A stretch of 64,000 bases of DNA, from contig JAQUQE010000001.1 in NCBI GenBank assembly GCA_028716225.1, forward strand, positions 157,407-221,406, given 5' to 3'. The stretch comes from Dehalococcoidales bacterium. Its GTDB lineage: Bacteria > Chloroflexota > Dehalococcoidia > Dehalococcoidales > UBA5760. The position numbers were made by a program, and so were the translations under genes. Of the stretch, positions 1 through 64,000 are shown piece after piece; positions within the stretch are counted from its first letter, which is position 1; each line of letters opens with the position of its first letter. The notes beneath the pieces were generated by a model, which did not search any database, had not been told where the DNA came from, and was given only the letters and a program-made list of their open reading frames with translations.

Positions 1-323
1 TTTTCGCCTATAATGCCGCTAAGGGTGCAGTGAGGAGCATTACCAAAACGGCAGCGATTCACTGTTGTGAAGCCGGGTATAACATCAGGGTCAATGCCAT
101 CTACCCGGGCTACATCTACACCCCGATGCTTGACGGGGAGGCCAGAGACTACGGACTGACCAGCGCACAGTACATGGCACAGCTAGCCGAGAAATACTGC
201 CCCATAGGTCATGTCGGGGAACCGATGGACATCGCCTATGCTGTCCTTTATCTCGCTTCCGATGAATCTAAATTCGTTACCGGGGCAGACTTTATCATCG
301 ATGGCGGTATCGCGGCAAAGTAA
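1..323 (+). CDS. SDR-family oxidoreductase, 3' end (partial)
   Basis: This is the C-terminal part of a classical short-chain dehydrogenase/reductase (NAD(P)-dependent alcohol or ketone oxidoreductase); the gene starts left of the window. Reading in the frame of the stop at 321-323, codons begin at position 3 and give FAYNAAKGAV. The catalytic Tyr is at 9-11 and Lys at 21-23, the YxxxK pair of the family. RVNAIYPGYIYTPM then matches the conserved NxxxPG segment after the active site. The end, TGADFIIDGG, matches the usual C-terminal GxxxxVDGG. The GTG at 30 lies inside the gene and is not a start. The substrate cannot be deduced from this piece. Confidence 0.9.
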   Translation, partial: FAYNAAKGAVRSITKTAAIHCCEAGYNIRVNAIYPGYIYTPMLDGEARDYGLTSAQYMAQLAEKYCPIGHVGEPMDIAYAVLYLASDESKFVTGADFIIDGGIAAK

Positions 324-345
324 CCTGTAGCAACGAAAACCGGGC

Positions 346-1149
346 CTAGTCTACGCTTTCGACTACGTAGTTTCTCAGGATCCCAATCTCGGCTATACGT
401 ATCTCTATCACGTCACCGGGGCTCATCGGCCCGATGCCGCTGGGAGTACCGGTGGCAATAACATCCCCGGGTAGCAGGGTCATAATACCGGATATAAAGC
501 TCACCAACTCCGGGACGGAGAAAATTAAATCGCTGGTACTGCCTCTTTGCTTTGACTGACCGTTAAGATAGGTCTCAATGCAGATATTGCCGGGATCAAG
601 CTCGGTCTCGATGCAGGGACCAACAGCAGCAAAGGTATCAAAACCTTTAGCCCGGGTCCACTGCCCGTCCTGTTTTTGAAGATCACGCGCGGTGACATCG
701 TTAAAACAGGTATAACCCAATACATATTCCAGGGCCTTTGCCGCCGCTACTTGACTTGCTACGGCTTTCATCACTACGCCGAGTTCCCCTTCGTAATCAA
801 CCCTCTTTGAAGAACGAGGGTAGATGATTTTACCCTCGGGACCGATTACTGATGTCGACGGCTTCATAAAAAGCAGCGGGTTAGCCGGGACGGGCATTAC
901 CAGCTCCCGGGCGTGGCTGTAGTAGTTAAGCCCTATTGCCACTACCTTGGATGGCGAGCAGGGTGCCAGAAGTCGGACATCATCAATGTTATAGTAGCGG
1001 TCAGACGGCTCCAAACCGTCATAAGGATTACCAGCGACAGCTTGGATAACCTTCTCTTCCAGTATTCCGTATTCAGGCTTCCTGCCGGTAGCAAAACGGA
1101 TGATTTTCATTTTAACGTTGAGTTTACCAACCTTTCTTTTGGATTTCAA
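346..1149 (-). CDS. fumarylacetoacetate hydrolase family protein
   Basis: Member of the FAH superfamily, divalent-metal enzymes that hydrolyse or decarboxylate beta-diketo acids and 2-oxo-dienoate compounds. Family landmarks are NYYSHARE, FMKPSTSVIGP, the metal-binding VDYEGELGVV with its two Glu, the FNDVTARDLQ segment supplying Asp, KGFDTFAAVGP, and the GTPSGIG turn near the end. Length of about 255-267 residues is normal for the YcgM-like branch. The start is uncertain: a TTG at 1149 follows GGAGGGG, while an ATG at 1110 (MKIIRFA) is where most homologues begin. It is followed on the left by an oppositely oriented SDR gene, and the PK-C-like gene lies upstream on the same strand, 61 bases away, so the two may be co-transcribed. 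Exact substrate unknown. Confidence 0.85.
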   Translation of the reverse strand: MKSKRKVGKLNVKMKIIRFATGRKPEYGILEEKVIQAVAGNPYDGLEPSDRYYNIDDVRLLAPCSPSKVVAIGLNYYSHARELVMPVPANPLLFMKPSTSVIGPEGKIIYPRSSKRVDYEGELGVVMKAVASQVAAAKALEYVLGYTCFNDVTARDLQKQDGQWTRAKGFDTFAAVGPCIETELDPGNICIETYLNGQSKQRGSTSDLIFSVPELVSFISGIMTLLPGDVIATGTPSGIGPMSPGDVIEIRIAEIGILRNYVVESVD

Positions 1150-1210
1150 ACCCCTCCAGTACCGGCAAAGACTCTCCCGGCAATTGCCGAATACAGCATA
1201 ATAAGCCGAT

Positions 1211-1777
1211 TTAGGACAGGTGCGGCTTGCAGAGGATTTCCTTGACCTTAAGGTTGAAGAAATTATGGGAATTCACCGGCCTTAACAAGATGGCAGTATC
1301 GGCGCCATGACCTGTGCCGCCGATAGAGATAACATCCTCATCGGTACGTACCAAGCCGCTATCAGCCGCCATCAGGGCTATTTCACAGGCAACCTTCACT
1401 CCCTGCCCAAAGACGCGCAGAGTATCGGCGATTATCATCCCCAGGACATAGGTATTATACTTATTACGCATCGCGGCACTCAGCCCGCCGAAGGCATGGG
1501 CCGTAGTCAGTATGACACCTTTCTTACTCTCAATGATCCGCCTGTTCTCTTCCTTGAATTCCTGACTTTCGGCTTCCCGCAGTCCGGTAACGTGGCTGAC
1601 TATGATAACCTCCACCCCCGTGATGACATCAATAGCCCTTACCGCAGTAGCGCCGCTTGTCGATGCTACCAGAATTTTCTTAATATCCAGCTCCTCCGCT
1701 CGCTTGCGAGCGATACGGAGAGTCGCCTCGGTAGTCTCGCTACCGGGATGTTCAAAATATACGGTCCTTAATTCCAT
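1211..1777 (-). CDS. stand-alone pyruvate kinase C-terminal (alpha/beta) domain protein
   Basis: A 188-residue protein resembling only the C-terminal domain of pyruvate kinase (PK_C family), without the TIM-barrel catalytic part. The fold signature is visible in TLRIARKRAEELDIKKILVASTSGATAVRA, which matches the helix and first strand of PK_C, and in a second strand at VEVIIVSHVTG. ISIGGTGHGADTAILLRP near residues 150-167 matches the glycine-rich phosphate-binding end of the domain. In full-length kinases this domain is regulatory; free-standing versions have no established function. It is transcribed away from argJ and lies just upstream of the FAH-family gene, so the two may form an operon. 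AAGGGGGG lies about 11 bases before the ATG at 1777. Confidence 0.7.
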   Translation of the reverse strand: MELRTVYFEHPGSETTEATLRIARKRAEELDIKKILVASTSGATAVRAIDVITGVEVIIVSHVTGLREAESQEFKEENRRIIESKKGVILTTAHAFGGLSAAMRNKYNTYVLGMIIADTLRVFGQGVKVACEIALMAADSGLVRTDEDVISIGGTGHGADTAILLRPVNSHNFFNLKVKEILCKPHLS

Positions 1778-1838
1778 TACCCGGTTGTACCCCCCTTCTA
1801 ATGTGCCGCAGTTACCCTGTTATTCTATCACATCCCCG

Positions 1839-1867
1839 TTGCCTGACTATATCGACTATGGTATATT
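1839..1867 (+). promoter_or_regulatory. sigma70-type promoter of the arginine operon
   Basis: TTGCCT at 1839-1844, a 17-base spacer and TATATT at 1862-1867. The expected transcription start is at about 1874, which is the GTG start codon of argJ, and no Shine-Dalgarno sequence precedes that codon. This suggests a leaderless message. Confidence 0.6.
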
Positions 1868-1873
1868 TATCTG

Positions 1874-3097
1874 GTGGACGGTGAAATTTCTTTCATAACA
1901 TCGGGTACGGTTACCACGCCCCAAGGCTTCCTGGCCGGGGCTACCTATGCCGGACTGAAAAAGAAGAAGGTAAAAGGTATCCTCGATCTGGCTATTCTCT
2001 CTGCGGAACGTTCCTGCACCGGAGCGGCTCTATTCACTACTAACAGGGTCAAGGCAGCCCCGGTGGTGCTATCCCGGCAGCGTCTACAGTCAGGCAAAGT
2101 AGGGGCGGTAGTAGTAAACAGCGGTTGTGCCAATGCCTGTGTTGGTGAGGAAGGTATTAGAGATGCCGTCGAGATGGCAGATTTGGCCGCCCGGAATCTC
2201 GGGGTATCCCCGGATACTGTTTTGGTTGCCAGTACCGGCGTAATCGGCAGACGACTACCGATGGACCTTATCAAAGCTGGCATCAAGCGCATTAAGGTCT
2301 CCAGAGACGGCGGGCATGATCTGGCACGGGCGATAATGACTACCGATACCGTTCCCAAGGAAGCAGCAGTAGCGGTCAGCAGTGACAACGGTAATTTTGT
2401 TATCGGTGGTGCGGTCAAGGGCTCGGGAATGCTTCACCCCAACCTGGCTACTTTCCTTTGTTTTTTGACTACCGATGCTGCCGTAGAGCCGGAATTCCTC
2501 AAACACGCTCTGCAAAAAGCGGCTGACGTTTCTTTTAATATGGTTTCTATTGATGGGGACACCAGCACCAACGATATGGCACTGATTATGTCTGACGGAA
2601 TGGCGGACGTCACAAGCACCATTTCGCCAGGGGATTACCATTCCGAGATTTTTCAAGAAGCCCTTAACCGAATCTGTATCCACCTGGCAAAGAGCATCGC
2701 CCGCGATGGTGAGGGAGCAAACCGGCTTATTGAAATCAATGTTAGCGGGGCGGCCAGCATTGCCGACGCCAGACAGGTAGCCAAGACAATAGCAACATCG
2801 TCTCTAGTGAAGACAGCGGTACACGGCAAAGACCCTAACTGGGGCAGAATCCTGGCCGCGGCCGGTCGTAGCGGCGTTGAGATAGTAGAATCGAGGATCG
2901 GCCTATCTATCGGGAATATCTGCCTGGTAAAAGCAGGCTGCCCGGTATCCTTTGATGAAGCGGAAGTAGCAAGAATAATGGGCAACAGTGAGGTAGTGAT
3001 AAACCTGGATCTTAACCTGGGTAGAGCTGAAACCACTGCCTGGGGTTGTGACCTGTCCAAGGAATATGTCGCCATTAACAGCGAATACACGACTTGA
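1874..3097 (+). CDS. argJ: bifunctional glutamate N-acetyltransferase / ornithine acetyltransferase ArgJ
   Basis: ArgJ moves the acetyl group from N-acetylornithine to glutamate, recycling acetyl in arginine synthesis; bifunctional forms also use acetyl-CoA. The precursor cleaves itself before a conserved Thr. Here KGSGM, NLATFLCFLTTD places that nucleophile at Thr193. Other family segments are TTPQGFLAGATYAGL at the start, VNSGCANACVG, ASTGVIGRRLP, and HGKDPNWGRILAAAGRSG in the beta part. Length (407) is typical. The GTG at 1874 is the only usable start: an in-frame stop lies at 1844 and only CTG or ATT codons come between. First gene of a run that continues into argB 36 bases later. No argA-type synthase is visible, in keeping with a bifunctional enzyme. 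Confidence 0.95.
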   Translation: MDGEISFITSGTVTTPQGFLAGATYAGLKKKKVKGILDLAILSAERSCTGAALFTTNRVKAAPVVLSRQRLQSGKVGAVVVNSGCANACVGEEGIRDAVEMADLAARNLGVSPDTVLVASTGVIGRRLPMDLIKAGIKRIKVSRDGGHDLARAIMTTDTVPKEAAVAVSSDNGNFVIGGAVKGSGMLHPNLATFLCFLTTDAAVEPEFLKHALQKAADVSFNMVSIDGDTSTNDMALIMSDGMADVTSTISPGDYHSEIFQEALNRICIHLAKSIARDGEGANRLIEINVSGAASIADARQVAKTIATSSLVKTAVHGKDPNWGRILAAAGRSGVEIVESRIGLSIGNICLVKAGCPVSFDEAEVARIMGNSEVVINLDLNLGRAETTAWGCDLSKEYVAINSEYTT

Positions 3098-3133
3098 GTT
3101 TTAGTTACTCAAGACAGAAATAAGGGGTGTCTA

Positions 3134-3922
3134 TTGAGCAGAGTTACCGTAATAAAGATTGGCGGGTCTACCTTAGGTAGCCATGATACCGCCCTGACTG
3201 ATATCGTTGAGCTTCAGAAACAGGGCATATCATTGGTTATCGTGCATGGTGGTGCTAATGTGGTAACCGATTGGCTGAAGCAACAGGGAGTGACCACCAG
3301 TTTTATCCGCGGCGAACGAGTAACCGATGAAACAGCCCTCAAAATGGTAGCTGCCGTGCTCGGCGGCCTGGTCAATAAGGAAATTGTCGCTGCAATTAAT
3401 AGCCAGGGTGGAAAGGCAGTCGGTATCAGCGGTATCGACGGAGCACTAATCCAGGGCAGAATCAGGAATAAAGAGATGGGGTACGTCGGTAACGTGGTCA
3501 GGGTAAACACAGATCTCCTGGATGCCCTGCTTGATTCTGGATTCGTCCCGGTGGTCTCCCCTCTCAGTCTACACTCGTTTGACAGACCGGATGATACCCC
3601 GTTAATGCTTAATGTTAATGGCGATACCGTAGCCGGTGAAATTTCTGCTGCCATTGGTGCGGAAAGGCTTATCTTTCTCACCGATGTTGCCGGTATCAGC
3701 GACAGTTCGGGCAGATTTATCCCGGCGCTGTCACCGCATGAAGCCGAGGCTTTACTGACTTCAGGTGTAGCTTCAGGAGGAATGATTCCCAAGATTAAAG
3801 CCTGCTTGAAGGCTTTATCCAATAGTTCGACTACCTGTATTATTATGGATGGCAGAAAGCCGCACGCTCTGCTCAAGCAAATCAACGGTGGTAGTAGCAG
3901 CACCACGATAAAGGTTATTTAG
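3134..3922 (+). CDS. argB: acetylglutamate kinase
   Basis: Phosphorylates N-acetylglutamate with ATP, the second step of arginine synthesis, in the cytoplasm. It belongs to the amino acid kinase fold. The N-terminal VIKIGGSTLGS holds the phosphate-binding Lys, VIVHGGANVVTDWL the second glycine-rich loop, and LNVNGDTVAGEISAAIGAERLIFLTDVAGI the nucleotide-binding segment. ASGGMIPKIKACLKAL near the end carries the conserved GGMxxK motif. At 262 residues it is slightly short but complete. It starts at TTG 3134 with AAGGGGTG just upstream. Between argJ and argD; the argD start follows its stop by 5 bases. Confidence 0.93.
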   Translation: MSRVTVIKIGGSTLGSHDTALTDIVELQKQGISLVIVHGGANVVTDWLKQQGVTTSFIRGERVTDETALKMVAAVLGGLVNKEIVAAINSQGGKAVGISGIDGALIQGRIRNKEMGYVGNVVRVNTDLLDALLDSGFVPVVSPLSLHSFDRPDDTPLMLNVNGDTVAGEISAAIGAERLIFLTDVAGISDSSGRFIPALSPHEAEALLTSGVASGGMIPKIKACLKALSNSSTTCIIMDGRKPHALLKQINGGSSSTTIKVI

Positions 3923-3927
3923 TTAAT

Positions 3928-5127
3928 ATGAATACTGGAATGAGCCACTGGCAGGAGCTTGAAAACAGGTACTTTATGCATACCGTGGAACGGACACCCC
4001 TGACCCTGATCAAGGGGAAAGGGGCATGGGTCTGGGATGAGAACGGCCGGAAGTACCTCGATTTTGTCGCCGGTTGGGCAGTTGACAGCCTGGGACACTG
4101 TCACCCGGCAGTAACCAAAGCAGTGATTGAACAGGTACAGACACTCATCCATACCTCGAACCAGTTCTATACTATTCCCCAGGTACAACTGGCGGAGATC
4201 CTCGTTCAGTATAGTTGCCTGGACAGGGTCTTCTTCAGCAATAGCGGAGCCGAGGCTAATGAAGGCGCGGTGAAACTGGCCCGGCGCTACGGGAAACGAT
4301 ACCGAGACGGGGCCTATGAAGTAATTACCGCCAGCAGCTCGTTTCATGGCCGTACACTGGCCATGGTGGCTGCTACCGGCCAGGAAAAGCACCAGCAACC
4401 CTACCTCCCCCTACCGGATGGTTTCACTCATGTGGAGTATAATGACATCGAAGCGATAAAAGCGGCTACTAAGGAAAAGACTTGCGCTGTGATGCTGGAA
4501 CTGGTGCAGGGTGAAGGTGGAGTAAATATGCCCGATAAGGATTACCTGACTGAGGTGCGGGCATGGTGTGATAAGCAGGGCATTCTTCTCATTCTGGATG
4601 AAGTCCAGACAGGGGTGGCCCGACTGGGGACGCTTTTTGCCTATGAGCAGTTTGGCATCGAACCTGATATAATGACACTAGCCAAGGGGCTGGCCAGTGG
4701 TATCCCCATCGGAGCCACACTGGCCAAGGATAGGGTATCCGTATTCAGTCCTGGAGAGCATGGCTCTACCTTTGGCGGCAATCCGGTGGCGTGTGCCGCC
4801 GGGTACGCGACACTGAAGTTCATTATCGAAAATGATGTCGCCGGAAACGTCAGGGAGACGGGGAACTATCTGGCGTCCGGACTGGAGAAGCTGAAGCAGA
4901 AGTTTTCCTTTATTACTAATGTTCGTGGGCGTGGGCTACTATTAGCCATGGAGTTTAACAGTGATATTGCCCAGCCGGTGCTGATGGCCTGTCTTGACAA
5001 GGGGCTGTTGGTCAACCGGTTGAAGCCAAACACACTGCGTTTTATGCCTCCTCTAATCATCGGTAAAAGTGAGGTTGATGAAGCGCTGGGCATCCTGGAG
5101 CAGGTACTGGCCGGTCGTATTGCTTAA
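3928..5127 (+). CDS. argD: acetylornithine aminotransferase (class III PLP enzyme)
   Basis: Transfers an amino group from glutamate to N-acetylglutamate semialdehyde. It is a class III PLP-dependent aminotransferase. SNSGAEANEGAVKLARRY and SSFHGRTLAMVAATG match the cofactor-phosphate and substrate regions. LILDEVQTGVARLG carries the PLP-ring Asp, and TLAKGLASGIPIG holds the Schiff-base Lys253. The C-terminal NTLRFMPPLII is the usual Arg-containing carboxylate site. Length of 399 is normal. ATG at 3928 directly after argB. Enzymes of this family can also serve lysine synthesis, and the sequence alone does not exclude that, but the position in an arg cluster argues for ArgD. Confidence 0.93.
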   Translation: MNTGMSHWQELENRYFMHTVERTPLTLIKGKGAWVWDENGRKYLDFVAGWAVDSLGHCHPAVTKAVIEQVQTLIHTSNQFYTIPQVQLAEILVQYSCLDRVFFSNSGAEANEGAVKLARRYGKRYRDGAYEVITASSSFHGRTLAMVAATGQEKHQQPYLPLPDGFTHVEYNDIEAIKAATKEKTCAVMLELVQGEGGVNMPDKDYLTEVRAWCDKQGILLILDEVQTGVARLGTLFAYEQFGIEPDIMTLAKGLASGIPIGATLAKDRVSVFSPGEHGSTFGGNPVACAAGYATLKFIIENDVAGNVRETGNYLASGLEKLKQKFSFITNVRGRGLLLAMEFNSDIAQPVLMACLDKGLLVNRLKPNTLRFMPPLIIGKSEVDEALGILEQVLAGRIA

Positions 5128-5142
5128 GAGCGGAGCTGTCCT

Positions 5143-6018
5143 ATGGACATCGATAAGATCATCAACGAGATAGAAGAGGGAAGAGGTTACGGCAGCGAGC
5201 AGTATGTTACCGTGGGCGGTATGAATATTCGCTGCTCAGTGAGTGGCGATGGTCCTCCTCTTCTGTTGCTTCATGGCTTCGGAGAATTCCTGGAAACCTG
5301 GGACTTCAATTTCCACTTCTTGAGTGAACACTGCCGGGTATATGCCATGGACCTGCCCGGGCACGGCCTGTCTGACAAGCCATACCTCGATTACAAGGTT
5401 TCTTTTTTTACTGACTTTGTGATCGGTTTTATGGACAATTTCGGGATTAACCATGCCAATATCATCGGACACTCTTTCGGCGGCGCCATTGCCGCAAGTG
5501 TTGCCGCAAGCTTTCCGGAGAAAGTTGATAAGCTTGTCCTGGAATCCTGCTTCGGTTTGAGTAACGATATATCCCTGCTTCATAATCTGTGCAGTATGCC
5601 GGTAATGGGTAGCGTCGACAGCACGGAACCTGCGGTGAGGTCTGCCCTGGAGCACAGGGTAAGGATGGAATTCTATAATCCGGATTTCGTCGCCCGTGAG
5701 ATAGCCGGAATGAGCTATCGGTTTATGCAGATGAAAGAGGCAAGTCGGGTGATGCTGAACATTATGCATAACTGGGTAGGCGTTAACGGCCTTAAGCCTG
5801 AGGTAGTCATGATAGACAAACTACACCTGATCAAATCACCTACTCTGTTCATCCATTGTGAGCAGGATAGGATCCACCCTGTCAATCTATCTCAAAAGGC
5901 TTATCGTCTCATTCCCAAAAGCAGCCTGAAGGTATTCAACGAGTGCGGCCATTGCCCCCATATCGAGAAAGCCGCCCAGTTTAATGAAGAGGTACTAGCA
6001 TTTCTGGAGCGGGGTTGA
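5143..6018 (+). CDS. alpha/beta hydrolase embedded in the arginine operon
   Basis: A 291-residue alpha/beta-fold hydrolase. LLLLHGFGEFLETWDF is the oxyanion-hole HGxxxxxxxW segment, and IIGHSFGGAIAA is the nucleophile elbow with Ser111. The acid is probably in FIHCEQDRIHP, and the catalytic His270 is in FNECGHCPHIEKA. So the triad looks complete and the protein should be active. No signal peptide is seen. It sits 15 bases after argD and 25 before argG on the same strand. It may therefore be co-expressed with arginine genes, but no arginine step requires a hydrolase of this type. An activity on an acylated or esterified intermediate is only a guess. Confidence 0.85.
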   Translation: MDIDKIINEIEEGRGYGSEQYVTVGGMNIRCSVSGDGPPLLLLHGFGEFLETWDFNFHFLSEHCRVYAMDLPGHGLSDKPYLDYKVSFFTDFVIGFMDNFGINHANIIGHSFGGAIAASVAASFPEKVDKLVLESCFGLSNDISLLHNLCSMPVMGSVDSTEPAVRSALEHRVRMEFYNPDFVAREIAGMSYRFMQMKEASRVMLNIMHNWVGVNGLKPEVVMIDKLHLIKSPTLFIHCEQDRIHPVNLSQKAYRLIPKSSLKVFNECGHCPHIEKAAQFNEEVLAFLERG

Positions 6019-6043
6019 TTTCACTACTTTATAATGGAGGTTT

Positions 6044-7243
6044 ATGATGTCGGGCAAAGTAGTATTGGCTTATAGCGGCGGGTTGGATACATCGGTAGCC
6101 ATCAGATGGCTCAAGGAGAAATACGATCTGGACGTGATCGCTGTCTGCATTGACGTCGGCAATGAGCGGGACTTTTCACTAATTCGACAGAAAGCGCTTG
6201 ACATCGGCGCTATCAAGGTATCGGTAATAGATGCTAAGAAATCATACATCAGCGACTATGTTTTCCCTGCATTGCAGGCTAACGCCATTTATGAAGGGCA
6301 GTATCCCCTGGCTACGGCTCTAGCCCGTCCTCTGATGGCCAAGCTGCTGGTAGAAGTGGCACGGGAGGAAAACGCCCAGGCAGTGGCCCATGGCTGTACC
6401 GGTAAGGGAAATGACCAGGTAAGATTCGATGTAAGCTTTAACGCTCTGGCACCGGAGCTCAAGATAATTGCCCCGGCCCGGGAATGGGGGATGACCCGCC
6501 AGCAGACCATTAGCTATGCTCAAAGTCACGGTATACCGGTGCCCATCACCGTAGCCAGTCCCTACTCAATCGATGAAAGCCTCTGGGGTAAAGCTATCGA
6601 GTGCGGTGTACTTGATGACCCCTGGGCCGAGCCCCCCGAGGAGGCATTTACCTGGACAAAATCACCCGATGCAGCCCCCGATGTGGCGGACTATGTCGAG
6701 ATTGGTTTTGAAAGTGGTATTCCGGTCGCCATGGATGGTAAGAAGATGGATGGCGTCAGCCTGGTCAACCGATTGAACGAAGTGGCCGGGGGACATGGTA
6801 TCGGCCGGATCGACCATGTGGAGAGCCGGCTGGTAGGGATAAAATCAAGAGAAGTATACGAAGCACCGGCCGCGGTAGTACTGCTTCAGGCACACCTCGC
6901 TCTGGAAGTAATGACGCTATCCCGGGACCAATTGCGCTTCAAACAGAGGGTAGCTCAGGACTATGCCGACCTTATCTATAACGGTCTTTGGTTTACGGCA
7001 CTACGCCAGGACTTAGATGCCTATATCCGGTCTTCCCAGCGTTTTGTCAGCGGCACGGTGAGATTGAAGCTGTTCAAAGGGTGCTGCCGCGTGGTCGGGC
7101 GAAAGTCCCCGTTCTCGCTATATAAGCATAGTTTGGCCACCTATGATAAAGGTGACGAGTTTGACCACAGTGCCGCCGTCGGTTTTATCCACCTCTGGGG
7201 ACTTCCGGCCAGGACTCAGGCACAGGTACAGGATACCAAATAG
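6044..7243 (+). CDS. argG: argininosuccinate synthase
   Basis: Joins citrulline and aspartate with ATP to form argininosuccinate. The N-terminal VVLAYSGGLDTSVAIRWL is the PP-loop of N-type ATP pyrophosphatases. HGCTGKGNDQVRFDV and ASPYSIDESLWGKAIECG are diagnostic of ArgG, and the C-terminal region RFVSGTVRLKLFKGCCRVVGRKSP completes the family pattern. At 399 residues it is full length. GGAGG precedes two adjacent ATG codons at 6044 and 6047; the second has the better spacing, so the protein may be one residue shorter. It is followed by argH after 60 bases. Confidence 0.95.
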   Translation: MMSGKVVLAYSGGLDTSVAIRWLKEKYDLDVIAVCIDVGNERDFSLIRQKALDIGAIKVSVIDAKKSYISDYVFPALQANAIYEGQYPLATALARPLMAKLLVEVAREENAQAVAHGCTGKGNDQVRFDVSFNALAPELKIIAPAREWGMTRQQTISYAQSHGIPVPITVASPYSIDESLWGKAIECGVLDDPWAEPPEEAFTWTKSPDAAPDVADYVEIGFESGIPVAMDGKKMDGVSLVNRLNEVAGGHGIGRIDHVESRLVGIKSREVYEAPAAVVLLQAHLALEVMTLSRDQLRFKQRVAQDYADLIYNGLWFTALRQDLDAYIRSSQRFVSGTVRLKLFKGCCRVVGRKSPFSLYKHSLATYDKGDEFDHSAAVGFIHLWGLPARTQAQVQDTK

Positions 7244-7303
7244 CCGGATGATTACCGGTATCGGTTAACATTATAGATATAGATTCAAACAGGGGGGAGA
7301 GAA

Positions 7304-8683
7304 ATGAGTCTTATTCGGAGCCGTTTTCGTAAAGCGGCCAATAAGCTGGTAGCAGAGTATACCGTCTCTACCCATTTTGATTGGCGATTGTACCCGCAGG
7401 ATATTGCCGGCAGCATTGCTCATGCCAGGATGCTGGCCCGCCAGCAGATAATCTCGGAAAGAGAGGCTGAGGCTATTACGGAAGGCCTTGATGCTATCCG
7501 GGAGGAGATAGAGCAAGGCAAATTCCAATTCAAGACCGAACTTGAAGATATTCATATGAATATTGAATCCCGTCTCATCGAGAAGATAGGCGAAGTGGGC
7601 AGGAAACTGCACACGGCCCGGTCGCGAAATGACCAGGTAGCCCTCGACCTGCGTCTCTTCACCAGGGAAAAACTCTCAGAGACCCTGGACAGCCTGAAGG
7701 ATTTGCAGCAGGCGATAGTCGGACTGGCCGAAGCCAATAAGAGCATAGTGATGCCGGGGTATACTCATTTACAACCGGCGCAGCCGGTGCTGTTAGCACA
7801 TCACCTGCTGGCCTATTTTGAGATGCTTCAGCGGGATAACGACCGGTTTCGCGACTGTCTCAGGCGGGTTGATGTTATGCCTCTGGGGAGCGGCGCTGTC
7901 GCCGGCGTAACCTATAATGTGGACCGCCATTTTTTGGCCCGTGAGCTGGGTTTCAGCCGGATAAGTCAGAACAGTATGGATGCTGTTTCGGACCGGGACT
8001 TTGTCCTGGACTATGAATCGGCAGCCAGCCTTTGTATGATGCACCTTTCCCGTCTGGCGGAGGAAATTGTTCTGTGGTCTTCCCATGAGTTTGGCTTCAT
8101 CGAACTTGATGAGGCTTATGCTACCGGTTCTAGTATAATGCCGCAAAAGAAGAATCCGGATATTGCTGAACTGGCCAGAGGGAAGACGGGACGGGTGTAT
8201 GGCCGGCTTACTGCCATGCTGGTCACTATGAAGGCACTGCCCCTGTCCTACAACAGGGACTTGCAGGAGGATAAGGAGGGTCTTTTCGATACCATCGATA
8301 CGCTGCTATCCACCCTTAAGGTATTTACCGGTATGATCAGTGCTATTAAGACCAGTGCGAAAGATACCGAACGGGCACTTAAGCGTGGCTATATCCTGGC
8401 GACCGACCTGGCTGACTACCTGGTCAGGAAAGGGGAATCTTTCCGCTCGGCGCACGGTATAGTAGCCGGACTGGTGGGCTATGCAGAGAGAAAGGGTAAG
8501 TCCTTCAGTGAGCTTGACTTAAACGAATACAAGGAGTTTTCGCCGCTGTTTGAAGAAGATGTCCGCTCTATTAGCATCATGTCTTCTCTGACAGCCAGGG
8601 ATGTCATCGGCGGTACCGCCCCGGAACAGGTGGAGCAGGCACTGGCCATCGCTAAAAAGATACTGAACGAGGCCGAGTATTGA
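7304..8683 (+). CDS. argH: argininosuccinate lyase
   Basis: Splits argininosuccinate into arginine and fumarate, the last step of the pathway. It belongs to the fumarase/aspartase superfamily. Signature regions are HTARSRNDQVALDLRLF, PGYTHLQPAQPVLLAHHLL, and the mobile loop GSSIMPQKKNPD at residues 275-286 with the catalytic Ser. Length of 459 is typical. The ATG is preceded by AGGGGGGAGAG. The stop codon overlaps the TTG start of rpe, so the two genes are probably translationally coupled. Confidence 0.95.
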   Translation: MSLIRSRFRKAANKLVAEYTVSTHFDWRLYPQDIAGSIAHARMLARQQIISEREAEAITEGLDAIREEIEQGKFQFKTELEDIHMNIESRLIEKIGEVGRKLHTARSRNDQVALDLRLFTREKLSETLDSLKDLQQAIVGLAEANKSIVMPGYTHLQPAQPVLLAHHLLAYFEMLQRDNDRFRDCLRRVDVMPLGSGAVAGVTYNVDRHFLARELGFSRISQNSMDAVSDRDFVLDYESAASLCMMHLSRLAEEIVLWSSHEFGFIELDEAYATGSSIMPQKKNPDIAELARGKTGRVYGRLTAMLVTMKALPLSYNRDLQEDKEGLFDTIDTLLSTLKVFTGMISAIKTSAKDTERALKRGYILATDLADYLVRKGESFRSAHGIVAGLVGYAERKGKSFSELDLNEYKEFSPLFEEDVRSISIMSSLTARDVIGGTAPEQVEQALAIAKKILNEAEY

Positions 8684-9363
8684 AAGACATTCCTAAAGTC
8701 AAGCTTGCTCCGTCTATCCTCTCCGCCGATTTCGGCCGCCTTGGTGAACAGGTAGCCGAAGCCTCCGCTGCCGGGGCCGATTATATCCATGTTGACGTAA
8801 TGGACGGGCACTTCGTACCTAATCTGACCATCGGGGCTCCGGTGGTAGCTGCTATCCGCCCCTGGACCAAACTCCCCCTGGACGTTCATCTCATGATCGA
8901 GGCACCCGAGCGGCAGATTAAGCACTTCGCCGACGCCGGAGCGGACATTATCACGGTTCACATTGAGACCTGCCCCCATATCCACCGTATCGTAGAAACA
9001 GTTAAGGGACTGGGGGTTAGAGCCGGGGTATCTCTTAACCCGGCTACACCGCTGGATATGCTTGACGAAATTCTTCCTGAGATCGACCTGGTTCTGGTGA
9101 TGACGGTTAACCCCGGCTTCGGTGGACAGACCTTAATCAAAGGTACGCTGGATAAGATAGCCCGCCTGCGGAACGAGCTTGACCGTAGAGAATTAACGGC
9201 AGAACTGGAGGTGGATGGGGGTATCAATGTCGAGACAGCCCCCAGGGTAGTGAAAGCAGGGGCAGTGGTATTGGTAGCCGGAGCAGCAGTGTTTAACTCG
9301 CCAGGAGAGATTAAGGAATCCCTGGCAGCGATACGAACCAGCATCAACCAGAGCTTGATATGA
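8680..9363 (+). CDS. rpe: ribulose-phosphate 3-epimerase
   Basis: Interconverts ribulose 5-phosphate and xylulose 5-phosphate in the pentose phosphate pathway. It is a TIM-barrel, metal-dependent enzyme. LAPSILSADFGRLG opens the family, HVDVMDGHFVPNLTIG holds metal-binding His and catalytic Asp, LDVHLMIEAPE follows, VMTVNPGFGGQ is the phosphate loop, and EVDGGINVETA carries the second catalytic Asp. Length of 227 is standard. Its TTG start overlaps the argH stop (ATTGA), tying it to the arginine transcript. No terminator is seen before the convergent tRNA-Gln. Confidence 0.93.
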   Translation: MKDIPKVKLAPSILSADFGRLGEQVAEASAAGADYIHVDVMDGHFVPNLTIGAPVVAAIRPWTKLPLDVHLMIEAPERQIKHFADAGADIITVHIETCPHIHRIVETVKGLGVRAGVSLNPATPLDMLDEILPEIDLVLVMTVNPGFGGQTLIKGTLDKIARLRNELDRRELTAELEVDGGINVETAPRVVKAGAVVLVAGAAVFNSPGEIKESLAAIRTSINQSLI

Positions 9364-9372
9364 GGTTTGGAT

Positions 9373-9446
9373 TGGCTGGGGAAGAAGGATTCGAACCTTC
9401 GCTCACGGATCCAGAGTCCGCTGTCCTACCACTAGACTATTCCCCA
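9373..9446 (-). tRNA. tRNA-Gln (CUG)
   Basis: On the minus strand the sequence opens TGGGGAA and closes TTCCCCA G CCA, so the acceptor stem is fully paired and the CCA end is encoded. The anticodon stem GCGGA/TCCGT encloses the loop CTCTGGA with anticodon CTG, which reads CAG. The T arm has GGTTCGAATCC. The U1-A72 pair is typical of tRNA-Gln. It is convergent with rpe. Confidence 0.95.
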
Positions 9447-9487
9447 GCGTGCTAAAATTATAGCGGCTGGAATGTGATAAGTCAAAA

Positions 9488-9610
9488 ATGAACAATCTGG
9501 GCTATTTAGGTTATCTTGGATTCCTGGGTCTGCTCGGTGTGAAATTTCGTAACCCGAAGCTCTACCTCTTCTACGGGTTTTATGCTTTCTACATTTTCTT
9601 TTTTCTCTAG
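9488..9610 (+). CDS. 40-residue hydrophobic membrane miniprotein
   Basis: An open frame from ATG 9488 to TAG 9608-9610 encodes 40 residues. The first half is a glycine/leucine/aromatic repeat (NLGYLGYLGFLGLLG), followed by a short basic stretch KFRNPK and an aromatic tail ending FFFL. The strict LGxLG periodicity is very unlikely by chance. It resembles short LGFLGLLG-type membrane peptides found in many Firmicutes and Chloroflexi genomes. No strong Shine-Dalgarno is visible. It lies between tRNA-Gln and rnc. Function unknown; insertion of one or two short helices in the membrane is the likely state. Confidence 0.6.
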   Translation: MNNLGYLGYLGFLGLLGVKFRNPKLYLFYGFYAFYIFFFL

Positions 9611-9728
9611 GTAAAGAAACATGCCGAACGGAACCGGTGAGAGCCTGGTCAACGAGAATTAGTTTGACATAATGATAGTTCATCTTTATGCCGAGTAAAC
9701 GAACCGGCGCAGAAAGGGGAGGGGTATT

Positions 9729-10439
9729 TTGGCTGACCCAACCACTCTGGAGAAAACCCTGGGCATTTCCTTTAATAACGCTCAGCTCCTTGAGCAGGCA
9801 CTGGTTCATAGCTCATTTGTCAATGAAAACCCCGCACGGGCACCAAAATCTAACGAGAGACCGGAATTTCTCGGCGATGCCGTCCTGGGGCTGATAATCG
9901 CCGAGAAGCTGTACCGGAGCGTCCCTGACGCCAGCGAAGGTGAATTGACCGACCTTCGCGCCGCACTGGTTAGAGGAGATACCCTGGCGCGGGTAGCCAG
10001 GGCCATCGGGATCGGAGCCCACCTCCAACTGGGCAGGGGAGAAGAAGCAAACGGGGGAAGAGACAAAACAACCAACCTCGCCGGAGCACTGGAAGCAATA
10101 ATAGCGGCTGTCTTCCTTGACCAGGGTTTCGCCGCCGCCCGAGAATGCACTCTTAGATTGTTTCAAACAGAGCTGCATAGAGTGATCAACCAGGGCATTG
10201 AAATCAACTATAAGTCACGACTCCAGAAATTCATCCAGGAGAGAGGAGGCGAGACGCCTGTCTACTATGTCACCAGGACAGAGGGGCCAGCCCACAACCA
10301 TAGCTTCACCGTCGAGGTACGAAGCGGCAACACCATCCTGAGCAACGGCACCGGCAAAAGCAAGAAGCTGGCCGAAACCGAGGCAGCCCGTTACGCGCTT
10401 GACAAACTGCTCGGCCAACCGCCGCCACAATCCACTTAG
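9729..10439 (+). CDS. rnc: ribonuclease III
   Basis: Double-strand-specific endonuclease that processes rRNA precursors and structured RNAs. The N-terminal RNase III domain carries NERPEFLGDAVLGL (Glu43, Glu46, Asp50) and LAGALEAIIAAVFLD with the essential Glu122. The C-terminal dsRNA-binding domain runs from about residue 160 (YKSRLQKFIQERG) to the end, with GTGKSKKLAETEAARYAL as its lysine-rich helix. Length of 236 is normal. Starts at TTG 9729 after GGGGAGGGG. Odd point: the residue corresponding to E. coli Asp114 is Gly119 here, one of the usual metal-contacting acids, although the essential Glu three positions later is kept. Confidence 0.93.
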   Translation: MADPTTLEKTLGISFNNAQLLEQALVHSSFVNENPARAPKSNERPEFLGDAVLGLIIAEKLYRSVPDASEGELTDLRAALVRGDTLARVARAIGIGAHLQLGRGEEANGGRDKTTNLAGALEAIIAAVFLDQGFAAARECTLRLFQTELHRVINQGIEINYKSRLQKFIQERGGETPVYYVTRTEGPAHNHSFTVEVRSGNTILSNGTGKSKKLAETEAARYALDKLLGQPPPQST

Positions 10440-10536
10440 TCCGGGCAAACTCCAGACACTTTACACAATGGCCCCCCTTTGCTAAACTTCAATGCAAGGA
10501 GCATATCCTGTCTAATATTCAAACAGAGGTGCTGCT

Positions 10537-10680
10537 ATGGGAAAACGAGACTACCGACAAAGGGAACCTAAAAAAGCCAAGAAGGAAACCAGGAAGATAT
10601 TGGCTGACACTGAGGTACTGCCGGCTTCAACAGTAGTGGAAGTAATCAAAAAGGGAAAGAAAGAGGAGGCAGAGGAATAG
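10537..10680 (+). CDS. 47-residue lysine-rich small protein
   Basis: A short open frame from ATG 10537 to TAG 10680, preceded by ACAGAGGTG at a good distance. The product begins MGKRDYRQREPKKAKKETRK, so the first half is strongly basic, followed by VLPASTVVEVIKKGKK and an acidic end. Composition suggests an RNA- or ribosome-associated small protein, but no family is certain. It lies between rnc and the acylphosphatase gene on the same strand. Frame length, the ribosome site and the non-random composition support it as real. Confidence 0.6.
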   Translation: MGKRDYRQREPKKAKKETRKILADTEVLPASTVVEVIKKGKKEEAEE

Positions 10681-10773
10681 TAGACTCGGGTTCCATAGCC
10701 GGCATTCCAGCCAAACTGATAGCATACCCTCGGGCATCAGGTCTACCGGATCCTGTTAGAAAGTGGAGAGTAT

Positions 10774-11061
10774 ATGGTCAGCGATTTAGCCTCGGTCCAG
10801 GTGACTGTATATGGCCATGTCCAGGGTGTCTTCTTCCGTGACTTTACTTTAAGGTGTGCGATAGAACTGGAACTGACCGGCTATGTGCGTAACCTGACCC
10901 AACATGCCGGGGTAGAAGTCATCGCAGAAGGGAAAAAAGACCATCTGGAAAAGCTTGTCAGCCGGCTTGAGATAGGGCCAACGGCAGCAAGAGTAACCGA
11001 AATAGTCACCAGATGGTCATCTTATACCGGGGTTTACCCGAGCTTTAGCATCAAACACTAG
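10774..11061 (+). CDS. acyP: acylphosphatase
   Basis: Hydrolyses carboxyl-phosphate bonds such as acetyl or carbamoyl phosphate. The 95-residue protein shows the signature VYGHVQGVFFRDFT, with the phosphate-binding Arg, and GYVRNLTQHAGVEVIAEG, which holds the catalytic Asn. Both are where the family has them. The ATG at 10774 follows AAGTGGAGAG. It converges with the DUF362 gene, with only ten bases between the two stops. Confidence 0.9.
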   Translation: MVSDLASVQVTVYGHVQGVFFRDFTLRCAIELELTGYVRNLTQHAGVEVIAEGKKDHLEKLVSRLEIGPTAARVTEIVTRWSSYTGVYPSFSIKH

Positions 11062-11071
11062 CCAGACACCG

Positions 11072-11803
11072 TCAGGACTCGAACCCCACTTTGGCTACCT
11101 TAATCAAATCGAGGTACTCTGTGCGAATCCCGACCATCTCAGAGGCTTCAACATCAACCTCATAGGGCTCACCGACAAATATCTTACCGAAGTCTTCAAT
11201 CTCACCTTTAGTGGGATCATCTCCACTGACAAACTTCTGACTGGCCTCGATAATACCCAGGTCGAAGGGTAGGGTAAAATAGAGGTCGGTCAATACTCTG
11301 TCGATCCCCAGCTCATACAGATCCGGCCACCCCCCCCGCTCTCCACCACCATACTTGGTACTGGGCAGCAATGACAGCAGGTTGGCCAGACTCAGAACAC
11401 CGCTTCCATGAGTAACCCTTAACGGCGCAACCGTTATCAGATAGTCACTGGACAGGATGACATTAGGTATCCAGAAGGTCGGTACTGCCAGAGGCTTAGG
11501 CAAAGGATTGTCCACCTCAACCCAGATACAGTCCTTAACATCCAGCATTATGACACGAGGAAACTTATAGCCCAGGTCATGGTATACCGGCTTGACCGCT
11601 GCCCCTCCCGGCAAACCTTCCAGCAGCAGGATATCAGCCTGACTAACCCGCCTAATGCCGTCTATTATCACCGATAGTATCTCCCGGCTGGTGGTTACCG
11701 GATATGGTTGTGAATAGCCGGCACTGGGTTTAATCAAAACACGTCTCGCCCTGGATACCACCGGCGGTGGTTCAAAAACAAACTCGGAATCCTTAACTAT
11801 CAA
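11072..11803 (-). CDS. DUF362 domain-containing protein
   Basis: A 243-residue cytoplasmic protein with the DUF362 pattern: ARRVLIKPSAG near residue 20, then DIRR-type helix, DILLLEGLPGG, MLDV, and SDYLITVAPLRVTHGSGVLSLANLLSLLPS around residues 118-147. This matches the family's conserved KPN and THxxxxxTxxxKN-like segments in a diverged form. Unlike many relatives it has no ferredoxin-like cysteine clusters. The reaction of this family is not established. It directly follows moeA on the same strand (3 bases apart) and is likely in one transcript with it, so a link to molybdenum cofactor use is possible but not shown. Confidence 0.65.
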   Translation of the reverse strand: MIVKDSEFVFEPPPVVSRARRVLIKPSAGYSQPYPVTTSREILSVIIDGIRRVSQADILLLEGLPGGAAVKPVYHDLGYKFPRVIMLDVKDCIWVEVDNPLPKPLAVPTFWIPNVILSSDYLITVAPLRVTHGSGVLSLANLLSLLPSTKYGGGERGGWPDLYELGIDRVLTDLYFTLPFDLGIIEASQKFVSGDDPTKGEIEDFGKIFVGEPYEVDVEASEMVGIRTEYLDLIKVAKVGFES

Positions 11804-11805
11804 TG

Positions 11806-13062
11806 CTACTCCCTCTCCCAGTCAAGCATCAACACCTTTACGGTATCCCCCGCCGACACCCCCGGTCTGTCCTCAGGAACAATCGCCAGACCGCTAGCTA
11901 AACTCATCGAGCTCAGAATCCCCGAGCCCTGAGGGCCGGTTAGACTGGCAAAGTATTGGCCGTCACGCTCTTCTACCACAACCCGGACATAGATACGCCG
12001 CCCGTCATCATTAACTACGGAATTCCTGATCACCGCTTGAATGCTGGGTTTAGTCAAATTCTGCTTACCCATCATCTTCAGAATGGCAGGGCGTACAAAC
12101 AGCTCGAAAGTAACCATGACGCTGACCGGATTACCAGGCAAGCCAAGATGAGGTATTTTCCCCACCGCACCGGTACTCCCAACCACATTAATCATACCGA
12201 AGGCAAGCGGCTTACCCGGCTTCATTCTAACTGTCCAGAAGGCAATCTCGCCCTGTTTGACTAAGACATCCTTAACGACATCATAATCTCCCAGAGAGAC
12301 ACCGCCGCTGGTTACCAGCATGTCAGCTTCCAGTGTATTGCGAAGGCTGGCCACCACCGAATCCTCACTATCACGAGCTATACCCAGCATCTTCGGAATC
12401 CCCCCGTAACGACGCACCAAAGCTGCCAGACTATAACTATTACTGTTGTATATTCTACCAGCGGGTAGAGGCTCGCTAACATCCACCAGCTCATCGCCGG
12501 TAGCTAGAATAGCCACCTCGGGACGGCGGATAACCTTGACCGTACTACGCCCCAGGGAAGCCAGGACACCAACCTCCGCCGGTCTGATTACCAGCCCCCT
12601 GCTTAATACCTTTGCTCCCCGGCGAACATCCTCGCCCGCCCGGCGAATATCAAATCCGGCCTCCACCTCTTTAAGAATACCTATCTCATCGGTAGACCCG
12701 GCTCGTGAAGCCTCATCGGTATCCTCAAATCTGACGATACTGTCGGCACCTTCTGGTACCGGAGCACCGGTCATAATACGGATAGCGGTCCCCTCCTCCA
12801 ATCTACGCCCGGGAATATCGCCGGCCGCCAATGTATCGATAACACGCAAACACCGCGGCTTCTTTCCGCTGGCTCCTTTGCTGTCCTCAGACCTGACCGC
12901 ATAACCATCCATAGCCGAGTTATCCCGCGGCGGAATGTTAATACCGGAATAAATATCCTCGGCCAGAACCTGACCCAAGCAGTCCAGAATGGGCCGCTCC
13001 TCCACTCCGAGCACATAGACATAACCAAGGACCTTATCCAGCGCTTCTTCAACGCTTATCAT
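11806..13062 (-). CDS. moeA: molybdopterin molybdenumtransferase MoeA
   Basis: Inserts molybdate into adenylylated molybdopterin, the last step of molybdenum cofactor synthesis. All domains are present: the N-terminal ISVEEALDKVLG and DNSAMDGYAV segment, the linker beta domain with IRIMTGAPVPEGADSIVRFEDT, and the MoaB-like core with VAILATGDELVD, NSNSYSLAALVRRYGG and VTSGGVSLGDYDVVKDVL. FWTVRMKPGKPLAFG and GLPGNPVSVMVTFELFVRP follow, then domain IV. Length of 418 is typical. Starts at ATG 13062. It implies a molybdo- or tungsto-enzyme elsewhere in the genome. Confidence 0.95.
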   Translation of the reverse strand: MISVEEALDKVLGYVYVLGVEERPILDCLGQVLAEDIYSGINIPPRDNSAMDGYAVRSEDSKGASGKKPRCLRVIDTLAAGDIPGRRLEEGTAIRIMTGAPVPEGADSIVRFEDTDEASRAGSTDEIGILKEVEAGFDIRRAGEDVRRGAKVLSRGLVIRPAEVGVLASLGRSTVKVIRRPEVAILATGDELVDVSEPLPAGRIYNSNSYSLAALVRRYGGIPKMLGIARDSEDSVVASLRNTLEADMLVTSGGVSLGDYDVVKDVLVKQGEIAFWTVRMKPGKPLAFGMINVVGSTGAVGKIPHLGLPGNPVSVMVTFELFVRPAILKMMGKQNLTKPSIQAVIRNSVVNDDGRRIYVRVVVEERDGQYFASLTGPQGSGILSSMSLASGLAIVPEDRPGVSAGDTVKVLMLDWERE

Positions 13063-13282
13063 AGCCTATTCACCAAACCTCTCGGTAAATGCCTCTTTAA
13101 CTTCCCGGTAGTATAATTAGACAAATTCAGGCGCATAGTATAAAACCTCACGGTATCCTTGCCTCAACAAACCTTACCCTGAGATCACCGGGAAAAGCAC
13201 CCAATCGATATACATCTATTTTACCACGGAGGTCAATAGCCCTTAAGCACGATCGGCTGATACCAGTTGGGGAGATAGATAA

Positions 13283-13313
13283 TGCCCCTCTCTTGATAAA
13301 AAGAAAAGGGGCA
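13283..13313 (-). terminator. stem-loop downstream of the rpsF-ssb-rpsR operon
   Basis: TGCCCCT at 13283-13289 pairs with AGGGGCA at 13307-13313 (7 bp, extendable with wobble pairs). On the minus strand the hairpin is followed by TTATCTATCT, only modestly T-rich. It could end transcription from rpsR, but it is a weak intrinsic terminator at best. Confidence 0.4.
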
Positions 13314-13325
13314 CGAAGAACTAAT

Positions 13326-13355
13326 AATCTATAATTACCTGCCGACAGGAGTCAA
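13326..13355 (-). promoter_or_regulatory. possible minus-strand promoter upstream of moeA
   Basis: On the minus strand TTGACT (13350-13355) and TAGATT (13326-13331) are separated by 18 bases. It would give moeA a leader of about 260 bases that includes the 13283-13313 hairpin. Both hexamers deviate from consensus, so this is tentative. Confidence 0.3.
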
Positions 13356-13394
13356 AAACTAAGTATCTCGCTAAAACCCGGTGAGAGCCAATAC

Positions 13395-13691
13395 CTAACC
13401 GGTCACATGATGCACATGGGCGGGTACGTAGGGCAGCAGGGCCAGGTGTCTCGCTCTTTTGATAGCTATCGCCAGAGTCCGCTGATGCCTGGCGCAAACA
13501 CCGGTCTTACGCCGCGGCGTAATCTTCCCTCTGTCGGTAATAAACTGCTGCAGCTTTGACGGGTTCTTATAATCGATCGTTTTTGCCTTAGCGACGCAGA
13601 ATGAACAGACCTTTCGCTTGGGTGCAAATCTCGACCCGCTCCACTTTCGTCTCTCCCCATTATCGAATCTATTAAATTGTCGTTCGGCCAC
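13395..13691 (-). CDS. rpsR: 30S ribosomal protein S18
   Basis: Binds in the platform of the small ribosomal subunit next to S6. The core [52 protein letters not shown] is the S18 signature. The protein is 98 residues. It keeps a CSFC pair and a CARH element, so this is the zinc-binding (C+) form. The last gene of the rpsF-ssb-rpsR operon, 32 bases after ssb. Confidence 0.95.
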
Positions 13692-13723
13692 TACCTATAA
13701 ATTCCTCTCTAACTATTTTCCCA

Positions 13724-14131
13724 TTAAAACGGAATATCTTCCGGGCTGACTTCATCGCCTTCAATACTACTCATTCCCTCCTCGGGAAGAGAGGCTGCCG
13801 CTACGCTGGGTAAGAATGTTACGTGGTCAGCCACAATTTCATTGCGGAAACGCTTTTCGCCATCCTGACTATCCCAGGTGCGTGTGCGTAACCTTCCCTC
13901 AACATAGATCAGCCTTCCCTTAGCCAGGAACTGATTGCACTGCTCCGCCAGTCTATTCCAGGCGACCACAGTGAACCACTCCGTCTCCTCCCTGCGTTCA
14001 CCTTGACTGGTAGTATATCTCCAATTAGTCGCAACACGAAATGAAGTCACCGGATTGCCGTTCGGGGTAAAGCGCATCTCAGGTTCGCTGCCAAGATTAC
14101 CAATGATTATCATTTTGTTTACGCTCGCCAT
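13724..14131 (-). CDS. ssb: single-stranded DNA-binding protein
   Basis: Coats single-stranded DNA during replication and repair. The OB-fold runs over the first 105 residues: MASVNKMIIIGNLG, PEMRFTPNGNPVTSFRVATN, ETEWFTVVAWNRLAEQCNQFL and KGRLIYVEGRLRTRTW. The C-terminal tip ends PEDIPF and is acidic, the docking site for partner proteins. The start is taken at ATG 14131, which has AAGGAG ten bases upstream and matches family N termini. A GTG 48 bases further up in frame would add an unlikely extension. Lies between rpsF and rpsR, the common arrangement. Confidence 0.95.
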   Translation of the reverse strand: MASVNKMIIIGNLGSEPEMRFTPNGNPVTSFRVATNWRYTTSQGERREETEWFTVVAWNRLAEQCNQFLAKGRLIYVEGRLRTRTWDSQDGEKRFRNEIVADHVTFLPSVAAASLPEEGMSSIEGDEVSPEDIPF

Positions 14132-14186
14132 TACCTCAATACTCCTTTTCCTCTCCAGATCCTTCGAATACAGCTCCACCCGCTAT

Positions 14187-14531
14187 TCAGGCGCCAGGCC
14201 TTATCAGCAGATATCTCAACACATCCTCGGAAATCTGCAGGCTGGCTTCCAACTGTTTGCACAATGAAGGCTTAGACTCAAACCTGCTCAGTACATAGCT
14301 GCCTTCCGTAAAGCTTCTTATCGGGTAGGCCAGCTTCCGTTTGCCCCATTGTTCCACGGAAGCAATAACGCCGCCCCTTTCCGTGATGAATCTGCTTACC
14401 TCGTCGACTTTAGCCTCTAACTGCTCGTCGACAACCTCCGGGCTGATAACCATTACCAACTCGTAGCCTCGCTGTGGTATGTCTTCTGTCCCTAAAACCT
14501 TTTCTTTTTCCGCTATTTTCTTAACTGCCAT
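14187..14531 (-). CDS. rpsF: 30S ribosomal protein S6
   Basis: S6 pairs with S18 in the small-subunit platform. Recognised by YELVMVISPEVVDEQLEAKVDEV, GGVIASVEQWGKRKLAYPI and EGSYVLSRFES, the conserved ferredoxin-like fold. The 114-residue form has a short N-terminal extension (AVKKIAEKEKVLG). GGGGAA precedes the ATG. First gene of the rpsF-ssb-rpsR operon, with its own promoter just upstream. Confidence 0.93.
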   Translation of the reverse strand: MAVKKIAEKEKVLGTEDIPQRGYELVMVISPEVVDEQLEAKVDEVSRFITERGGVIASVEQWGKRKLAYPIRSFTEGSYVLSRFESKPSLCKQLEASLQISEDVLRYLLIRPGA

Positions 14532-14557
14532 TTATTCCCCAAAAAATTTAGTAAGCT

Positions 14558-14587
14558 ATTATATCATACAACAGATTGGACAAACAA
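14558..14587 (-). promoter_or_regulatory. promoter of the rpsF-ssb-rpsR operon
   Basis: On the minus strand TTGTTT (14582-14587), an 18-base spacer and a perfect TATAAT (14558-14563), followed by a short AT-rich leader to the rpsF start at 14531. Confidence 0.6.
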
Positions 14588-14660
14588 TACGTATCAAAAC
14601 ACGCTGGCCAGCTTGACACAACACACCGATATTGATAGACTTTAGCAGGTAATCCGCAAT

Positions 14661-14737
14661 GGCCCCGTGGTGTAGCGGTCTAACATGCCACCCTGTCACG
14701 GTGGAGATCGGGGGTTCGAATCCCCCCGGGGTCGCCA
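14661..14737 (+). tRNA. tRNA-Asp (GUC)
   Basis: Acceptor stem GGCCCCG pairs with CGGGGTC and is followed by G and an encoded CCA. The anticodon stem CCACC/GGTGG encloses CTGTCAC with anticodon GTC. The T arm GGGGGTTCGAATCCCCC is perfect. It stands alone, divergent from the rpsF operon. Confidence 0.96.
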
Positions 14738-14830
14738 TCTAGTTATGTGGAGTACATGTTGTCTCCAATATCTCCAGTCATCCGCAAGTCTCCTTCCCCA
14801 TAACATTTCAAGCGATTCCCTCGAAACAGG

Positions 14831-14859
14831 TTGACGTATGCCCTGGCACACGTTATGAT
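14831..14859 (+). promoter_or_regulatory. sigma70-type promoter of the Ig-like surface protein gene
   Basis: TTGACG at 14831-14836, a 17-base spacer and TATGAT at 14854-14859. The expected start near 14866 gives a leader of about 65 bases before the ATG at 14931. Confidence 0.6.
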
Positions 14860-14930
14860 TCTTTCCGGAAAAGCGCACCGGGCCACAGTTTATTCTCATT
14901 ACAGTTACGGCCCGTGAATAGAGAAAGGCG

Positions 14931-16589
14931 ATGAAACGATACGGCATTTTCTCCTCACTGGCATCAGGTGCTATCCTGTCCTGTCTGATGACAGCACTCT
15001 TCGTTACGCCCTCTTATGCTGCGGATAAGGGTACGCTGACCCTGGAAGTAGACCAGGGTGAGATAGGTGATATCGTTGAGATCGACGGTTATGATTTCGA
15101 TGCCGATACCAGGCTAAACATATACTTTTCCCGAGATAAGGCCAGTGTAGACGACCGCTTATCCAGCGAGATTACCAGCTACGAAATAACAGGTCTGGTT
15201 TCGGTTGACGAACGTGGCGATTTCATCTCTCCGCACTCCTTCAAAATCCCTGAAGAACTCAACGACGGCAGGGATAGTGCAGAGGTATGGAGCGGGACCT
15301 ACTACTTTTACGCCACCTACCGCGACGACAAGTATATTGTGGCATCGGTAAAATTCACCGTTGCCAGCGGCGAAATCGAGCTGACGCCGGAGGAAGGTGC
15401 TGTCGGCAGTGAAGTCAGCATCAGCGGTAAGGACATGCGCCCCGCTGAAAAAATCACCATTGATTATGATAATAGTAAGGTTGACATAATAAGTGGCGAT
15501 GCTATCACCGACAGCAACGGCGAGTTCCTTTGTACCATCATTATTCCCGAGAGCATTGCCGGCTGCCATACCATAACCGCCGCCGACGAGTCGGGCAATA
15601 AGCCCGGGGCTGATTTTACGGTAAAACCCGAGATAACGCTGGATAAGTCAGAACAGACGATCGACGGACCGGTAAATATCAGCGGCAGCGGCTTTGCCTA
15701 CCGCTCCGATATAACTGTTACTATCGACACAGACAGGATTGCCACTACCCCGGCATCCCTGCACACCAACCATTACGGCAGCTTTACGGGAAGCATCACC
15801 ATACCTTACTATTCCATCTATGTTGGCGGCAAGCCCAGCAAGGTTACCGCCCATGACACCAGCGCCAACTCTGCTTCAGCAGATTTGACCGTTTTGTCTC
15901 TCCCTGCCGGGATAACCCTCGAACCGGCTACCAGCCTAGCCTCACCCGGTTACGTCGGAATGGAGCTTACCGTTACCGGCACCCACTTCACACCCGGCAG
16001 CAGCGTCACCATCGCCTATAACGGCAGCACTAGCACTCATACCACAACTGTCTATACTGATAGCCTCGGGGATTTTTCAGCTACTTTTGTCGTCCCCGCC
16101 AGTGCTGCCGGCATCCACCAGGTAACGGCAGCCGGCAGTGACGGCAGCATAAGCTCGCTCTTTACCATGGAATCGAAGCCGCCGCCAATCCCGGTAACTC
16201 TAATACCCCAGGTTACCACTGCCGCACCTGTAAAGACGCGCTTTGACTGGCAGGATGTTACCGACCCCAGCGGCGTGACCTACCTTCTCCAGATTGGGGC
16301 TGACAGCAGTTTCAGTAACATACTGCTGGAGAAAGAAGGGTTGACCGGATCGGAATACACCCTTGCTGAGAAAGAGGAGCTCGAACCACGAGGCCAGGAT
16401 ATGCCATATTACTGGAGGGTGAAGGCGATAGACGGCGCCTTCAACGAGAGCGGCTGGACTGCTCCCGGTTCATTCTATGTAGTATCCCCTGCGACGTCAG
16501 CATCCGCCTGGACCAAATACCTATGGATAGCAATCGGGGTGCTGGTTTTCCTCCTCATATACCGAATAAGGAGAGGGGGAACTGTGTAG
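14931..16589 (+). CDS. secreted, C-terminally membrane-anchored protein with repeated Ig-like domains
   Basis: A 552-residue surface protein. Residues 1-32 form a signal peptide ending TPSYA-AD. Four repeated beta-sandwich units follow, each opening with a strand like LTLEVDQGEIGDIVEIDGYDF, IELTPEEGAVGSEVSISGKDM or ITLEPATSLASPGYVGMELTV and closing with a GxFxxxxxIP element. They resemble IPT/TIG or similar Ig-like folds. A fibronectin-like unit near residues 415-520 (YYWRVKAIDGAFNESGW) comes next, then a C-terminal helix YLWIAIGVLVFLLIY with basic residues after it. It is most likely displayed outside the cell and held by the C-terminal helix. The specific role is unknown. It precedes the pilus region but is separated from it by two regulatory genes. 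Confidence 0.75.
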   Translation: MKRYGIFSSLASGAILSCLMTALFVTPSYAADKGTLTLEVDQGEIGDIVEIDGYDFDADTRLNIYFSRDKASVDDRLSSEITSYEITGLVSVDERGDFISPHSFKIPEELNDGRDSAEVWSGTYYFYATYRDDKYIVASVKFTVASGEIELTPEEGAVGSEVSISGKDMRPAEKITIDYDNSKVDIISGDAITDSNGEFLCTIIIPESIAGCHTITAADESGNKPGADFTVKPEITLDKSEQTIDGPVNISGSGFAYRSDITVTIDTDRIATTPASLHTNHYGSFTGSITIPYYSIYVGGKPSKVTAHDTSANSASADLTVLSLPAGITLEPATSLASPGYVGMELTVTGTHFTPGSSVTIAYNGSTSTHTTTVYTDSLGDFSATFVVPASAAGIHQVTAAGSDGSISSLFTMESKPPPIPVTLIPQVTTAAPVKTRFDWQDVTDPSGVTYLLQIGADSSFSNILLEKEGLTGSEYTLAEKEELEPRGQDMPYYWRVKAIDGAFNESGWTAPGSFYVVSPATSASAWTKYLWIAIGVLVFLLIYRIRRGGTV

Positions 16590-16762
16590 CCGGGGCCGTA
16601 CCGGTCGTTATTCAATCTTCAGGCCGTAAATACTGGACTATCGTGGCAGCCTTTGCTATCATTTACTACTAGCCCATTCGGGGGATTGTGTCCGGCACGA
16701 GAGTAAGGTAGCATAGGGAAGGATAAGGTTAGGACAGTTTAAGGGAGGAGGAAAAGGGAGAA

Positions 16763-16957
16763 ATGACCGATAGCAAGATCAACCCTATGCTGACCACAAG
16801 CGACGTAGCCCGCCTGCTCAACGTCCACATCAACACGGTAAGGCGCTGGAGCAACCAGGGGATAATCAAGACCTATCGCATCGGCTCCCGGGGTGACCGC
16901 CGGTTCGACCGCAAAGATATCGAGCAGTTTCTCCGCCGGAAAACAAGAACAAAGTAG
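16763..16957 (+). CDS. excisionase/MerR-type helix-turn-helix protein
   Basis: A 64-residue single-domain DNA-binding protein. LTTSDVARLLNVHINTVRRWSNQGIIKTYRIGSRGDRRF shows the helix-turn-helix (DVARLLNVHINTVRRW) and the wing (IGSRGDRRF) of the excisionase / BldC-like group; DIEQFLRRK ends it. No effector domain is present. AGGGAGGAGGAAAAGGGAG precedes the ATG. The gene sits just upstream of the LuxR-type regulator and the pilus operon, so local control is plausible. No phage genes are near, so it is probably a regulator and not a true excisionase. Confidence 0.8.
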   Translation: MTDSKINPMLTTSDVARLLNVHINTVRRWSNQGIIKTYRIGSRGDRRFDRKDIEQFLRRKTRTK

Positions 16958-17044
16958 ACCGTTGAGCCGGACATTCTCACCGGATGGACCCGGTGCCTAA
17001 GTACAGCATTGGCTTATTTGTTAAACATAATGTAATGTATAGAT

Positions 17045-17064
17045 ACTATATATAGTGGTATAAT
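17045..17064 (+). promoter_or_regulatory. promoter with overlapping palindrome upstream of the LuxR-type regulator
   Basis: A perfect TATAAT stands at 17059-17064. Immediately before it, ACTATATATAGT at 17045-17056 is a perfect 12-base palindrome, placed where the -10/-35 spacer would be. No good -35 hexamer is visible, which fits a promoter that needs an activator or is blocked by a repressor. The surrounding 17030-17100 stretch is unusually AT-rich for this window. Confidence 0.45.
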
Positions 17065-17124
17065 ACAAAACAATAAAATATTAGCACCTATATCCCTATA
17101 ATACCTGACTGAGAGGTAGCTTGA

Positions 17125-17823
17125 GTGAATAAGATAATCGTAATGATAATTGATGAACAGCCCTTTTTCCGGACCGGTGTCCGTCAGGTATTATCCCAAG
17201 AGGCTGACTTCAAGATAATGGACTGCGACCCGACTCAGGACCCGTTAGGGATGATCGAAGCCAACATGCCCAACATAGTCCTGCTGGGCTCGGACCTCGG
17301 TGCACACAGCGGTCTGGAACTGAGCCGGAGAATTGCCCGCTACTACCCGAACACCAAGGTAATAATGCTGAGCCCCAACCCCAACGATGAAGAGCTTTTT
17401 GAGGTTATCAAGACCGCGGCCGTCGCCTGCCTGAGCAAGAATGCTGATACAACAGAGCTGATCAGCACCATCAGACGGGCCTGTCGGGGTGAATACCCAA
17501 TAAACGATAGCGTCATAAACCGGCCCAGGATCGCCGGCCGCGTTCTGGAGCAATTCCAGAGCACCTCGCCGATATCAAAAACAATGGAGTCGGTCATCGC
17601 TCCCCTCACCAACCGGGAGACGCAGATTATGAGATACATCGCCGACGGCAACACCAACAAGGAAATCGGGCTGGCCCTGGGCATCAGCGAGCAGACTATT
17701 AAAAGCCATGTCAGTGCTATTCTGCGCAAGCTGAATGCCAATGACAGGGCACACGCGGTCGCCCTCGCCATACGCAGCAGCTTGATCTCACCGGAAAGCA
17801 GGAAACAAGAGCCGTCTCAATAA
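17125..17823 (+). CDS. LuxR-type regulator with degenerate receiver domain
   Basis: A 232-residue protein with a CheY-like receiver (about 1-125) and a LuxR/NarL helix-turn-helix (about 160-225). The output domain is canonical: LTNRETQIMRYIADGNTNKEIGLALGISEQTIKSHVSAIL. The receiver is not. The strand that normally carries the phospho-acceptor reads IVLLGSDLG, with Gly55 at the Asp position, while the acidic pocket (IDE at 9-11) and the Lys of the LSKNA segment are kept. It may act without phosphorylation. GTG start after GAGAGGTAG. It lies 67 bases ahead of pilB and is the most likely local regulator of the pilus operon; no partner kinase is adjacent. Confidence 0.85.
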   Translation: MNKIIVMIIDEQPFFRTGVRQVLSQEADFKIMDCDPTQDPLGMIEANMPNIVLLGSDLGAHSGLELSRRIARYYPNTKVIMLSPNPNDEELFEVIKTAAVACLSKNADTTELISTIRRACRGEYPINDSVINRPRIAGRVLEQFQSTSPISKTMESVIAPLTNRETQIMRYIADGNTNKEIGLALGISEQTIKSHVSAILRKLNANDRAHAVALAIRSSLISPESRKQEPSQ

Positions 17824-17890
17824 ATAGCTCTAATAAAATCTAAATGACGGCTGCCAGGGTAATCAGCCAGGCGGTTTAAGAACAAAGAAG

Positions 17891-19528
17891 ATGGACAATA
17901 ATAGAAAGAAAGCCGGGGATAACGCCGATACACTCGACCTTAGCAAATCGAAGGACTTCACCGGGGAGCAATCGGAGGAGAGATCACAGCCGCGGCCGGA
18001 AGATGAAGCGGCGCGCGATACTCCGGCCCAGCAGCTAAGGCAGGTTATTCCCGCAGAGGTGTTACAGCTTATTCCCGAGGTCATGGCAAGGCGTTACAAC
18101 GCCATCCCTATCAGCGTCTCCGGCCATACCCTGAAGGTCGCCATGGCAAATCCGACCGACATCTTCGCCCTGGAGGCATTCTCAGCGAACAGCAAGAAGA
18201 GAATCAAGCCGGTACCTGCCGATGCCAAGGACATCAGGAGCGCCATCGACTTTAACTACAAGAACTATGGCGAGATCGAAAAACAGATTTCCAGCATTGC
18301 TATTCCTTCCGACGCCCTCGACGAAAGGCTGGCCATCGATGCCGTTGTCGATGCTCCGCTGGCACAGGCGCTTAACCTTATTATCGAGGAAGCAGTTCGC
18401 TCCCGCTCATCCGATATCCACATCGAGCCGCAAGAGGACAGAGTGAGGATACGCTACCGCATCGACGGCACACTGCATGACATGATGTCCCTGCCCTTGA
18501 ACATCCACCGGGCCATTATATCCCGCATCAAGATCCTGGCCGATATGAACATCGCCGACCATCATCACTCCCAGGACGGCCAGTTTTCCACCAAGGCTAA
18601 AGGGCGTGATATTGATATCCGGGTAGCTACCGTTCCCACCGTTCTCGGCGAGATGGCAGTTCTGCGCCTCCTAGACAAATCACAGGCTGTGCTCGGGCTG
18701 TCCGAGCTGGGCTTCCTCCCCGACAGCCTGGAGAAGTACGCAAACCTGCTCAAGGTCCCCTACGGGATGATCCTCATCAGCGGCCCCACCGGAGCCGGCA
18801 AGACGACCACGCTCTATGCCTCGATCAACTCACTGGACACGATAGGCAGAAACATAATCACTATCGAAGACCCTGCCGAGTACCGCTTCCACGACATCAA
18901 CCAGATTCAGGTCAACCCACAGGCAGGCATTACCTTTGCCAGGGGACTGCGGGCCATACTCCGTCTCGACCCCGATATCATAATGGTCGGCGAGATACGT
19001 GATACCGAGACGACCAACATCGCCGTCCAGTCGGCTCTGACCGGACACCTGATGCTCTCCTCTATCCATGCCAGCGATGCCGCCGGCGTGCTTACCCGCC
19101 TCATCGACCTGGATGTGGAGCCATTCCTGATCGCATCGTCAGTTATCGGCGTGGTGGCGCAGCGGATGGTACGCCGCATATGCCCCGACTGCGCTCACCT
19201 TATCGAAGCACCGATGGTAGAGCAGGCGGCATACCAGAGGGAGATGTCAGATAGCAGGAAGGAATTCTACTACGGCACCGGCTGTGCCTCCTGCTCCTAT
19301 ACCGGCTACCTCGGCCGTACCGGAATATTCGAGATACTGCTGATCAGCGACAGTATCAGGGCACTCATTATTAAACAGGCTTCAAGCAGCGAGATTCGTT
19401 CTCAGGCGATTGCCGAAGGTATGATCCCGATGATGGGTGACGGAATGCGCAAGGTAAAGGAGGGCATCACCACTCCCGCCGAGGTGCTGCGCAGCGCCTA
19501 CTCTCCCGATTTAAAACCATTAGGTTAA
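17891..19528 (+). CDS. pilB: type IV pilus assembly ATPase PilB (GspE family)
   Basis: Hexameric ATPase that powers pilus extension from the cytoplasmic side. After a charged N-terminal region of about 40 residues comes an MshEN-type domain (QVIPAEVLQLIPEVMARRYNAIPISVSG), then the GspE core. Walker A GPTGAGKTTT starts at residue 298, followed by the Asp box TIEDPAEYR, Walker B PDIIMVGEIRDTET and the His box SSIHASDAAG. A zinc ribbon follows with CPDC and CASC before TGYLGRTGIFEILL. Length of 545 is typical. First of a tight run of pilus genes; pilC starts 3 bases after its stop. Confidence 0.95.
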   Translation: MDNNRKKAGDNADTLDLSKSKDFTGEQSEERSQPRPEDEAARDTPAQQLRQVIPAEVLQLIPEVMARRYNAIPISVSGHTLKVAMANPTDIFALEAFSANSKKRIKPVPADAKDIRSAIDFNYKNYGEIEKQISSIAIPSDALDERLAIDAVVDAPLAQALNLIIEEAVRSRSSDIHIEPQEDRVRIRYRIDGTLHDMMSLPLNIHRAIISRIKILADMNIADHHHSQDGQFSTKAKGRDIDIRVATVPTVLGEMAVLRLLDKSQAVLGLSELGFLPDSLEKYANLLKVPYGMILISGPTGAGKTTTLYASINSLDTIGRNIITIEDPAEYRFHDINQIQVNPQAGITFARGLRAILRLDPDIIMVGEIRDTETTNIAVQSALTGHLMLSSIHASDAAGVLTRLIDLDVEPFLIASSVIGVVAQRMVRRICPDCAHLIEAPMVEQAAYQREMSDSRKEFYYGTGCASCSYTGYLGRTGIFEILLISDSIRALIIKQASSSEIRSQAIAEGMIPMMGDGMRKVKEGITTPAEVLRSAYSPDLKPLG

Positions 19529-19531
19529 AAG

Positions 19532-20737
19532 ATGAAATATGCCTATGTAGCCTACACCAAAAACAAGAAACTGGTTAAGGGCCAGCTGGAGGCCAACAGC
19601 GAAGAGACCGCCGCCAATCTGCTGGGTTACGGCGGCTACCAGGTGCTCAGCTTAAAAGAGGTGGTCCCCTTCTTTGACAGTAAGCAGATGTTTGCCCGCT
19701 TCAACCGGATCAAGCCGTCGGAGATGGTGATGTTCTCCCGCCAGCTGGCTCTGCTGCTTGAGTCCGGCACCGATATTGTCACCTCGCTGGAACTGCTGCA
19801 GGATCAGGTAACCAACTCGAGCCTCATGAAGATTATTACTCAGGTTATCTCCGATATTCGCGGCGGCAGCTCGCTATCGGCAGCGATAAGCAAACACCCG
19901 CGTGCTTTCTCACAGCTATACTACCGGGCGATGGCGGCCGGTGAGCAGGGCGGCAACCTGGAAGTGGTTCTACGACAGATGGCCGACCACATTGAGAGAG
20001 CAGCGTTAACCGAAAAGAAGGTGAGGGGAGCCCTGATGTATCCCCTGGTTGTTATCATTGTAGCCATCGCTGTGGTATCCATGCTGGTTACTCTGGTATT
20101 ACCCCATTTCAGCGACCTTTACCGCGCCATGGGCTCGGACCTGCCCATTTTACCCAAGATGCTCATCGGCTTCAGCGACTGGGCACAAAAGTACGGGCTC
20201 TATGTTTTGATCGGTATCATCGTGGCCTTCGGCGGTATTACTGTCTATATCAGGACCGCCCAAGGCAAGTACCGCTGGGATAAGTTCATGCTTAATGTAC
20301 CGCTCATCGGACGCATCAACCTGCTCAATCAGCTCTCCCGCTGCTGCCGGACGATATCACTGCTCTTCCGGGTCGGCGTGCCCCTGCCCGAAATTATCAG
20401 CGTTACCATCTATAGCACCACCAACAAGATAATAGAAGAAGCTTTAAGCGGGGTGCAGGGTGATCTGCTCAGGGGCGAAGGCTTGTCCCGGCCGATGTCG
20501 AAAAGAAAGGTTTTTCTCCCCTTAATGGTGCAGATGACTAGTGTCGGTGAAGAAACCGGCAACCTCGACAAAACACTGGCTACCGTCGCCGATAGCTACG
20601 AAACCGAGTCGGCCGACAGGACCAGTGCCGCCGTGGGCATGATTCAGCCGGTAATGACAATCATCATCGGGCTGATAGTCGCTTTCGTCGCCATTGCCTT
20701 GATTACCGCAATGTACTCGATATACGACCAGTTTTAA
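19532..20737 (+). CDS. pilC: type IV pilus inner-membrane platform protein PilC (GspF family)
   Basis: Integral membrane platform that couples PilB and PilT to pilin addition. The 401-residue protein has the two repeated GspF domains: MVMFSRQLALLLESGTDI with SSLSAAISKHPRAFSQLYYRAMAAGEQGG, and later CCRTISLLFRVGVPLPEII with PLMVQMTSVGEETGNLDKTL. Three membrane helices are evident: MYPLVVIIVAIAVVSMLVTLVLP (from about residue 170), GLYVLIGIIVAFGGITVYI, and the C-terminal QPVMTIIIGLIVAFVAIALITAMY. Directly follows pilB. Confidence 0.95.
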   Translation: MKYAYVAYTKNKKLVKGQLEANSEETAANLLGYGGYQVLSLKEVVPFFDSKQMFARFNRIKPSEMVMFSRQLALLLESGTDIVTSLELLQDQVTNSSLMKIITQVISDIRGGSSLSAAISKHPRAFSQLYYRAMAAGEQGGNLEVVLRQMADHIERAALTEKKVRGALMYPLVVIIVAIAVVSMLVTLVLPHFSDLYRAMGSDLPILPKMLIGFSDWAQKYGLYVLIGIIVAFGGITVYIRTAQGKYRWDKFMLNVPLIGRINLLNQLSRCCRTISLLFRVGVPLPEIISVTIYSTTNKIIEEALSGVQGDLLRGEGLSRPMSKRKVFLPLMVQMTSVGEETGNLDKTLATVADSYETESADRTSAAVGMIQPVMTIIIGLIVAFVAIALITAMYSIYDQF

Positions 20738-20756
20738 TAACAGGAATAATCATGAA

Positions 20757-21170
20757 ATGAAAAGCGAAAAGGGCTTTACCCTGATCATGGTGCTGGTCGC
20801 CATCGCCATACTTGGTCTGATAGCAGTCATCTTCGCCGGCGGCATCTCTACGGGTGCCAAGTCAGTCTTCGTAAGCGACGAGCGGGTTACCGCGGAGAGC
20901 CTGGCCAGAAGCCAGTTGGAGAGTATCAAGAACCAGACTTATATTTATTATTCCGATGACCCGCACGATACGTATGACATAATAAGCACCCCTGAAGGCT
21001 ATATTATTAACCTCGATGTTGCCCCCTTCGACCCGGATACATCAACCCCCTACAGCGAGAGCGACGGGGTTTTTGACGGCGATGACGGCATACAAAAGAT
21101 AACGGTAACGGTTGACCACCATGATAAAGAAGCCGTGTTTACCCTGGAGGATTACAAGGTAGACCGATGA
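20757..21170 (+). CDS. minor prepilin (PilV/GspI-like) lacking Glu5
   Basis: A 137-residue prepilin. The leader MKSEKG is six residues, cleaved before Phe; the mature start FTLIMVLVAIAILG is followed by a long hydrophobic helix. The fifth mature residue is Met where most pilins have Glu. The rest is a small globular domain rich in Asp, Tyr and Ser. Its position between pilC and another prepilin, and its length, suit a minor pilin at the pilus tip. The ATG at 20757 is preceded by an ATG-AAA-TGA at 20752 in another frame, and AGGA lies at 20742-20745. It overlaps the next gene by 4 bases (ATGA). Confidence 0.85.
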   Translation: MKSEKGFTLIMVLVAIAILGLIAVIFAGGISTGAKSVFVSDERVTAESLARSQLESIKNQTYIYYSDDPHDTYDIISTPEGYIINLDVAPFDPDTSTPYSESDGVFDGDDGIQKITVTVDHHDKEAVFTLEDYKVDR

Positions 21171-21727
21171 TTACGCGCATGTCGGGGCTGCTACTCAAGA
21201 ACCAGCGTGGATTTACCCTGATCGAAATACTGATCGTGGTCGCTATCGGTAGTGCTATCGCCGTGGTAGGCAGTATGGCAACCCGACAAGTAATGCTGGA
21301 AACCGTCCGCAACAACAACCACGAGATTGCGGTAAGGCAGGTACAGAACGCCGGATTCTGGGTAACCCACGACACCCAGACTTCCCAAACCGTAGCGGTC
21401 GAGGCAGATGCCGACGGCCTACCCCTTACCCTTACCTGGCAGGATTTTGAGGGCACCAACGAATATCAAGTGGTCTATTCTCTGGAGGAAGTGGAAGGCG
21501 TGCTCAACCTGAAACGGGAACACTACACCAATAGAATCGACAACCCGGACCCCGATGCCACCAGCTATGTCGCCAAATATATCGATGACGACCCGCTGAA
21601 GACCAGTTGTAGTTTTGCTAATCCCGTGCTAACATTTACGGTAACCGCTACTGTAGGCGGCGGCTCGCTGCAGGAGCAGAGCGAGACCCGGGTATATGAG
21701 ATTGTCCGTAGACCTGACGGCAGTTGA
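21167..21727 (+). CDS. minor prepilin (PilW/GspJ-like)
   Basis: A 186-residue prepilin with a 15-residue leader ending KNQRG, then the mature FTLIEILIVVAIGSAIAVVG helix with the normal Glu5. The globular part (ATRQVMLETVRNNNHEIAVRQVQNAGFWVTHDTQ) resembles the PilW/GspJ type with a helix that lines up with other minor pilins. It starts inside the stop of the preceding prepilin gene and is followed closely by the PilX-like gene. Processed by the prepilin peptidase at 29869. Confidence 0.88.
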   Translation: MITRMSGLLLKNQRGFTLIEILIVVAIGSAIAVVGSMATRQVMLETVRNNNHEIAVRQVQNAGFWVTHDTQTSQTVAVEADADGLPLTLTWQDFEGTNEYQVVYSLEEVEGVLNLKREHYTNRIDNPDPDATSYVAKYIDDDPLKTSCSFANPVLTFTVTATVGGGSLQEQSETRVYEIVRRPDGS

Positions 21728-21749
21728 TGTCCAGGCAGGAGGGCAAGAA

Positions 21750-22919
21750 ATGATACGCAGAATATGGAATAAGATTAACCAGGAGCGGGGTGTTGTCCTG
21801 ATTGTCGTCCTCATCCTGCTGGCGGTGGGCGGGCTCACCATCGCGCCGATGCTGTCCCATATGAGCACCGGGCTAAAGGCCGGCCAGGCCTACGAGAAGA
21901 AAACCAACCAGTACTATGCCGCCGACGCCGGGGTGGAGAATGCGCTGTGGCAGATAACCCGGGAACAGCGGCTCCCCGAGTTTCCCAGCGAGCCAGGCGA
22001 CCAGTGGCAGTATCCGATTGAAGACCTCAACGGCAAAAGCATTACCGTGACTATAGAGTACACCGGGAAAGATGCCGCGGGGAACGATATCTACAAAATC
22101 AACTCCGCTGCCAGTGATGACAGCGGCAATACCGCTATTGAGTCCTACGTTACCTTCGGCGGCGGCTTCGCCTTCCTGCTCGATAACGCCATTACTGCTG
22201 TCGGTGACGTTACTCTCATGCCCGGAGTAGTGGTCAACGGAGATATTCAGTATAACGGAGATCTTTCATATAACCCCAATCAAGTCACCATTAACGGTGA
22301 AACGTCCGATGACCCGATACCCAGCTGGCCCACTGCTGAGTATTTCTCCGATTATTACCATAAAGACGTCGATGGCCTGACCTGTGTGCCCGACGGCTAC
22401 AGCATTGATATCAGCGAGGGCACCGAAGCCAACCCGATTCTGATCGGGCCAATCTGCTCGCAAGGAAACCTGACCATCACCGGGACAGACGGAGTAGCCA
22501 GGCTGGAGGGGACAGTCTACGTCGGCACGCAGTACAGCAAGGTAGGGGATTTTAACATTATGCCGCAATGTACCCTGCAGCTCAACGGACAGACCATCTT
22601 CGCGGAAGGAAATATTAACTTTCAACCGCTCTGTATCACCTCCGGAGAGGGATGCATCATCGCGGTAGGCGATATTGATTACCAGCCCAATATCAGCGGC
22701 GAAGATTTTGTGGCACTGATGTCCATCGAAGGAACGGTTCACCTGCAGCCCGGTAACGACTTCTACGGATGTATTATTGGCGACTCTTCGGTTGAGCTTT
22801 GGCCGCACACCTCTCTCAACTATATCGCCCCCACCGAGGGAGGTATTAACTTCCCTGGTCTGGACGAGGATGACACCAGCATTATGGAACTTAAAGTCCG
22901 CACCTGGGAGACCAGCTAA
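21750..22919 (+). CDS. PilX/GspK-like pilus assembly protein
   Basis: A 389-residue protein with the PilX N-terminal pattern: ERGVVLIVVLILLAVGGLTIAPML forms the hydrophobic helix, and QYYAADAGVENALWQI follows as in PilX family members. The long C-terminal part is rich in Gly, Asn and beta-strand-like segments (DVTLMPGVVVNGDIQYNGDLS, GTVYVGTQY, FNIMPQCTLQLNGQTIF), suggesting a beta-helix-like domain. The start is set at ATG 21750, which has AGGAGG at 21737-21742; an upstream GTG/ATG frame extension would overlap the previous gene. Fits a large tip-associated pseudopilin. Confidence 0.82.
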   Translation: MIRRIWNKINQERGVVLIVVLILLAVGGLTIAPMLSHMSTGLKAGQAYEKKTNQYYAADAGVENALWQITREQRLPEFPSEPGDQWQYPIEDLNGKSITVTIEYTGKDAAGNDIYKINSAASDDSGNTAIESYVTFGGGFAFLLDNAITAVGDVTLMPGVVVNGDIQYNGDLSYNPNQVTINGETSDDPIPSWPTAEYFSDYYHKDVDGLTCVPDGYSIDISEGTEANPILIGPICSQGNLTITGTDGVARLEGTVYVGTQYSKVGDFNIMPQCTLQLNGQTIFAEGNINFQPLCITSGEGCIIAVGDIDYQPNISGEDFVALMSIEGTVHLQPGNDFYGCIIGDSSVELWPHTSLNYIAPTEGGINFPGLDEDDTSIMELKVRTWETS

Positions 22920-22933
22920 AGGCAGGATATTGA

Positions 22934-23719
22934 ATGAAACTGGGTAGAACGGCCCGGATAGTATTGATAGTAGGCGCCTTCATCGTCGCCTTTTTTGTCA
23001 TCAACCAGATGAAAGAGGAAGCGGAGAGCGAGCAGCGTTCCCTAAACGTGCAGCTTCAGTTGAGCCAGGGCATACTGCCCAAGCTTGCTGCTGAAAAAGC
23101 AGACCTTCAGGGACGTATTGTTCTGCTTGAGAGTGAACTGGCTGAAGCCGCCGCATCGCTTGAGGCGAGCCGGGCGGAATTTCCTGCCGATATCCAGAGC
23201 ATCGAATACGACGAAATCATATTCGACATCGCCCACCAGCGGGACCTGGATGTCGTCAGCCTTACCGTCTCCGAGCCAGCTTCACAAAAGGTAGAGGTTA
23301 CCGTTCAACCGGCCGACCCGCAGGCAAAGAGTGTTACCTACACCGTTAACTACACCGTCACCAACTTCAACATAGCGGTCGAGGGCCAGCCGGTAGAACC
23401 CGCCCCGGAAGAAACGAATCAGTTCCGTGAATATATCTATCAGACCGTAGATGATATCTTGGACTGTATTAACTCGATAGCCACCGGGGATGACTTCGCC
23501 ACGGCGAATGTATCTTCCGTAGACATCAATATCCCGGAACCATGTACAGAACAGCCCTTGGCTATCACCATCCCGACCTGTGCCGCGCTGGAACGAGCCG
23601 AAATCGAAGAAGAGGAAGAAGACGAAGAGGCAACAACGGAAGACACGACATCGATAGAAGCCGTACCGGCCAAGGCGATTATTAACCTTGTCATATACAG
23701 CTACGAAGGTAATGAATAA
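22934..23719 (+). CDS. PilO-like membrane protein
   Basis: A 261-residue bitopic protein. Residues 7-24 form a membrane helix (ARIVLIVGAFIVAFFVIN). A coiled-coil stretch follows at about 28-85 (LPKLAAEKADLQGRIVLLESELAEAAASLEA), and then a small alpha/beta domain. A strongly acidic run (EIEEEEEDEEATTED) lies near residue 220. Topology and coiled coil match PilO, which joins PilM and PilN in the alignment complex. Sequence similarity to PilO is weak, and the order is unusual because it comes before the PilM-PilN gene. It begins 14 bases after the PilX-like stop. Confidence 0.55.
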   Translation: MKLGRTARIVLIVGAFIVAFFVINQMKEEAESEQRSLNVQLQLSQGILPKLAAEKADLQGRIVLLESELAEAAASLEASRAEFPADIQSIEYDEIIFDIAHQRDLDVVSLTVSEPASQKVEVTVQPADPQAKSVTYTVNYTVTNFNIAVEGQPVEPAPEETNQFREYIYQTVDDILDCINSIATGDDFATANVSSVDINIPEPCTEQPLAITIPTCAALERAEIEEEEEDEEATTEDTTSIEAVPAKAIINLVIYSYEGNE

Positions 23720-23721
23720 CT

Positions 23722-25203
23722 ATGGCTGAAGTAAGTCTATTCATTGAAGATACCGCTATCAAGCTGCTGTCAACTAAGGGCCGCCATGTGGATAAATGGG
23801 CAATGCTGCCGCTGGAGCCTGGGCTGGTCAGTGACGGTATTATCCTTGATGAAGCTCAGGTTGCCGAAAAGATCAAGGAGCTTTTTAAGCAGCAGAAGAT
23901 AGGGGCAAAGAAGGTAACCGCCGGTTTAAGCGGCCTGAATTCCATCTACCGGCTGACCTCCCTGCCTGAATTACCCGAGGCAATACTACCTGAAGCCGTA
24001 GAGCAAGAAGCCAGCCGGATCGTACCAGCACCTCTTGAGCAGTTCTACCTGTCCTACCAGACCATTCCCGCTCCGGTTGGCGAGACCGGCGTTTTCCTGG
24101 CCGCCTTTCCCCGAAACACCGCCGATGCCCTGTTTAGAACGCTAAAAAAATCCGGCATCAAGGCTACCGCTGTAGACCTGGCTCCGTTAGCCCTCTGCCG
24201 GACTGTCGATGCTCCAGAAGCCATCATCATCGACGCCCGCTCCGCCGGTCTTGATATCGCCATAATGGTAGACCGCGTCCCCCGGGTGATCCGCAGCTTC
24301 TCACTACCCGGCGAGGCTGAGTCTCTGGCCGAGCGTATGCAGACTATCTCAGAAGAAATGGAAAGAACGATTGCTTTCTATAACTCCGGACACCAGGATA
24401 AGCCCCTGCCACCGGCGACGCCGGTATTCGTTTCCGGCGATCTTGCCGAGGCACCGGAAAGCTGGACGCTGCTTGTCGGGACGGAAGATACCCCTGTTGC
24501 CAGGCTGCTGTCGCCGATGCAGGCTCCCGAAGAATTTGATGCCAGCCAGTTTATGGTAAATATCGGGCTTTCCTTAAAGAACCTGCCGTCGGAGAAAGAA
24601 GGCAACTTCTCGATAGTTAACTTCAACGCCCTTCCCGAGTCGGAGAAACCCCAGGGGATATCGCTGGCCCGGATTTTAACCCCGGTCGGCATCGTCATCG
24701 GCATCGGACTGGTCTTCTGGCTCTGGCTTCAAGTCCAGGATATCAGGACCAAAAACGAGGCACTGCGCTCCCAGGTAGATATCAACCAGGGCCTGATCAC
24801 CCAGCAGCGTGAAGAAATAGCCGCACTCAACGAAGATATTGCCGCGATAGAGCCCCAGATTGCCCCCCTGGAGGCCAGGGCTAATATCTTCTCCGGCACC
24901 TTTGCCGACCTTGATGCCAACCGCAGCCAGATCAACCGGGACTTAAGCGGGATTGTCGGTCTTAGGCCTGATGATGTCGATCTTGTCAGTATCAGCCATA
25001 ATGGCTCCCAGATCACCGTAACCGGTACCGCACCGGAAAAAGAAATCCTGAAGTATGCCAGGAACCTGAGAAGCAGCGGCAGGTACTCTGAAGTGAATAT
25101 CTCGTCACTTAGCTATAAGTTGATACTGGAAGACTGGGAAGACCTGGAAACCGAGGTGGTCTACAACTTTGTGCTGCTGTTGACCAGCATGGCGGTGGAG
25201 TGA
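23722..25203 (+). CDS. PilM-PilN fusion protein
   Basis: A 493-residue protein combining two normally separate pilus parts. Residues 1-300 follow PilM, the actin-like cytoplasmic protein: VSLFIEDTAIKLLSTKG, then the ATPase-fold segments AVDLAPLALCRTV and IIDARSAGLDIAIMVD. After a linker with NFNALPES, the usual N-terminal tail motif of PilN (residues about 298-310), comes a membrane helix at 318-338 (ILTPVGIVIGIGLVFWLWLQV). A coiled coil and a PilN-type periplasmic domain follow. In PilM/PilN systems the PilN tail inserts into PilM, so the fusion places both partners in one chain. Starts 2 bases after the PilO-like stop. Confidence 0.8.
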   Translation: MAEVSLFIEDTAIKLLSTKGRHVDKWAMLPLEPGLVSDGIILDEAQVAEKIKELFKQQKIGAKKVTAGLSGLNSIYRLTSLPELPEAILPEAVEQEASRIVPAPLEQFYLSYQTIPAPVGETGVFLAAFPRNTADALFRTLKKSGIKATAVDLAPLALCRTVDAPEAIIIDARSAGLDIAIMVDRVPRVIRSFSLPGEAESLAERMQTISEEMERTIAFYNSGHQDKPLPPATPVFVSGDLAEAPESWTLLVGTEDTPVARLLSPMQAPEEFDASQFMVNIGLSLKNLPSEKEGNFSIVNFNALPESEKPQGISLARILTPVGIVIGIGLVFWLWLQVQDIRTKNEALRSQVDINQGLITQQREEIAALNEDIAAIEPQIAPLEARANIFSGTFADLDANRSQINRDLSGIVGLRPDDVDLVSISHNGSQITVTGTAPEKEILKYARNLRSSGRYSEVNISSLSYKLILEDWEDLETEVVYNFVLLLTSMAVE

Positions 25204-25207
25204 AGTT

Positions 25208-26278
25208 GTGGATATCCTATCCATATTAAAGAAGGCAAGGTCGATGGCTGCCTCGGACCTGCATCTGGTTGCCTTTAGCGCGCCGCTGGTCCGGGTCCAT
25301 GGCTATTTAACGCCCATGGACGATATCAAGCCCCTCAGCCCTGATGATACCAGACAAATATTCCTCCAGATAACCACGCAAGAACAACAGAAGTATTTCC
25401 ACGAGCACCTTGAGCTTGATTTCGGCTATAGCCTGCCTGATGTCGGCAGCTTTCGCTGTAATGCCGCTCAGGAGCGAGGAGCTATTTGTCTGGTTCTGCG
25501 CCTGCTACCTCCGGAAATTCCCACTGTTGAAGAACTGGGGCTGCCCGCAATATATAAGGAGCTTATAATGCACACCAGGGGGCTGCTGATAGTTACCGGC
25601 GCTACCGGCAGCGGCAAGACCACCTCACAGGCGGCGATGATACACCATCTCAACCTGACCGAACGCCGACATGTGGTTACTATCGAGGACCCTATTGAAT
25701 ATGCCCACTCCAACATCAAATGTGCCATTACCCAGCGGCAACTGGGCAGCGACACCTATTCGTTCCCAGCTGCGCTGCGCCACATCCTCAGGCAAGACCC
25801 GGACATCATCCTGGTGGGCGAGGTAAGAGACCTGGAGACGGCAGCGGCTGTGCTGTCTGTCGCCGAGACAGGCCACATGATAGTGACCACCGATCATGCT
25901 CCCAACGCCAGCCAGGCGGTAGAAAGGTTAATCGACCTCTTCCCACCCCACGAACGCGACATGGCACAGAAACGGCTGGCCTCCCTGCTGCTGGCTGTAA
26001 TCTGCCAGCAGCTTGTGCCACGGTCCGATCGATCGGGAAGGATAGTCGCCGTAGAGATTATGCTGGCCAACTCAGCGGTGCGCAACCTGATTCGAGAAGG
26101 TAAGTCCTATCAGCTCCCCAGCGTCATCTGTACCCACCAGGACATCGGAATGATATCAATGGACGAATCTCTGGTCAACCTATACCGTCATGGGAAAATC
26201 AATAAGAAGCACCTGTTCGAATTCTGCCATAACGAACACGAAGTAAAGCGGCTGCTCGAAGAGAAAGGCTGCCAGTAA
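25208..26278 (+). CDS. PilT-family retraction ATPase, atypical
   Basis: A 356-residue PilT/GspE-superfamily ATPase. The N-terminal SDLHLVAFSAPLVRVHGYL is the PAS-like domain; Walker A GATGSGKTT starts at residue 131; the Asp box TIEDPIEYAH and Walker B PDIILVGEVRDLETAA are intact. The His box reads TTDHAPNASQAVERLIDLFP where canonical PilT has TLHTxxAxxTxDRIxDxFP, so the His is kept but its neighbours differ. The C-terminal half keeps AVEIMLANSAVRNLIREGK, the conserved AIRNLIRE-like motif. Starts at GTG 25208 just after the PilM-PilN gene. A second, canonical pilT lies at 38093. Confidence 0.85.
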   Translation: MDILSILKKARSMAASDLHLVAFSAPLVRVHGYLTPMDDIKPLSPDDTRQIFLQITTQEQQKYFHEHLELDFGYSLPDVGSFRCNAAQERGAICLVLRLLPPEIPTVEELGLPAIYKELIMHTRGLLIVTGATGSGKTTSQAAMIHHLNLTERRHVVTIEDPIEYAHSNIKCAITQRQLGSDTYSFPAALRHILRQDPDIILVGEVRDLETAAAVLSVAETGHMIVTTDHAPNASQAVERLIDLFPPHERDMAQKRLASLLLAVICQQLVPRSDRSGRIVAVEIMLANSAVRNLIREGKSYQLPSVICTHQDIGMISMDESLVNLYRHGKINKKHLFEFCHNEHEVKRLLEEKGCQ

Positions 26279-26335
26279 CCGCTTCTGGAACTATTCATAC
26301 CCATTGGTTATTCTTATACCCCAACATGATTCGTA

Positions 26336-26364
26336 TTGACAACATAATCCATCCGGGCTATATT
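26336..26364 (+). promoter_or_regulatory. strong sigma70-type promoter of the Wzy_C/TPR gene
   Basis: Perfect TTGACA at 26336-26341, a 17-base spacer, and TATATT at 26359-26364. The start site is predicted about 6 bases before the ATG at 26377, and no Shine-Dalgarno is present, so the message is nearly leaderless. Confidence 0.7.
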
Positions 26365-26376
26365 CATTAACAAACC

Positions 26377-28947
26377 ATGAAGCATACCTGGTACGACCCG
26401 GCCGCCTGGTTCATAACAGGCGGCACAGATGAGGACAGCGCTGATAGCGGCACCAGTGGCTACCGGAAAGCAATCGAAATATGCTGGCTGGTGGTAATCT
26501 TTCTTATCCCCGTCTTCTTTAACCCTCTGGGACACCACCAGTTTGACTTCGTTAAAACCCTGCTCCTTCAGGTGCTGGTCATTACTATGTTCGGGCTCTG
26601 GCTGGCCAACCGGATAAAATGCCAATCTTACCACCAGCACATCAAATGGAAGGCTCTTATCGATTCACCCCTCAAGATATCCATCCTGATATTCGGACTC
26701 ATGTTCATCATCTCAACTGCCGCTTCTATTACTCCCGAAATAAGCTTCTGGGGAACCTGGCAAAGGGGTAGCGGAGGGCTATCGACTCTGTTATGCTGGA
26801 TAACGTTCTTCTTCATCCTGACTCACCAAGTCCGATCCCACAATCAGTCAATGAGAATTCTATACACACTGCTTCTTACCTCGGCGGTGGTATCAGTAGT
26901 TGGCATACTGCAACACTATGTTCCAGCGGTAAGCACCCTGTTTGGATGGTCAGCCACAACCAGGGTCTTTGCCACCATTGGTAACCCGTTGTTCCTGAGC
27001 AACTTTCTTGCCATGACCATACCGCTTAATCTGGCACTGCAAATCTATGCGTTTCGACAGAGGGGCAAGAGGTCTCCAGGAAACAATACGCTGTCAGTAG
27101 CATCAAGTGTTCTGCTCGCCATTCAATTCTGGTGTCTCTTGCTCGCCCAGTATTCGGTTACCGTCCTGGCTTTTATTATCGGTGCTGTCAGCTTTATCGC
27201 CCTTCTGGGCTTTGTGGAAAAGAGAAAACCCCTCCTCATAACTGGCAGTGCGATCCTTATCATTATTACCGTAATGGCTGCAGTTGTGGTAGGGCCGGCA
27301 TTGATAACCGCTAATAATGAGACATCACCGGGTGACGATAGCAGTGTACCGATATCGGACGAGATGGGGCTTACCACTATCAAGTACCGTGCCGAATACT
27401 GGCGTGCCGCAGCCGATATCGTATACCGAACCCCTGAAGTTCCGTTTACCGAAAACAGTCCGGCCACGGTAAGAAGATTGATTGGCTATGGTCCGGAAAC
27501 ATTCATCTTGGTAGCCCAGCAGTACCCTTTTCAGGAAACGATTAATCACTATATCTCCCAGAGGACCGGCGCCCTTATTCTCGACCGGCCCCACAACCAC
27601 TATCTGTACCTGGCCACCACCGTCGGAGTATTGGGGCTGGCTGCTTTTATTGCCATCATGGCTATCTATTTCCGCAACATGTTCCGCTTTCTGGGCCAGG
27701 CCACCCGCGATAACGAGCGGCTAATCATTATTGCCCTGATTGCCGCGATGGTTCAGTATACAATCAACAACATATTTAACCCCGTTTCAATAACGACCGA
27801 GCTCTTTTTCTGGCTGCTGCTGGGACTGACACCGCTGGTGGGGAGAATGGTATCGAAAAATCAGCAACAGTCAGTCGCGTATAATGGCGAAAAAATCCCT
27901 CACCAGCAAAATAGTACCGATATAGGGATCCGGGTTAAATACAGCGGAGTCATCGCGATAGTATCGCTTGCCTTACTGGTTTTTATCGCCGCCGGGGTGA
28001 CCGTCAGGCCCTTCCTCGCGGATATGGAATTTCAGAAGGCAAAAAAATTCGAGCAGGTTAACAGTGAGCTCACCATTTTTGCCTACAATCAGACCGTGCG
28101 ACTGGAGCCCAGGTACCCCGAATACTGGAGCAACATGGGAGCATACATTTTCAATAATGCTGTCGCCGCTCCAACTGATACCGTAAGAGAGAGACTGGTT
28201 GATTTCAGTATTGAAACCTATGAACAAGCGCTGGCTAGGGAGCCTTACCTGGCCTTCCGCAACTACTCCATGGCAGATATGTATTGCTACCGGGCATACT
28301 GCGGCTCAGCGGATAAATGGGCTAGAGCGCTTGAGCTGTATGACAGAGCAGCTCGGCTTTGCCCCTGGAATCCGGTTATTCTGAATAAGTGGGCATTAGC
28401 GCTGATCATCAAGGGGGACCTCTATGCTGCTCGAAATAAGCTCGAGCAATCGGCGATGACCTACCCTGAATGGGTGGAAACCGATTTTCTTGCCGGACTC
28501 CTGATACTCGAGGAAGGGGAGAATGATGCGGCTGCCGATAGCCTGGTTACTATCATAGAACAGCACCCGGAGAGCTTGAAAAAGTTATCGGATACCTGCT
28601 TCACTCTGTATCTATACGACCTCGTAGTTCCGGTTCACAATTCCGTTCAAGAATACAAGCGTAATCACCCCCGCGAATGGGCACCTCATGCCATACAGGG
28701 AATCACCTGTTTCTTCTCCGGTCATCCCGAGCACAGTATCGTTGAATTTGATACCGCCATGTACCTTGTTCCGGAAGATGAGGCCGGCAGTATTTTTGGC
28801 GTTGCTCTCGACCTTGCCGGGAAAAGCCCACACTTTAAGGCCCTACTCGCCGGCTCAGCGCCTGCCTGGCGGACCAAGCTATCCGGAATCCCCGGAGCCG
28901 ACCGGTGGCTTAAAGCGCTTGACAAACTGGCAGAAGCCGGCTTATGA
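26377..28947 (+). CDS. O-antigen ligase-like (Wzy_C) polytopic membrane protein with TPR domain
   Basis: An 856-residue protein. Residues about 30-510 contain ten or more hydrophobic helices. The Wzy_C signature lies near residue 400: DRPHNHYLYLATTVGVLGLAAF with His406-Asn407-His408. After another helix at about 530-550 (GVIAIVSLALLVFIAAGVTV) the C-terminal 300 residues look like TPR repeats (YWSNMGAYIFNNAVA, YEQALAREPYLAFRNYSMADMY, WNPVILNKWALALIIKGDLYAARNKLEQSA). Wzy_C proteins transfer or polymerise glycans; PglL-type members attach them to pilins. Position between the pilus operon and the major pilin gene makes pilin glycosylation an attractive guess, not a proven role. Confidence 0.75.
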   Translation: MKHTWYDPAAWFITGGTDEDSADSGTSGYRKAIEICWLVVIFLIPVFFNPLGHHQFDFVKTLLLQVLVITMFGLWLANRIKCQSYHQHIKWKALIDSPLKISILIFGLMFIISTAASITPEISFWGTWQRGSGGLSTLLCWITFFFILTHQVRSHNQSMRILYTLLLTSAVVSVVGILQHYVPAVSTLFGWSATTRVFATIGNPLFLSNFLAMTIPLNLALQIYAFRQRGKRSPGNNTLSVASSVLLAIQFWCLLLAQYSVTVLAFIIGAVSFIALLGFVEKRKPLLITGSAILIIITVMAAVVVGPALITANNETSPGDDSSVPISDEMGLTTIKYRAEYWRAAADIVYRTPEVPFTENSPATVRRLIGYGPETFILVAQQYPFQETINHYISQRTGALILDRPHNHYLYLATTVGVLGLAAFIAIMAIYFRNMFRFLGQATRDNERLIIIALIAAMVQYTINNIFNPVSITTELFFWLLLGLTPLVGRMVSKNQQQSVAYNGEKIPHQQNSTDIGIRVKYSGVIAIVSLALLVFIAAGVTVRPFLADMEFQKAKKFEQVNSELTIFAYNQTVRLEPRYPEYWSNMGAYIFNNAVAAPTDTVRERLVDFSIETYEQALAREPYLAFRNYSMADMYCYRAYCGSADKWARALELYDRAARLCPWNPVILNKWALALIIKGDLYAARNKLEQSAMTYPEWVETDFLAGLLILEEGENDAAADSLVTIIEQHPESLKKLSDTCFTLYLYDLVVPVHNSVQEYKRNHPREWAPHAIQGITCFFSGHPEHSIVEFDTAMYLVPEDEAGSIFGVALDLAGKSPHFKALLAGSAPAWRTKLSGIPGADRWLKALDKLAEAGL

Positions 28948-29011
28948 AAACTACAGTATTCCGGGCATAGCCCTGGTCATGTCGATAGGACAAAGCCGTA
29001 AAAACAAAAAG

Positions 29012-29046
29012 CCCACCGGAAGATTGCTATCAATTCTTCCGGTGGG
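29012..29046 (-). terminator. bidirectional rho-independent terminator (pilin side strongest)
   Basis: CCCACCGGAAGA at 29012-29023 pairs perfectly with TCTTCCGGTGGG at 29035-29046, with an 11-base loop. On the minus strand it is followed by CTTTTTGTTTTT, a good U-tract ending the pilin message; on the plus strand TCTTCCTTTATT could also serve the Wzy_C gene. Confidence 0.85.
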
Positions 29047-29082
29047 TCTTCCTTTATTAATTAGGAAACTAACTCTTACGCT

Positions 29083-29475
29083 TTAGGGAGAGGGAGTATA
29101 TTCAGCTCCCTGCGTCACGGTACCATTATCATCCCAGATATATGTCCAATTTGTGTCAGTCTGCAAGTAATTACCAATTAGAGCGGTGCTAGGAGTTAGC
29201 TGTATATACGTAGCTTGTGGGCTTACCGTAGCCGTTTTTGCATCGGTCATCGCGGCCACCATCGCCGTCTGGACAATGGAAAGCTCGGTTGTGGCTGCCT
29301 CAGTCTGCCCCCTGCCGATCAAGCCGGTGAACCGTGGTATGACCACCGCTGCCAGGACACCCAGGATGGCCACTACTATCAGCAGTTCCATCAGGGTAAA
29401 GCCCTTCTGACCGCGGTGGAGTCTCCTGGTGAAGCTCAGATCGAAACCCCCTATCCGCTTTATCAAACCCTTCAT
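29083..29475 (-). CDS. type IV pilin, probable major subunit
   Basis: A 130-residue prepilin with a long 25-residue basic leader ending RGQKG, then the mature FTLMELLIVVAILGVLAAVVIP with Glu5. The globular part has FTGLIGRGQTEAATTELSIVQTAMVAAM, similar to GspG/PilA-type subunits, then a short beta region and PSP at the C-terminus. Mature length is about 105. AAGGAGG precedes the ATG. Unlike the minor prepilins it is encoded alone on the opposite strand, with a strong promoter and terminator of its own, as expected for the abundant subunit. No cysteine pair is present in the globular domain. Confidence 0.9.
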   Translation of the reverse strand: MKGLIKRIGGFDLSFTRRLHRGQKGFTLMELLIVVAILGVLAAVVIPRFTGLIGRGQTEAATTELSIVQTAMVAAMTDAKTATVSPQATYIQLTPSTALIGNYLQTDTNWTYIWDDNGTVTQGAEYTPSP

Positions 29476-29554
29476 CGATTAAACCTCCTTGCGATTTTCA
29501 ATTTATTTACTCTATGATGAAGTTTGTATAACTAAGGTCACTTAAAACTAGTTT

Positions 29555-29583
29555 AGCATATCTCAATCACAGGCACAAGTCAA
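29555..29583 (-). promoter_or_regulatory. promoter of the major pilin gene
   Basis: On the minus strand TTGACT (29578-29583), a 17-base spacer and TATGCT (29555-29560). Transcription would begin near 29548, leaving a leader of about 70 bases before the AAGGAGG ribosome site. Confidence 0.7.
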
Positions 29584-29778
29584 TCACTCGTTAGGGATAG
29601 TAATATCGTATAATTACCGCCGGTGTTTCTGACCGGTACTTACGCCACAAGTTAAGAGCTGCCAAAACACCCTTAAAGGCCTAAAATATGCCCTGGCGAG
29701 TTATATATACTATCCTAAGCCGGATATTATACCATAAGAGTATAAAATAGACAATACATAAAGTAGATAAAGTTCAAC

Positions 29779-29809
29779 CCCGTCAAGGGAGGAAACGACC
29801 CCGGACGGG
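29779..29809 (+). promoter_or_regulatory. stem-loop in the prepilin peptidase leader
   Basis: CCCGTC at 29779-29784 pairs with GACGGG at 29804-29809, and GGG at 29787-29789 can pair inside with CCC at 29799-29801. The terminal loop carries AGGAAAC. It lies about 60 bases before the start codon. No T-tract follows, so it is not a terminator; a role in message control is a guess. Confidence 0.35.
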
Positions 29810-29868
29810 AGCGCACAAGAAATACTCATTTGACTATATCACCCGAAACATCCAGAATATAGAGCGAT

Positions 29869-30642
29869 ATGGACGCTATCGGCATCGCCATCTTTACCGT
29901 ACTGGGGGCAGTTATCGCCAGCTTCCTCAACGTCTGCATCGACCGACTGCCCGCCCGGCAGTCGATAATCTCTCCCCCGTCCCACTGCCCGTCCTGCCGG
30001 CACCGCCTGGCGGTAAAAGACCTCGTTCCCGTTTTCAGCTACCTGGGACTGCGCGGACGCTGCCGCTACTGCCGGGCGACTATTCCCCGGCGCATTCTCT
30101 GGCTGGAGATTGCCAACGCCGCCCTCTTCGGCTACCTCTACGGCCAGTACGGCGCCGGAGCCGAGCTGGGCGTCATCGCCTCTTACTGCTGTTTGTTTAT
30201 CGTGATTATGATCATCGACCTCGAGCGGGGCCTGATCCCCAACCGTATCGTCTACCCCGCCATGATAGCCGCTCTGCTCGTCAGCGTCTTCAGTGTCTTC
30301 CTGCCCGGGCTGGCCATCGTACCCGGGATCAAGTACGCCGCCATCGGCGGCGGCATCGGCTTCGGGATAGCGCTGCTGGTGGCCGTCTTGTCGCGGGGCG
30401 GCATGGGCTTCGGCGATGTCAAAATGGCAGCGCTGATGGGCCTTGTTATCGGCTATCCGATGATATTCTTTACCCTGATCCTGAGCGCAATAATCGGCGG
30501 TGTGGTCGCCCTGGTCCTGCTAATCACCAAAAAGAAGAAGCGCAGGGAAGGCATCCCCTTCGGCCCCATCCTCTCCATAGCAACCATCGTTACCCTGCTC
30601 TGGGGAAGCAGCATCCTCAACTGGTACCTGAGCCTGTTCTAG
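29869..30642 (+). CDS. pilD: prepilin peptidase / N-methyltransferase (PilD/GspO)
   Basis: Membrane aspartyl protease that removes prepilin leaders and methylates the new N-terminal Phe. The N-terminal domain is full: SFLNVCIDRLPARQSI, then two CxxC pairs (HCPSCRHR and CRYCRA) for the methylase/zinc part. The proteolytic Asp residues are Asp117 in IIDLERGLIPNRI and Asp183 in GFGDVKMAALMG. About eight membrane helices; 257 residues. It should process all prepilins in this window. ATG at 29869 has no strong Shine-Dalgarno sequence. It stands between the pilin and two small regulatory genes. Confidence 0.95.
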   Translation: MDAIGIAIFTVLGAVIASFLNVCIDRLPARQSIISPPSHCPSCRHRLAVKDLVPVFSYLGLRGRCRYCRATIPRRILWLEIANAALFGYLYGQYGAGAELGVIASYCCLFIVIMIIDLERGLIPNRIVYPAMIAALLVSVFSVFLPGLAIVPGIKYAAIGGGIGFGIALLVAVLSRGGMGFGDVKMAALMGLVIGYPMIFFTLILSAIIGGVVALVLLITKKKKRREGIPFGPILSIATIVTLLWGSSILNWYLSLF

Positions 30643-30766
30643 CCCTGATATCGCACATATCCAACATCACAGTCCTGCTTTCCGCAGCCTGTCTGCCTCT
30701 CAACATAATAAACAGTGAATAAACTGCTCCATTAATAAGTAATTCACCAACCGCTGAAATACCCCC

Positions 30767-30807
30767 TTGACAGGGTGTAGTATAATAGTACTAGTTCAAT
30801 AGTATGA
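30767..30807 (+). promoter_or_regulatory. promoter/operator region upstream of the winged-helix gene
   Basis: A perfect TTGACA at 30767-30772 is followed by TATAAT at 30781-30786 (too close to pair with it) and by two ATAGTA direct repeats around 30785 and 30800. ACTAGT at 30790-30795 stands 17 bases after TTGACA. The mixture suggests overlapping promoter and repressor sites, possibly autoregulation by the winged-helix protein. Confidence 0.4.
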
Positions 30808-30832
30808 GCCAATACGTTAGGGTAAGCTAGTA

Positions 30833-31105
30833 ATGGAACGGCGAAGGTCAAGTATCGAGGTAATAGCCGATATGCTCCGTCTCGGTGAAGCCGGCAAGAC
30901 GGAAATAATGTACAGCGCCAACATGAGCTACTTCCAGCTGCAGAAATACCTCAAATTCCTGCTGGAGCTGAAGCTCATCGACAGGGTAATGATCGGCAAC
31001 CCGGTGGTCACCTACAGGGTGACCAGGAAGGGATTAAAGCTGCTGAGGCATATCGATAACATCCTGGAGATACTCGAGTTCAAGGAAAAGGATGACTTCC
31101 AGTGA
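30833..31105 (+). CDS. winged helix-turn-helix regulator (archaeal type)
   Basis: A 90-residue DNA-binding protein. RRRSSIEVIADMLRLGEAGKTEIMYSANMSYFQLQKYLKFLLELKLIDR is a winged-helix recognition unit of the kind common in archaea (HTH_45-like), and YRVTRKGLKLLRHI completes the wing and last helix. No sensor domain. AGGGTAAGC lies before the ATG. It is followed after 22 bases by the ribbon-helix-helix gene and both end at one strong terminator, so they form a two-gene unit. The target is unknown; the flanking pilus and GH3 loci are candidates. Confidence 0.8.
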   Translation: MERRRSSIEVIADMLRLGEAGKTEIMYSANMSYFQLQKYLKFLLELKLIDRVMIGNPVVTYRVTRKGLKLLRHIDNILEILEFKEKDDFQ

Positions 31106-31127
31106 CATCAAACGAAGGAGCTAGTAT

Positions 31128-31499
31128 ATGTCTGAAAAAAGAATGCTGATACTGCCGGCGGAGCTCGTTGATAAGATCGACGAAAACCGGGGCGACGTGG
31201 GCCGGGCGGAATTTATCGAGTTCCTCATCAGCGGCCAACTGAAGGAGGAAAGCAAGGAAGCCAGGCGCACCGGCAAAGCGGAAAGCTATGTCACCAAAGA
31301 GGAGCTGCGCTCCATAGAGCAGGACATCAAGAAGCTGCTGCGGAGTTTCATCGACTTCTTCGTCAATTACGGACTGGAGATCGGCAAACAATCACCCCGG
31401 GCCGAGTTTGAAGAGCTTATCGGCAAGCTGCAGGGACTGGAAAAGGACCTGAACTCCGATAACGATAACGAGAAGAAGGCGACCATTAAGTGGAAGTAG
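31128..31499 (+). CDS. ribbon-helix-helix-like protein with coiled-coil tail
   Basis: A 123-residue protein. The N-terminal MLILPAELVDKIDENRGDVGRAEFIEFLISGQL matches a CopG/MetJ-type ribbon-helix-helix: a beta strand, then two helices. The rest is mostly charged helix (EELRSIEQDIKKLLRSFIDFFVNYG and EFEELIGKLQGLEKDL), probably for oligomerisation. AAGGAG precedes the ATG. It lies directly after the winged-helix gene and ahead of a terminator. No toxin-like partner is present, so it is more likely a regulator than an antitoxin. Function not recognised. Confidence 0.6.
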   Translation: MSEKRMLILPAELVDKIDENRGDVGRAEFIEFLISGQLKEESKEARRTGKAESYVTKEELRSIEQDIKKLLRSFIDFFVNYGLEIGKQSPRAEFEELIGKLQGLEKDLNSDNDNEKKATIKWK

Positions 31500-31538
31500 C
31501 CCGTTAGCAAGCTCCCGGCTCCGGACAAGCCGGCTTGG

Positions 31539-31573
31539 GCCTCTCTCTTTACTCAAGGAGAGAGGCTTTTTTT
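31539..31573 (+). terminator. rho-independent terminator after the regulator pair
   Basis: GCCTCTCTC at 31539-31547 pairs with GAGAGAGGC at 31558-31566, followed by a run of seven T. It separates the two regulator genes from the methyltransferase-like/GH3 locus. Confidence 0.92.
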
Positions 31574-31607
31574 ATTGCTATCTTTATTGCCGCCGGGGGA
31601 TAGAACA

Positions 31608-31621
31608 TTGTTCTAGAACAA
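31608..31621. promoter_or_regulatory. 14-base perfect palindrome upstream of the GH3 fusion locus
   Basis: TTGTTCTAGAACAA at 31608-31621 is perfectly symmetric, and AGAACATTGTTCT immediately overlaps it on the left. It lies between the terminator and the start codon at 31677, where an operator would be expected. Candidate binding site for one of the nearby regulators. Confidence 0.45.
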
Positions 31622-31676
31622 GATACCTTCCTATATCCGCGATTCTCTGCAATAGTTATTGGCGGAGGAAGGTATT

Positions 31677-33977
31677 ATGCTCTATATCATCCTGGGAATA
31701 GTCGGTTTTACGGTGATACACCTCTTCGACCTGGTCTCCCTGAAAAGGGTCCCCCGGGCCAAACCTGTCGTCTGGGCAGCGGGCAGCGGCCTGCTGGTCT
31801 ACTCGCTGGTGATGATATGTCTGGCCCCGGAGAAGCTGGTATTGCCGGCGGGGCTGACCTGGCTGGGCTGGGGAATGCTCGCACTGTCCCTGCCCCTGTT
31901 AATACAATCGCTTTTCGTCGGCCTCCCCTTCCGCAAAACATACCTCACCACCGGCGTCGGCGACCGGCTGATAACAACCGGAATGTACTCTCTTACCCGC
32001 CACCCGGGGGTAATCTGGTTCACCATCCTGATGCTGGCCCTGATACCGGTGGCAGGATCGAGACTGCTGCTGCTGGCCGCACCGGTTTTCATTGCGCTGG
32101 ACATCCTGCTGGTGACCATTCAGGACAAATTCATCTTCGGCAGGATGTTCGACGAATACGAAAGCTACCGGCGGCAGACGCCGATGCTGCTCCCAACTCG
32201 GAGCAGCCTGCACGCTTTCCTGGATTCCCTGCGCAAAAATAAAAATAAATCAATAAGCAATCACGGAGGTTACACAATGAGCAAAGAAGCAGAACTTATC
32301 GTTCAGGGTAAGAACGAAGAGCTATGGCAGCGGTGCTGCGGCTTCATCGACCTGAGCCTGGCGGAATGCATGAGCATCCAGCGGCGGCTGCTGCTGGAGC
32401 AGATAGGACTGCTGAAAAAGTGCAAGCTGGGCAGGAGCATCATGCGCCGGGCCAACCCCGAGACCGTGGATGAGTTCCGCCAGCAGGTACCGCTGACCAC
32501 CTATTCCGATTATGAGCCGTTTCTCCTCACCCGGAATGAGAGCGCCCTGCCGGCGAAACCGCTTTTCTGGCAGCACACTTCGGGCAGGTCCGGTGAATAC
32601 CCCTTCAAGTGGGCCCCCGTCACCACCCGGCAGTTCGAGGAAATACAGGCGCTGCTGTTCGGCTGTCTGGCCTTCTCCAGCTGCAAGCAAAAGGGCGAAA
32701 TAGCCTACCGCAGAAAGGACAAGTTTCTCTATGCGCTCGCCCCGCCGCCCTACACCACCGGCTCGCTGATACACTATGCCCCCAACGAGGTCTTTGACTT
32801 CCTGCCGCCGGTCAAGGCAGTTGAGGGAATGTCCTTCGAGGACCGGATACGTCTCGGTTTCCAGATGGCCCTATCGGATGGGGTAGACCTCTTCTTCGCC
32901 TTATCCAGCGTAATAGTAGCCCTCGGCGACCGCTTCAGCCAGGGAAACGGCGACCTTGATCCAAGAATGCTGATGGGCAAACCGAAGACCCTGCTCAGGC
33001 TGCTCAAGGGCGTTGCGAAAAGCAAGCTGGCCCGCCGGCCCCTGCTGCCCCGGGATGTCTGGAAATTGAAAGGCTTGATCGGAACCGGTTCCGACAGCTC
33101 CGTATTCCGGGAAAAAATTAAGGAGATGTGGGGCAGATATCCCCTGGACGTCTACGGAGGTACCGAGGGCATTATTATGGCGACCCAGACCTGGGACTAT
33201 CAGGGATTGAGCTTTATCCCCCACACCAACTTCTTCGAGTTTATTCCCGAGGAAGAGAGCCTGAAAGCTAAAGCCGATCCCCTCTACCAGCCGAAGACGG
33301 TGCTGCTGGATGAGGTCGAGGCAGGGGAGAACTACGAGCTGGTAATTACCAGCTTCCACGGCGGTCCCTTTGTCAGATATAAGCTGGGTGATATGATCCG
33401 TATCACCGCACTGCGTAACGAACGGCTCGATATCGACATTCCCCAGATGGAATATTACGCCCGCATTGATAATATGATCGACATCGCCGGATTTACCCGG
33501 TTAACGGAAAGGGTTATCTCGCAGGCGATAGAGAATACCGGTCTGGACTACGAGGACTGGACAGTACGCAAGGAACTGAGAGCTAAACCGGTACTGCACC
33601 TCTACCTGGAGCTTAAGGAGAACGGACACGTTACCGAGGAAGAGGTTGCCGTCTCCGTCCACGAGAAGCTCAAAGAACTGGACGCCCCCTACGCCGACCT
33701 AGAAACGTTCATCGGTCTGAGACCCCTGGAGGTCACCCTGCTACCCGAGAATACCTTCAGAAGCTATATGATCCGGCAGCAGGCTGCCGGTGCCGACCTG
33801 GCACACCTCAAGCCGCCGCACGTCAACCTCTCCGACAGCATCATAGACTCCCTGATCAACGGGTCTCTGGCCGAGCCGGTAGCACAGGAAGAGGACTACG
33901 AAGAGACGGTTAAACGCTACCGGATGAACCGCAGGAGACGCCAGCGCCAGCCTGCGACAACCAAAACAAACAAATGA
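31677..33977 (+). CDS. isoprenylcysteine-methyltransferase-like membrane domain fused to GH3-family adenylating enzyme
   Basis: One reading frame of 766 residues. Residues 1-200 are a four- or five-helix membrane domain of the ICMT/phospholipid-methyltransferase type (TTGMYSLTRHPGVIWF carries the cofactor-binding RHP motif; FGRMFDEYESYRRQTPML is the C-terminal signature). From residue 201 a GH3-family acyl-adenylate domain follows: HTSGRSGEYPFKW (phosphate loop), DVYGGTEGI, and GPFVRYKLGDMIRI. GH3 enzymes join carboxylic acids to amino acids or similar acceptors through an acyl-AMP. The start at ATG 31677 has GGAGGAAGG upstream; a TTG at 31659 would encode that site itself. A second full ribosome site before Met201 raises the possibility of two products. 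A fabF-type gene follows. Confidence 0.8.
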   Translation: MLYIILGIVGFTVIHLFDLVSLKRVPRAKPVVWAAGSGLLVYSLVMICLAPEKLVLPAGLTWLGWGMLALSLPLLIQSLFVGLPFRKTYLTTGVGDRLITTGMYSLTRHPGVIWFTILMLALIPVAGSRLLLLAAPVFIALDILLVTIQDKFIFGRMFDEYESYRRQTPMLLPTRSSLHAFLDSLRKNKNKSISNHGGYTMSKEAELIVQGKNEELWQRCCGFIDLSLAECMSIQRRLLLEQIGLLKKCKLGRSIMRRANPETVDEFRQQVPLTTYSDYEPFLLTRNESALPAKPLFWQHTSGRSGEYPFKWAPVTTRQFEEIQALLFGCLAFSSCKQKGEIAYRRKDKFLYALAPPPYTTGSLIHYAPNEVFDFLPPVKAVEGMSFEDRIRLGFQMALSDGVDLFFALSSVIVALGDRFSQGNGDLDPRMLMGKPKTLLRLLKGVAKSKLARRPLLPRDVWKLKGLIGTGSDSSVFREKIKEMWGRYPLDVYGGTEGIIMATQTWDYQGLSFIPHTNFFEFIPEEESLKAKADPLYQPKTVLLDEVEAGENYELVITSFHGGPFVRYKLGDMIRITALRNERLDIDIPQMEYYARIDNMIDIAGFTRLTERVISQAIENTGLDYEDWTVRKELRAKPVLHLYLELKENGHVTEEEVAVSVHEKLKELDAPYADLETFIGLRPLEVTLLPENTFRSYMIRQQAAGADLAHLKPPHVNLSDSIIDSLINGSLAEPVAQEEDYEETVKRYRMNRRRRQRQPATTKTNK
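32265..32279 (+). promoter_or_regulatory. internal ribosome-binding site and ATG at the GH3 domain boundary
   Basis: GGAGGT at 32265-32270 with a 6-base gap to ATG 32277, in frame with the upstream methyltransferase-like domain. The preceding linker is AAT/AAA-rich and contains TAA in another frame. A separate 566-residue GH3 protein (32277-33977) can therefore be made, which is a normal length for that family. Confidence 0.7.
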
Positions 33978-34047
33978 TAATAAGAGATGGAATATACCGG
34001 TCACTGAGATATCAAAATAGGCAGTAATCTAAGAGAGGTAATTCAAA

Positions 34048-35313
34048 ATGTCTGATAATAACGGCGCCAATAACAATAAGCGGGTAGTGATTACCGGACT
34101 GGGAATAATCTGCCCGGTGGGACTGACTGTTTCTGAAGCCTGGTCCGGTCTCGTCTCGGGAAAGTCAGGGATTGATTACATTTCCAGTTTTGACACCACC
34201 GCCTTTAAGACTCGATACGCCGCCGAAGTGAAGGGCTTCGACCCGCACGCCTACATCGGCCCGAAAGAGGCCGGGCGTATGGACCGCTTCACCCAGTTTG
34301 CCGTGGTCGCCAGCCTTCAAGCAGCCGAAGCGGCCCGTCTGCGGCTGGAAAACGGGGACGCCGAGGAGACCGGCGTCATCATCGGCGACAGCATCTGCGG
34401 TCTGCTTCAGATCTGTACCCAGTTCAAGGTGCTGGCTGAATCGGGACCGGACCGGGTCAGCCCGGTCCTTGCCCCGACAATGTCGGGCGATGCTGCCCCG
34501 GTACAGGTATCCCTGACGCTGGGAACAAGGGGAATCAACTACTCTCCCTCTTCGGCATGCTCCAGCGGCAGCGATGCCATCGGTCAGGCATTTCAGCTAA
34601 TCCGGAGGGGAGACGCCCGCGTCATGATAGCCGGCGGTGCCGAAGCCCCGATAATGCCTATCATACTAGCCGCCTTCAACTCCTGCCGGGCGCTATCGAC
34701 CAAGAATAACGGAGTAGAAACATCCTGCTGCCCGTTCGACGCCGAGCGGGACGGTTTTGTCCTCGGCGAAGGTGCCGCCATTATGATTCTGGAAGAGGAG
34801 AGCTATGCCCGGAATCGGGGAGCCCCCATTCTAGCTGAAATCATCGGCTACAGCGCCACCAGCGACGCCTTTCACCTCACTCAACCTTCACCTGATGGAG
34901 AAGGAGCCGCCAGAGCAATGAGGATGGCGATGAAGGATGCCGCCGTTACCCCCGCCGATATCGACTATATCAATGCCCACGGCACGGCAACGCTGCTTAA
35001 CGACCGGGCGGAAACCCGCGCCATGAAAAGCGTACTGGGCGAGTACGCCTCCCGTATACCCGTCTCGGGCAGCAAATCAATGACCGGCCATCTGCTGGGG
35101 GCATCAGGCAGTGTCGAAGCCGTGATCTGCGTGCTGGCTATCAATCACGGGGTGATACCACCGACGATAAATCTCACCCACCCCGACCCCGAGTGCGACC
35201 TGGACTATGTACCCAACGAGGCACGGCAGATGAACGTCAAAACCGCCGTATCCAACTCCTTCGGCTTCGGCGGGCATAACTCGACACTTATCTTTCGCCG
35301 CTATGACGGATAA
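34048..35313 (+). CDS. beta-ketoacyl-ACP synthase II-type enzyme (FabF family)
   Basis: Condensing enzyme that extends acyl chains with malonyl-ACP. It has the thiolase fold and the complete Cys-His-His triad: Cys171 in SSACSSGSDAIG, His311 in NAHGTAT and His348 in KSMTGHLLGASGSVEA. The N-terminal VVITGLGIICPVG and C-terminal SNSFGFGGHNSTLIF are typical. 421 residues. No acyl carrier protein, malonyl transferase or ketoreductase gene is adjacent. So it is not part of a normal fab operon; beside the GH3 gene it may make or extend the acyl chain that GH3 activates. GAGAGGTAA precedes the ATG. Confidence 0.88.
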   Translation: MSDNNGANNNKRVVITGLGIICPVGLTVSEAWSGLVSGKSGIDYISSFDTTAFKTRYAAEVKGFDPHAYIGPKEAGRMDRFTQFAVVASLQAAEAARLRLENGDAEETGVIIGDSICGLLQICTQFKVLAESGPDRVSPVLAPTMSGDAAPVQVSLTLGTRGINYSPSSACSSGSDAIGQAFQLIRRGDARVMIAGGAEAPIMPIILAAFNSCRALSTKNNGVETSCCPFDAERDGFVLGEGAAIMILEEESYARNRGAPILAEIIGYSATSDAFHLTQPSPDGEGAARAMRMAMKDAAVTPADIDYINAHGTATLLNDRAETRAMKSVLGEYASRIPVSGSKSMTGHLLGASGSVEAVICVLAINHGVIPPTINLTHPDPECDLDYVPNEARQMNVKTAVSNSFGFGGHNSTLIFRRYDG

Positions 35314-35368
35314 GCGCTACGCCGACCGGCAGACATGCGGTACATCCCGGAGCCGACGCGCCCCTTCA

Positions 35369-35397
35369 TTGACAAGCCTGGTACCATAAGGCATAAT
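35369..35397 (+). promoter_or_regulatory. strong sigma70-type promoter of the GGDEF/HD-GYP gene
   Basis: Perfect TTGACA at 35369-35374, 17 bases, CATAAT at 35392-35397. Start near 35404, leader of about 55 bases. It makes the c-di-GMP gene and the downstream pilT independent of fabF. Confidence 0.65.
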
Positions 35398-35458
35398 CTC
35401 TACTGATAACGGTAAGGATTGTCCCGCCTTCTTCTTGGTATCGGGGAGAGACTTGTTG

Positions 35459-37966
35459 ATGAATATCTGGACGGCAATACCGCTGGTAAGCTTTTCGGTG
35501 TTTACCGTTCTGGCCGTGCTTACCCTGCGGCAGCAGAGGACACGGGTAAACCGGACCTTCGCCTGGTTCCTTATCGCCTCCGGCACCTGGAGCTTTACCT
35601 CCTTTATGCTGCACCTGAACGTCAATCCACAGCTTGCCCTCCTCTGGAACGAGCTGCTGGTCGCCGCACTGCTGTGGACAGTAGTCAGCTACTACCACTT
35701 CGTCAGGGCCTATAACAACAGACCCAGCGGAATAGGAACCTACCTCGGCTATGCCGCCGTAGTTACCGTTCTGCTGCTTTCCTTAAACGGATACATAATC
35801 AAGTACGCCTACGTCAGCAACGGCATCCTGTACCATGACCTCGGTACTTCACTCTATGTTATAGGCGGTATCAGCGCCGCCTTCCTGATTTTCTCCATGC
35901 TGATGCTGACCCAGCGCTACCGCAGCTCTCTGGACCCCACCGATCGCAACCGGACAATGTACCTAATAATAGGCTCGGCAATTGTAATAAGCTCAAGCTA
36001 TATCACCAACCTGACGCCAGCCATAGCCGGCTTGTCCATCGACCACATCGGCAACCTTACCAACGCTTCGATTATCACCTACGCTATTATGAGGTACCAG
36101 CTACTTAACATAAGGTTTGTCGCCAAGAGAACGCTGGGCTATGCTCTGGCAGCCGCCTGCCTGGGCGGAATATACGTCGGTGCGATATTACTATGGCAGA
36201 GCGTCCTGCCAGCTCAGACGACCTACAACATTGCTCTGCGTACCACCGCGCTGGTCCTCCTGCTGGCTCTGATGGCACGACCGCTGATGCACAGAATCGA
36301 AAACAGACTGGACCATTTGTTCCACCGGAAAAATTATGAGCCGCGTCGGGCGCTGCTCGAATTCAGCAAGAGAATGAGCAGCGTCATTAACCTGGACGAA
36401 CTCGCCGAGGAAATGCTAAGCACAATAACCAAAGCACTGCATCTGACACAAGCGAAACTGATGATACAAGACCTCGGCAGCGGTGATTTCACGACGCAGT
36501 TCACCTATCCCAAAGCGGAGGGGGAACCGGACGGCGACATCAGTTTTAACGTCGACAATCCCGTCGTTACCTGGCTGCATAAAGAGAATCAGCCGCTTAA
36601 CCTGGAGCCGATCGACAATATGCCCAAGTTTAAGGGCTTATGGGAAGCAGAAAAACAGCAGATAACAGCATCAAATCTGGGAATGCTGTGTCCCATTAAA
36701 ACCCAGGGCCGTCTGGTCGGCATACTGGCCCTGGGCAAAAAGCGATCCGGCTCCATCTACTCTCACGAAGACCTGGAACTGGCAATGAATATGGCCAGCC
36801 AGGCCGGTGCTATTATCAATAATGCCCAGCTTTATTCACGAGCTATGGTGATGGCAAATACCGACGGACTGACCGAGCTATACAATCACCGCCAGTTTCA
36901 TGAACGCGTCGACCAGGAGATCGCCCGCGGGTCGCGTTTCGGAACCACCTTCTCCCTGATAATGCTGGACGTGGACCTTTTCAAGGCCTATAACGACATT
37001 CACGGGCACCTGGCCGGTGACGAAATCCTGCGTAGAATTGCGCTGGCCATCAGGACATCCATTCGAAGCCTGGACACCGCTTTCCGCTACGGAGGAGAAG
37101 AGTTTGCCATCATCTTACCCGAGGCTCAGCTTGCCGACGCCTACAAGGTGGCAGAAAGAATCCGCAAGACAATAGCCTCGAAAACGAGCTCCCGGGCCAC
37201 CCCGATAACGACCAGCCTCGGAATTGCCAGCTGGCCGGTTGACGGCGTAACCAAAACGGAAATCATAACTCGCGCCGATGCAGCGCTGTACCGAGCCAAG
37301 CAAACAGGTAGAAACCGAACCTGCCTTTCTTCAGAGGTGGCTAAAACGGAAACGTTGCCGGCGGATGCGGAGCATGAGACGCAATCAAGAGCCCTGAGCA
37401 TAATATACGCTCTGGCGGCTACCGTCGATGCCAAGGACCACTACACCTACGGACACTCGAAAAAGGTGAGCGACTACGCAGTAGCCCTGGCAGAAGCACT
37501 GGGACTATCCAAAGAGGTAATCGACACTATCCGTGCTGCCGGCCTGCTGCACGATGTGGGCAAAATTGCCGTCCCGGACTCCACACTTAATAAGAGCGGG
37601 CCTCTGAATAATGATGAATGGGAATTAATTCAGGCGCATCCCAAGCTCGGCATCGAGATACTGAGACACGTCATCGACCTGGTCAACTGTATTCCGATTA
37701 TCCTGCATCATCACGAACGCTATGACGGCTCCGGCTATCCCAACGGCCTAAAGGGGGACAGCATTCCCCTGGAATCCCGCATCCTGGCAATTGCCGATGC
37801 TTTCGACGCCATTACCTCACCGAGGCCATACCGCAAGCAGCTATCCGTACCGGAAGCACTCAGCGAATTGAAGCACTGCGCCGGAACCCAATTCGATGCC
37901 AAACTGGTAGACGTTTTCTGCAAGGTGATAGAGTCAACTCCGTCAACAAGACTGGAGATAGGATGA
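35459..37966 (+). CDS. membrane GAF-GGDEF-HD-GYP cyclic-di-GMP protein
   Basis: An 835-residue signalling protein. The first 215 residues form six to seven membrane helices of the histidine-kinase 7TM-like sensor type. A GAF domain follows at about 290-450. The diguanylate cyclase domain has an intact GGEEF at 545-549, and its product-inhibition site RSLD lies five residues before it. The HD-GYP phosphodiesterase has LLHDVGKIAVPD with His698-Asp699 and HHHERYDGSGYPNGLKG. Both synthesis and breakdown of c-di-GMP therefore look possible. The start is ATG 35459, preceded by GGGGAGAG; frames further up would translate that site. It shares an operon with pilT, which suggests control of pilus retraction by c-di-GMP. 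Confidence 0.92.
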   Translation: MNIWTAIPLVSFSVFTVLAVLTLRQQRTRVNRTFAWFLIASGTWSFTSFMLHLNVNPQLALLWNELLVAALLWTVVSYYHFVRAYNNRPSGIGTYLGYAAVVTVLLLSLNGYIIKYAYVSNGILYHDLGTSLYVIGGISAAFLIFSMLMLTQRYRSSLDPTDRNRTMYLIIGSAIVISSSYITNLTPAIAGLSIDHIGNLTNASIITYAIMRYQLLNIRFVAKRTLGYALAAACLGGIYVGAILLWQSVLPAQTTYNIALRTTALVLLLALMARPLMHRIENRLDHLFHRKNYEPRRALLEFSKRMSSVINLDELAEEMLSTITKALHLTQAKLMIQDLGSGDFTTQFTYPKAEGEPDGDISFNVDNPVVTWLHKENQPLNLEPIDNMPKFKGLWEAEKQQITASNLGMLCPIKTQGRLVGILALGKKRSGSIYSHEDLELAMNMASQAGAIINNAQLYSRAMVMANTDGLTELYNHRQFHERVDQEIARGSRFGTTFSLIMLDVDLFKAYNDIHGHLAGDEILRRIALAIRTSIRSLDTAFRYGGEEFAIILPEAQLADAYKVAERIRKTIASKTSSRATPITTSLGIASWPVDGVTKTEIITRADAALYRAKQTGRNRTCLSSEVAKTETLPADAEHETQSRALSIIYALAATVDAKDHYTYGHSKKVSDYAVALAEALGLSKEVIDTIRAAGLLHDVGKIAVPDSTLNKSGPLNNDEWELIQAHPKLGIEILRHVIDLVNCIPIILHHHERYDGSGYPNGLKGDSIPLESRILAIADAFDAITSPRPYRKQLSVPEALSELKHCAGTQFDAKLVDVFCKVIESTPSTRLEIG

Positions 37967-38124
37967 TCTTCAAGCCGTCGGGTAAGGAAAAGCACAGGAT
38001 ACCAATAGGGGATTTACGAGACGGCGAATATATAGTAGAGTATCTCACGACACGATCGAAAATAGAGAAGGGAAAGCTGCGGAGATACCGATATGATAGA
38101 AGAGCAAGTAACCAAGCTGCTTAA
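37963..38124 (+). CDS. possible 53-residue coupled small protein
   Basis: A short frame whose ATG overlaps the stop of the GGDEF/HD-GYP gene (ATGA) and which runs 32 bases into pilT in another frame. GGAGATAGG directly precedes the ATG. The product is charged (MIFKPSGKEKHRIPIGDLRDG, later KIEKGKLRRYRYDRR). The ATGA coupling and ribosome site support translation; no family is recognised. It may only serve to carry ribosomes to pilT. Confidence 0.35.
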   Translation: MIFKPSGKEKHRIPIGDLRDGEYIVEYLTTRSKIEKGKLRRYRYDRRASNQAA

Positions 38125-39172
38125 ACTAACCGTAGACAAGAAAGCCTCGGACCTCCATCTCAGGGTACCGAGCCCTCCCGTGCTTCGTATCGACGGGGCA
38201 CTGGCACCCCAGGAAGATCTGCCGCCTGTCACCGTCGAAGATGTTGAAAAAGTGTTTGAGCACATTACCACCCCGGAGCAGAGAAACACCTTTCTCAGCG
38301 AGCTGGAACTGGACTTCGCCTACAGTATTGCCGGGTTAGCCCGGTTCCGTGTCAGCGTTATGAAACAGAGAAATACGATAAGCATTGCCTTCCGCGTAGT
38401 GCCGTTCAGGGTCCTCACTATTGATGAACTGGGGCTGCCCCAGATCTGCAAAGAGCTTATTCTCAAGCCGAGAGGACTTATCCTGGTAACCGGCCCCACC
38501 GGCAGCGGCAAGTCAACGACTATGGCCGCGATGGTCAATCACCTCAACGAGAACGAAAGCCGGAATGTCATTACTATCGAAGACCCGATCGAGTACCTGC
38601 ACAGCAATAAAAAATGCCTTATCGCCCAAAGAGACCTCGGAGACGACACCAGGTCTTTCCATATTGCGCTGGTACACGCACTGCGTCACGACCCGGATGT
38701 TATTATCGTCGGCGAGATGCGCGACCTGGATACTATCACTACCGCCATCAGAGCCGCCGAGACCGGACATCTGGTACTGGGGACCTTGCACACTACCGAT
38801 GCCCCCCAGACCGTCGACCGTATAATCGACATCTTTCCTCACGGGCAGCAGCAACAGATCAGGCTACAGTTGTCACAGGTAATGGAGGCGATACTATCGC
38901 AAACACTGTTGCCCCGCATCGGGGGAGGGCGGATAGGTGCTTTTGAGATTATGCTCGCCACACCCGCCGTGAGAAACCTCATCCGGGAGCAGAAGACCTT
39001 TGAGTTACACAGTATTATGCAGCTCAACAGCAAGGATGGTATGCAGACCCTGGATAACGCCCTGGCCAGTCTACTGAGAGCAGGCATCATTACCAAAGAG
39101 GAAGCATTGATGAAGAGCAGCAGTCCGGAACGATTAAGCAAATTGCTTCAGCTTCCTCACAGGAGCAACTGA
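38093..39172 (+). CDS. pilT: pilus retraction ATPase PilT
   Basis: Canonical PilT of 359 residues: N-terminal KKASDLHLRVPSPPVLRIDG, Walker A GPTGSGKSTTMAAM from residue 134, Asp box ITIEDPIEYLHSN, Walker B PDVIIVGEMRDLDT, His box LGTLHTTDAPQTVDRIIDIFP, and the AIRNLIRE-type segment AVRNLIREQKTFELHSIM. It drives retraction of type IV pili. ATG at 38093 with CGGAGAT upstream. It lies downstream of the c-di-GMP gene, far from the main pilus operon, and is a better match to PilT than the copy at 25208. Confidence 0.95.
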   Translation: MIEEQVTKLLKLTVDKKASDLHLRVPSPPVLRIDGALAPQEDLPPVTVEDVEKVFEHITTPEQRNTFLSELELDFAYSIAGLARFRVSVMKQRNTISIAFRVVPFRVLTIDELGLPQICKELILKPRGLILVTGPTGSGKSTTMAAMVNHLNENESRNVITIEDPIEYLHSNKKCLIAQRDLGDDTRSFHIALVHALRHDPDVIIVGEMRDLDTITTAIRAAETGHLVLGTLHTTDAPQTVDRIIDIFPHGQQQQIRLQLSQVMEAILSQTLLPRIGGGRIGAFEIMLATPAVRNLIREQKTFELHSIMQLNSKDGMQTLDNALASLLRAGIITKEEALMKSSSPERLSKLLQLPHRSN

Positions 39173-39243
39173 GGTTCAAAGCATCAGCTTACGGTGATCC
39201 CCGCCCTGAATTGACCGATATATCCGGATGTCAACCGCTGCCA

Positions 39244-40875
39244 TCATTCAACGGAAGCAATATAGTGATAGTGCGGCTGCCCACCCCGCACCAGTTCGAC
39301 CTGCAGGTTAGGATACTGCTCGCGGAACTCGGTGGTAAACGAACCAAGCTCAACACGCTCTTCGTCACCCCGGTAGTAGATGGTGACTATCTCGACATCG
39401 CTCAAATCAAGCTTGGCCAGTACTTCATTCAAGGCCACGGTAGCACTATCGCCAGCGGCAACCAGGTCCCCGTCCAGGAATCCGATGAACTGCTTCTTTT
39501 TAATCTGCAGACTGGCTAACCGAACCGAGCGAGCCGCTTGAGTAATCGCGATAGACCTTACCGCCGACTGTGCCTTTTTCATGGCAGTAACGTTTGCATC
39601 CAGGTCTACCTCGGTATTGAAAGCCAGCAGAGCGGCTATTCCCTGCGGGATTGTCGTTGTCGCCAGTACCTTAACGGTCTTGTCGGTCAGGGAACGCACC
39701 TGTCTGGCGGCAGGGATGACATTCTTGTTATTAGGTAGAATAATAATCTTGTCCGAGGCTACCGACTTCACCGCCTGAAGCAGGTCCTTGGTGCTCGGAT
39801 TCATGGTGCGGCCGCCGGGAACAACTACCGCTCCCAGACTGGTAAAAACATCGGCCAGGCCGTCTCCGGAAACTACCGCCACCACAATCATATCAGCCAC
39901 CACCATACGCTCCTTCTGCATCTCAACAAAGCCTTCATGCTGCTCATCCATATTCTGGATGCTGACCTGATGTACGGTACCCAGTGAAGTCGCCAGGCGG
40001 ATGATACCACCCGGGTCCAGAGTGTGAATATGAACCCTGATGGTAGAAGAGTCGCCAACCACGATGAGCGACTCTCCCTTCTTCTTCAGTCTGCGCTTGA
40101 GTTTCTCAGGATCAAGCTCCTTCCCTTTGATGATGAAACAGGTACAATAACCGTAAGGATTTTCATCCGCCGCTATCATCTGCGGCGTCTTGGCCAATTG
40201 GGCCGCATCACTGATAATAATCCCCGGCTTGCTTGCCTGGGATTCTTCCGTCCCTCCCTTAAGATAACGTAGAGAGCCTTCCAGGATGGTATACAGCCCC
40301 TGCCCCCCGGCATCTACCACGCCGGCCTCTCTTAATACGGGAAGAAGATTGGGAGTATTAGCCACCGACTCCCTGGCGGTATTGACCACCGCATCCATAA
40401 TCGATACTATGTTAGCGTTCTTACTATCGGCCTCATCCTTAGCCGCCGATGCCGCCTCACGAATCACGGTAAGAATAGTCCCCTCTACAGGATTGGCTAT
40501 CCCGTTATACGCCTCTGTAGACGCCTGTAACAAAGCTCCCGCCAGGTCCTTACCGGTACAGGTATCCTTCCCGGCCATACCCTTCGCCAGACCATGCCAG
40601 ATCTGAGAAAGGATCACGCCGCTGTTGCCACGGGCACCCATCAGCGCCCCCCTGGCGATAGACTCCGCCACCGCCGAAGTACTGTGGTCGGGTGCCCGGT
40701 AGGCTTCCTCAAGAGTGGAACGCATAGTAAGCAGCATGTTAGTCCCGGTATCGCCATCCGGCACCGGGAAAACATTTAAGGCGTCAACCTCCGAGGCATT
40801 TTTCTCCAACCACTCGGTAGCCGCCATAATCATATCCCTTAGCTCTTGCCCACTGAGAGAATTAACTTGCCTCAT
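39244..40875 (-). CDS. DAK2-domain protein (YloV/FakA-like fatty acid kinase)
   Basis: A 543-residue protein. The N-terminal DhaL-type nucleotide-binding domain has DALNVFPVPDGDTGTNMLLTM and GARGNSGVILSQIWHGLA, and ends near residue 200 with VVDAGGQGLYTILEGSLRYL. The middle and C-terminal parts match YloV/FakA (CTCFIIKGKELDPEKLKRRLKKKGESLIVVGD, VRVHIHTLDPG, DIVVAVVSGDGL-type segment, IILPNNKNVI). FakA phosphorylates fatty acids bound to a FakB (DegV) partner. No degV gene is in the window. It converges with pilT and is divergent from rpmB. Confidence 0.85.
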   Translation of the reverse strand: MRQVNSLSGQELRDMIMAATEWLEKNASEVDALNVFPVPDGDTGTNMLLTMRSTLEEAYRAPDHSTSAVAESIARGALMGARGNSGVILSQIWHGLAKGMAGKDTCTGKDLAGALLQASTEAYNGIANPVEGTILTVIREAASAAKDEADSKNANIVSIMDAVVNTARESVANTPNLLPVLREAGVVDAGGQGLYTILEGSLRYLKGGTEESQASKPGIIISDAAQLAKTPQMIAADENPYGYCTCFIIKGKELDPEKLKRRLKKKGESLIVVGDSSTIRVHIHTLDPGGIIRLATSLGTVHQVSIQNMDEQHEGFVEMQKERMVVADMIVVAVVSGDGLADVFTSLGAVVVPGGRTMNPSTKDLLQAVKSVASDKIIILPNNKNVIPAARQVRSLTDKTVKVLATTTIPQGIAALLAFNTEVDLDANVTAMKKAQSAVRSIAITQAARSVRLASLQIKKKQFIGFLDGDLVAAGDSATVALNEVLAKLDLSDVEIVTIYYRGDEERVELGSFTTEFREQYPNLQVELVRGGQPHYHYIASVE

Positions 40876-41056
40876 AATACACTCTCCTTATCCGAAAGTG
40901 CCCTCTTAAGACAATCGCCACGACAACCACGCCATCCTTGCCAAGCTGACTAAAGCTATGATAACATTATATTGCTATTACTAATGTAAGCATTAGCCAC
41001 TGTCCCGACATTCTACAATAAAACTAATGCGCAGTAAAGGGGTAACTTCATCAGCT

Positions 41057-41245
41057 ATGAAATGTGACTTGTGCGGTAAATCACCACAGTTCGGTCATAA
41101 CGTCAGTCATTCTAAACGCCATACCAACCGCCGTTGGTTACCTAATATTCATCCGGTTACTATCACCGTAGACGGGAAACAAACGCAGCTTAACCTCTGC
41201 ACCAGATGTCTGCGAACTCAGAATAAGACCGCCAAGAGCGGGTAG
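41057..41245 (+). CDS. rpmB: 50S ribosomal protein L28
   Basis: Large-subunit protein L28. MKCDLCGKSPQFGHNVSHSKRHTNRRWLPNIHPV is the family N terminus, and LNLCTRCLRT completes a four-cysteine zinc ribbon. The start is set at ATG 41057 because homologues begin with this Met; AAAGGGG is about 15 bases upstream, somewhat far. An ATG at 41027 would add ten residues without a ribosome site. 62 residues. Divergent from the DAK2 gene, as in many bacteria where the two are neighbours. Confidence 0.93.
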   Translation: MKCDLCGKSPQFGHNVSHSKRHTNRRWLPNIHPVTITVDGKQTQLNLCTRCLRTQNKTAKSG

Positions 41246-41387
41246 GGCTTATAGCTGACAACTGTCATAATTTATTGGGTTCATATTTTTATTGGGACAC
41301 GGTAGTAAACAGGAGTCATCAGAGCCTCTCTTCCTCAAAAGGGCGGAGGGGTTTTGTTCAGTATCGAGAGGTTTGGTAATTTGAACC

Positions 41388-43151
41388 ATGGCTCATAGTA
41401 AAGACCAGCAAACGGAAGTTGAGGATAAGAGACTGGAGATTATGCGGCATTCCGCTTCCCATATTATGGCGGAAGCTGTCCAGGCCATCTTTCCCGATGC
41501 CAAATTTGGCATCGGGCCGTCAATCAAAGACGGCTTTTACTATGATTTCGACCTAACCCGTTCACTCACCCCTGATGACCTGCCTCTAATTGAGGCTAAA
41601 ATGGCGGAAATAATTGCTTCCGATAAGCCATTCATCTTAGAGGATTCCCCCAAGGAAGAAGCACGACGGATACTGGCCGGCCAGCCCTATAAGCTAGAGT
41701 TGATCGATGAAATTCCGGATGAGAATGTCCGCCTCTATCGACAGGGCACCTTTGTTGACCTGTGCCGCGGGCCGCACCTGAGTTCCACCGGAGAAATAAA
41801 GGCCTTCAAGCTCCTCAGTATTGCCGGTGCCTACTGGCGCGGTGATGAGCGCCAACCTATGCTGCAGCGAATATACGGGGTAGCCTTTAACAGTAAAGAA
41901 GACCTGGACGGTCACCTGACCAAAATCGAGGAAGCCGACAAGCGCAACCACAGAAAACTGGGTAAAGAGCTTGACCTGTTCAGTATTAACGATGAGGCTG
42001 GCCCGGGTTTGGTTCTCTGGCACCCCAAGGGAGCCATAATACGCCGGACCATTGAAGACTTCTGGAAGGATGAACACATCAAACGCGGTTACGATATCGT
42101 ATACACCCCGCACATTGCTAAAGCAGACCTATGGAAAACCAGCGGACACTGGGAATTTTACCGCGACTACCTGTACAGCCCGATGGAGGTAGAAGGGCAG
42201 GAATATATCCTTAAACCGATGAACTGCCTGGGACACATCCTGATCTACAAAACAAAACGGCGCAGCTATCAGGAACTGCCAATTCGTTATGCAGAGCTGG
42301 GCACTGTTTACCGCTACGAACGCTCCGGGGTACTGCTCGGGCTGTCACGGGTAAGAGGCTTCACCCAGGACGATGCCCACATTTTTTGCTCTTTCGACCA
42401 GCTGCAGGATGAGGTAGCCGGGGTGCTGGATCTGGCCCGCTTTATGATGGAAAACTTTGGCTTCAGCAACTACAAGGTATACCTGTCCACCCGTCCCGAG
42501 AAATATGCCGGCGACCTGAAAGTGTGGGAGGAGTCGACTAAGATTTTGGGTCAGGCGCTGGACCAGCTCGGAATTGACTACAGCATCGACCCGGGAGAGG
42601 GTGTCTTTTACGGTCCTAAGATAGACATCAAGTTTGAAGACGCCCTGGGTAGGGGATGGCAGGGTCCCACGATACAGGTAGATTTTAATCTACCCCAGCG
42701 CTTCGATGTCACTTACATCGGCCAGGACGGCAATGAGCATATGGCGGCTATGGTACATCGTACAGTACTGGGCAGCATGGAGCGCTTTCTGGCTTCACTT
42801 ATTGAACACTATGAGGGAGCCTTCCCGGTATGGCTATCGCCGGTCCAGGTAGTAATACTACCGGTAGCCGACCGCCACCTGGACTATGCCCGTGAAATTG
42901 AGAATAAGCTTAGCAATGAAGGAATACGAGTAAAGGTTGACGGGCGTTCGGAGCGGGTAAATCGCAAGATCCGACAGGCACAACTGGATAAAATACCTTA
43001 TATGCTGATAATAGGCGATAAAGAGGTGACTGCCGCCAGTGTTTCATTACGCCTGCGTAGCGGCGAACAAATAGACTCGCAAACCCCGGAAAGCTTCATA
43101 AAGCGGGTAAAGCAAGCTATCATCAGCCGGGCTAAGGATTTGAATCCGTAA
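41388..43151 (+). CDS. thrS: threonyl-tRNA synthetase without TGS domain
   Basis: Class II synthetase charging tRNA-Thr. The protein begins directly with the editing domain: MRHSASHIMAEAVQAIFPDAKFGIGP and TFVDLCRGPHL hold its HxxxH and C/H residues. The catalytic core has ILKPMNCLGHILIYK, RYERSGVLLGLSRVRGFTQDDAHIF and GPKIDIKFEDALGRGWQGPTIQVDF, and the anticodon domain ends it. At 587 residues it is about 55 shorter than E. coli ThrRS because the N-terminal TGS domain is absent. The upstream 140 bases contain an imperfect CCTC/GAGG hairpin but no clear T-box. First gene of the thrS-infC-rpmI-rplT-pheST block. Confidence 0.94.
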   Translation: MAHSKDQQTEVEDKRLEIMRHSASHIMAEAVQAIFPDAKFGIGPSIKDGFYYDFDLTRSLTPDDLPLIEAKMAEIIASDKPFILEDSPKEEARRILAGQPYKLELIDEIPDENVRLYRQGTFVDLCRGPHLSSTGEIKAFKLLSIAGAYWRGDERQPMLQRIYGVAFNSKEDLDGHLTKIEEADKRNHRKLGKELDLFSINDEAGPGLVLWHPKGAIIRRTIEDFWKDEHIKRGYDIVYTPHIAKADLWKTSGHWEFYRDYLYSPMEVEGQEYILKPMNCLGHILIYKTKRRSYQELPIRYAELGTVYRYERSGVLLGLSRVRGFTQDDAHIFCSFDQLQDEVAGVLDLARFMMENFGFSNYKVYLSTRPEKYAGDLKVWEESTKILGQALDQLGIDYSIDPGEGVFYGPKIDIKFEDALGRGWQGPTIQVDFNLPQRFDVTYIGQDGNEHMAAMVHRTVLGSMERFLASLIEHYEGAFPVWLSPVQVVILPVADRHLDYAREIENKLSNEGIRVKVDGRSERVNRKIRQAQLDKIPYMLIIGDKEVTAASVSLRLRSGEQIDSQTPESFIKRVKQAIISRAKDLNP

Positions 43152-43158
43152 GAAATAT

Positions 43159-43187
43159 TTGCTTCCCGAGCGCTAATGTGCTATATT
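43159..43187 (+). promoter_or_regulatory. promoter of the infC-rpmI-rplT operon
   Basis: TTGCTT at 43159-43164, 17 bases, TATATT at 43182-43187; start near 43194, giving a leader of about 40 bases. Confidence 0.6.
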
Positions 43188-43234
43188 CCTGTCTGTAGTA
43201 AGCTGTTCTTGAAAGAAGGGGAATTAGAGAAATA

Positions 43235-43780
43235 ATTAAAAAACTTCGTATCAATGAGAGAATCATAGCCAGAGAAGTTCGTCTTGTGGGGGAGAAGGGG
43301 GAGCAGCTAGGCATAATGACCTTGCAGCAGGCACGAGAGGTAGCAGAACGGCAGAACCTCGACCTGGTAGAGGTAGCACCTACCGCAGCACCTCCGGTAT
43401 GTCGCCTGCTTGACTACGGAAAATACAAGTACGAGCAAGCCAAAAAGGAGCGTGAGGCCAAAAAGAGCCAGCGGGTGTCACTCCTCAGAGAGATCCGTTT
43501 TCGGCCTAGAATCGATAACCATGATTTTGAGGCCAAGGCGAGGTCGGTAAAGAAACTCCTGGAAGAAGGCGACAAGGTAAAAATTACGGTTATGTTCAGG
43601 GGTCGTGAAATAGTACACCCTGAAACCGGCGTGAAGCTGCTACAGCGGATGGCAGAATTATTGAAAGAGACGGCTTCTATTGAAAAACAACCGCTACTAT
43701 ATGGCAAGCGACTGATTATGATATTAGCACCGCTAACGATGCCAAAAAGCAGAATAAAGGAAGGTGTGAAGCAAACGTAG
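43235..43780 (+). CDS. infC: translation initiation factor IF-3 (non-canonical start codon)
   Basis: IF-3 keeps ribosomal subunits apart and checks start-codon pairing. Conserved segments are LRINERIIAREVRLVGEKGEQLGI, LDLVEVAPTAAPPVCRLLDYGKYKYE and IRFRPRIDNHDFEAK. The conserved N terminus begins upstream of the first GTG (43286), yet between the in-frame stop at 43199 and that GTG there is no ATG, GTG, TTG or CTG. The likely start is ATT at 43235 (or ATA at 43232), after AAGGGGA at 43216-43222. In E. coli an AUU start lets IF-3 repress its own synthesis; the same logic probably applies here. The product would be 181 residues, a normal length. Confidence 0.88.
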   Translation: MKKLRINERIIAREVRLVGEKGEQLGIMTLQQAREVAERQNLDLVEVAPTAAPPVCRLLDYGKYKYEQAKKEREAKKSQRVSLLREIRFRPRIDNHDFEAKARSVKKLLEEGDKVKITVMFRGREIVHPETGVKLLQRMAELLKETASIEKQPLLYGKRLIMILAPLTMPKSRIKEGVKQT

Positions 43781-43781
43781 G

Positions 43782-43982
43782 ATGCCGAAGATTAAAACAC
43801 ATAAGGGAGCTCAGCGCCGCTTCCATATTACCGGCAGCGGCAAACTAATGCGGGTTAAGATCGGTAAGAGTCACTTCCGTCGTCGCAAGACAAGACAGGC
43901 GAAAGGACTTTACGATGAAACAATACCGGTAAACAAAAGCGACAGGACCCGCATCAAAAGACTCTTACCCTACGGGGTTTGA
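43782..43982 (+). CDS. rpmI: 50S ribosomal protein L35
   Basis: 66-residue basic large-subunit protein. MPKIKTHKGAQRRFHITGSGKLMR and KSHFRRRKTRQAKG are the L35 signature. It starts one base after the infC stop, so it is probably translated by coupling with infC, the usual arrangement of infC-rpmI-rplT. Confidence 0.96.
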   Translation: MPKIKTHKGAQRRFHITGSGKLMRVKIGKSHFRRRKTRQAKGLYDETIPVNKSDRTRIKRLLPYGV

Positions 43983-44000
43983 CTTAAACAGGAGGATATT

Positions 44001-44360
44001 TTGCCACGAGTCAAGCGAGGTGTGACCACCGGTCACCGACATAAGAAGGTATTAGCACTAACTAAAGGCCATAGGGCAACCAAGCACTCCCTTTACCGTC
44101 GTGCTCATGAGTCTATGCTTAAGTCCTTGAGCTATAGCTATATCCACCGCCGCGATCGCAAGGGCGATATGAGACGTTTGTGGATTTTAAGGGTTAACGC
44201 CGCCAGCAGAAATGAAGGTATTACCTACTCTCAGCTTATGAATGGCTTAAACAAGGCAGGAGTAGCTGTTAACCGCAAGATGTTAGCCGACATGGCAGTA
44301 AGAGATCCTGAAGCCTTTGGCAATTTAGTAACCATAGCCAAAGCACAGATCCAGCACTAA
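44001..44360 (+). CDS. rplT: 50S ribosomal protein L20
   Basis: Binds 23S rRNA early in assembly and often represses its own operon. PRVKRGVTTGHRHKKVLALTKGHRATKHSLYRRAHE and RRDRKGDMRRLWILRVNAA are the L20 signature. 119 residues. Starts at TTG 44001 after AGGAGGATATT. Confidence 0.96.
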   Translation: MPRVKRGVTTGHRHKKVLALTKGHRATKHSLYRRAHESMLKSLSYSYIHRRDRKGDMRRLWILRVNAASRNEGITYSQLMNGLNKAGVAVNRKMLADMAVRDPEAFGNLVTIAKAQIQH

Positions 44361-44384
44361 AAGACAAGACTGCGCAGAAAGATG

Positions 44385-44422
44385 AAGTGCGGCGTTGCTA
44401 TCCATTGCTAGCCGCATTTTCT
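44385..44422 (+). terminator. terminator or attenuator between rplT and pheS
   Basis: AAGTGCGGC at 44385-44393 pairs with GCCGCATTT at 44411-44419 (one wobble), and the stem runs into a TTTTCTGTT tract. It can end the ribosomal operon; because it lies ahead of pheS it could also attenuate pheST. Confidence 0.65.
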
Positions 44423-44471
44423 GTTAGTATCGGACAGGTTAATCCGCCATCAGGCCAGGAAAAAGGTGAGT

Positions 44472-45512
44472 ATGATAAGCCGGCTTGAACAACTGAAACT
44501 AGGCGCACTGAAGGAATTGGACTTAATTACCGATGCCAAGGAGATGGAACTCTGGCGAGTTAATTACCTGGGTAAGAAGAGCGAGCTAACCGGAATTCTG
44601 CGTAGTTTATCATCATTAGCTGTCGAAGAGAGAAAACCGGTTGGCGCTGCGGCTAACCGTATCAGAACGGAGCTGGAGAAGGGGCTAAACCAGAAAAAGT
44701 GCGCCCTGAGAGAAATACAACTGGCAGCGGTAACCAGAGAAGAGGATATCGACGTTACCCTGCCCGGGCGCCCTCTGCCGACGGGGCGGCTGCATCCCAT
44801 TACCAGGACGATTAATGAGGTCTGCGAGATATATAACTCCATGGGTTTCCAGGTAACGTCAGGGCCGGACGTAGAATGGAACTATTACAACTTTGAGGCA
44901 CTGAATATCCATGACGACCACCCGGCCCGTGATGTAATGTCAACCTCCTGGGTCGATATCGAAGCTGACAAGGACAGAGGTCCGATGCTGCTGCGTACTC
45001 ACACTACCTCGGTAACCGCCAGGGTAATCGAATCCCAAAACCCACCGATAAGAGTGGTTGAACCGGGTAGGGTCTACCGCTATGAGGCTACCGACGCTAC
45101 CCACACTCCTATGTTCCATCAGATAGACGGCCTGGCTATCGACAAAGGTATTACCATGGCAGACCTTAAAGGTACGCTGTACGAGTTTGCCCGCCGCTTT
45201 TTCGGGGAAGGAAGAGGAGTACGCTTTCGCTGCGATTATTTCCCCTTCGTCGAGCCGGGAGTCGAGATGGCTATCGAATGTTTGGTCTGCAATGGCCGAG
45301 GATGCCGACTTTGTGGAAATACCGGCTGGATAGAAATACTGGGCGCCGGAATGGTACACCCCCGGGTACTCGAGCGCGGGAATATCGATCCGGAGACATA
45401 TTCCGGTTTTGCCTTCGGGATGGGTATTGACCGTCTACCCATGCTGCGTTATGGGATAGACGACATCAGGCTATTTTATAGCAACGACCTCAGGTTCTTA
45501 TCCCAGTTTTAG
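44472..45512 (+). CDS. pheS: phenylalanyl-tRNA synthetase alpha subunit
   Basis: Catalytic subunit of PheRS. Motifs include [68 protein letters not shown], and the Zn-like [21 protein letters not shown] with [21 protein letters not shown]. About 346 residues. ATG 44472 has AAAAGG five bases away; GTG 44466 in the same frame is the alternative. pheT follows after 41 bases. Confidence 0.95.
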
Positions 45513-45553
45513 CTATCGGGCAATAGCAGAATAGTCTTATCAGGTCTAAAATA

Positions 45554-47956
45554 ATGAAAATATCGCTCAAGTGGCTTCGAGAATATTTAGACATCACCCT
45601 CTCTCCACACGAATTAGCCAATCGGCTGACGATGGCCGGTACTGAGACTGAGGGTATGCAGTGTATCGGTGAAAACTGGACAGGCATCACTATCGGCGAG
45701 ATAACTGATATTAATCCTCATCCCAATGCCGACCGCCTCAAGCTGGTTACTATAGATTTGGGTAGCGAGCAGACGACGGTCGTCTGCGGAGCACCTAACG
45801 TTAGAATCGGGAGCAAGGTAGCCTTTGCTCCGGTCGGTGCTCAGCTTATCGATGGCCATAGTGGAGAACCATCCCGTTTGAAGTCCGCCAAAATTCGGGG
45901 TATTACCTCAAACGGAATGGCCTGCTCAGAGAAAGAACTAGGGATCTCAGATAGCCACGAGGGAATCATAATCCTGCCTGATGAAGCGCCTATAGGCACG
46001 CCACTGGCTGAGTATCTGGGCGACGTTATTTATGATCTGGCGATAACCGCTAATCGACCCGACTGCCTGTCGGTAATCGGTGTGGCCAGAGAGGTCGCCG
46101 CCCTAACCGGACAGGGATTGCATCTTCCCGATACCAGCTATACCGAAGCAGGACGTCCCATCGAGCAGCAAATCTCAGTAGAGATTACCGATCCCGAGCT
46201 TTGCTCCAGATACTGCGCCAGTTTAATCACCGGGATCAGAGTAGCCGATTCCCCCCGGTGGCTGAAACAGCGCCTGCTGAAGTGCGGTATGCGCCCGATA
46301 AGTAATATCGTAGATATTACCAATTACGTCATGCTGGAATACGGTCAACCCCTGCACGCCTTCGACTACGATCGGATTCAAGGCAGGAAGATTATCGTAC
46401 GCCGGGCCGCCGCCGGTGAAAAGATGACCACCCTTGACGGGCTGGAACGAACCCTCTCTGACAATATGCTGGTTATTGCCGATCAGGAAAGAGCAACGGC
46501 TATCGCCGGTATTATGGGCGGCATCGATAGTGAGGTTACCGACGGTACAAGCTCGGTATTACTGGAAGCAGCCAACTTCAATCCCACCAGCATTCATCGT
46601 ACCGGCAGTATCTTAAATATGCCCAGTGAAGCCTGTACCCGTTTCGAGAGGGGAATTCGCCCCGAACTGGTGGATGAAGCAATCAGAAAAGCCACCAAGC
46701 TCATTATAGAGCTGGCCGGCGGTCAGGCAGCCAAAGGACTGATTGATGTCTACCCCAACCGGCAGGAGCAGGAGCCGATACTGCTAACCAATGAAAAAAT
46801 AAGGGGCCTTTTGGGTATCGATTTTAGCACCGACCGGATAGTAGCGGCGCTGACTTCCCTCGGTTTTACCTGCAAGATAGCAACAAATCCCTCAGGAGTC
46901 CGGGCTACCGCTCCCTACTGGCGAAGCGACATCAAACAGGAGGTTGACCTTATTGAAGAGGTAGCTCGTATCATCGGCTACGACAAGATCCCCACCACCC
47001 TGCTGGGTACGACGCTACCCAGTCAGAGCCCTGAACCGATGGTCAAACTGAAGCAAACGATAAGGTGCCACCTCAGAGGCTACGGATTCCAGGAGATAGT
47101 CACCTATTCCCTAACCAGCCTGGAGATGCTCAGGAAACTGCTTCCGGACAATTACATCGAACCGCCCCCCCTCCGTATGACCAATCCGATGACAGCGGAA
47201 CAGGAATATCTGCGCCCCAACCTGCGGGCCAACCTATTAACTACCCTCTACTCGAACAGAAAACATGAAGACGACAGCATCAGAATCTTCGAGCTGGGTA
47301 AGGTATATCTCCCCAGGCAGAATGACCTGCCTGATGAACCAGAGATTCTTTGTGCCCTACTAAGCGGACCCAGGCAGAGTAAATCCTGGCACGAAGGAGA
47401 CAGCCCGGTTGACTTCTACGATGCCAAGGGAACCGTCGAAAGCCTGCTCCATAACCTGGTAACAAATCTCGATTTCGAGAAGAGCAGCGACTTAAGTCTA
47501 CACCCTAACAAGCAGGCCGCCATCCTGATAGACGGCAACAAGGCGGGCATCGTCGGCGAGCTTCACCCCGGGGTCAGGGAGGCTTTCGATATCTGTGAGC
47601 CTACCTACCTCATCGAATTTAATGTCACCACACTTTTACCCTTTACCACCGGCCACAAAATGTTCCGGCCTATACCACGCTTTCCGGCAGTAGTAAGAGA
47701 CATTGCTCTTACAGTGGATAGGGAAGTGTCCCACCACAGCATACAGAGTAACATCGAAGGCACCCATCTGGTCACCAAGGTTACCGTATTCGACGTCTAT
47801 TCCGGCGGCCAAATCCCTGATGGCAAGAAATCCCTTGCCTACCGGATTACCTTCCAGTCACCGGACCATACCTTAACCGACGATGAAGTTGATAAAATTC
47901 AGCAGCAGATAATCGATAAGCTGTCCCGAGAGCTGGGCGCTACCCTGCGTAGCTAA
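45554..47956 (+). CDS. pheT: phenylalanyl-tRNA synthetase beta subunit
   Basis: 800-residue partner of PheS. The N-terminal B1 domain MKISLKWLREYLDITLSPHELANRLTMAGTE, the EMAP-like tRNA-binding domain (ITDINPHPNADRLKLVTIDLG, APNVRIGSKVAFAPVGAQL), the B3/B4 editing region (NIVDITNYVMLEYGQPLHAFDYD), the B5 segment (FTCKI) and the C-terminal ferredoxin-like FDX-ACB domain (FPAVVRDIALTVDREVSH) are all present. The order and length are normal. Confidence 0.95.
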   Translation: MKISLKWLREYLDITLSPHELANRLTMAGTETEGMQCIGENWTGITIGEITDINPHPNADRLKLVTIDLGSEQTTVVCGAPNVRIGSKVAFAPVGAQLIDGHSGEPSRLKSAKIRGITSNGMACSEKELGISDSHEGIIILPDEAPIGTPLAEYLGDVIYDLAITANRPDCLSVIGVAREVAALTGQGLHLPDTSYTEAGRPIEQQISVEITDPELCSRYCASLITGIRVADSPRWLKQRLLKCGMRPISNIVDITNYVMLEYGQPLHAFDYDRIQGRKIIVRRAAAGEKMTTLDGLERTLSDNMLVIADQERATAIAGIMGGIDSEVTDGTSSVLLEAANFNPTSIHRTGSILNMPSEACTRFERGIRPELVDEAIRKATKLIIELAGGQAAKGLIDVYPNRQEQEPILLTNEKIRGLLGIDFSTDRIVAALTSLGFTCKIATNPSGVRATAPYWRSDIKQEVDLIEEVARIIGYDKIPTTLLGTTLPSQSPEPMVKLKQTIRCHLRGYGFQEIVTYSLTSLEMLRKLLPDNYIEPPPLRMTNPMTAEQEYLRPNLRANLLTTLYSNRKHEDDSIRIFELGKVYLPRQNDLPDEPEILCALLSGPRQSKSWHEGDSPVDFYDAKGTVESLLHNLVTNLDFEKSSDLSLHPNKQAAILIDGNKAGIVGELHPGVREAFDICEPTYLIEFNVTTLLPFTTGHKMFRPIPRFPAVVRDIALTVDREVSHHSIQSNIEGTHLVTKVTVFDVYSGGQIPDGKKSLAYRITFQSPDHTLTDDEVDKIQQQIIDKLSRELGATLRS

Positions 47957-48008
47957 AATATGACTTACGTTTTTGTCAAGAGGAAATAAAATCTAGCGGG
48001 GGTATCGA

Positions 48009-48875
48009 ATGAAAGACAGGGAAATAAAGAAGGTAGTAAGGCAGAGCTACGCCAGGATCGCAAAAGATGGTAGCTGCTGCTCCAGCCCGGTTAGTTCATG
48101 CTGCGGGAGTCCCGACTCCGTACAAGATATCAGCAGACGGATAGGATATACGAAGGCAGATCTTAGCGCAGTACCCCATGGAGCGAACCTGGGCCTCGGC
48201 TGCGGCAACCCGCTGGCTCTTGGCTCCCTAAGAGAAGGGGAGACCGTTGTCGACCTCGGTTCGGGAGCCGGTTTTGACTGCTTCCTAGCCGCCAACATAG
48301 TCGGTGAGGCAGGGCGAGTCATCGGCGTCGATATGACCCCGGAGATGATTGAGAAAGCGAGAGAAAACGCCGAGAAGGGCGGCTACACAAATGTGGAGTT
48401 CCGGCTCGGTGAAATTGAACACCTGCCGATAGCCGATGGCACAGCCGATATCATTATATCAAACTGTGTTATCAACCTTGCCCCCGATAAAAGAACGGTC
48501 TTCGAGGAAGCGTTCCGGGTACTGAAACCGGGCGGCAGGCTGATGGTCTCGGACGTAGTTTTATTGAAGGAGCTTCCCGAATTCATTAAGAACTCGGCGG
48601 CAGCCTATGTCGGCTGCGTCTCGGGAGCGATCACAAAAGAAGAATACTTGGCTAACATAAGAGCAGCCGGGTTTCGCAAGGTTAACATAACCGGTGAGGC
48701 AGTCTTCCCCATAGAGTGGCTGACGGACGACCCGACGGTAGAGGCAACTATCCAGGATTTACAGATACCACCGGAGAAGATGAAAGAAGCCGCCGATTCG
48801 GTCATCAGTATCAAGGTTCAAGCAGTCAAACCTGAGTCGGCAGCGCGGACATCCCTTCATCGACAAGCTGCCTGA
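48009..48875 (+). CDS. arsM: arsenite S-adenosylmethyltransferase
   Basis: Methylates As(III) with SAM to volatile or less toxic forms. The N-terminal [15 protein letters not shown] and SSCCGSPDS contain the paired cysteines, [35 protein letters not shown] is the ArsM-type SAM site, and Cys153 ([11 protein letters not shown]) and Cys203 ([14 protein letters not shown]) are 50 residues apart, as the arsenic-binding pair is in characterised ArsM. 288 residues, complete. No arsR or other ars gene is adjacent, so the gene is isolated. GGGGGTATC precedes the ATG. Its last 50 bases overlap the 3' end of proS on the opposite strand. Confidence 0.9.
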
Positions 48876-50550
48876 GCCTTTCTGCTATCTCCGCCAGAGG
48901 TACAAGCTGTGACTCTTTCTCAGAGCGCTTTTTTACCTCGACGCTATCCTGTTTTAGAGTACGCTGGCTAACGGTCACCCGGATAGGTATCCCCAACAGG
49001 TCGGCATCATTAAACTTTACTCCCGGGGATTCCTGACGGTCATCCAGAAGCACCTCAAACCCTGCCGAACTGAGCTCGGAGTAGAGCTTCTCCGCCGTCT
49101 CCGCAACACCGGTATTCTCCCGATATAAAGGACAGAGATGGACCTGGTAGGGAGCGATAGGCAACGGCCAGATAATGCCCTGGTCGTCATGGTTTTGCTC
49201 AATAGCAGCCGCCAGCAGCCTGCCGATGCCGATGCCGTAGCAGCCCATAACAACAGGACGATCAATACCGTCAGGATCGGCGTAGAATGCACCTAATTTT
49301 TTCGAGAGAAAGGTACCCAGCTTGAAGATATGTCCGACCTCGATGCCGTGTGTCGAAATCAACTTGCCGCCGCACCTGGGGCATTTTTCACCGGCGCAAG
49401 CCCTGGCTATATCAGCCGTGATATCGGCACTAAAATCACGGGGGTAGTTGACATTCCTAAGGTGTGTTTCCGGGCTGTTGGCACCGGCAACAAAGTTCAC
49501 CCCGGGGATTACCGAATCATCAACAACGGTCCTAATATTTCTGAGGCCTACCGGTGAAGCGAAGCCAGCGATAATACCGGCTTTCCTAATCTCCTCTTCA
49601 TCAGCCAGATGGAGTTCAACGCATTTCAGGATATTCTTCAGTTTAACCTCATTCACCTCAAGGTCTCCCCTGATAACAGCAAAGACAAGCTCGCCGTCAG
49701 CCGCATAGAATACCGCCTTAAGGATATGGTCCGGCGATACCTTGAGAAAATCAGAGAGAGCACTGATAGTACTCACTCCCGGTGTTGCCACCTCTTCTAA
49801 CGGCAACGAATCCTCTCCATCCCCCTTGCCTTTTGCGCAACAGGCCTTTTCCGAATTAGCCGCATACTGACAACCGGAGCAATAGATGATTTCATCCTCT
49901 CCGGTCTCCATAATGACCATGAACTCGTGTGAGTCCTTGCCACCAATAGCACCGCTGTCAGCTTCGACAAACAAAGCAGGCAGACCACAGCGAGCATATA
50001 TCCTCTGGTATGCCTTAAGCATCTTGTGATAGCTCAAATCCAGACCCTTTTCATCAATATCGAAGCTATAGAGGTCTTTCATAGTGAACTCGCGAACCCG
50101 GAGCAGACCGGCCCTGGGACGGGGTTCGTCACGAAACTTGGTCTGGATTTGATATAGAAGCAGCGGCAGGTCCCGGTAGCTCTTAACATACTGGCTGGCC
50201 AGCCTGGTAGCAACCTCTTCATGGGTCGGGCCTAAACACAGCCTGCGCTCCCTGCGGTCATTCAGAACGAAAAGTCCCTCGCCGAAAGCCTGGTCGCGAC
50301 CTGTTTGCTGCCATAACTCGAGGGGCTGGAGCACAGGCATCATCAGTTCCTGACCGCCGGCGGCATCCATCTCGTCACGGATTATATTTTCTATCTTCCT
50401 GAGCGCCCTCAAAGCCAGAGGCAGATAGGAATATATCCCGGAGGCCACCTGATATATCATCCCCGCTTTCAGAAGCAGTTGATGACTGACAGTATCTGCT
50501 TCGGCAGGTATTTCTCTCTGCGTCCTGCCGAACAATCTTGATATTCGCAC
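48826..50550 (-). CDS. proS: prolyl-tRNA synthetase (bacterial type)
   Basis: Class II synthetase of the bacterial ProS form with the editing insertion. [50 protein letters not shown] opens the family; [12 protein letters not shown] and [25 protein letters not shown] are motif 2 regions; the INS domain spans about 225-385; and [22 protein letters not shown] is motif 3. 574 residues. Starts at GTG 50550. It is the last gene of the ispG-side block, separated from it by a DUF4064 gene, and converges with arsM. Confidence 0.95.
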
Positions 50551-50708
50551 TTTACTCGTTATCCAATCTAATCATATTCGCCGGTCTATTCGGCTTTTAA
50601 TCATAAGAACAACTCCGCTATCCCCAAAGTCACAGGACAGCCAGATGATGAAGACACCCAATGCCTACCTTAAGTGTCTCAGGTAATATTGCGAGAGATA
50701 CAGGACGC

Positions 50709-50731
50709 ATCTGGTCTGATCCAGACCAGAT
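50709..50731 (-). terminator. stem-loop at the DUF4064 stop codon
   Basis: ATCTGGTCTG at 50709-50718 pairs perfectly with CAGACCAGAT at 50722-50731, a 10-bp stem with a 3-base loop overlapping the first base of the stop codon. No T-tract follows on either strand, so it may protect the 3' end more than terminate transcription. Confidence 0.45.
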
Positions 50732-51036
50732 TAGGCAAATTCCTTCTTACCCATTGCGACAAAAATAATTGCCACTACCCCCAGGGGAATGACAGGAAAC
50801 ATGGCACAGATAGCAGCAAACAGGCAGTATCCCCAGACTTTTCTCTTGAACATCAGAATACTACCGATTACGGCCAATATTCCGAGTGCGAGAAAGACAG
50901 CAGCCATACCTGTCGCCCAGCCAAATCCTGTTAATGATGCAAGTACCCCAGTTACTCCACTGCCAGCAACTATTCCGAAAATACCACCGATTAAGGTAAA
51001 AATAGCAGCCAGTGTTACCTTCCAGGTTCTTTTCAT
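50731..51036 (-). CDS. DUF4064-like small membrane protein
   Basis: A 101-residue protein with three or four hydrophobic helices: VTLAAIFTLIGGIFGIVAGSG, GMAAVFLALGILAVIGSIL, and YCLFAAICAMFPVIPLGVVAIIFVAMGKKEF. The pattern and length agree with the DUF4064 group of membrane proteins of unknown role. The ATG at 51036 follows GGGAGG. It has its own promoter upstream and a hairpin downstream, so it is an independent transcription unit inserted between proS and ispG, genes that are adjacent in many relatives. Confidence 0.7.
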   Translation of the reverse strand: MKRTWKVTLAAIFTLIGGIFGIVAGSGVTGVLASLTGFGWATGMAAVFLALGILAVIGSILMFKRKVWGYCLFAAICAMFPVIPLGVVAIIFVAMGKKEFA

Positions 51037-51073
51037 CGCTTAACCTCCCTTTGATTAAATTAGGTTATCAACA

Positions 51074-51102
51074 ATGATACATAAGGCGTGACTATTTTTC
51101 AA
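51074..51102 (-). promoter_or_regulatory. promoter of the DUF4064 gene
   Basis: On the minus strand TTGAAA (51097-51102), 17 bases, TATCAT (51074-51079); start near 51067, leader about 30 bases. Confidence 0.55.
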
Positions 51103-51135
51103 TACCCGGTCAGGTCTTTCGACACTTAAAATACC

Positions 51136-52200
51136 TTATTCCGGCAATTCAGGCTTAAGATTTTCAATTTCCCTCATCAATACGTTGATGAAATCCTTTT
51201 CTCTGATAGTCCGTATCTTCTTACCTTTTTTAAAGAGGACGGCGCTATTCCTGCCACAGGCGATGCCGATATCGGCATCTCTGGCTTCACCGGGCCCGTT
51301 GACCACACAGCCCATTACGGCTACCTTGAGCGGCCGGTTAACCTTCAGAAGCGCATCCTCAACCTCCCGGGCCAGGCTGATGATATCGACCTCAGCCCTC
51401 CCGCAGGACGGGCAACTGACCAGTACCGGACCACGCTGACGCATATTCAGGGTCTTCAGGATCTCATAACCAGCGGCAACCTCCTCCCGAGGATGAGCGG
51501 TCAGGGAAACCCGGAGGGTATCCCCGATACCAAGGTAGAGCAGGGTGCCAATACCCACTGAACTCCGGATAATACCTGCCCTCGGTGTGCCGGATTCGGT
51601 AATTCCGATATGCAGGGGATACGGAATCCTACCGGCAATATCACGATAGGCCTCAATGGTAGTAGGAACATCGAAGGCTTTCAGAGACACCTTAATCAGG
51701 TCGAAGTCCAGACTCTCCAGCAGCCTGATCTGCTTTAAGGCTGCTTCCACCATCCGCCGGGCAACGGATAGACCAGGGTGCTCTGCCTCAGGCAAGCTGC
51801 CAGCATTTACCCCGATGCGGATAGGAACACCTCTTTCTTTAGCCAACCTGGCCACGATAGATACCTCATCCGGCTTGCCGATATTACCGGGGTTTAAGCG
51901 CAAACCGTTGGCCCCGGCCTCCAGTGCGATTAATGCCAGCCGATAATCAAAGTGAATGTCAGCAACCAGCGGCAGGGAGGTGCCTTTTTTTATCTCTGCT
52001 ATCGCCCGTCCTGCCTCGGCATCAAGCACCGCCACACGCACCAATTCGCAGCCGCAGTCTTCCAGCTCCCTGATCTGGGCAATAGTTGACATAATATCTC
52101 TGGTATCAGTCTTAGTCATTGACTGTACCACGATAGGGGCACCACCACCGACGGTAACATTCCCAATTTGAAGCGGCCTGCTGTTTCGACGAATTTCCAT
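51136..52200 (-). CDS. ispG: 4-hydroxy-3-methylbut-2-enyl diphosphate synthase (IspG)
   Basis: [4Fe-4S] enzyme of the MEP isoprenoid pathway. VGGGAPIVVQSMTKTDTRD opens it. GCELVRVAVLDAEAG and LVADIHFDYRLALIALEAGANGLRLNPGNIG form the barrel. The cluster cysteines are in LVSCPSCGRAEVDII and VAVMGCVVNGPGEARDADIGIACG. 354 residues. ATG at 52200, 14 bases after rseP, in a co-directional block. Confidence 0.95.
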   Translation of the reverse strand: MEIRRNSRPLQIGNVTVGGGAPIVVQSMTKTDTRDIMSTIAQIRELEDCGCELVRVAVLDAEAGRAIAEIKKGTSLPLVADIHFDYRLALIALEAGANGLRLNPGNIGKPDEVSIVARLAKERGVPIRIGVNAGSLPEAEHPGLSVARRMVEAALKQIRLLESLDFDLIKVSLKAFDVPTTIEAYRDIAGRIPYPLHIGITESGTPRAGIIRSSVGIGTLLYLGIGDTLRVSLTAHPREEVAAGYEILKTLNMRQRGPVLVSCPSCGRAEVDIISLAREVEDALLKVNRPLKVAVMGCVVNGPGEARDADIGIACGRNSAVLFKKGKKIRTIREKDFINVLMREIENLKPELPE

Positions 52201-52214
52201 GATATCATCTGCCT

Positions 52215-53273
52215 CTATGGCATCAGGCTCCCTCCACCGACAATGCGCAAAATATCACTATAGGTCACCGCAGCAAAAACACCCATAAGCAGTAGGAAAC
52301 CGATCAGGTGTACCATTCCTTCCGTCTTCGGCGACACACGCCGGCCCCGGCGTACTTTCTCCAACAGAAGAAAGCCTATCCTTCCCCCATCCAGGGCAGG
52401 GAGAGGGAAGAGATTTATCAAACCGATATTAAGACTGAGAAAAGCAGCGAACTCCAGCAGCGGACTAATCCCCACCTTGGCTGCCTCACCGGTCATTTGA
52501 GCAATACCTACCGGTCCTGTTAATCTGAGAGAGGTAGTACCGGCAAGCATACTCAGTATACCATTCTTAAAAAGGGCCATGGTTTCCACACATGCCGAGA
52601 CGGCTAAAGACGGCACCCTCCAGAACGGCTCGCTGCGGCGAATAACGGTCGCCTCCGGCATGCTAATCACGATTCCCACTGCCCCCTGGCCCTCGGGAGG
52701 TCTCCACCTTGGTACCATATTAACATCCTCTACGGTTAAATCACTGTGCTCGACTCTTACCACGATCTCCCTGCCCAGGCTAATCTGGATGTAGCGCTGC
52801 AAGTCGCTACTGTTCTCCAGAGGCTTTCCGTTTATACTGACTATCCTGTCTCCGGATTCAATACCGGCTAAAGCCGCCGGGGAACCGGACGCTACATCCT
52901 CTACCAGCACCTCTCCGATTACCGTATTGTGAGGAACCATAAAAGCAATGGCAAAGAGTATCAGAGGCAGCAAAAAGTTCATCAGCGAGCCGGCGCTGAG
53001 CACCAGAAGCCTGATGCCAAAAGGCTTACCGGCCAGGCTTCTCGGCGCCCCGGGGTCTTCTTCGCCGGACATTTTGGTAAACCCCCCCAGCGGTATCGCA
53101 TTCAGTGAATAGATCGTTTCGCCCCGTTTCACCGAGAATAATCTGGGGGGTAGTCCGACACCGAACTCCTTCACTTCCACCCCGGAGGCTTTGGCAGTGA
53201 TGAAATGCCCCAGCTCATGGGCAATGATAATTACTGCCAGGACACCAAGGAAAATAAGCACCGTAATCAGCAC
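52215..53273 (-). CDS. rseP: site-2 membrane metalloprotease RseP
   Basis: Intramembrane zinc protease. The first helix carries IIIAHELGHFITAKASGVEV with the HExxH motif, then FGVGLPPRL and LNAIPLGGFTKMSGEE. A single PDZ domain lies at about 120-195 (VASGSPAALAGIESGDRIVSINGK). The C-terminal helix has NLFPLPALDGGRI with the zinc-binding Asp. 352 residues. Starts 7 bases inside the end of dxr. Confidence 0.93.
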   Translation of the reverse strand: MLITVLIFLGVLAVIIIAHELGHFITAKASGVEVKEFGVGLPPRLFSVKRGETIYSLNAIPLGGFTKMSGEEDPGAPRSLAGKPFGIRLLVLSAGSLMNFLLPLILFAIAFMVPHNTVIGEVLVEDVASGSPAALAGIESGDRIVSINGKPLENSSDLQRYIQISLGREIVVRVEHSDLTVEDVNMVPRWRPPEGQGAVGIVISMPEATVIRRSEPFWRVPSLAVSACVETMALFKNGILSMLAGTTSLRLTGPVGIAQMTGEAAKVGISPLLEFAAFLSLNIGLINLFPLPALDGGRIGFLLLEKVRRGRRVSPKTEGMVHLIGFLLLMGVFAAVTYSDILRIVGGGSLMP

Positions 53274-54418
53274 GGGCTATCTCCGCTAACAAATCGGGAG
53301 GCCGTCTCCCTGGCCCAGCCATCAGCAGATATAATCTCATCCAGGTTCGGACAGGCCACCATCTGATGCCGCTCTAACACCTGCTCGACAAGGCGGGCGA
53401 TACCGGTAAATTCAATGCGCCGGGAGAGGAACAGGTTAACCGCAACCTCGTCAGCGGCACAAAGCACAGCCGGGTAAGTGCCCCCCTTCCTGCCCGCCTC
53501 AATAGCCAGCCTGAGACAGGGAAATACATCCGGGTCAACCTGCCCGAAGGTAAGATTACTCATTACGTCCCAGTTGAGCCGCTCGAGATAGGGATTAGGC
53601 AAGCGCTCGGGATAAGATAGGGCGTACTGGATAGGCAAGCGCATATCGGGACATCCCAACTGGGCCTTAACCGAACCATCCACGAATTCTACCAGGGAAT
53701 GGACAATACTCTGGGGATGAACTAGAACCTCAATGCTCTCAAAAGACATATCGAACAGCCAGTGGGCCTCAATTACCTCAAGGCCTTTGTTCATAAGGGT
53801 AGCCGAGTCAACGGTAACCTTCCTACCCATCCGCCACGAGGGATGTTTTAGCGCCTGCTCGACGGTGACTTGACCCAGCCGCGCTTTCGAATAATGCAGG
53901 AAGGGCCCCCCCGATGCCGTCAGCACAAGCCGAATCGGCTTCTGACTCTCTCCTTGAAGGCATTGCCATATCGCGCTATGCTCACTATCGAGAGGCAAAA
54001 TGCGGGCTTTACTCAGCCCGGCTTCACGGGTGATAATCTCGCCGGCTGCAACCAGCGACTCTTTGTTGGCCAGGGCAATTTCCTTTCCGGCCTTTACCGC
54101 CGCCATCAGGGGCAATAAACCCGATCTCCCGGAAGTAGCGATAACAACGGTATCCACCTCAGGATGAGAAGCGATATCCTCCGGCGGTAAGAACTCACAG
54201 TTTATATCAGCCGGTCTTTGTCCTGACTTCCCATCCTGGAAATAGACAAGCCTGGGCCGGAACTCATTTACCTGCCTGGCCAGCAAGTCAATATTCTTCC
54301 CCGCAGCCAATCCGATGACACGAAACCTGTGCGGAAAAGCACGTACTACCTCAAGAGTTTGTTGACCGATAGAACCGGTTGAACCCAGAATGGCCAGTTG
54401 CTTAATTACGCCAGTCAT
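53267..54418 (-). CDS. dxr: 1-deoxy-D-xylulose 5-phosphate reductoisomerase
   Basis: Second enzyme of the MEP pathway, NADPH-dependent. LAILGSTGSIGQQTLEVV is the nucleotide-binding loop; ALANKESLVAAGEII, PLDSEHSAIWQCLQG, TASGGPFLHYSKARL and HPSWRMGRKVTVDSATLMNKGLEVIEAHWLF carry the metal and substrate residues. 383 residues. The start is ATG 54418, whose bases overlap the cdsA stop (ATGA); a TTG nine bases upstream is less likely. Confidence 0.95.
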   Translation of the reverse strand: MTGVIKQLAILGSTGSIGQQTLEVVRAFPHRFRVIGLAAGKNIDLLARQVNEFRPRLVYFQDGKSGQRPADINCEFLPPEDIASHPEVDTVVIATSGRSGLLPLMAAVKAGKEIALANKESLVAAGEIITREAGLSKARILPLDSEHSAIWQCLQGESQKPIRLVLTASGGPFLHYSKARLGQVTVEQALKHPSWRMGRKVTVDSATLMNKGLEVIEAHWLFDMSFESIEVLVHPQSIVHSLVEFVDGSVKAQLGCPDMRLPIQYALSYPERLPNPYLERLNWDVMSNLTFGQVDPDVFPCLRLAIEAGRKGGTYPAVLCAADEVAVNLFLSRRIEFTGIARLVEQVLERHQMVACPNLDEIISADGWARETASRFVSGDSPC

Positions 54419-55257
54419 ATCAAGCAATAGTATACATAGTATACCACATAGTATGCCAGCGCACCGGCAAAAATGAGACTATCGATACGGTCAAGGACTC
54501 CGCCGTGGCCCGGCATCATGCTGCCGGAATCCTTTACTCCCATATTGCGCTTCAGCAGGGACTCGACAAGATCACCAATCTGCCCGAAGATACTGACCAG
54601 TACGGCTAACGGAATTACCTGCCCGGGAAAAAGCGGAAGACGGAACGGGGTAGGGGTAAAAAACAGTATGCTCACTACGGCAGCAGCGCCTATCCCGCCT
54701 GCTACTCCCTCCCAGGTCTTGCCCGGACTTATGCCGGGAGCAAGCTTGTGCCTGCCGAATTTTCTACCGACAAAGAAAGCCAGGGTATCGGAAGCCCAGG
54801 TAACAAACAGGATAAAGAATACCCAGTTTCTGCCATCATCCAGCCCCCTCAGAGCAACCAGATGACCCAGCAGCCAGCCCACATAGAGTATACCGGCGAT
54901 TGTCCAAACCCAGCTCTGGAAAGCCCCTTCTTTATTCCGACGCGCCAGAAGTCCCATTAAGGGTAGCACCACCGCCGAGGTCAACAATAAGGGCATGAGT
55001 AAACCAGGAGTAAGATAAGGCGCCAGGAAAGACAGCAGCTCCGGGTTGCGCTCCAGAATAAAGAACGCCGTCCAGATTAGACCGAAGCAGGCGAACGGCA
55101 ACAGCTTTGCCATAGCTGCCATTCGATAAAACTCAAGAGCAGCCAGGACGCCAAAGACGACCATTAATACGGTAAAACCCCTCTCGCCACCAAACCAGAC
55201 AACCACCACCAGAAGAGGAGCAAACCAGAGGGAAGTTATAACCCTTTTCTTAAGCAT
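54415..55257 (-). CDS. cdsA: phosphatidate cytidylyltransferase
   Basis: Makes CDP-diacylglycerol for phospholipid synthesis. About eight membrane helices; the C-terminal signature is clear: GRHKLAPGISPGKTWEGVAGG and GDLVESLLKRNMGVKDSGSMMPGHGGVLDRIDSLIFA. 280 residues. Lies 21 bases after uppS and is coupled to dxr. Confidence 0.94.
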   Translation of the reverse strand: MLKKRVITSLWFAPLLVVVVWFGGERGFTVLMVVFGVLAALEFYRMAAMAKLLPFACFGLIWTAFFILERNPELLSFLAPYLTPGLLMPLLLTSAVVLPLMGLLARRNKEGAFQSWVWTIAGILYVGWLLGHLVALRGLDDGRNWVFFILFVTWASDTLAFFVGRKFGRHKLAPGISPGKTWEGVAGGIGAAAVVSILFFTPTPFRLPLFPGQVIPLAVLVSIFGQIGDLVESLLKRNMGVKDSGSMMPGHGGVLDRIDSLIFAGALAYYVVYYVYYCLI

Positions 55258-55278
55258 ACGCTTCTGCCGGACATTTAG

Positions 55279-56001
55279 TTATAATCCACCGAAGCGCCTA
55301 TGCCTGTGACTATAAGACAGCAGCGCTTTATCGATATCCTTCTCATTGAAGTCGGGCCACAGAACATCGGTGAAATAGTATTCGCTGTAAGCCGATTGCC
55401 ATATCAGAAAATTGCTGATACGGAGTTCACCGCCGGTGCGGATGAGCAGGTCAACATCGGGGATATCGTTAGTATAAAGGAAACGGCTAAACAACTCTTC
55501 GTCTATATTCTGCGGCGGGACGCCTTCAGCGATAATACCACGTACCGCATCCAATATCTCAAGGCGTCCTCCGTAGTTAAAGGCAAAGCCGAGGGTCATC
55601 CCGGTATTGTTTTCTGTCAGCTTAACGGCCTTACCTATCTCCTGCTGGAGACCTGGCGGGAGTTCCTCCAAACGGCCGAGATGGCGAAGCCTGACCCCTT
55701 CTTTATGAAGCTCCTGAGACTCTCCACCGATTACCTCTTCGAAGAGATGAAATATCCCCCCGACCTCATCCTGAGAACGGTTCCAGTTTTCGGAGGAGAA
55801 ACCATAAAGGGTGAGATACTTTAAGTGGTACCGGTTGTTGAAATAACGAATCGTAGAGCGGGCGCTGTCTACTCCGGCGATATGCCCCCTGAACCTGGGC
55901 AGCCCGCGACGCTCTGCCCACCTGCCGTTGCCGTCCATAATGATAGCAACATGACGGGGATTGCCGGCCTCTTCTTCAGCAGTTAACGAATCAACTTCCA
56001 T
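55279..56001 (-). CDS. uppS: isoprenyl transferase (undecaprenyl diphosphate synthase)
   Basis: cis-prenyltransferase building the C55 lipid carrier. HVAIIMDGNGRWAERRGLPRFRGHIAGVDS has the catalytic Asp and phosphate site; LTLYGFSSENWNRSQDEV and LGFAFNYGGRLEILDAV are conserved; LLIRTGGELRISNFLIWQSAYSEYYF ends the active site. 240 residues. Follows frr by 38 bases. Confidence 0.95.
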   Translation of the reverse strand: MEVDSLTAEEEAGNPRHVAIIMDGNGRWAERRGLPRFRGHIAGVDSARSTIRYFNNRYHLKYLTLYGFSSENWNRSQDEVGGIFHLFEEVIGGESQELHKEGVRLRHLGRLEELPPGLQQEIGKAVKLTENNTGMTLGFAFNYGGRLEILDAVRGIIAEGVPPQNIDEELFSRFLYTNDIPDVDLLIRTGGELRISNFLIWQSAYSEYYFTDVLWPDFNEKDIDKALLSYSHRHRRFGGL

Positions 56002-56039
56002 GACACAAGTGAAAAACTGGCGACAACCTTTAGCCCGGA

Positions 56040-56600
56040 CTAGACTTCTTCAATCTCTATTTCTTTATTCTGACCAGCCTGCTCGGCAAAGGCTATGAAT
56101 CTGTCGGTAATCTTCTGCAGCTGGTCTAAGGTGCGCTTCATCTCATCCTGCGACATCTCTTTGTCTTTCTCCAGCTTCCTCAGTTCATCCATAGTCTCAC
56201 GCCTCAGATTACGGATGATCACCCTCTCCTTCTCCACCCTTGCCCTTACCACCTTAACCAACTCCTGACGCCGTTCTTCACTGAGAGGCGGAATATTTAT
56301 GCGAAGTACATTTCCGTCACTGACCGGATTCAGCCCGAGGTCAGATTTCAGAATGGCTTTTTCAATACTGTGCAGGCTGCTTTTATCCCAGGGCTGTATC
56401 ACCAGCAAGCTGGCTGCCGGTGCGGAAACGCCGGCGATTTGAATAAGCGGGGTCGGGACGCCGGCATATTCTACCTTGATATGTTCAACCAGAGCCGGAG
56501 CCGCATGCCCGGTCCGAATTGTAGTCAGCTCCTTCTTTAAAGCTTCTACAGAGGCCTGCATCTTTGCTTCAGTGTTCTTCAAAAGTACGCTAATATCCAT
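56040..56600 (-). CDS. frr: ribosome recycling factor
   Basis: Releases ribosomes after termination with EF-G. MDISVLLKNTEAKMQASVEALKKELTTIRTGHA and INIPPLSEERRQELVKVVRARVEKERVIIRNLRRETMDEL are family segments. 186 residues. The start is taken at ATG 56600, matching homologues; a TTG at 56612 that overlaps the pyrH stop is the alternative. Ends with the acidic EIEIEEV. Confidence 0.94.
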   Translation of the reverse strand: MDISVLLKNTEAKMQASVEALKKELTTIRTGHAAPALVEHIKVEYAGVPTPLIQIAGVSAPAASLLVIQPWDKSSLHSIEKAILKSDLGLNPVSDGNVLRINIPPLSEERRQELVKVVRARVEKERVIIRNLRRETMDELRKLEKDKEMSQDEMKRTLDQLQKITDRFIAFAEQAGQNKEIEIEEV

Positions 56601-56608
56601 TGTTCCGC

Positions 56609-57343
<735 letters not shown>

Positions 57344-57847
57344 CTATCTACCTAATTCAAATCGGGCGAATCTGGCTACCTTGATATTCTCACCTAACTT
57401 GGCGATAGTCTCAACGATAATGTCCCGGATAGTTCTGCCGGGGTCTCTAATGAAAGGCTGTAACAATAAGCAATCCGCCTGAGGTTCGACGTCAGCTTCA
57501 TCTTTAATCTCGTCATCCGAAATAAATTTAGGAGGCATGGCCGCTACCTGCATTACCAGATTATGCGCCAGCTCCTTAAATTCAGCGGTACGGGCAACGA
57601 AGTCGGTCTCACAATTGACCTCGATCATAGCGCCGATACGCCCGCCGGTATGGACATAGGTCTCAATCACACCACAGGTAGTAGATCGCTCCGACTTATC
57701 CTGGGCCTTGAGAATACCCTTCTCCTTCAATATCTGTTGTGCCTTCTCCATATCACCGCAAGCTTCAATAAGGGCATTGCGACAGGATATCACTCCAGCC
57801 CCTGATTGCTCCCTGAGCTCCCGTATTTTAGCCGTTGGAATATTCAA
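57344..57847 (-). CDS. tsf: elongation factor Ts, short form
   Basis: Guanine exchange factor for EF-Tu. IRELREQSGAGVISCRNALIEACGDMEKA is the UBA-like N terminus, and MIEVNCETDFVARTAEFKELAHNLVMQVAA is the exchange core. Only 167 residues, against 280-300 in most bacteria, because the second half of the core domain is missing, as in the short Thermus type. The C-terminal DPGRTIRDIIVETIAKLGENIKVARFARFEL is intact. Lies between rpsB and pyrH. Confidence 0.93.
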   Translation of the reverse strand: MNIPTAKIRELREQSGAGVISCRNALIEACGDMEKAQQILKEKGILKAQDKSERSTTCGVIETYVHTGGRIGAMIEVNCETDFVARTAEFKELAHNLVMQVAAMPPKFISDDEIKDEADVEPQADCLLLQPFIRDPGRTIRDIIVETIAKLGENIKVARFARFELGR

Positions 57848-57865
57848 CTCCCGCTCCTTATACTA

Positions 57866-58657
57866 CTACTCATCACCAGACATGAAAACAACCGGTTCGG
57901 TATCCTCGGCAACCGCAACCTCTTCTATGCTTTCTCCATCTGGCTGCTCTTCACGGGCCAGGAATTCGGCCCCTCCAGCCTTACCCGCCAGAACCGAGTC
58001 GGCGATCCGGCTGCAGGCAAGCTTAATGGCCTTAATAGCATCATCATTAGCCGGAATCGGATAGTCAATACCGGTAGGGTCGCAATTGGTATCGGCAACA
58101 GCCACCACCGGTATGCCAACCCGTTTTGCCTCTTCTAAAGCCAGCCTCTCCTTGGTAACATCGACAATGAACAGAGATGAGGGTAGACTGGTCATCTCTT
58201 TGATACCGCCTATCATACGATTGAGACGCACCAACTCCTTACTCAACTTGAGGGCTTCTTTTTTAGGCAAATGTTCAAGCTCACCCCTGGCTTGCTGGTC
58301 TTCCAGACGAACCAGATAGTCTATACGACCCTGTATCGTACTAAAATTGGTCAGCACTCCACCGGGCCAGCGCTGGTTAATGTAATACATATTACAGCGC
58401 TTAGCCTCTTCCTCTATCGACTCCTGGGCCTGCTTCTTGGTACCGACAAAAAGCACGGTACCGCCGTCGGCGACCAACTGCTCGATAAAACTGCAGGCCT
58501 TCTCCAGCATGCCAACCGTCTGCTCTAGGTCAATGATATGAATACCATTACGCTTGGTGAAGATATATCTCTTCATACGAGGATGCCAACGACTCGTCTG
58601 ATGGCCGAAGTGTGCCCCGGCTTCCAAAAGCTGCTTGATTGTGACTGTACTTGCCAA
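57866..58657 (-). CDS. rpsB: 30S ribosomal protein S2
   Basis: S2 of the small subunit. TIKQLLEAGAHFGHQTSRWHPRMKRYIFTKRNGIHIIDLEQT and VLFVGTKKQAQESIEEEAKR, YINQRWPGGVLTNF are the signature. 263 residues, with an acidic C-terminal tail. The start is TTG 58657 preceded by CAGGAGGGGGGG; an upstream ATG would have to translate that ribosome site. First gene of the long minus-strand block. Confidence 0.95.
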   Translation of the reverse strand: MASTVTIKQLLEAGAHFGHQTSRWHPRMKRYIFTKRNGIHIIDLEQTVGMLEKACSFIEQLVADGGTVLFVGTKKQAQESIEEEAKRCNMYYINQRWPGGVLTNFSTIQGRIDYLVRLEDQQARGELEHLPKKEALKLSKELVRLNRMIGGIKEMTSLPSSLFIVDVTKERLALEEAKRVGIPVVAVADTNCDPTGIDYPIPANDDAIKAIKLACSRIADSVLAGKAGGAEFLAREEQPDGESIEEVAVAEDTEPVVFMSGDE

Positions 58658-58686
58658 TCTTACCCCCCCCTCCTGAACTGTTAAGT

Positions 58687-58716
58687 AGTATAACATAACT
58701 ACTCGCTATACAGCAA
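58687..58716 (-). promoter_or_regulatory. promoter of the rpsB-tsf-pyrH block
   Basis: On the minus strand TTGCTG (58711-58716), 18 bases, TATACT (58687-58692). An AGTAGT/ACTACT inverted repeat at 58684-58703 overlaps the -10 element. Leader of about 25 bases. Confidence 0.55.
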
Positions 58717-58789
58717 CACGATAATAGGGCAGCCAAAACCCGGCACCTGTTGCTTCGGCGTAGTGTATTTACCAAGTAGACAACCGGGC

Positions 58790-59170
58790 CTAACCACAGT
58801 TAAACCCGATAAGCCTTATCTTGCTGTCTTCCTCTCTAAGCGTCCAGATAGTCAGGCAGCTGCCCCAGGCACTGGTCGTGACCGTGCCCTGAATCCTCCA
58901 GCTGCCATTGCCTTCATAATCAGCAACCCACTGGCCAACCGGGGTTGCCGGGCTTATTTTTACCGGTGTCTCGGAACCCTGTCCTTCAACCGCCTCCTGG
59001 TAGTAATCGTCGATATACGGTATGCCGGCAATCTGAATTATAGCAATCGCCTGTTGACTGCTCAAAGCAGCAGGCGATACTAACGTATTTACCAGGCCGC
59101 AACCCAAGAGCGGAACAACCAGCAAGACAGCAAGTCCACTTAGCAAAAGCGATTTGGCTTTGTTTCCCAT
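58790..59170 (-). CDS. small lipoprotein of unknown function
   Basis: A 126-residue exported protein. SLLLSGLAVLLVVPLLGCG is a lipoprotein signal with lipobox LLGC near residue 23. The mature part is small, with GSWRIQGTVTTSAWGSCLTIWTLREEDSKIRLIGFNC, a beta-rich end containing two cysteines that could form a disulphide. The ATG at 59170 follows AAAGGTGG; a longer frame to 59197 is possible but lacks the site. Family not recognised. It has a strong promoter upstream and lies apart from the rpsB block. Confidence 0.65.
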   Translation of the reverse strand: MGNKAKSLLLSGLAVLLVVPLLGCGLVNTLVSPAALSSQQAIAIIQIAGIPYIDDYYQEAVEGQGSETPVKISPATPVGQWVADYEGNGSWRIQGTVTTSAWGSCLTIWTLREEDSKIRLIGFNCG

Positions 59171-59186
59171 TTCAGTCCACCTTTCC

Positions 59187-59244
59187 CTGCTTGACAAACT
59201 CGTTAATGGATACTTTAAGTACCGGAGTCGCTTTTGTCAAGCAG
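59187..59244. repeat. 12-bp perfect inverted repeat upstream of the lipoprotein gene
   Basis: CTGCTTGACAAA at 59187-59198 and its exact complement TTTGTCAAGCAG at 59233-59244, separated by 34 bases. Each arm contains a TTGACA hexamer, facing outward to inward on opposite strands; the right arm is the -35 of the lipoprotein promoter. Confidence 0.6.
59212..59240 (-). promoter_or_regulatory. promoter of the lipoprotein gene
   Basis: On the minus strand perfect TTGACA (59235-59240), 17 bases, TAAAGT (59212-59217); start near 59205, leader about 35 bases to the ATG at 59170. Confidence 0.6.
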
Positions 59245-59427
59245 AGCCCGGCACCAACGATATACCACCGGGTTCCGAACCGGAGCATACCTCCGACAGG
59301 TACGTCACTGGCGGGATAATATATAATAGGGGAGAAGGATGGGAAAGGCCGGATCAGCCGCCATACCGGAAGGAATCTTATAATTGCTATTGTCACAATA
59401 TTACTGATTAAAGAGAGGTAACATATC

Positions 59428-59982
59428 TTGTTAATAAGAAAAAAGGAAACGGTCGCCCGGGGGAAATATATAGACTTTGTCAGGAAACACTTTCTTACCA
59501 GGTCAGGCAAAGAAGCGGTATGGGAACTGGTGGAGAGGAAAAACACGTTCCACTGCGGGGCGGTTGCCGTCGTCGCCATTACCCGGGATAAAGAGTTAAT
59601 TCTGGAAAGACACTGGAGATACGCAATAGAGTCTTTTGTTATTCAACTACCGGCGGGGTTGACCGACCGGGCAGAAGAAAGTGAAGAAGATGCCGCAAGA
59701 CGCGAGCTCCTGGAGGAGACAGGCTACCTGGCGAAGGAGCTTATCCCGATTAAGGTAACACCAGAATGCTCGGTTCTGACACCCAGCCGGGTCAATCATT
59801 TTCTAGCACCGGACGTAGAATATATCGGAGGCGAGAATCCCGATGATGCTGAGATAATTGAGGTCCTGAAAATACCCATCGCAGGATTGCCGGATTTTCT
59901 ACTCAACCTACCTGCAGACACCACCATGGACCTTAGAGTTCCCGGAATAATCTGGATCATAGAAAAAATGGGGTTAATCTAA
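59428..59982 (+). CDS. NUDIX hydrolase, probably ADP-ribose pyrophosphatase type
   Basis: A 184-residue Nudix enzyme. The box lies at 77-99: G77, then RRELLEETGY with the catalytic Glu pair; it is one residue longer than the usual pattern between Gly and the first Glu. The upstream VIQLPAGLTDRAEES and the downstream PITLTPSRVNHFLAPDVEYIG-like region fit the ADP-ribose pyrophosphatase subgroup. TTG start at 59428 after GAGAGGTAA. Substrate not proven. Divergent from the lipoprotein gene. Confidence 0.82.
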   Translation: MLIRKKETVARGKYIDFVRKHFLTRSGKEAVWELVERKNTFHCGAVAVVAITRDKELILERHWRYAIESFVIQLPAGLTDRAEESEEDAARRELLEETGYLAKELIPIKVTPECSVLTPSRVNHFLAPDVEYIGGENPDDAEIIEVLKIPIAGLPDFLLNLPADTTMDLRVPGIIWIIEKMGLI

Positions 59983-59997
59983 AAAAAGGTTCGGCGA

Positions 59998-60041
59998 AAC
60001 TCATTAAGGTTATTATCGAAAGGGGCAAAGAATAATGAGTT
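59998..60041 (+). repeat. 9-bp inverted repeat after the NUDIX gene
   Basis: AACTCATTA at 59998-60006 and TAATGAGTT at 60033-60041, 26 bases apart. It lies 16 bases after the stop. There is no T-tract behind it, so it is a weak terminator candidate or a 3' protective hairpin. Confidence 0.4.
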
Positions 60042-60060
60042 CACGGCTATACAGTCGTGC

Positions 60061-60136
60061 TGGCGTCCCTGGAGGGATTCGAACCCACGACCCGCTGCTT
60101 AGAAGGCAGCCGCTCTATCCACTGAGCTACAGGGAC
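60061..60136 (-). tRNA. tRNA-Arg (UCU)
   Basis: On the minus strand the acceptor GTCCCTG pairs with CAGGGAC, followed by G and encoded CCA. The anticodon stem GCTGC/GCAGC encloses CTTCTAA with anticodon TCT. The T arm GTGGGTTCGAATCC is normal. Confidence 0.95.
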
Positions 60137-60192
60137 GGCTTTCACTACTAAAATGTAGCACGAGCCAGGTGAGAGGTCAAGCTAACCTGGCT

Positions 60193-60720
60193 TTACCCCG
60201 GATAGCCAATCCCCCCTTGGGTGAGCAGGCAGACAGAGGTAACAATAGCGCCGGCAATACAAACACCGGCCAGGATGGACAGGAAGGCGGGCTTGAATTT
60301 TATCTCGAAAATAGTCGCCGCCAATGAACCGGTCCAGGCGCCGGTTAGCGGCAGCGGAACGGCAACAAATGCCATCAGCCCGATCCACTTGTATCGCTCC
60401 ACAATCCCACCCCGCCGCCGGGCACGCTCCTCAAGCCACCGGAACCACCTCCTGAAGACACCCACCCTGCTCAGTCTCCGGGCAATGGCATTGAAGAACA
60501 GCAGCAGGAACGGCACCGGAATCAGGTTGCCGGCGATAGCCAGCGGCAGGGCATAATACCAGGCGATGCTATACGGATAGACGTCGGAAGGTATCAGGCC
60601 CAGGGCGAACGGTATCGCTCCACGCAGCTCGACTATCGGCAAAGCAGAAACGGCAACCACCACGAGTTCCTTGGAGAAACCGAGCCCATGAAGTACATTG
60701 AGAATATTATCGAGGAACAC
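60193..60720 (-). CDS. COG2426-type small membrane protein (putative small multidrug export)
   Basis: A 175-residue protein with four or five membrane helices. PIVELRGAIPFALGL near residue 28 is the family motif, and FVAVPLPLTGAWTGSLAATIF is the second conserved segment. The family name suggests small-drug export, but transport has not been shown for this group. ATG at 60720. It is flanked by tRNA-Arg and, divergently, by pgk. Confidence 0.8.
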   Translation of the reverse strand: MFLDNILNVLHGLGFSKELVVVAVSALPIVELRGAIPFALGLIPSDVYPYSIAWYYALPLAIAGNLIPVPFLLLFFNAIARRLSRVGVFRRWFRWLEERARRRGGIVERYKWIGLMAFVAVPLPLTGAWTGSLAATIFEIKFKPAFLSILAGVCIAGAIVTSVCLLTQGGIGYPG

Positions 60721-60865
60721 GCTAATCCTTAGCCTTTACTTACGCAAAACTGTAGTCCGGCCGGAAGGCAGCACCTACCGAGTGTAGCAAACAGGTTCAT
60801 CAGCGTCAAGACAATTTGCGAGAACCACAGTAATATAGTAGACTTTGGGGAGGCTATAGGAAGCG

Positions 60866-62056
60866 ATGAACAAAGCAACTATTCGGGACATAGACGTCAA
60901 CGACAAGAAAGTCCTGGTAAGAGTCGACTTTAACGTCCCCCTGGACGAGGAAACCGGGGCTATCACCGATGACAGCCGCATCAGGGCAGCGCTACCGACG
61001 ATCAGGTACCTTATCGACCGGGGAGCCGGGATTATCCTCTGCTCGCACCTGGGCCGCCCGAAGGGTGAGATTGTTGATAAGCTGCGCCTGACAAACGTAG
61101 CCCGGCGCCTGGCAGAGATTCTGGGGAAGCCGGTGAAGTATGCCAGGGACTCGATCGGCCCCGAGGCAAAGAAGTACGCAGCCGAACTGGGCGACGGAGA
61201 GGTCCTGGTTCTGGAGAACATCCGCTTCCATCCGGAAGAGAAGCAAAACGACCCTGCCTTTGCCCGGGCCCTGGCCTCACTGGCCGACTGCTACATCAAC
61301 GACGCCTTCGGCACATCGCACCGGGCCCATGCCTCCATAGTCGGCGTTACCCGTTACCTACCTTCGGCAGCAGGACTGTTGCTGGAGAAGGAAATAGAAA
61401 ACCTGAGCGGCATTACCGAGAACCCGTCCCACCCCTTTGCCGCTCTTCTCGGCGGCGCTAAGGTGAGCGACAAGGTCGGTGTGATAGAGAACATCATGAG
61501 CAAGGTGGACTACATTCTCATCGGCGGCGGTATGGCTGCCACCTTCCTGAAGGCACAGTCCTGCCAGGTAGGGTTGTCGCTAATCGAGACAGACAAGCTA
61601 GGCGTTGCCGCCGACCTGATGGAAAAGGCATCAAAAAACAACGTCCGCCTGCTGCTGCCGGTCGATGTTGTCGTTACCGATGAAATCAGCCCAAAGGCAG
61701 AGGGCAAGGTTGTCGCGATAAAAAACATCACCGCCAACAAAAGGATTGTCGATATCGGCCCCCGCACAGCCGGCACCTTCAGGGAAACACTGCAAAAGTG
61801 TAAAACGGTTTTCTGGAACGGGCCGATGGGGATATACGAGATACCCCAGTTCGCCAACGGTACGAAGACCATGGCCGATACTCTGGCCGGTCTGAACGCT
61901 ACCACGGTGATCGGGGGAGGCTCCACTGCCGAGATAGTAACCGAAATGGGACTGGCCGGCAAGATGACCTTCGTCTCCACCGGCGGCGGTGCTTCGCTCG
62001 AGTTTATCAGCGGTAAGATACTGCCGGGAATAGAGGCTCTGCCGGACAGGGAATGA
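60866..62056 (+). CDS. pgk: phosphoglycerate kinase
   Basis: Transfers phosphate from 1,3-bisphosphoglycerate to ADP in glycolysis. KKVLVRVDFNVPLDEETG, ILCSHLGRPKGE, NDAFGTSHRAHASIVGV, LLGGAKVSDKVGVIEN and VFWNGPMGIYEIPQFANGT are the N- and C-lobe signatures; STGGGASLEFISGK ends it. 396 residues. Its stop overlaps the ATG of the mutase gene, so the two are coupled. Confidence 0.96.
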   Translation: MNKATIRDIDVNDKKVLVRVDFNVPLDEETGAITDDSRIRAALPTIRYLIDRGAGIILCSHLGRPKGEIVDKLRLTNVARRLAEILGKPVKYARDSIGPEAKKYAAELGDGEVLVLENIRFHPEEKQNDPAFARALASLADCYINDAFGTSHRAHASIVGVTRYLPSAAGLLLEKEIENLSGITENPSHPFAALLGGAKVSDKVGVIENIMSKVDYILIGGGMAATFLKAQSCQVGLSLIETDKLGVAADLMEKASKNNVRLLLPVDVVVTDEISPKAEGKVVAIKNITANKRIVDIGPRTAGTFRETLQKCKTVFWNGPMGIYEIPQFANGTKTMADTLAGLNATTVIGGGSTAEIVTEMGLAGKMTFVSTGGGASLEFISGKILPGIEALPDRE

Positions 62057-63267
62057 TGACTATGGACAGCCTGGAATTAATGCGGAACCTAGCTCAACCC
62101 TCCACCGGTAAGATTGTGCTGATGGTACTTGACGGACTAGGAGGACTGCCCCGCTCCGAAACGGGAAAAACCGAGCTGGAGACAGCGGATACGCCCAATC
62201 TCGACAGGCTGGCAAAAGAAGGCACGACCGGCCTTATCGACATAGTGAGTCCGGGCATAACCCCGGGCAGCGCCGCAGGGCACCTGGCCCTGTTCGGTTA
62301 CGGCCCGATCCGCTTCATTATCGGGCGGGGCGCTCTGGAAGCAGTCGGTATAGACTTCGACCTCAAGCCGGGAGACGTGGCCGCCCGGGGGAATTTCTGC
62401 ACCGTCGACAAAAAAGGACTGGTTACCGACCGGCGGGCCGGCCGTATCACCAACGAAGAATGCACCAGGCTCTGCGGGCTGCTGGACGGTATGACGATAG
62501 AAAACACCAGGCTCTTCGTCCGTCCGGTAAGGGAACACCGCTTCATCGTGGTATTTCGCGGCGACGGTCTCAACCCGGCTGTCAGCGATTCCGACCCGCA
62601 GCAATTGGGAGTCCCCCCCAGGGCCGCCAGCGCATTGCAGCCGGGGGCAGCCAAAACAGTGAGCATTTCCAATAAATTCATCGCTCAGGCAAAGAGAATC
62701 CTGGCCGGGCAGCATCCCGCCAATATGCTTCTTCTCCGCGGCTTTTCGGAAAGACCGGATTTCCCAGCCATGACCGAGATATATAAATTGAAGCCGGCGG
62801 CTATCGCCGTCTACCCCATGTATCGCGGCCTGGCCAGGCTGGTGGGCATGGACATTCTGGACCCGGGAACCGGCCTCGAAGATGAACTGAAGGCACTGAA
62901 AGCAAACTACTCCGCCTATGATTTCTTCTTCTTACACGTGAAAGGGACCGACAGCGCCGGTGAAGACGGCGACTTCGAACGTAAGGTCAGTGTTATCGAG
63001 GAACTCGATAGGGCATTGCCCGAACTGATAGACACCGGGCCTGATGTTCTGATAGTCACCGGAGATCACTCAACACCGGCCATACTGAAAGGGCATAGCT
63101 GGCACCCGGTACCCGTGCTCCTGCACTCCAGGTGGTGCCGCCCCGACCGGGCAATGGAATTCGGTGAGTCAGCCTGTGCTTCCGGAGGATTGGGGCGCTT
63201 CCCCGCCACCCAGGTTATGCCTCTGGCAATGGCTCATGCTCTCAAACTGAGGAAATTTGGCGCTTAG
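62053..63267 (+). CDS. apgM: 2,3-bisphosphoglycerate-independent phosphoglycerate mutase, archaeal type
   Basis: Interconverts 3- and 2-phosphoglycerate. It is the ApgM class of the alkaline-phosphatase superfamily, about 404 residues, not the longer GpmI. IVLMVLDGLGGLPR has the metal-binding Asp, ADTPNLDRLAKEGTTGL and TPGSAAGHLALFGYGP the active-site Ser loop, KGTDSAGEDGDFERKVSVIEELD and VTGDHSTPAILKGHSWHPVP the other metal ligands. Placed between pgk and tpiA, it makes a compact glycolytic unit. Confidence 0.93.
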   Translation: MMTMDSLELMRNLAQPSTGKIVLMVLDGLGGLPRSETGKTELETADTPNLDRLAKEGTTGLIDIVSPGITPGSAAGHLALFGYGPIRFIIGRGALEAVGIDFDLKPGDVAARGNFCTVDKKGLVTDRRAGRITNEECTRLCGLLDGMTIENTRLFVRPVREHRFIVVFRGDGLNPAVSDSDPQQLGVPPRAASALQPGAAKTVSISNKFIAQAKRILAGQHPANMLLLRGFSERPDFPAMTEIYKLKPAAIAVYPMYRGLARLVGMDILDPGTGLEDELKALKANYSAYDFFFLHVKGTDSAGEDGDFERKVSVIEELDRALPELIDTGPDVLIVTGDHSTPAILKGHSWHPVPVLLHSRWCRPDRAMEFGESACASGGLGRFPATQVMPLAMAHALKLRKFGA

Positions 63268-63281
63268 GAGGTAGGACCAGG

Positions 63282-64000
63282 ATGCGCATCCCGATGATAG
63301 CCGGTAATTGGAAGATGAATACCACGGTAAGCGAGGCGGTAGAGCTGGTCAGCAAAATGCGCACCGGCCTTGATGAAATAGCCGGCGTCGAGAAGGTAAT
63401 CTGCCCGCCGTTCGTCTCATTAACAGCGGTAAAAGAGCTAATCAAAGGGAGCTCGATAAAATTAGGGGCGCAGAACCTGTACTTCGAGGACAAGGGCGCC
63501 TATACCGGCGAGATTTCCCCGTTAATGCTGGCCGATCTCTGTGAGTTTGTCATCATCGGCCACTCGGAGCGCAGGCAATACTTTGGCGAGAGCGGAGACA
63601 TCGTCAACAGAAAGGTCAAAGCGGCGCTGAAGGCTAACCTAAAGCCTATTCTTTGCGTCGGTGAGAAACTTGAGGAAAATGAAACCGGCAGAACCGAGGA
63701 GGTGATTGCCGAGCAGCTCAGATCGTCCCTGGCCGGAATCGATTTCCTTGACGCGGTGACGGTAGCCTACGAACCAATCTGGGCTATCGGCACAGGCAGG
63801 GCAGCCACCGGACGACAGGCAAACGACACCATTGCTTTCATCCGCATCAGTATCGCCGGACTGGGGACGAAAGAAGCCGCCGGGAAAATGCGGATTCTCT
63901 ACGGAGGCAGCGTCACCGCAGAAAACGCCGCTGAATTTATCAAGCAACCCGAGATAGACGGCGCCCTGGTCGGTGGGGCCAGCCTAAAAGCAGACCAATT
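63282..64000 (+). CDS. tpiA: triosephosphate isomerase (3' end beyond window)
   Basis: Interconverts dihydroxyacetone phosphate and glyceraldehyde 3-phosphate. The frame opens at ATG 63282, after GGAGGTAGG, with MRIPMIAGNWKMNTT. FVIIGHSERRQYFGES carries the catalytic His, VAYEPIWAIGTGRAAT the catalytic Glu, and ILYGGSVTAENAAEF with GALVGGASL the phosphate site. It is open to the right edge; about 239 residues are present, so only the last ten or so are missing. Follows apgM by 14 bases. Confidence 0.96.
   Translation, partial: MRIPMIAGNWKMNTTVSEAVELVSKMRTGLDEIAGVEKVICPPFVSLTAVKELIKGSSIKLGAQNLYFEDKGAYTGEISPLMLADLCEFVIIGHSERRQYFGESGDIVNRKVKAALKANLKPILCVGEKLEENETGRTEEVIAEQLRSSLAGIDFLDAVTVAYEPIWAIGTGRAATGRQANDTIAFIRISIAGLGTKEAAGKMRILYGGSVTAENAAEFIKQPEIDGALVGGASLKADQ

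Follow-up and report, generated by a model that had tools for sequence, protein, structure and literature searches.

The 64,000-nucleotide stretch of DNA analysed here (the window) comes from contig C1 of an assembly in 156 contigs. Named relatives, of which UBA5760 and Sandtown STD1_192 are the nearest, put the source genome in the Dehalococcoidales (Chloroflexota). On the forward strand of the window, an open reading frame of 766 codons extends from ATG 31677 to a TGA at 33975-33977 and joins a membrane methyltransferase domain to a GH3-family enzyme. A second ATG, at 32277, is in frame with the first, and the sequence GGAGGT (32265-32270) lies six bases 5' of it; the frame, the ribosome site and the inner start are all as an earlier reading, made from the sequence only, had described them. 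The features of the locus are as follows.

30833-31105, + strand: winged-helix protein (HTH_45 / Sso10a family by Pfam and NCBIfam), upstream; position conserved in 10 of 12 relatives examined.
31128-31499, + strand: small protein, ribbon-helix-helix-like by eye, upstream; position also conserved in 10 of 12 relatives examined.
31601-31656, + strand: putative promoter/operator block of the operon; the same block, with near-fixed spacing, precedes the first operon gene in most relatives.
31664-31672, + strand: ribosome site of the methyltransferase (or fusion) start ATG 31677, GGAGGAAGG; predicted anti-SD pairing -9.5 kcal/mol.
31677-32264, + strand: membrane methyltransferase domain of the PEMT/ICMT superfamily, assigned by profile matches and invariant residues; a separate gene in 41 of the 52 relatives with both genes.
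32187-32276, + strand: spacer or linker of 90 nt, from the last conserved methyltransferase motif (TPM) to the GH3 start; a homologous stretch is present in unfused relatives.
32254-32256, + strand: TAA, one base out of frame; it aligns with the in-frame methyltransferase stop of the relative G003 (loci L001, L005 and L006 aligned with L007, and the reading frames).
32265-32270, + strand: internal Shine-Dalgarno sequence of the GH3 cistron, GGAGGT; predicted anti-SD pairing -10.2 kcal/mol, kept in 11 of 11 fused loci.
32277-33977, + strand: predicted GH3-family acyl-adenylating amide synthetase with its own start, ATG 32277, assigned by Pfam, PDB matches and the start of free homologues.
34048-35313, + strand: FabF-type 3-oxoacyl-ACP synthase II, directly downstream (NCBIfam TIGR03150, above cut-off).
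35435-37966, + strand: 7TM-GAF-GGDEF-HD cyclic-di-GMP protein (Pfam), downstream, with an uncertain start codon; near GH3 in most relatives examined.

The small protein at 31128-31499 has no Pfam or NCBIfam match, and an Rfam search of the region gave nothing credible. The source assembly measures 2.64 Mb, compared with 0.8-1.3 Mb for the rest of the genomes placed in its genus, and one of these (0.9 Mb, 98% complete) is without the methyltransferase-GH3 locus.

The GH3 half (residues 201-766) matches PF03321 (GH3), PF23571 and PF23572 (GH3_M and GH3_C), all above the gathering score. It carries the three GH3 nucleotide-binding motifs in order, TSGRSGEYPFK (32577-32609), YGGTE (33153-33167) and GGPFVRYKLGD (33360-33392), which correspond to the general forms SSGTSxG.., YGSSE and ..YRxGD and are largely conserved among homologues. 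Domains and motifs thus agree with the GH3-family enzyme that had been proposed from residue 201. The best PDB matches of this half, by sequence and by fold, are plant GH3 enzymes, and modelling of the full-length structure (27 rows, mean pLDDT 67) confirms the GH3 fold and nothing else. JAR1, GH3.1 and GH3.12 have the fold and the motifs in common with the window's GH3, but identity in the structure match is about 16-18% and the substrates surely differ; none of the matched plant entries is joined to a methyltransferase domain, unlike the frame in the window.

The N-terminal half (residues 1-196) is a membrane domain with four or five long helices. Among 31 homologues it gives weak profile matches to PEMT in 31 (E<=0.05), to ICMT in 28 and to DUF1295 in 25. 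The window's own domain falls under the curated cut-offs (PEMT 21.0 of 25, ICMT 16.6 of 24), and three fused relatives pass that for PEMT. Residues R108, H109 and P110 (RHP), Y161, Y164, T168, P169, M170 and P173 are invariant in the 31 homologues, and the RHP motif and the C-terminal Tyr/Pro motif are common to PEMT, ICMT and DUF1295 methyltransferases. A PDB sequence search with the domain found no match, and its structure model (mean pLDDT 65) is too poor to place, with no PDB match at E<=0.001. The weak but uniform profile evidence suggests a member of the PEMT/ICMT superfamily that is closer to PEMT than to ICMT. The earlier label of an ICMT-like domain thus holds at the level of the superfamily, and PEMT is the better single label.

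The same gene order is found across the order: winged-helix protein, small ribbon-helix-helix-like protein, methyltransferase, GH3, FabF in some, and the 7TM-GAF-GGDEF-HD protein. This includes G016, which we take to be a Dehalococcoides-like genome and in which FabF is missing from the operon. The window's genome encodes a second GH3 protein (38% identity; contig C4, 140091-141680), directly behind a gene for a soluble class I SAM methyltransferase in the same frame, the TGA of one abutting the ATG of the other. GH3 thus stands next to a methyltransferase at two places in this genome, and the two methyltransferases differ in fold.

OlsH of Singulisphaera acidiphila, the GH3 protein of bacteria that is best characterised, is a GH3-like lyso-ornithine lipid synthetase that makes N-acyl ornithine from a fatty acid and ornithine, and its gene adjoins that of the ornithine-lipid N-methyltransferase OlsG (PMC12493201). 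OlsH is an ATP-dependent acyl-amide synthetase, as the window's GH3 is predicted to be, and the two have in common the GH3 fold, the three nucleotide-binding motifs and a methyltransferase encoded alongside. OlsH differs in being a free protein of another subfamily, since the GH3 half of the fused frame scores 21.8 bits against a cut-off of 620 with the OlsH equivalog model NF052613 (NCBIfam), which marks a related fold and not a member; OlsG, too, is not of the PEMT/ICMT membrane type. By motif, the essential serine of OlsH, S115 (PMC12493201), would correspond to the S of TSG in the window's GH3. As the simplest guess, the operon may tentatively be assigned to the synthesis and methylation of an N-acyl amino-acid type lipid, with the GH3 step first and methylation second, though this is rather less than an even prospect. 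Given the weak similarity to OlsH, ornithine as the substrate is a guess.

The putative promoter/operator block upstream of the operon consists in the window of the palindrome TAGAACATTGTTCTAG (31601-31616), CTTCC (31627-31631) and TGCAATAGT (31648-31656). Its layout across the Dehalococcoidia is TAGAACATTGTTCTAG, 10 nt, CTTCC, about 16 nt and TGNCATAGT; the palindrome is present in 63 of 79 loci and the full block in 45 (L024, L026, L028, L031, L061 and others), whether the first gene is the methyltransferase or GH3. The near-rigid spacing suggests an activator site, an unusual -35 element and an extended -10 element. As the window's genome has a single copy of the palindrome, the protein that reads it may act on this operon only, and the winged-helix or the ribbon-helix-helix-like neighbour is a candidate for that role. 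LexA was considered because of the GAAC..GTTC look of the palindrome and was set aside, as a single genomic occurrence does not fit an SOS regulon.

The CTTCC region (31623-31631) is also complementary to the stretch that holds the ribosome site of the first gene (31667-31675; ATACCTTCC / GGAAGGTAT), and the same is seen in L011, L023, L031, L061 and L070. Pairing averages -13.9 kcal/mol between partners from the same locus and -11.4 kcal/mol between partners shuffled among loci, a difference reached in 0 of 5000 shuffles with kinship ignored. The complementarity could form an RNA hairpin that hides the Shine-Dalgarno sequence, or it could be an inverted repeat in the DNA; the hairpin reading conflicts with CTTCC as a -35 element. 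In L028, L029 and L052, from the Dehalococcoides-like and related genomes, the putative -10 element (TGCCATATT, TGTCATAGT) lies 6 nt before the methyltransferase ATG and there is no Shine-Dalgarno sequence, so that the start looks as it would for a leaderless mRNA.

A search of genomes for the domain pair, as the earlier reading had proposed, found both the joined and the separate form. It took in 156 genomes from the order, with a sampling of the wider class and phylum, and gave 52 loci, one per genome, in which a methyltransferase gene lies directly upstream of GH3. The two genes are separate in 33 of these, overlapping in eight (mostly as ATGA) and fused in frame in 11. In the Dehalococcoidia, the usual arrangement is a conserved operon in which the methyltransferase and GH3 genes stand side by side. 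GH3 does not always have this neighbour: in 34 more loci, including that of the paralogue in the window's genome, no methyltransferase gene is recognisable directly upstream. Homologous free GH3 genes start at the residue matching Met-201 and have a ribosome site of the same kind, and the homologue of the linker in unfused relatives is the end of the first gene together with an intergenic leader. This identifies ATG 32277 as the ancestral gene start and the linker as a former intergenic leader, as had been suspected when the linker was first described as resembling an untranslated leader.

Fusions occur in families f1, f2, f4 (two genera), f16, f17 and f28. On a quick GH3 tree of 81 rows, in which L020 is a long branch, the fused state needs seven changes, at least five of them forced by well-supported branches, so fusion is recurrent. 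The fusion and its inner start are real, recurrent features of these genomes. In G009 (L022/L082), the fused frame is preceded neither by the N-terminal half of the methyltransferase nor by the palindromic block, and the GH3 part and its ribosome site are intact; this could be a decayed fusion or an assembly fault. A literature search limited to one collection found nothing relevant on the domain pair or on GH3 in Dehalococcoides. To our knowledge, neither the methyltransferase-GH3 pair nor its repeated merging has been described before.

The merger in the window's genus is recent. In G003, the closest relative without the fusion (88-90% protein identity), a TAA stands in frame, and two independently assembled genomes at 96-97% identity, G007 and G008, have the fusion in common with the window, so it is not the case that the close relatives all have two genes with a stop between them. 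The linker of the window is 6 nt longer than in G007 and G008 and its frame is still open. Stops are found in the other two frames only, at 32240 and 32246 (offset 2) and at 32254 (offset 1). The last of these is the old TAA, still in place at 32254-32256 and one base off the frame, which means that the frames were joined by small indels and not by substitution of the stop codon, although the exact placement of the indels in the linker alignment is ambiguous. Fusion by plain loss of the stop is therefore rejected, and of the recent stop loss postulated earlier, the recency is borne out and the mechanism is replaced by a shift of the TAA out of frame.

The inner ribosome site is present in every fused locus. 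In 11 of 11 fused loci, predicted anti-SD pairing before the GH3 start falls between -8.9 and -13.2 kcal/mol; the remaining 223 in-frame ATGs of these frames have a median of -2.2 kcal/mol (Mann-Whitney p=1.1e-8). Pairing at the GH3 start does not differ significantly between fused and separate genes (p=0.055). The GH3 site is stronger than that of the methyltransferase in all nine fused loci where both starts are comparable, and is favoured across 45 loci with both starts (Wilcoxon p=6e-8). The signal has thus been conserved through five to seven independent origins of the fusion. In the pair G047/G009, silent differences affect 55% of the codons for identical residues and the linker has diverged, but both genomes have the core GGAGGGACGTC. 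In G073 and G054 of genus g17, the core is AAGGAG and GGGAGG, respectively, and most of the six codons before the GH3 start differ in amino acid while the ribosome site is kept, so the site rather than the peptide seems to be conserved. Among the close species of the window trio, suppression of synonymous change at the inner start was not significant (0 changes at 13 codons, P=0.13-0.24). Taken from sequence comparison, the conservation argues that initiation at the GH3 start is still in use.

These observations are probably best explained by a two-cistron unit that was merged by indels and has kept GH3 initiation, so that it makes free GH3 and some fusion protein, and we hold this account with reasonable confidence. 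The methyltransferase cistron would have lost its stop through small indels in an unconstrained spacer and now read in frame into GH3, and the GH3 cistron would have kept its whole start region, with GGAGGT, the 6-nt spacer and the ATG. Ribosomes starting at 31677 would make a membrane-anchored methyltransferase-GH3 protein, and those starting at 32277 a free GH3 protein, which probably predominates, given its stronger ribosome site. A dual product from the fused locus is likely. The sequence-only reading had offered either a fusion or both products; each is right in part, and the inner site in all 11 fused loci lends more support to both products. Mergers would come and go in the Dehalococcoidales and be at least tolerated, probably because both enzymes act on one membrane substrate.

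A neutral reading ranks nearly as good as this account, and is plausible to a degree just short of even. It holds that free GH3 and methyltransferase activity are what matter, and that the fused protein is a tolerated read-on product that does nothing in its own right; with an unconstrained spacer, drift would land in frame one time in three, and mergers would appear and vanish accordingly. Apart from three or four outliers, all loci, fused or not, have 70-98 nt between the last methyltransferase motif and the GH3 start. Spacer length modulo 3 across the 52 loci is uniform (17/16/19, p=0.87), as drift predicts, with no sign that the fused frame is favoured. That the ribosome sites are as strong as in separate genes, and that G009 has kept its GH3 start without the N-terminal half of the methyltransferase, is also in keeping with this reading. 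Less readily accommodated is that the spacer is open past the GH3 start in 11 of 17 in-frame loci but in only 8 of 35 out-of-frame loci (Fisher p=0.005, kinship ignored). This is as expected if merging in frame is tolerated more readily than overrunning out of frame, and is not evidence that fusion is favoured. The neutral reading also has to contend with a fused frame that has persisted in one pair and one genus saturated or nearly so at synonymous sites, and with the two indels within fused clades, which are of 6 and 3 nt.

The fusion with its inner start may instead have been selected, the two starts serving to divide one enzyme between a membrane-anchored form coupled to the methyltransferase and a free form, with this dual arrangement arising by convergence at least five times, but we consider this rather unlikely. 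The codon-position pattern of the linker is coding-like, with few second-position changes, in the G047/G009 pair and the window trio and not in genus g17; as the pattern is mixed among clades and the numbers are small, no selection on the fused frame is claimed from it.

It is improbable that the long protein alone is made and that the inner ribosome site is a relic yet to decay. The fusion in the window's genus is young enough for such a relic, with a sister at 88-90% identity still unfused, but the older fusions (G047/G009, G073/G054 and G048) have sites that are equally strong or stronger despite many changed codons around them. Sequences resembling the Shine-Dalgarno are generally depleted in the coding regions of most bacteria (PMC5100845), so a relic site should decay. 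The least credible explanation, to which we give hardly any weight, is a base missed in the A-rich spacer by sequencing or assembly: altering a single base within AAAAATAAAAATAAATC would bring back a stop, both other frames holding a TAA within 32240-32256, but the independently assembled UBA5760 and Sandtown STD1_192 also have an open frame, with a different linker and the 6-nt difference in length, so that three separately assembled genomes agree, and fused frames are found in other families too, including the single-contig genome G035.

The merging of an operon pair into one frame with an inner start has precedents in principle. Inner in-frame translation in Cas8b/Cas11b has been shown experimentally to yield the inner product (PMC11899642), and, as would be the case in the window, a start within the one frame there should set free the C-terminal part as its own protein. 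Cas11b, however, belongs to the larger protein's own complex, whereas the inner product in the window would be a whole ancestral gene and the fusion is recent and recurrent. Fused integron cassettes also retain translation signals (PMC4670013), adjacent genes having been joined by loss of their boundary while the ribosome site remains, as in the window; the cassettes fuse by loss of a recombination site and the genes of the window by indels in an operon spacer.

As one operon pair is separate, overlapping and fused among close species, these genomes form a natural series in which the passage from two genes to one protein can be traced, together with what becomes of the inner ribosome site. The locus also places an uncharacterised membrane methyltransferase alongside a predicted GH3 acyl-amide synthetase in a set of organisms that probably includes Dehalococcoides, and points to a possible amino-lipid pathway in them.

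Follow-up and report, generated by a model that had tools for sequence, protein, structure and literature searches.

The infC reading frame in the window

Where does translation of infC begin when its reading frame offers no standard start codon ahead of the conserved N terminus of initiation factor IF-3 (IF3)? The question arises in the window analyzed here, a stretch of 64,000 nucleotides from a Dehalococcoidales bacterium (contig JAQUQE010000001.1, positions 157,407 to 221,406), in which infC is preceded by thrS (41388–43151, TIGR00418 match) and followed by rpmI (L35; 43782–43982, TIGR00001), rplT (L20; 44001–44360, TTG start, TIGR01032) and pheS- and pheT-like ORFs identified by eye and from the gene order. 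All features described below lie on the + strand. Direct reading bounds the infC frame upstream by an in-frame TAA at 43199–43201, from which it runs GCT GTT CTT GAA AGA AGG GGA ATT AGA GAA to ATA (43232) and ATT (43235), then AAA AAA CTT CGT ATC AAT GAG AGA ATC ATA GCC AGA GAA GTT CGT CTT to GTG (43286), and ends at the TAG of 43778–43780. No ATG, GTG or TTG stands in frame from the TAA up to GTG 43286.

The frame encodes a full-length IF3 orthologue, which scores 209 bits with TIGR00168 (cut-off 60), carries both Pfam domains, IF3_N and IF3_C, and shows 51% identity with E. coli IF3 across 163 columns; it is the one infC copy found in the genome, a search for a second having returned none. 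The TIGR00168 match begins at residue 13 of the stop-to-stop frame (43238) and the IF3_N match at residue 17 (43250), both upstream of the GTG at 43286–43288, which is the gene-finder choice but lies inside IF3_N and is rejected as the start. The claims of an earlier sequence-only reading, that infC must use a codon other than AUG, GUG or UUG and that the conserved IF3 N terminus is encoded upstream of the first GTG, are therefore borne out. The AAGGGGA motif which that reading noted ahead of the ATA and the ATT was confirmed at 43216–43222 as a Shine–Dalgarno (SD) sequence, conserved in position within the order, with an aligned spacing of 9 nt to ATA 43232 and 12 nt to ATT 43235. Taken together, sequence and conservation reveal a near-cognate codon of the AUU/AUC/AUA type where a canonical start is absent, with AAGGGG 9 nt upstream. 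Read from the AUA codon (43232–43234), infC spans 43232–43780 and encodes 182 amino acids.

Start codon across Dehalococcoidales

Of the 121 genomes of the order, 104 yielded an infC gene, that of the window included, and each of these loci was read; another order genome that carries infC (G475) lies outside this set. At the column that precedes the R of the R-x-N motif by five codons, ATA is present in 100 of the 104 loci and ATC in two, and the remaining two loci start one codon later, one with ATC and one with ATT. The start codons are thus ATA in 100 loci, ATC in three and ATT in one, with 31 of 35 families using ATA alone. AUH occupies offset -5 in 102/104 loci, against 18 of 480 positions at the control offsets -14 to -8. 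In the 30 codons leading up to the motif, 0/104 loci have a canonical start paired with a strong SD, and in 80 of them the frame is free of ATG, GTG and TTG all the way from the upstream stop to the motif, which makes chance or a local sequencing error, including the hidden ATG that the sequence-only reading had allowed for, an unlikely source of the missing canonical start.

The codon after the start (43235 in the window) varies across the order, also in the amino acid encoded: it is ATT in 52 of the 104 loci, GTT in 32, TTT in six, GCT in four and ATC in three, with others in the rest. A near-fixed ATA column followed by a variable codon favors AUA 43232 over AUU 43235, and infC would almost certainly start at the former. 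The comparison of start regions in relatives, which the sequence-only reading had proposed as a check, thus yielded a near-fixed ATA and turned against its own leaning to AUU. Farther downstream, the column of GTG 43286 holds GTG in 42 loci, GTC in 27, GTA in 22, GTT in 12 and ATC in one.

An ordinary isoleucine codon would interchange among ATA, ATT and ATC, as it does inside infC itself. In the start column, the 102 order loci with an isoleucine codon show ATA/ATT/ATC counts of 100/0/2. The corresponding counts at two near-invariant internal isoleucine columns are 18/45/40 (ATA 18/103) and 15/60/27 (ATA 15/102), and three less conserved internal columns carry ATA in 14/63, 20/65 and 19/77 loci. 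Parsimony on a FastTree tree of IF3 proteins without their first columns, on which counts are rough owing to the short protein, gave 4 changes of the start codon in the order, compared with 24–30 in four internal isoleucine control columns. When the rest of the class was added, the start codon required 13 changes (181 AUH-start loci), or 17 with all start codons counted, and the control columns 41–63.

Two further regularities were observed around the start. The third base of codon 2 is T in 95/104 order loci, T being found at 18% of third positions in codons 11–40; a constraint at the nucleotide level immediately downstream of the start may explain part of the conservation around the AUA. In addition, ATA followed by a purine creates a +1-frame stop overlapping the start in 94/104 loci.

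Shine–Dalgarno spacing

A strong SD, defined by a score of at least 14, was detected in 102 of the 104 order loci. With spacing counted up to the ATA from the base that aligns with the final G of GGAGG, 70 of the 98 ATA loci with a strong SD have 11 nt, within a range of 8–12; the window, with its score of 14 against a median of 18, stands below most. As a control, rplT was located in 74 order loci and showed a spacing of 5–6 nt in 45 of 59 strong-SD cases, and among the 20 strong-SD ORFs of the window, eight have 5–6 nt and 13 have 7 nt or less. The rpmI gene is of no use as a spacing control: some SD is present in 95/98 loci, a strong one in 15/98, and the spacings are scattered from 2 to 16. 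Elsewhere in the class, the spacing of ATA loci ranges between 3 and 12; a long spacing therefore characterizes the order and does not go with AUA as such. A strong SD is absent in 19/77 class and 5/45 phylum loci.

We tentatively propose, with more doubt than confidence, that selection in the order holds infC at AUA specifically and not at any codon rejected by IF3, jointly with a strong SD at a fixed and unusually long distance. This pair may represent a distinct setting of an IF3 thermostat, one where AUA is not functionally equivalent to AUU or AUC.

A separate observation concerns rplT, which starts with TTG in the window (44001) and in 58 of 74 order loci, as located by motif search. Such a start is unusual for a ribosomal protein gene.

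Probable promoter and leader

A probable infC promoter was identified at 43159–43187, consisting of TTGCTT (43159–43164), a 17-nt spacer and TATATT (43182–43187) preceded by TGC; the transcript would be expected to start near 43194–43197. The -10-like site recurs in the loci of the order. At about -50 to -45 from the ATA, a sigma-70-like -10 matching TATAAT in at least five of six positions was found in 63/104 loci (shuffled mean 5.6), and the pattern TGnTAnnnT in 55/104 loci against 1.35 in shuffles; the site is also plain in a 30-locus alignment. Among the 84 loci with a -10 of at least 4/6, 47 have a -35 of at least 4/6. The -35 of the window itself is poor, with 3/6 matches, and a consensus scan did not list the TATATT site; it listed a promoter-like TTGAAA-16-AATAAT that overlaps the infC start.

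No conserved structure was detected in the leader: RNAalifold returned 0 pairs on 30 leaders, the fold of the window leader was no better than those of its shuffles (z 0.09), and Rfam gave no match in 43100–44100 at gathering score, nor even at E 10. An infC operon controlled through an L20 leader is known in B. subtilis, as described in the available text of PMC6097659. Control of this type was considered for the present operon and set aside, since Rfam and RNAalifold were both negative for the structured leader it involves.

Translational coupling through the overlapping +1-frame stop was also rejected as a general device, as 55 of the 94 loci with such a stop have another stop within the five preceding codons. 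A +1-frame ATG, GTG or TTG within 38 nt upstream of the infC start occurs in only 17/104 order loci, that of the window included (TTG at -23). Coupling would be possible in these 17 loci and is not general.

infC starts in the wider class, the phylum and other phyla

In an earlier study, infC was reportedly described as a gene with a non-AUG preference across phyla. To extend the comparison beyond the order, we read 90 loci of other class members (drawn from 89 of the 130 such genomes with a match) and 50 from other classes of the phylum (50 of 212 genomes outside the class); these loci are best-scoring matches together with a choice of about one per family and do not form a random sample. Since the calling rule outside the order seeks AUH first, the following tallies lean to AUH: ATA 65, TTG 10, ATC 8, ATT 4, ACG 1, CTG 1 and one locus without a clear call in the class, and ATC 22, ATT 16, ATA 9, ACG 1 and two without a clear call in the other classes (the three unclear loci being L220, L229 and L244). 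Exactly at offset -5, AUH was present in 67/87 class loci (background 11/406 positions) and in 29/49 phylum loci (background 8/285). Two of 87 class loci, L109 (ATG) and L130 (TTG), combine a strong SD with a canonical start. As a yardstick, the same reading procedure recovers the annotated ATT start of E. coli infC.

A named set of 80 loci from several phyla, 13 of them from Chloroflexota, was read under the same AUH-first rule and gave ATC in 40, ATT in 18, ATA in 17, CTG in one, no start in one and no clear call in three. AUH was thus called in 75/80 loci, and in 63/67 without the Chloroflexota; the non-AUH calls are L273, L274, L284, L315 and L319, of which L319 reads ATT by eye. ATC was found in 30 of 36 Actinomycetota and ATT in 14 of 22 Bacillota, and ATA also appears in three loci of Eggerthellaceae type and in three of Rhodobacteraceae type. 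At least four of the named loci (L249, L250, L253 and L260) repeat loci of the other sets. Start calls were set by hand for 19 loci, and the nine loci of family f68 were set as a block to TTG; L127, L134, L162 and L186, whose anchor was missing or wrong, were read by eye, and manual calls were also made for the named loci L257, L284 and L295. The deep conservation expected by the sequence-only reading points in the right direction, although it is not new, such starts having been published for E. coli, Streptomyces and S. aureus.

Several departures were observed. In class family f68 (L113, L117, L119, L120, L122, L126, L131, L170 and L178), infC has a conserved TTG in 9/9 loci with no strong SD, and in place of the AUH start its N terminus bears a stretch rich in proline; the IF3-sensitive start was apparently lost there, and such starts can thus be lost. 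Two loci from distant lineages, L174 (offset -5) and L238 (offset -6), carry ACG where AUH stands elsewhere, with an SD upstream, and may use ACG starts. In L209, L220 (family f56) and L274, either CTG is the sole plausible infC start near an SD or there is no clear start. Genome G147 holds two infC genes (L106 and L175), of which the L106 copy is Rhodobacteraceae-like, with ATA at -15, and is perhaps contamination. IF3 matches in G179:C8 and G202:C1 (L178) lie in open frames of 769 and 556 codons, which may represent fusions or chance frames.

Possible mechanism and alternative explanations

We consider translation of infC from AUA 43232, with autoregulation by IF3, the best account of the locus, at a probability of roughly 0.8. 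The position of the start is drawn from sequence conservation, and the SD and promoter-like sites are likewise read from the sequence; from these we infer a likely transcription start, IF3-dependent repression and feedback. The initiator tRNA would read AUA with a third-position mismatch, and IF3 would consequently destabilize 30S complexes formed there. Scarce IF3 would then allow more infC translation and plentiful IF3 less, keeping IF3 in step with ribosomes. The SD, unusually far upstream (9 nt here, mostly 11 nt in relatives), would serve to recruit the 30S subunit to an otherwise very weak site. Transcription of infC probably begins from the nearby upstream promoter, giving a leader of some 35–40 nt; as this leader is short and lacks a conserved structure, control is likely to be exerted at the start codon. 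The sequence-only reading had linked the unusual codon to its rejection by IF3, a link that is likely to hold, although autoregulation itself goes beyond what sequence can establish.

The alternative that survives best, though we regard it as unlikely, is that the AUA sets a fixed low infC output free of IF3 feedback. Sequence cannot tell whether a start is simply weak or under regulation, and the non-canonical starts of three other S. aureus genes gave about 10% of an AUG reporter in one medium, with one of the three reaching as much as 30% in a second medium, according to the available text of PMC13009471. However, IF3 discriminates against non-canonical starts in E. coli and Streptomyces, as stated in the part of PMC5472188 available, and the gene for the discriminating factor itself retains such a start in several phyla.

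Slightly less probable still is that the ATA is preserved by a demand at the nucleotide level and not for its strength as a start, whether an AU-rich element (ATARTTAAR), the promoter-like ATAATT, RNA accessibility or the overlapping +1-frame stop. The T at the third base of codon 2, the TTGAAA-16-AATAAT site over the window start and the +1-frame stop formed by ATA and a purine are all in keeping with such a constraint. Yet other classes of the phylum mostly have ATC or ATT followed by a different codon 2, which leaves AUH and not a wider element as the common property; moreover, no conserved fold was detected, and the upstream +1-frame start that coupling would use is confined to the 17 loci mentioned above.

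Initiation at AUU 43235 is very unlikely. This codon is in frame and is the one used by E. coli infC, but the column is ATT in only half of the order loci and is preceded by the nearly fixed ATA, so an E. coli-like start with a conserved AUU column was rejected; the SD spacing would also rise to 12 nt here and typically to 14 nt in relatives. A start at GTG 43286, the first canonical codon in frame and the one given by a mechanical ORF list, can be practically dismissed, as it would strip IF3 of its first conserved residues and part of IF3_N, its column is non-canonical in 62/104 order loci, and coding conservation upstream of it starts at the ATA.

Significance

Reading infC from AUA corrects the start of the gene, which a gene finder limited to ATG, GTG and TTG would place inside the IF3 N-terminal domain; a canonical codon ahead of the motif is absent from 80 of the 104 order loci. 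The comparison also extends probable IF3-sensitive infC starts to Chloroflexota at codon-level resolution. A near-fixed AUA in one order, beside the interchange of ATC and ATT elsewhere in the phylum, provides a natural comparison with which one could ask if IF3 treats AUA, AUU and AUC differently. A specialist might find the near-fixation of AUA and the fixed, long SD spacing unexpected.

Comparison with known systems

Among the matches listed by our literature search, no paper dealt with infC starts in Chloroflexota, and a Thermomicrobium roseum paper, in its available text, names infC as a tree marker alone. Accordingly, no earlier report of the codon, its near-fixation or the long fixed SD spacing in this order was found in that search.

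The device as such is already known. The available text of PMC5472188 states that IF3 represses non-canonical starts and that the ATT start of E. coli infC makes IF3 self-regulating, citing Butler et al. 1986, 1987 and Sacerdot et al. 1996 for AUU and autoregulation, and gives ATC as the infC start in Streptomyces. In S. aureus, retapamulin profiling (Ribo-Ret) published in 2026 found the infC AUA occupied by ribosomes, and the authors suggest autoregulation (PMC13009471, in the text available). In vitro, IF3 favors strong pairing at the third codon position; with AUU decoded by CAU, full-length product dropped to a share of 31.1% once IF3 was increased to 1.5 uM, as given in the accessible portion of PMC10158994.

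The window shares with E. coli K-12 the orthologous gene, the gene order thrS-infC-rpmI-rplT-pheS-pheT and a near-cognate start with a third-position mismatch downstream of an SD. It differs in having AUA instead of AUU, in a protein that starts five codons before R-x-N instead of 13, and in a promoter-like site just upstream, and the feedback reported for E. coli is here inferred. Streptomyces infC also has an IF3-sensitive AUH start, but the codon is AUC and the SD spacing is 4 in the Streptomyces loci compared. The closest match in codon is S. aureus infC, where the same gene has an SD-directed AUA start; it belongs to another phylum, and its start is backed by Ribo-Ret data, that of the window by sequence. 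Considering these examples, AUU in E. coli, AUC in Streptomyces and AUA in S. aureus, we hypothesize that the mechanism acting on infC in Dehalococcoidales is likely the same.
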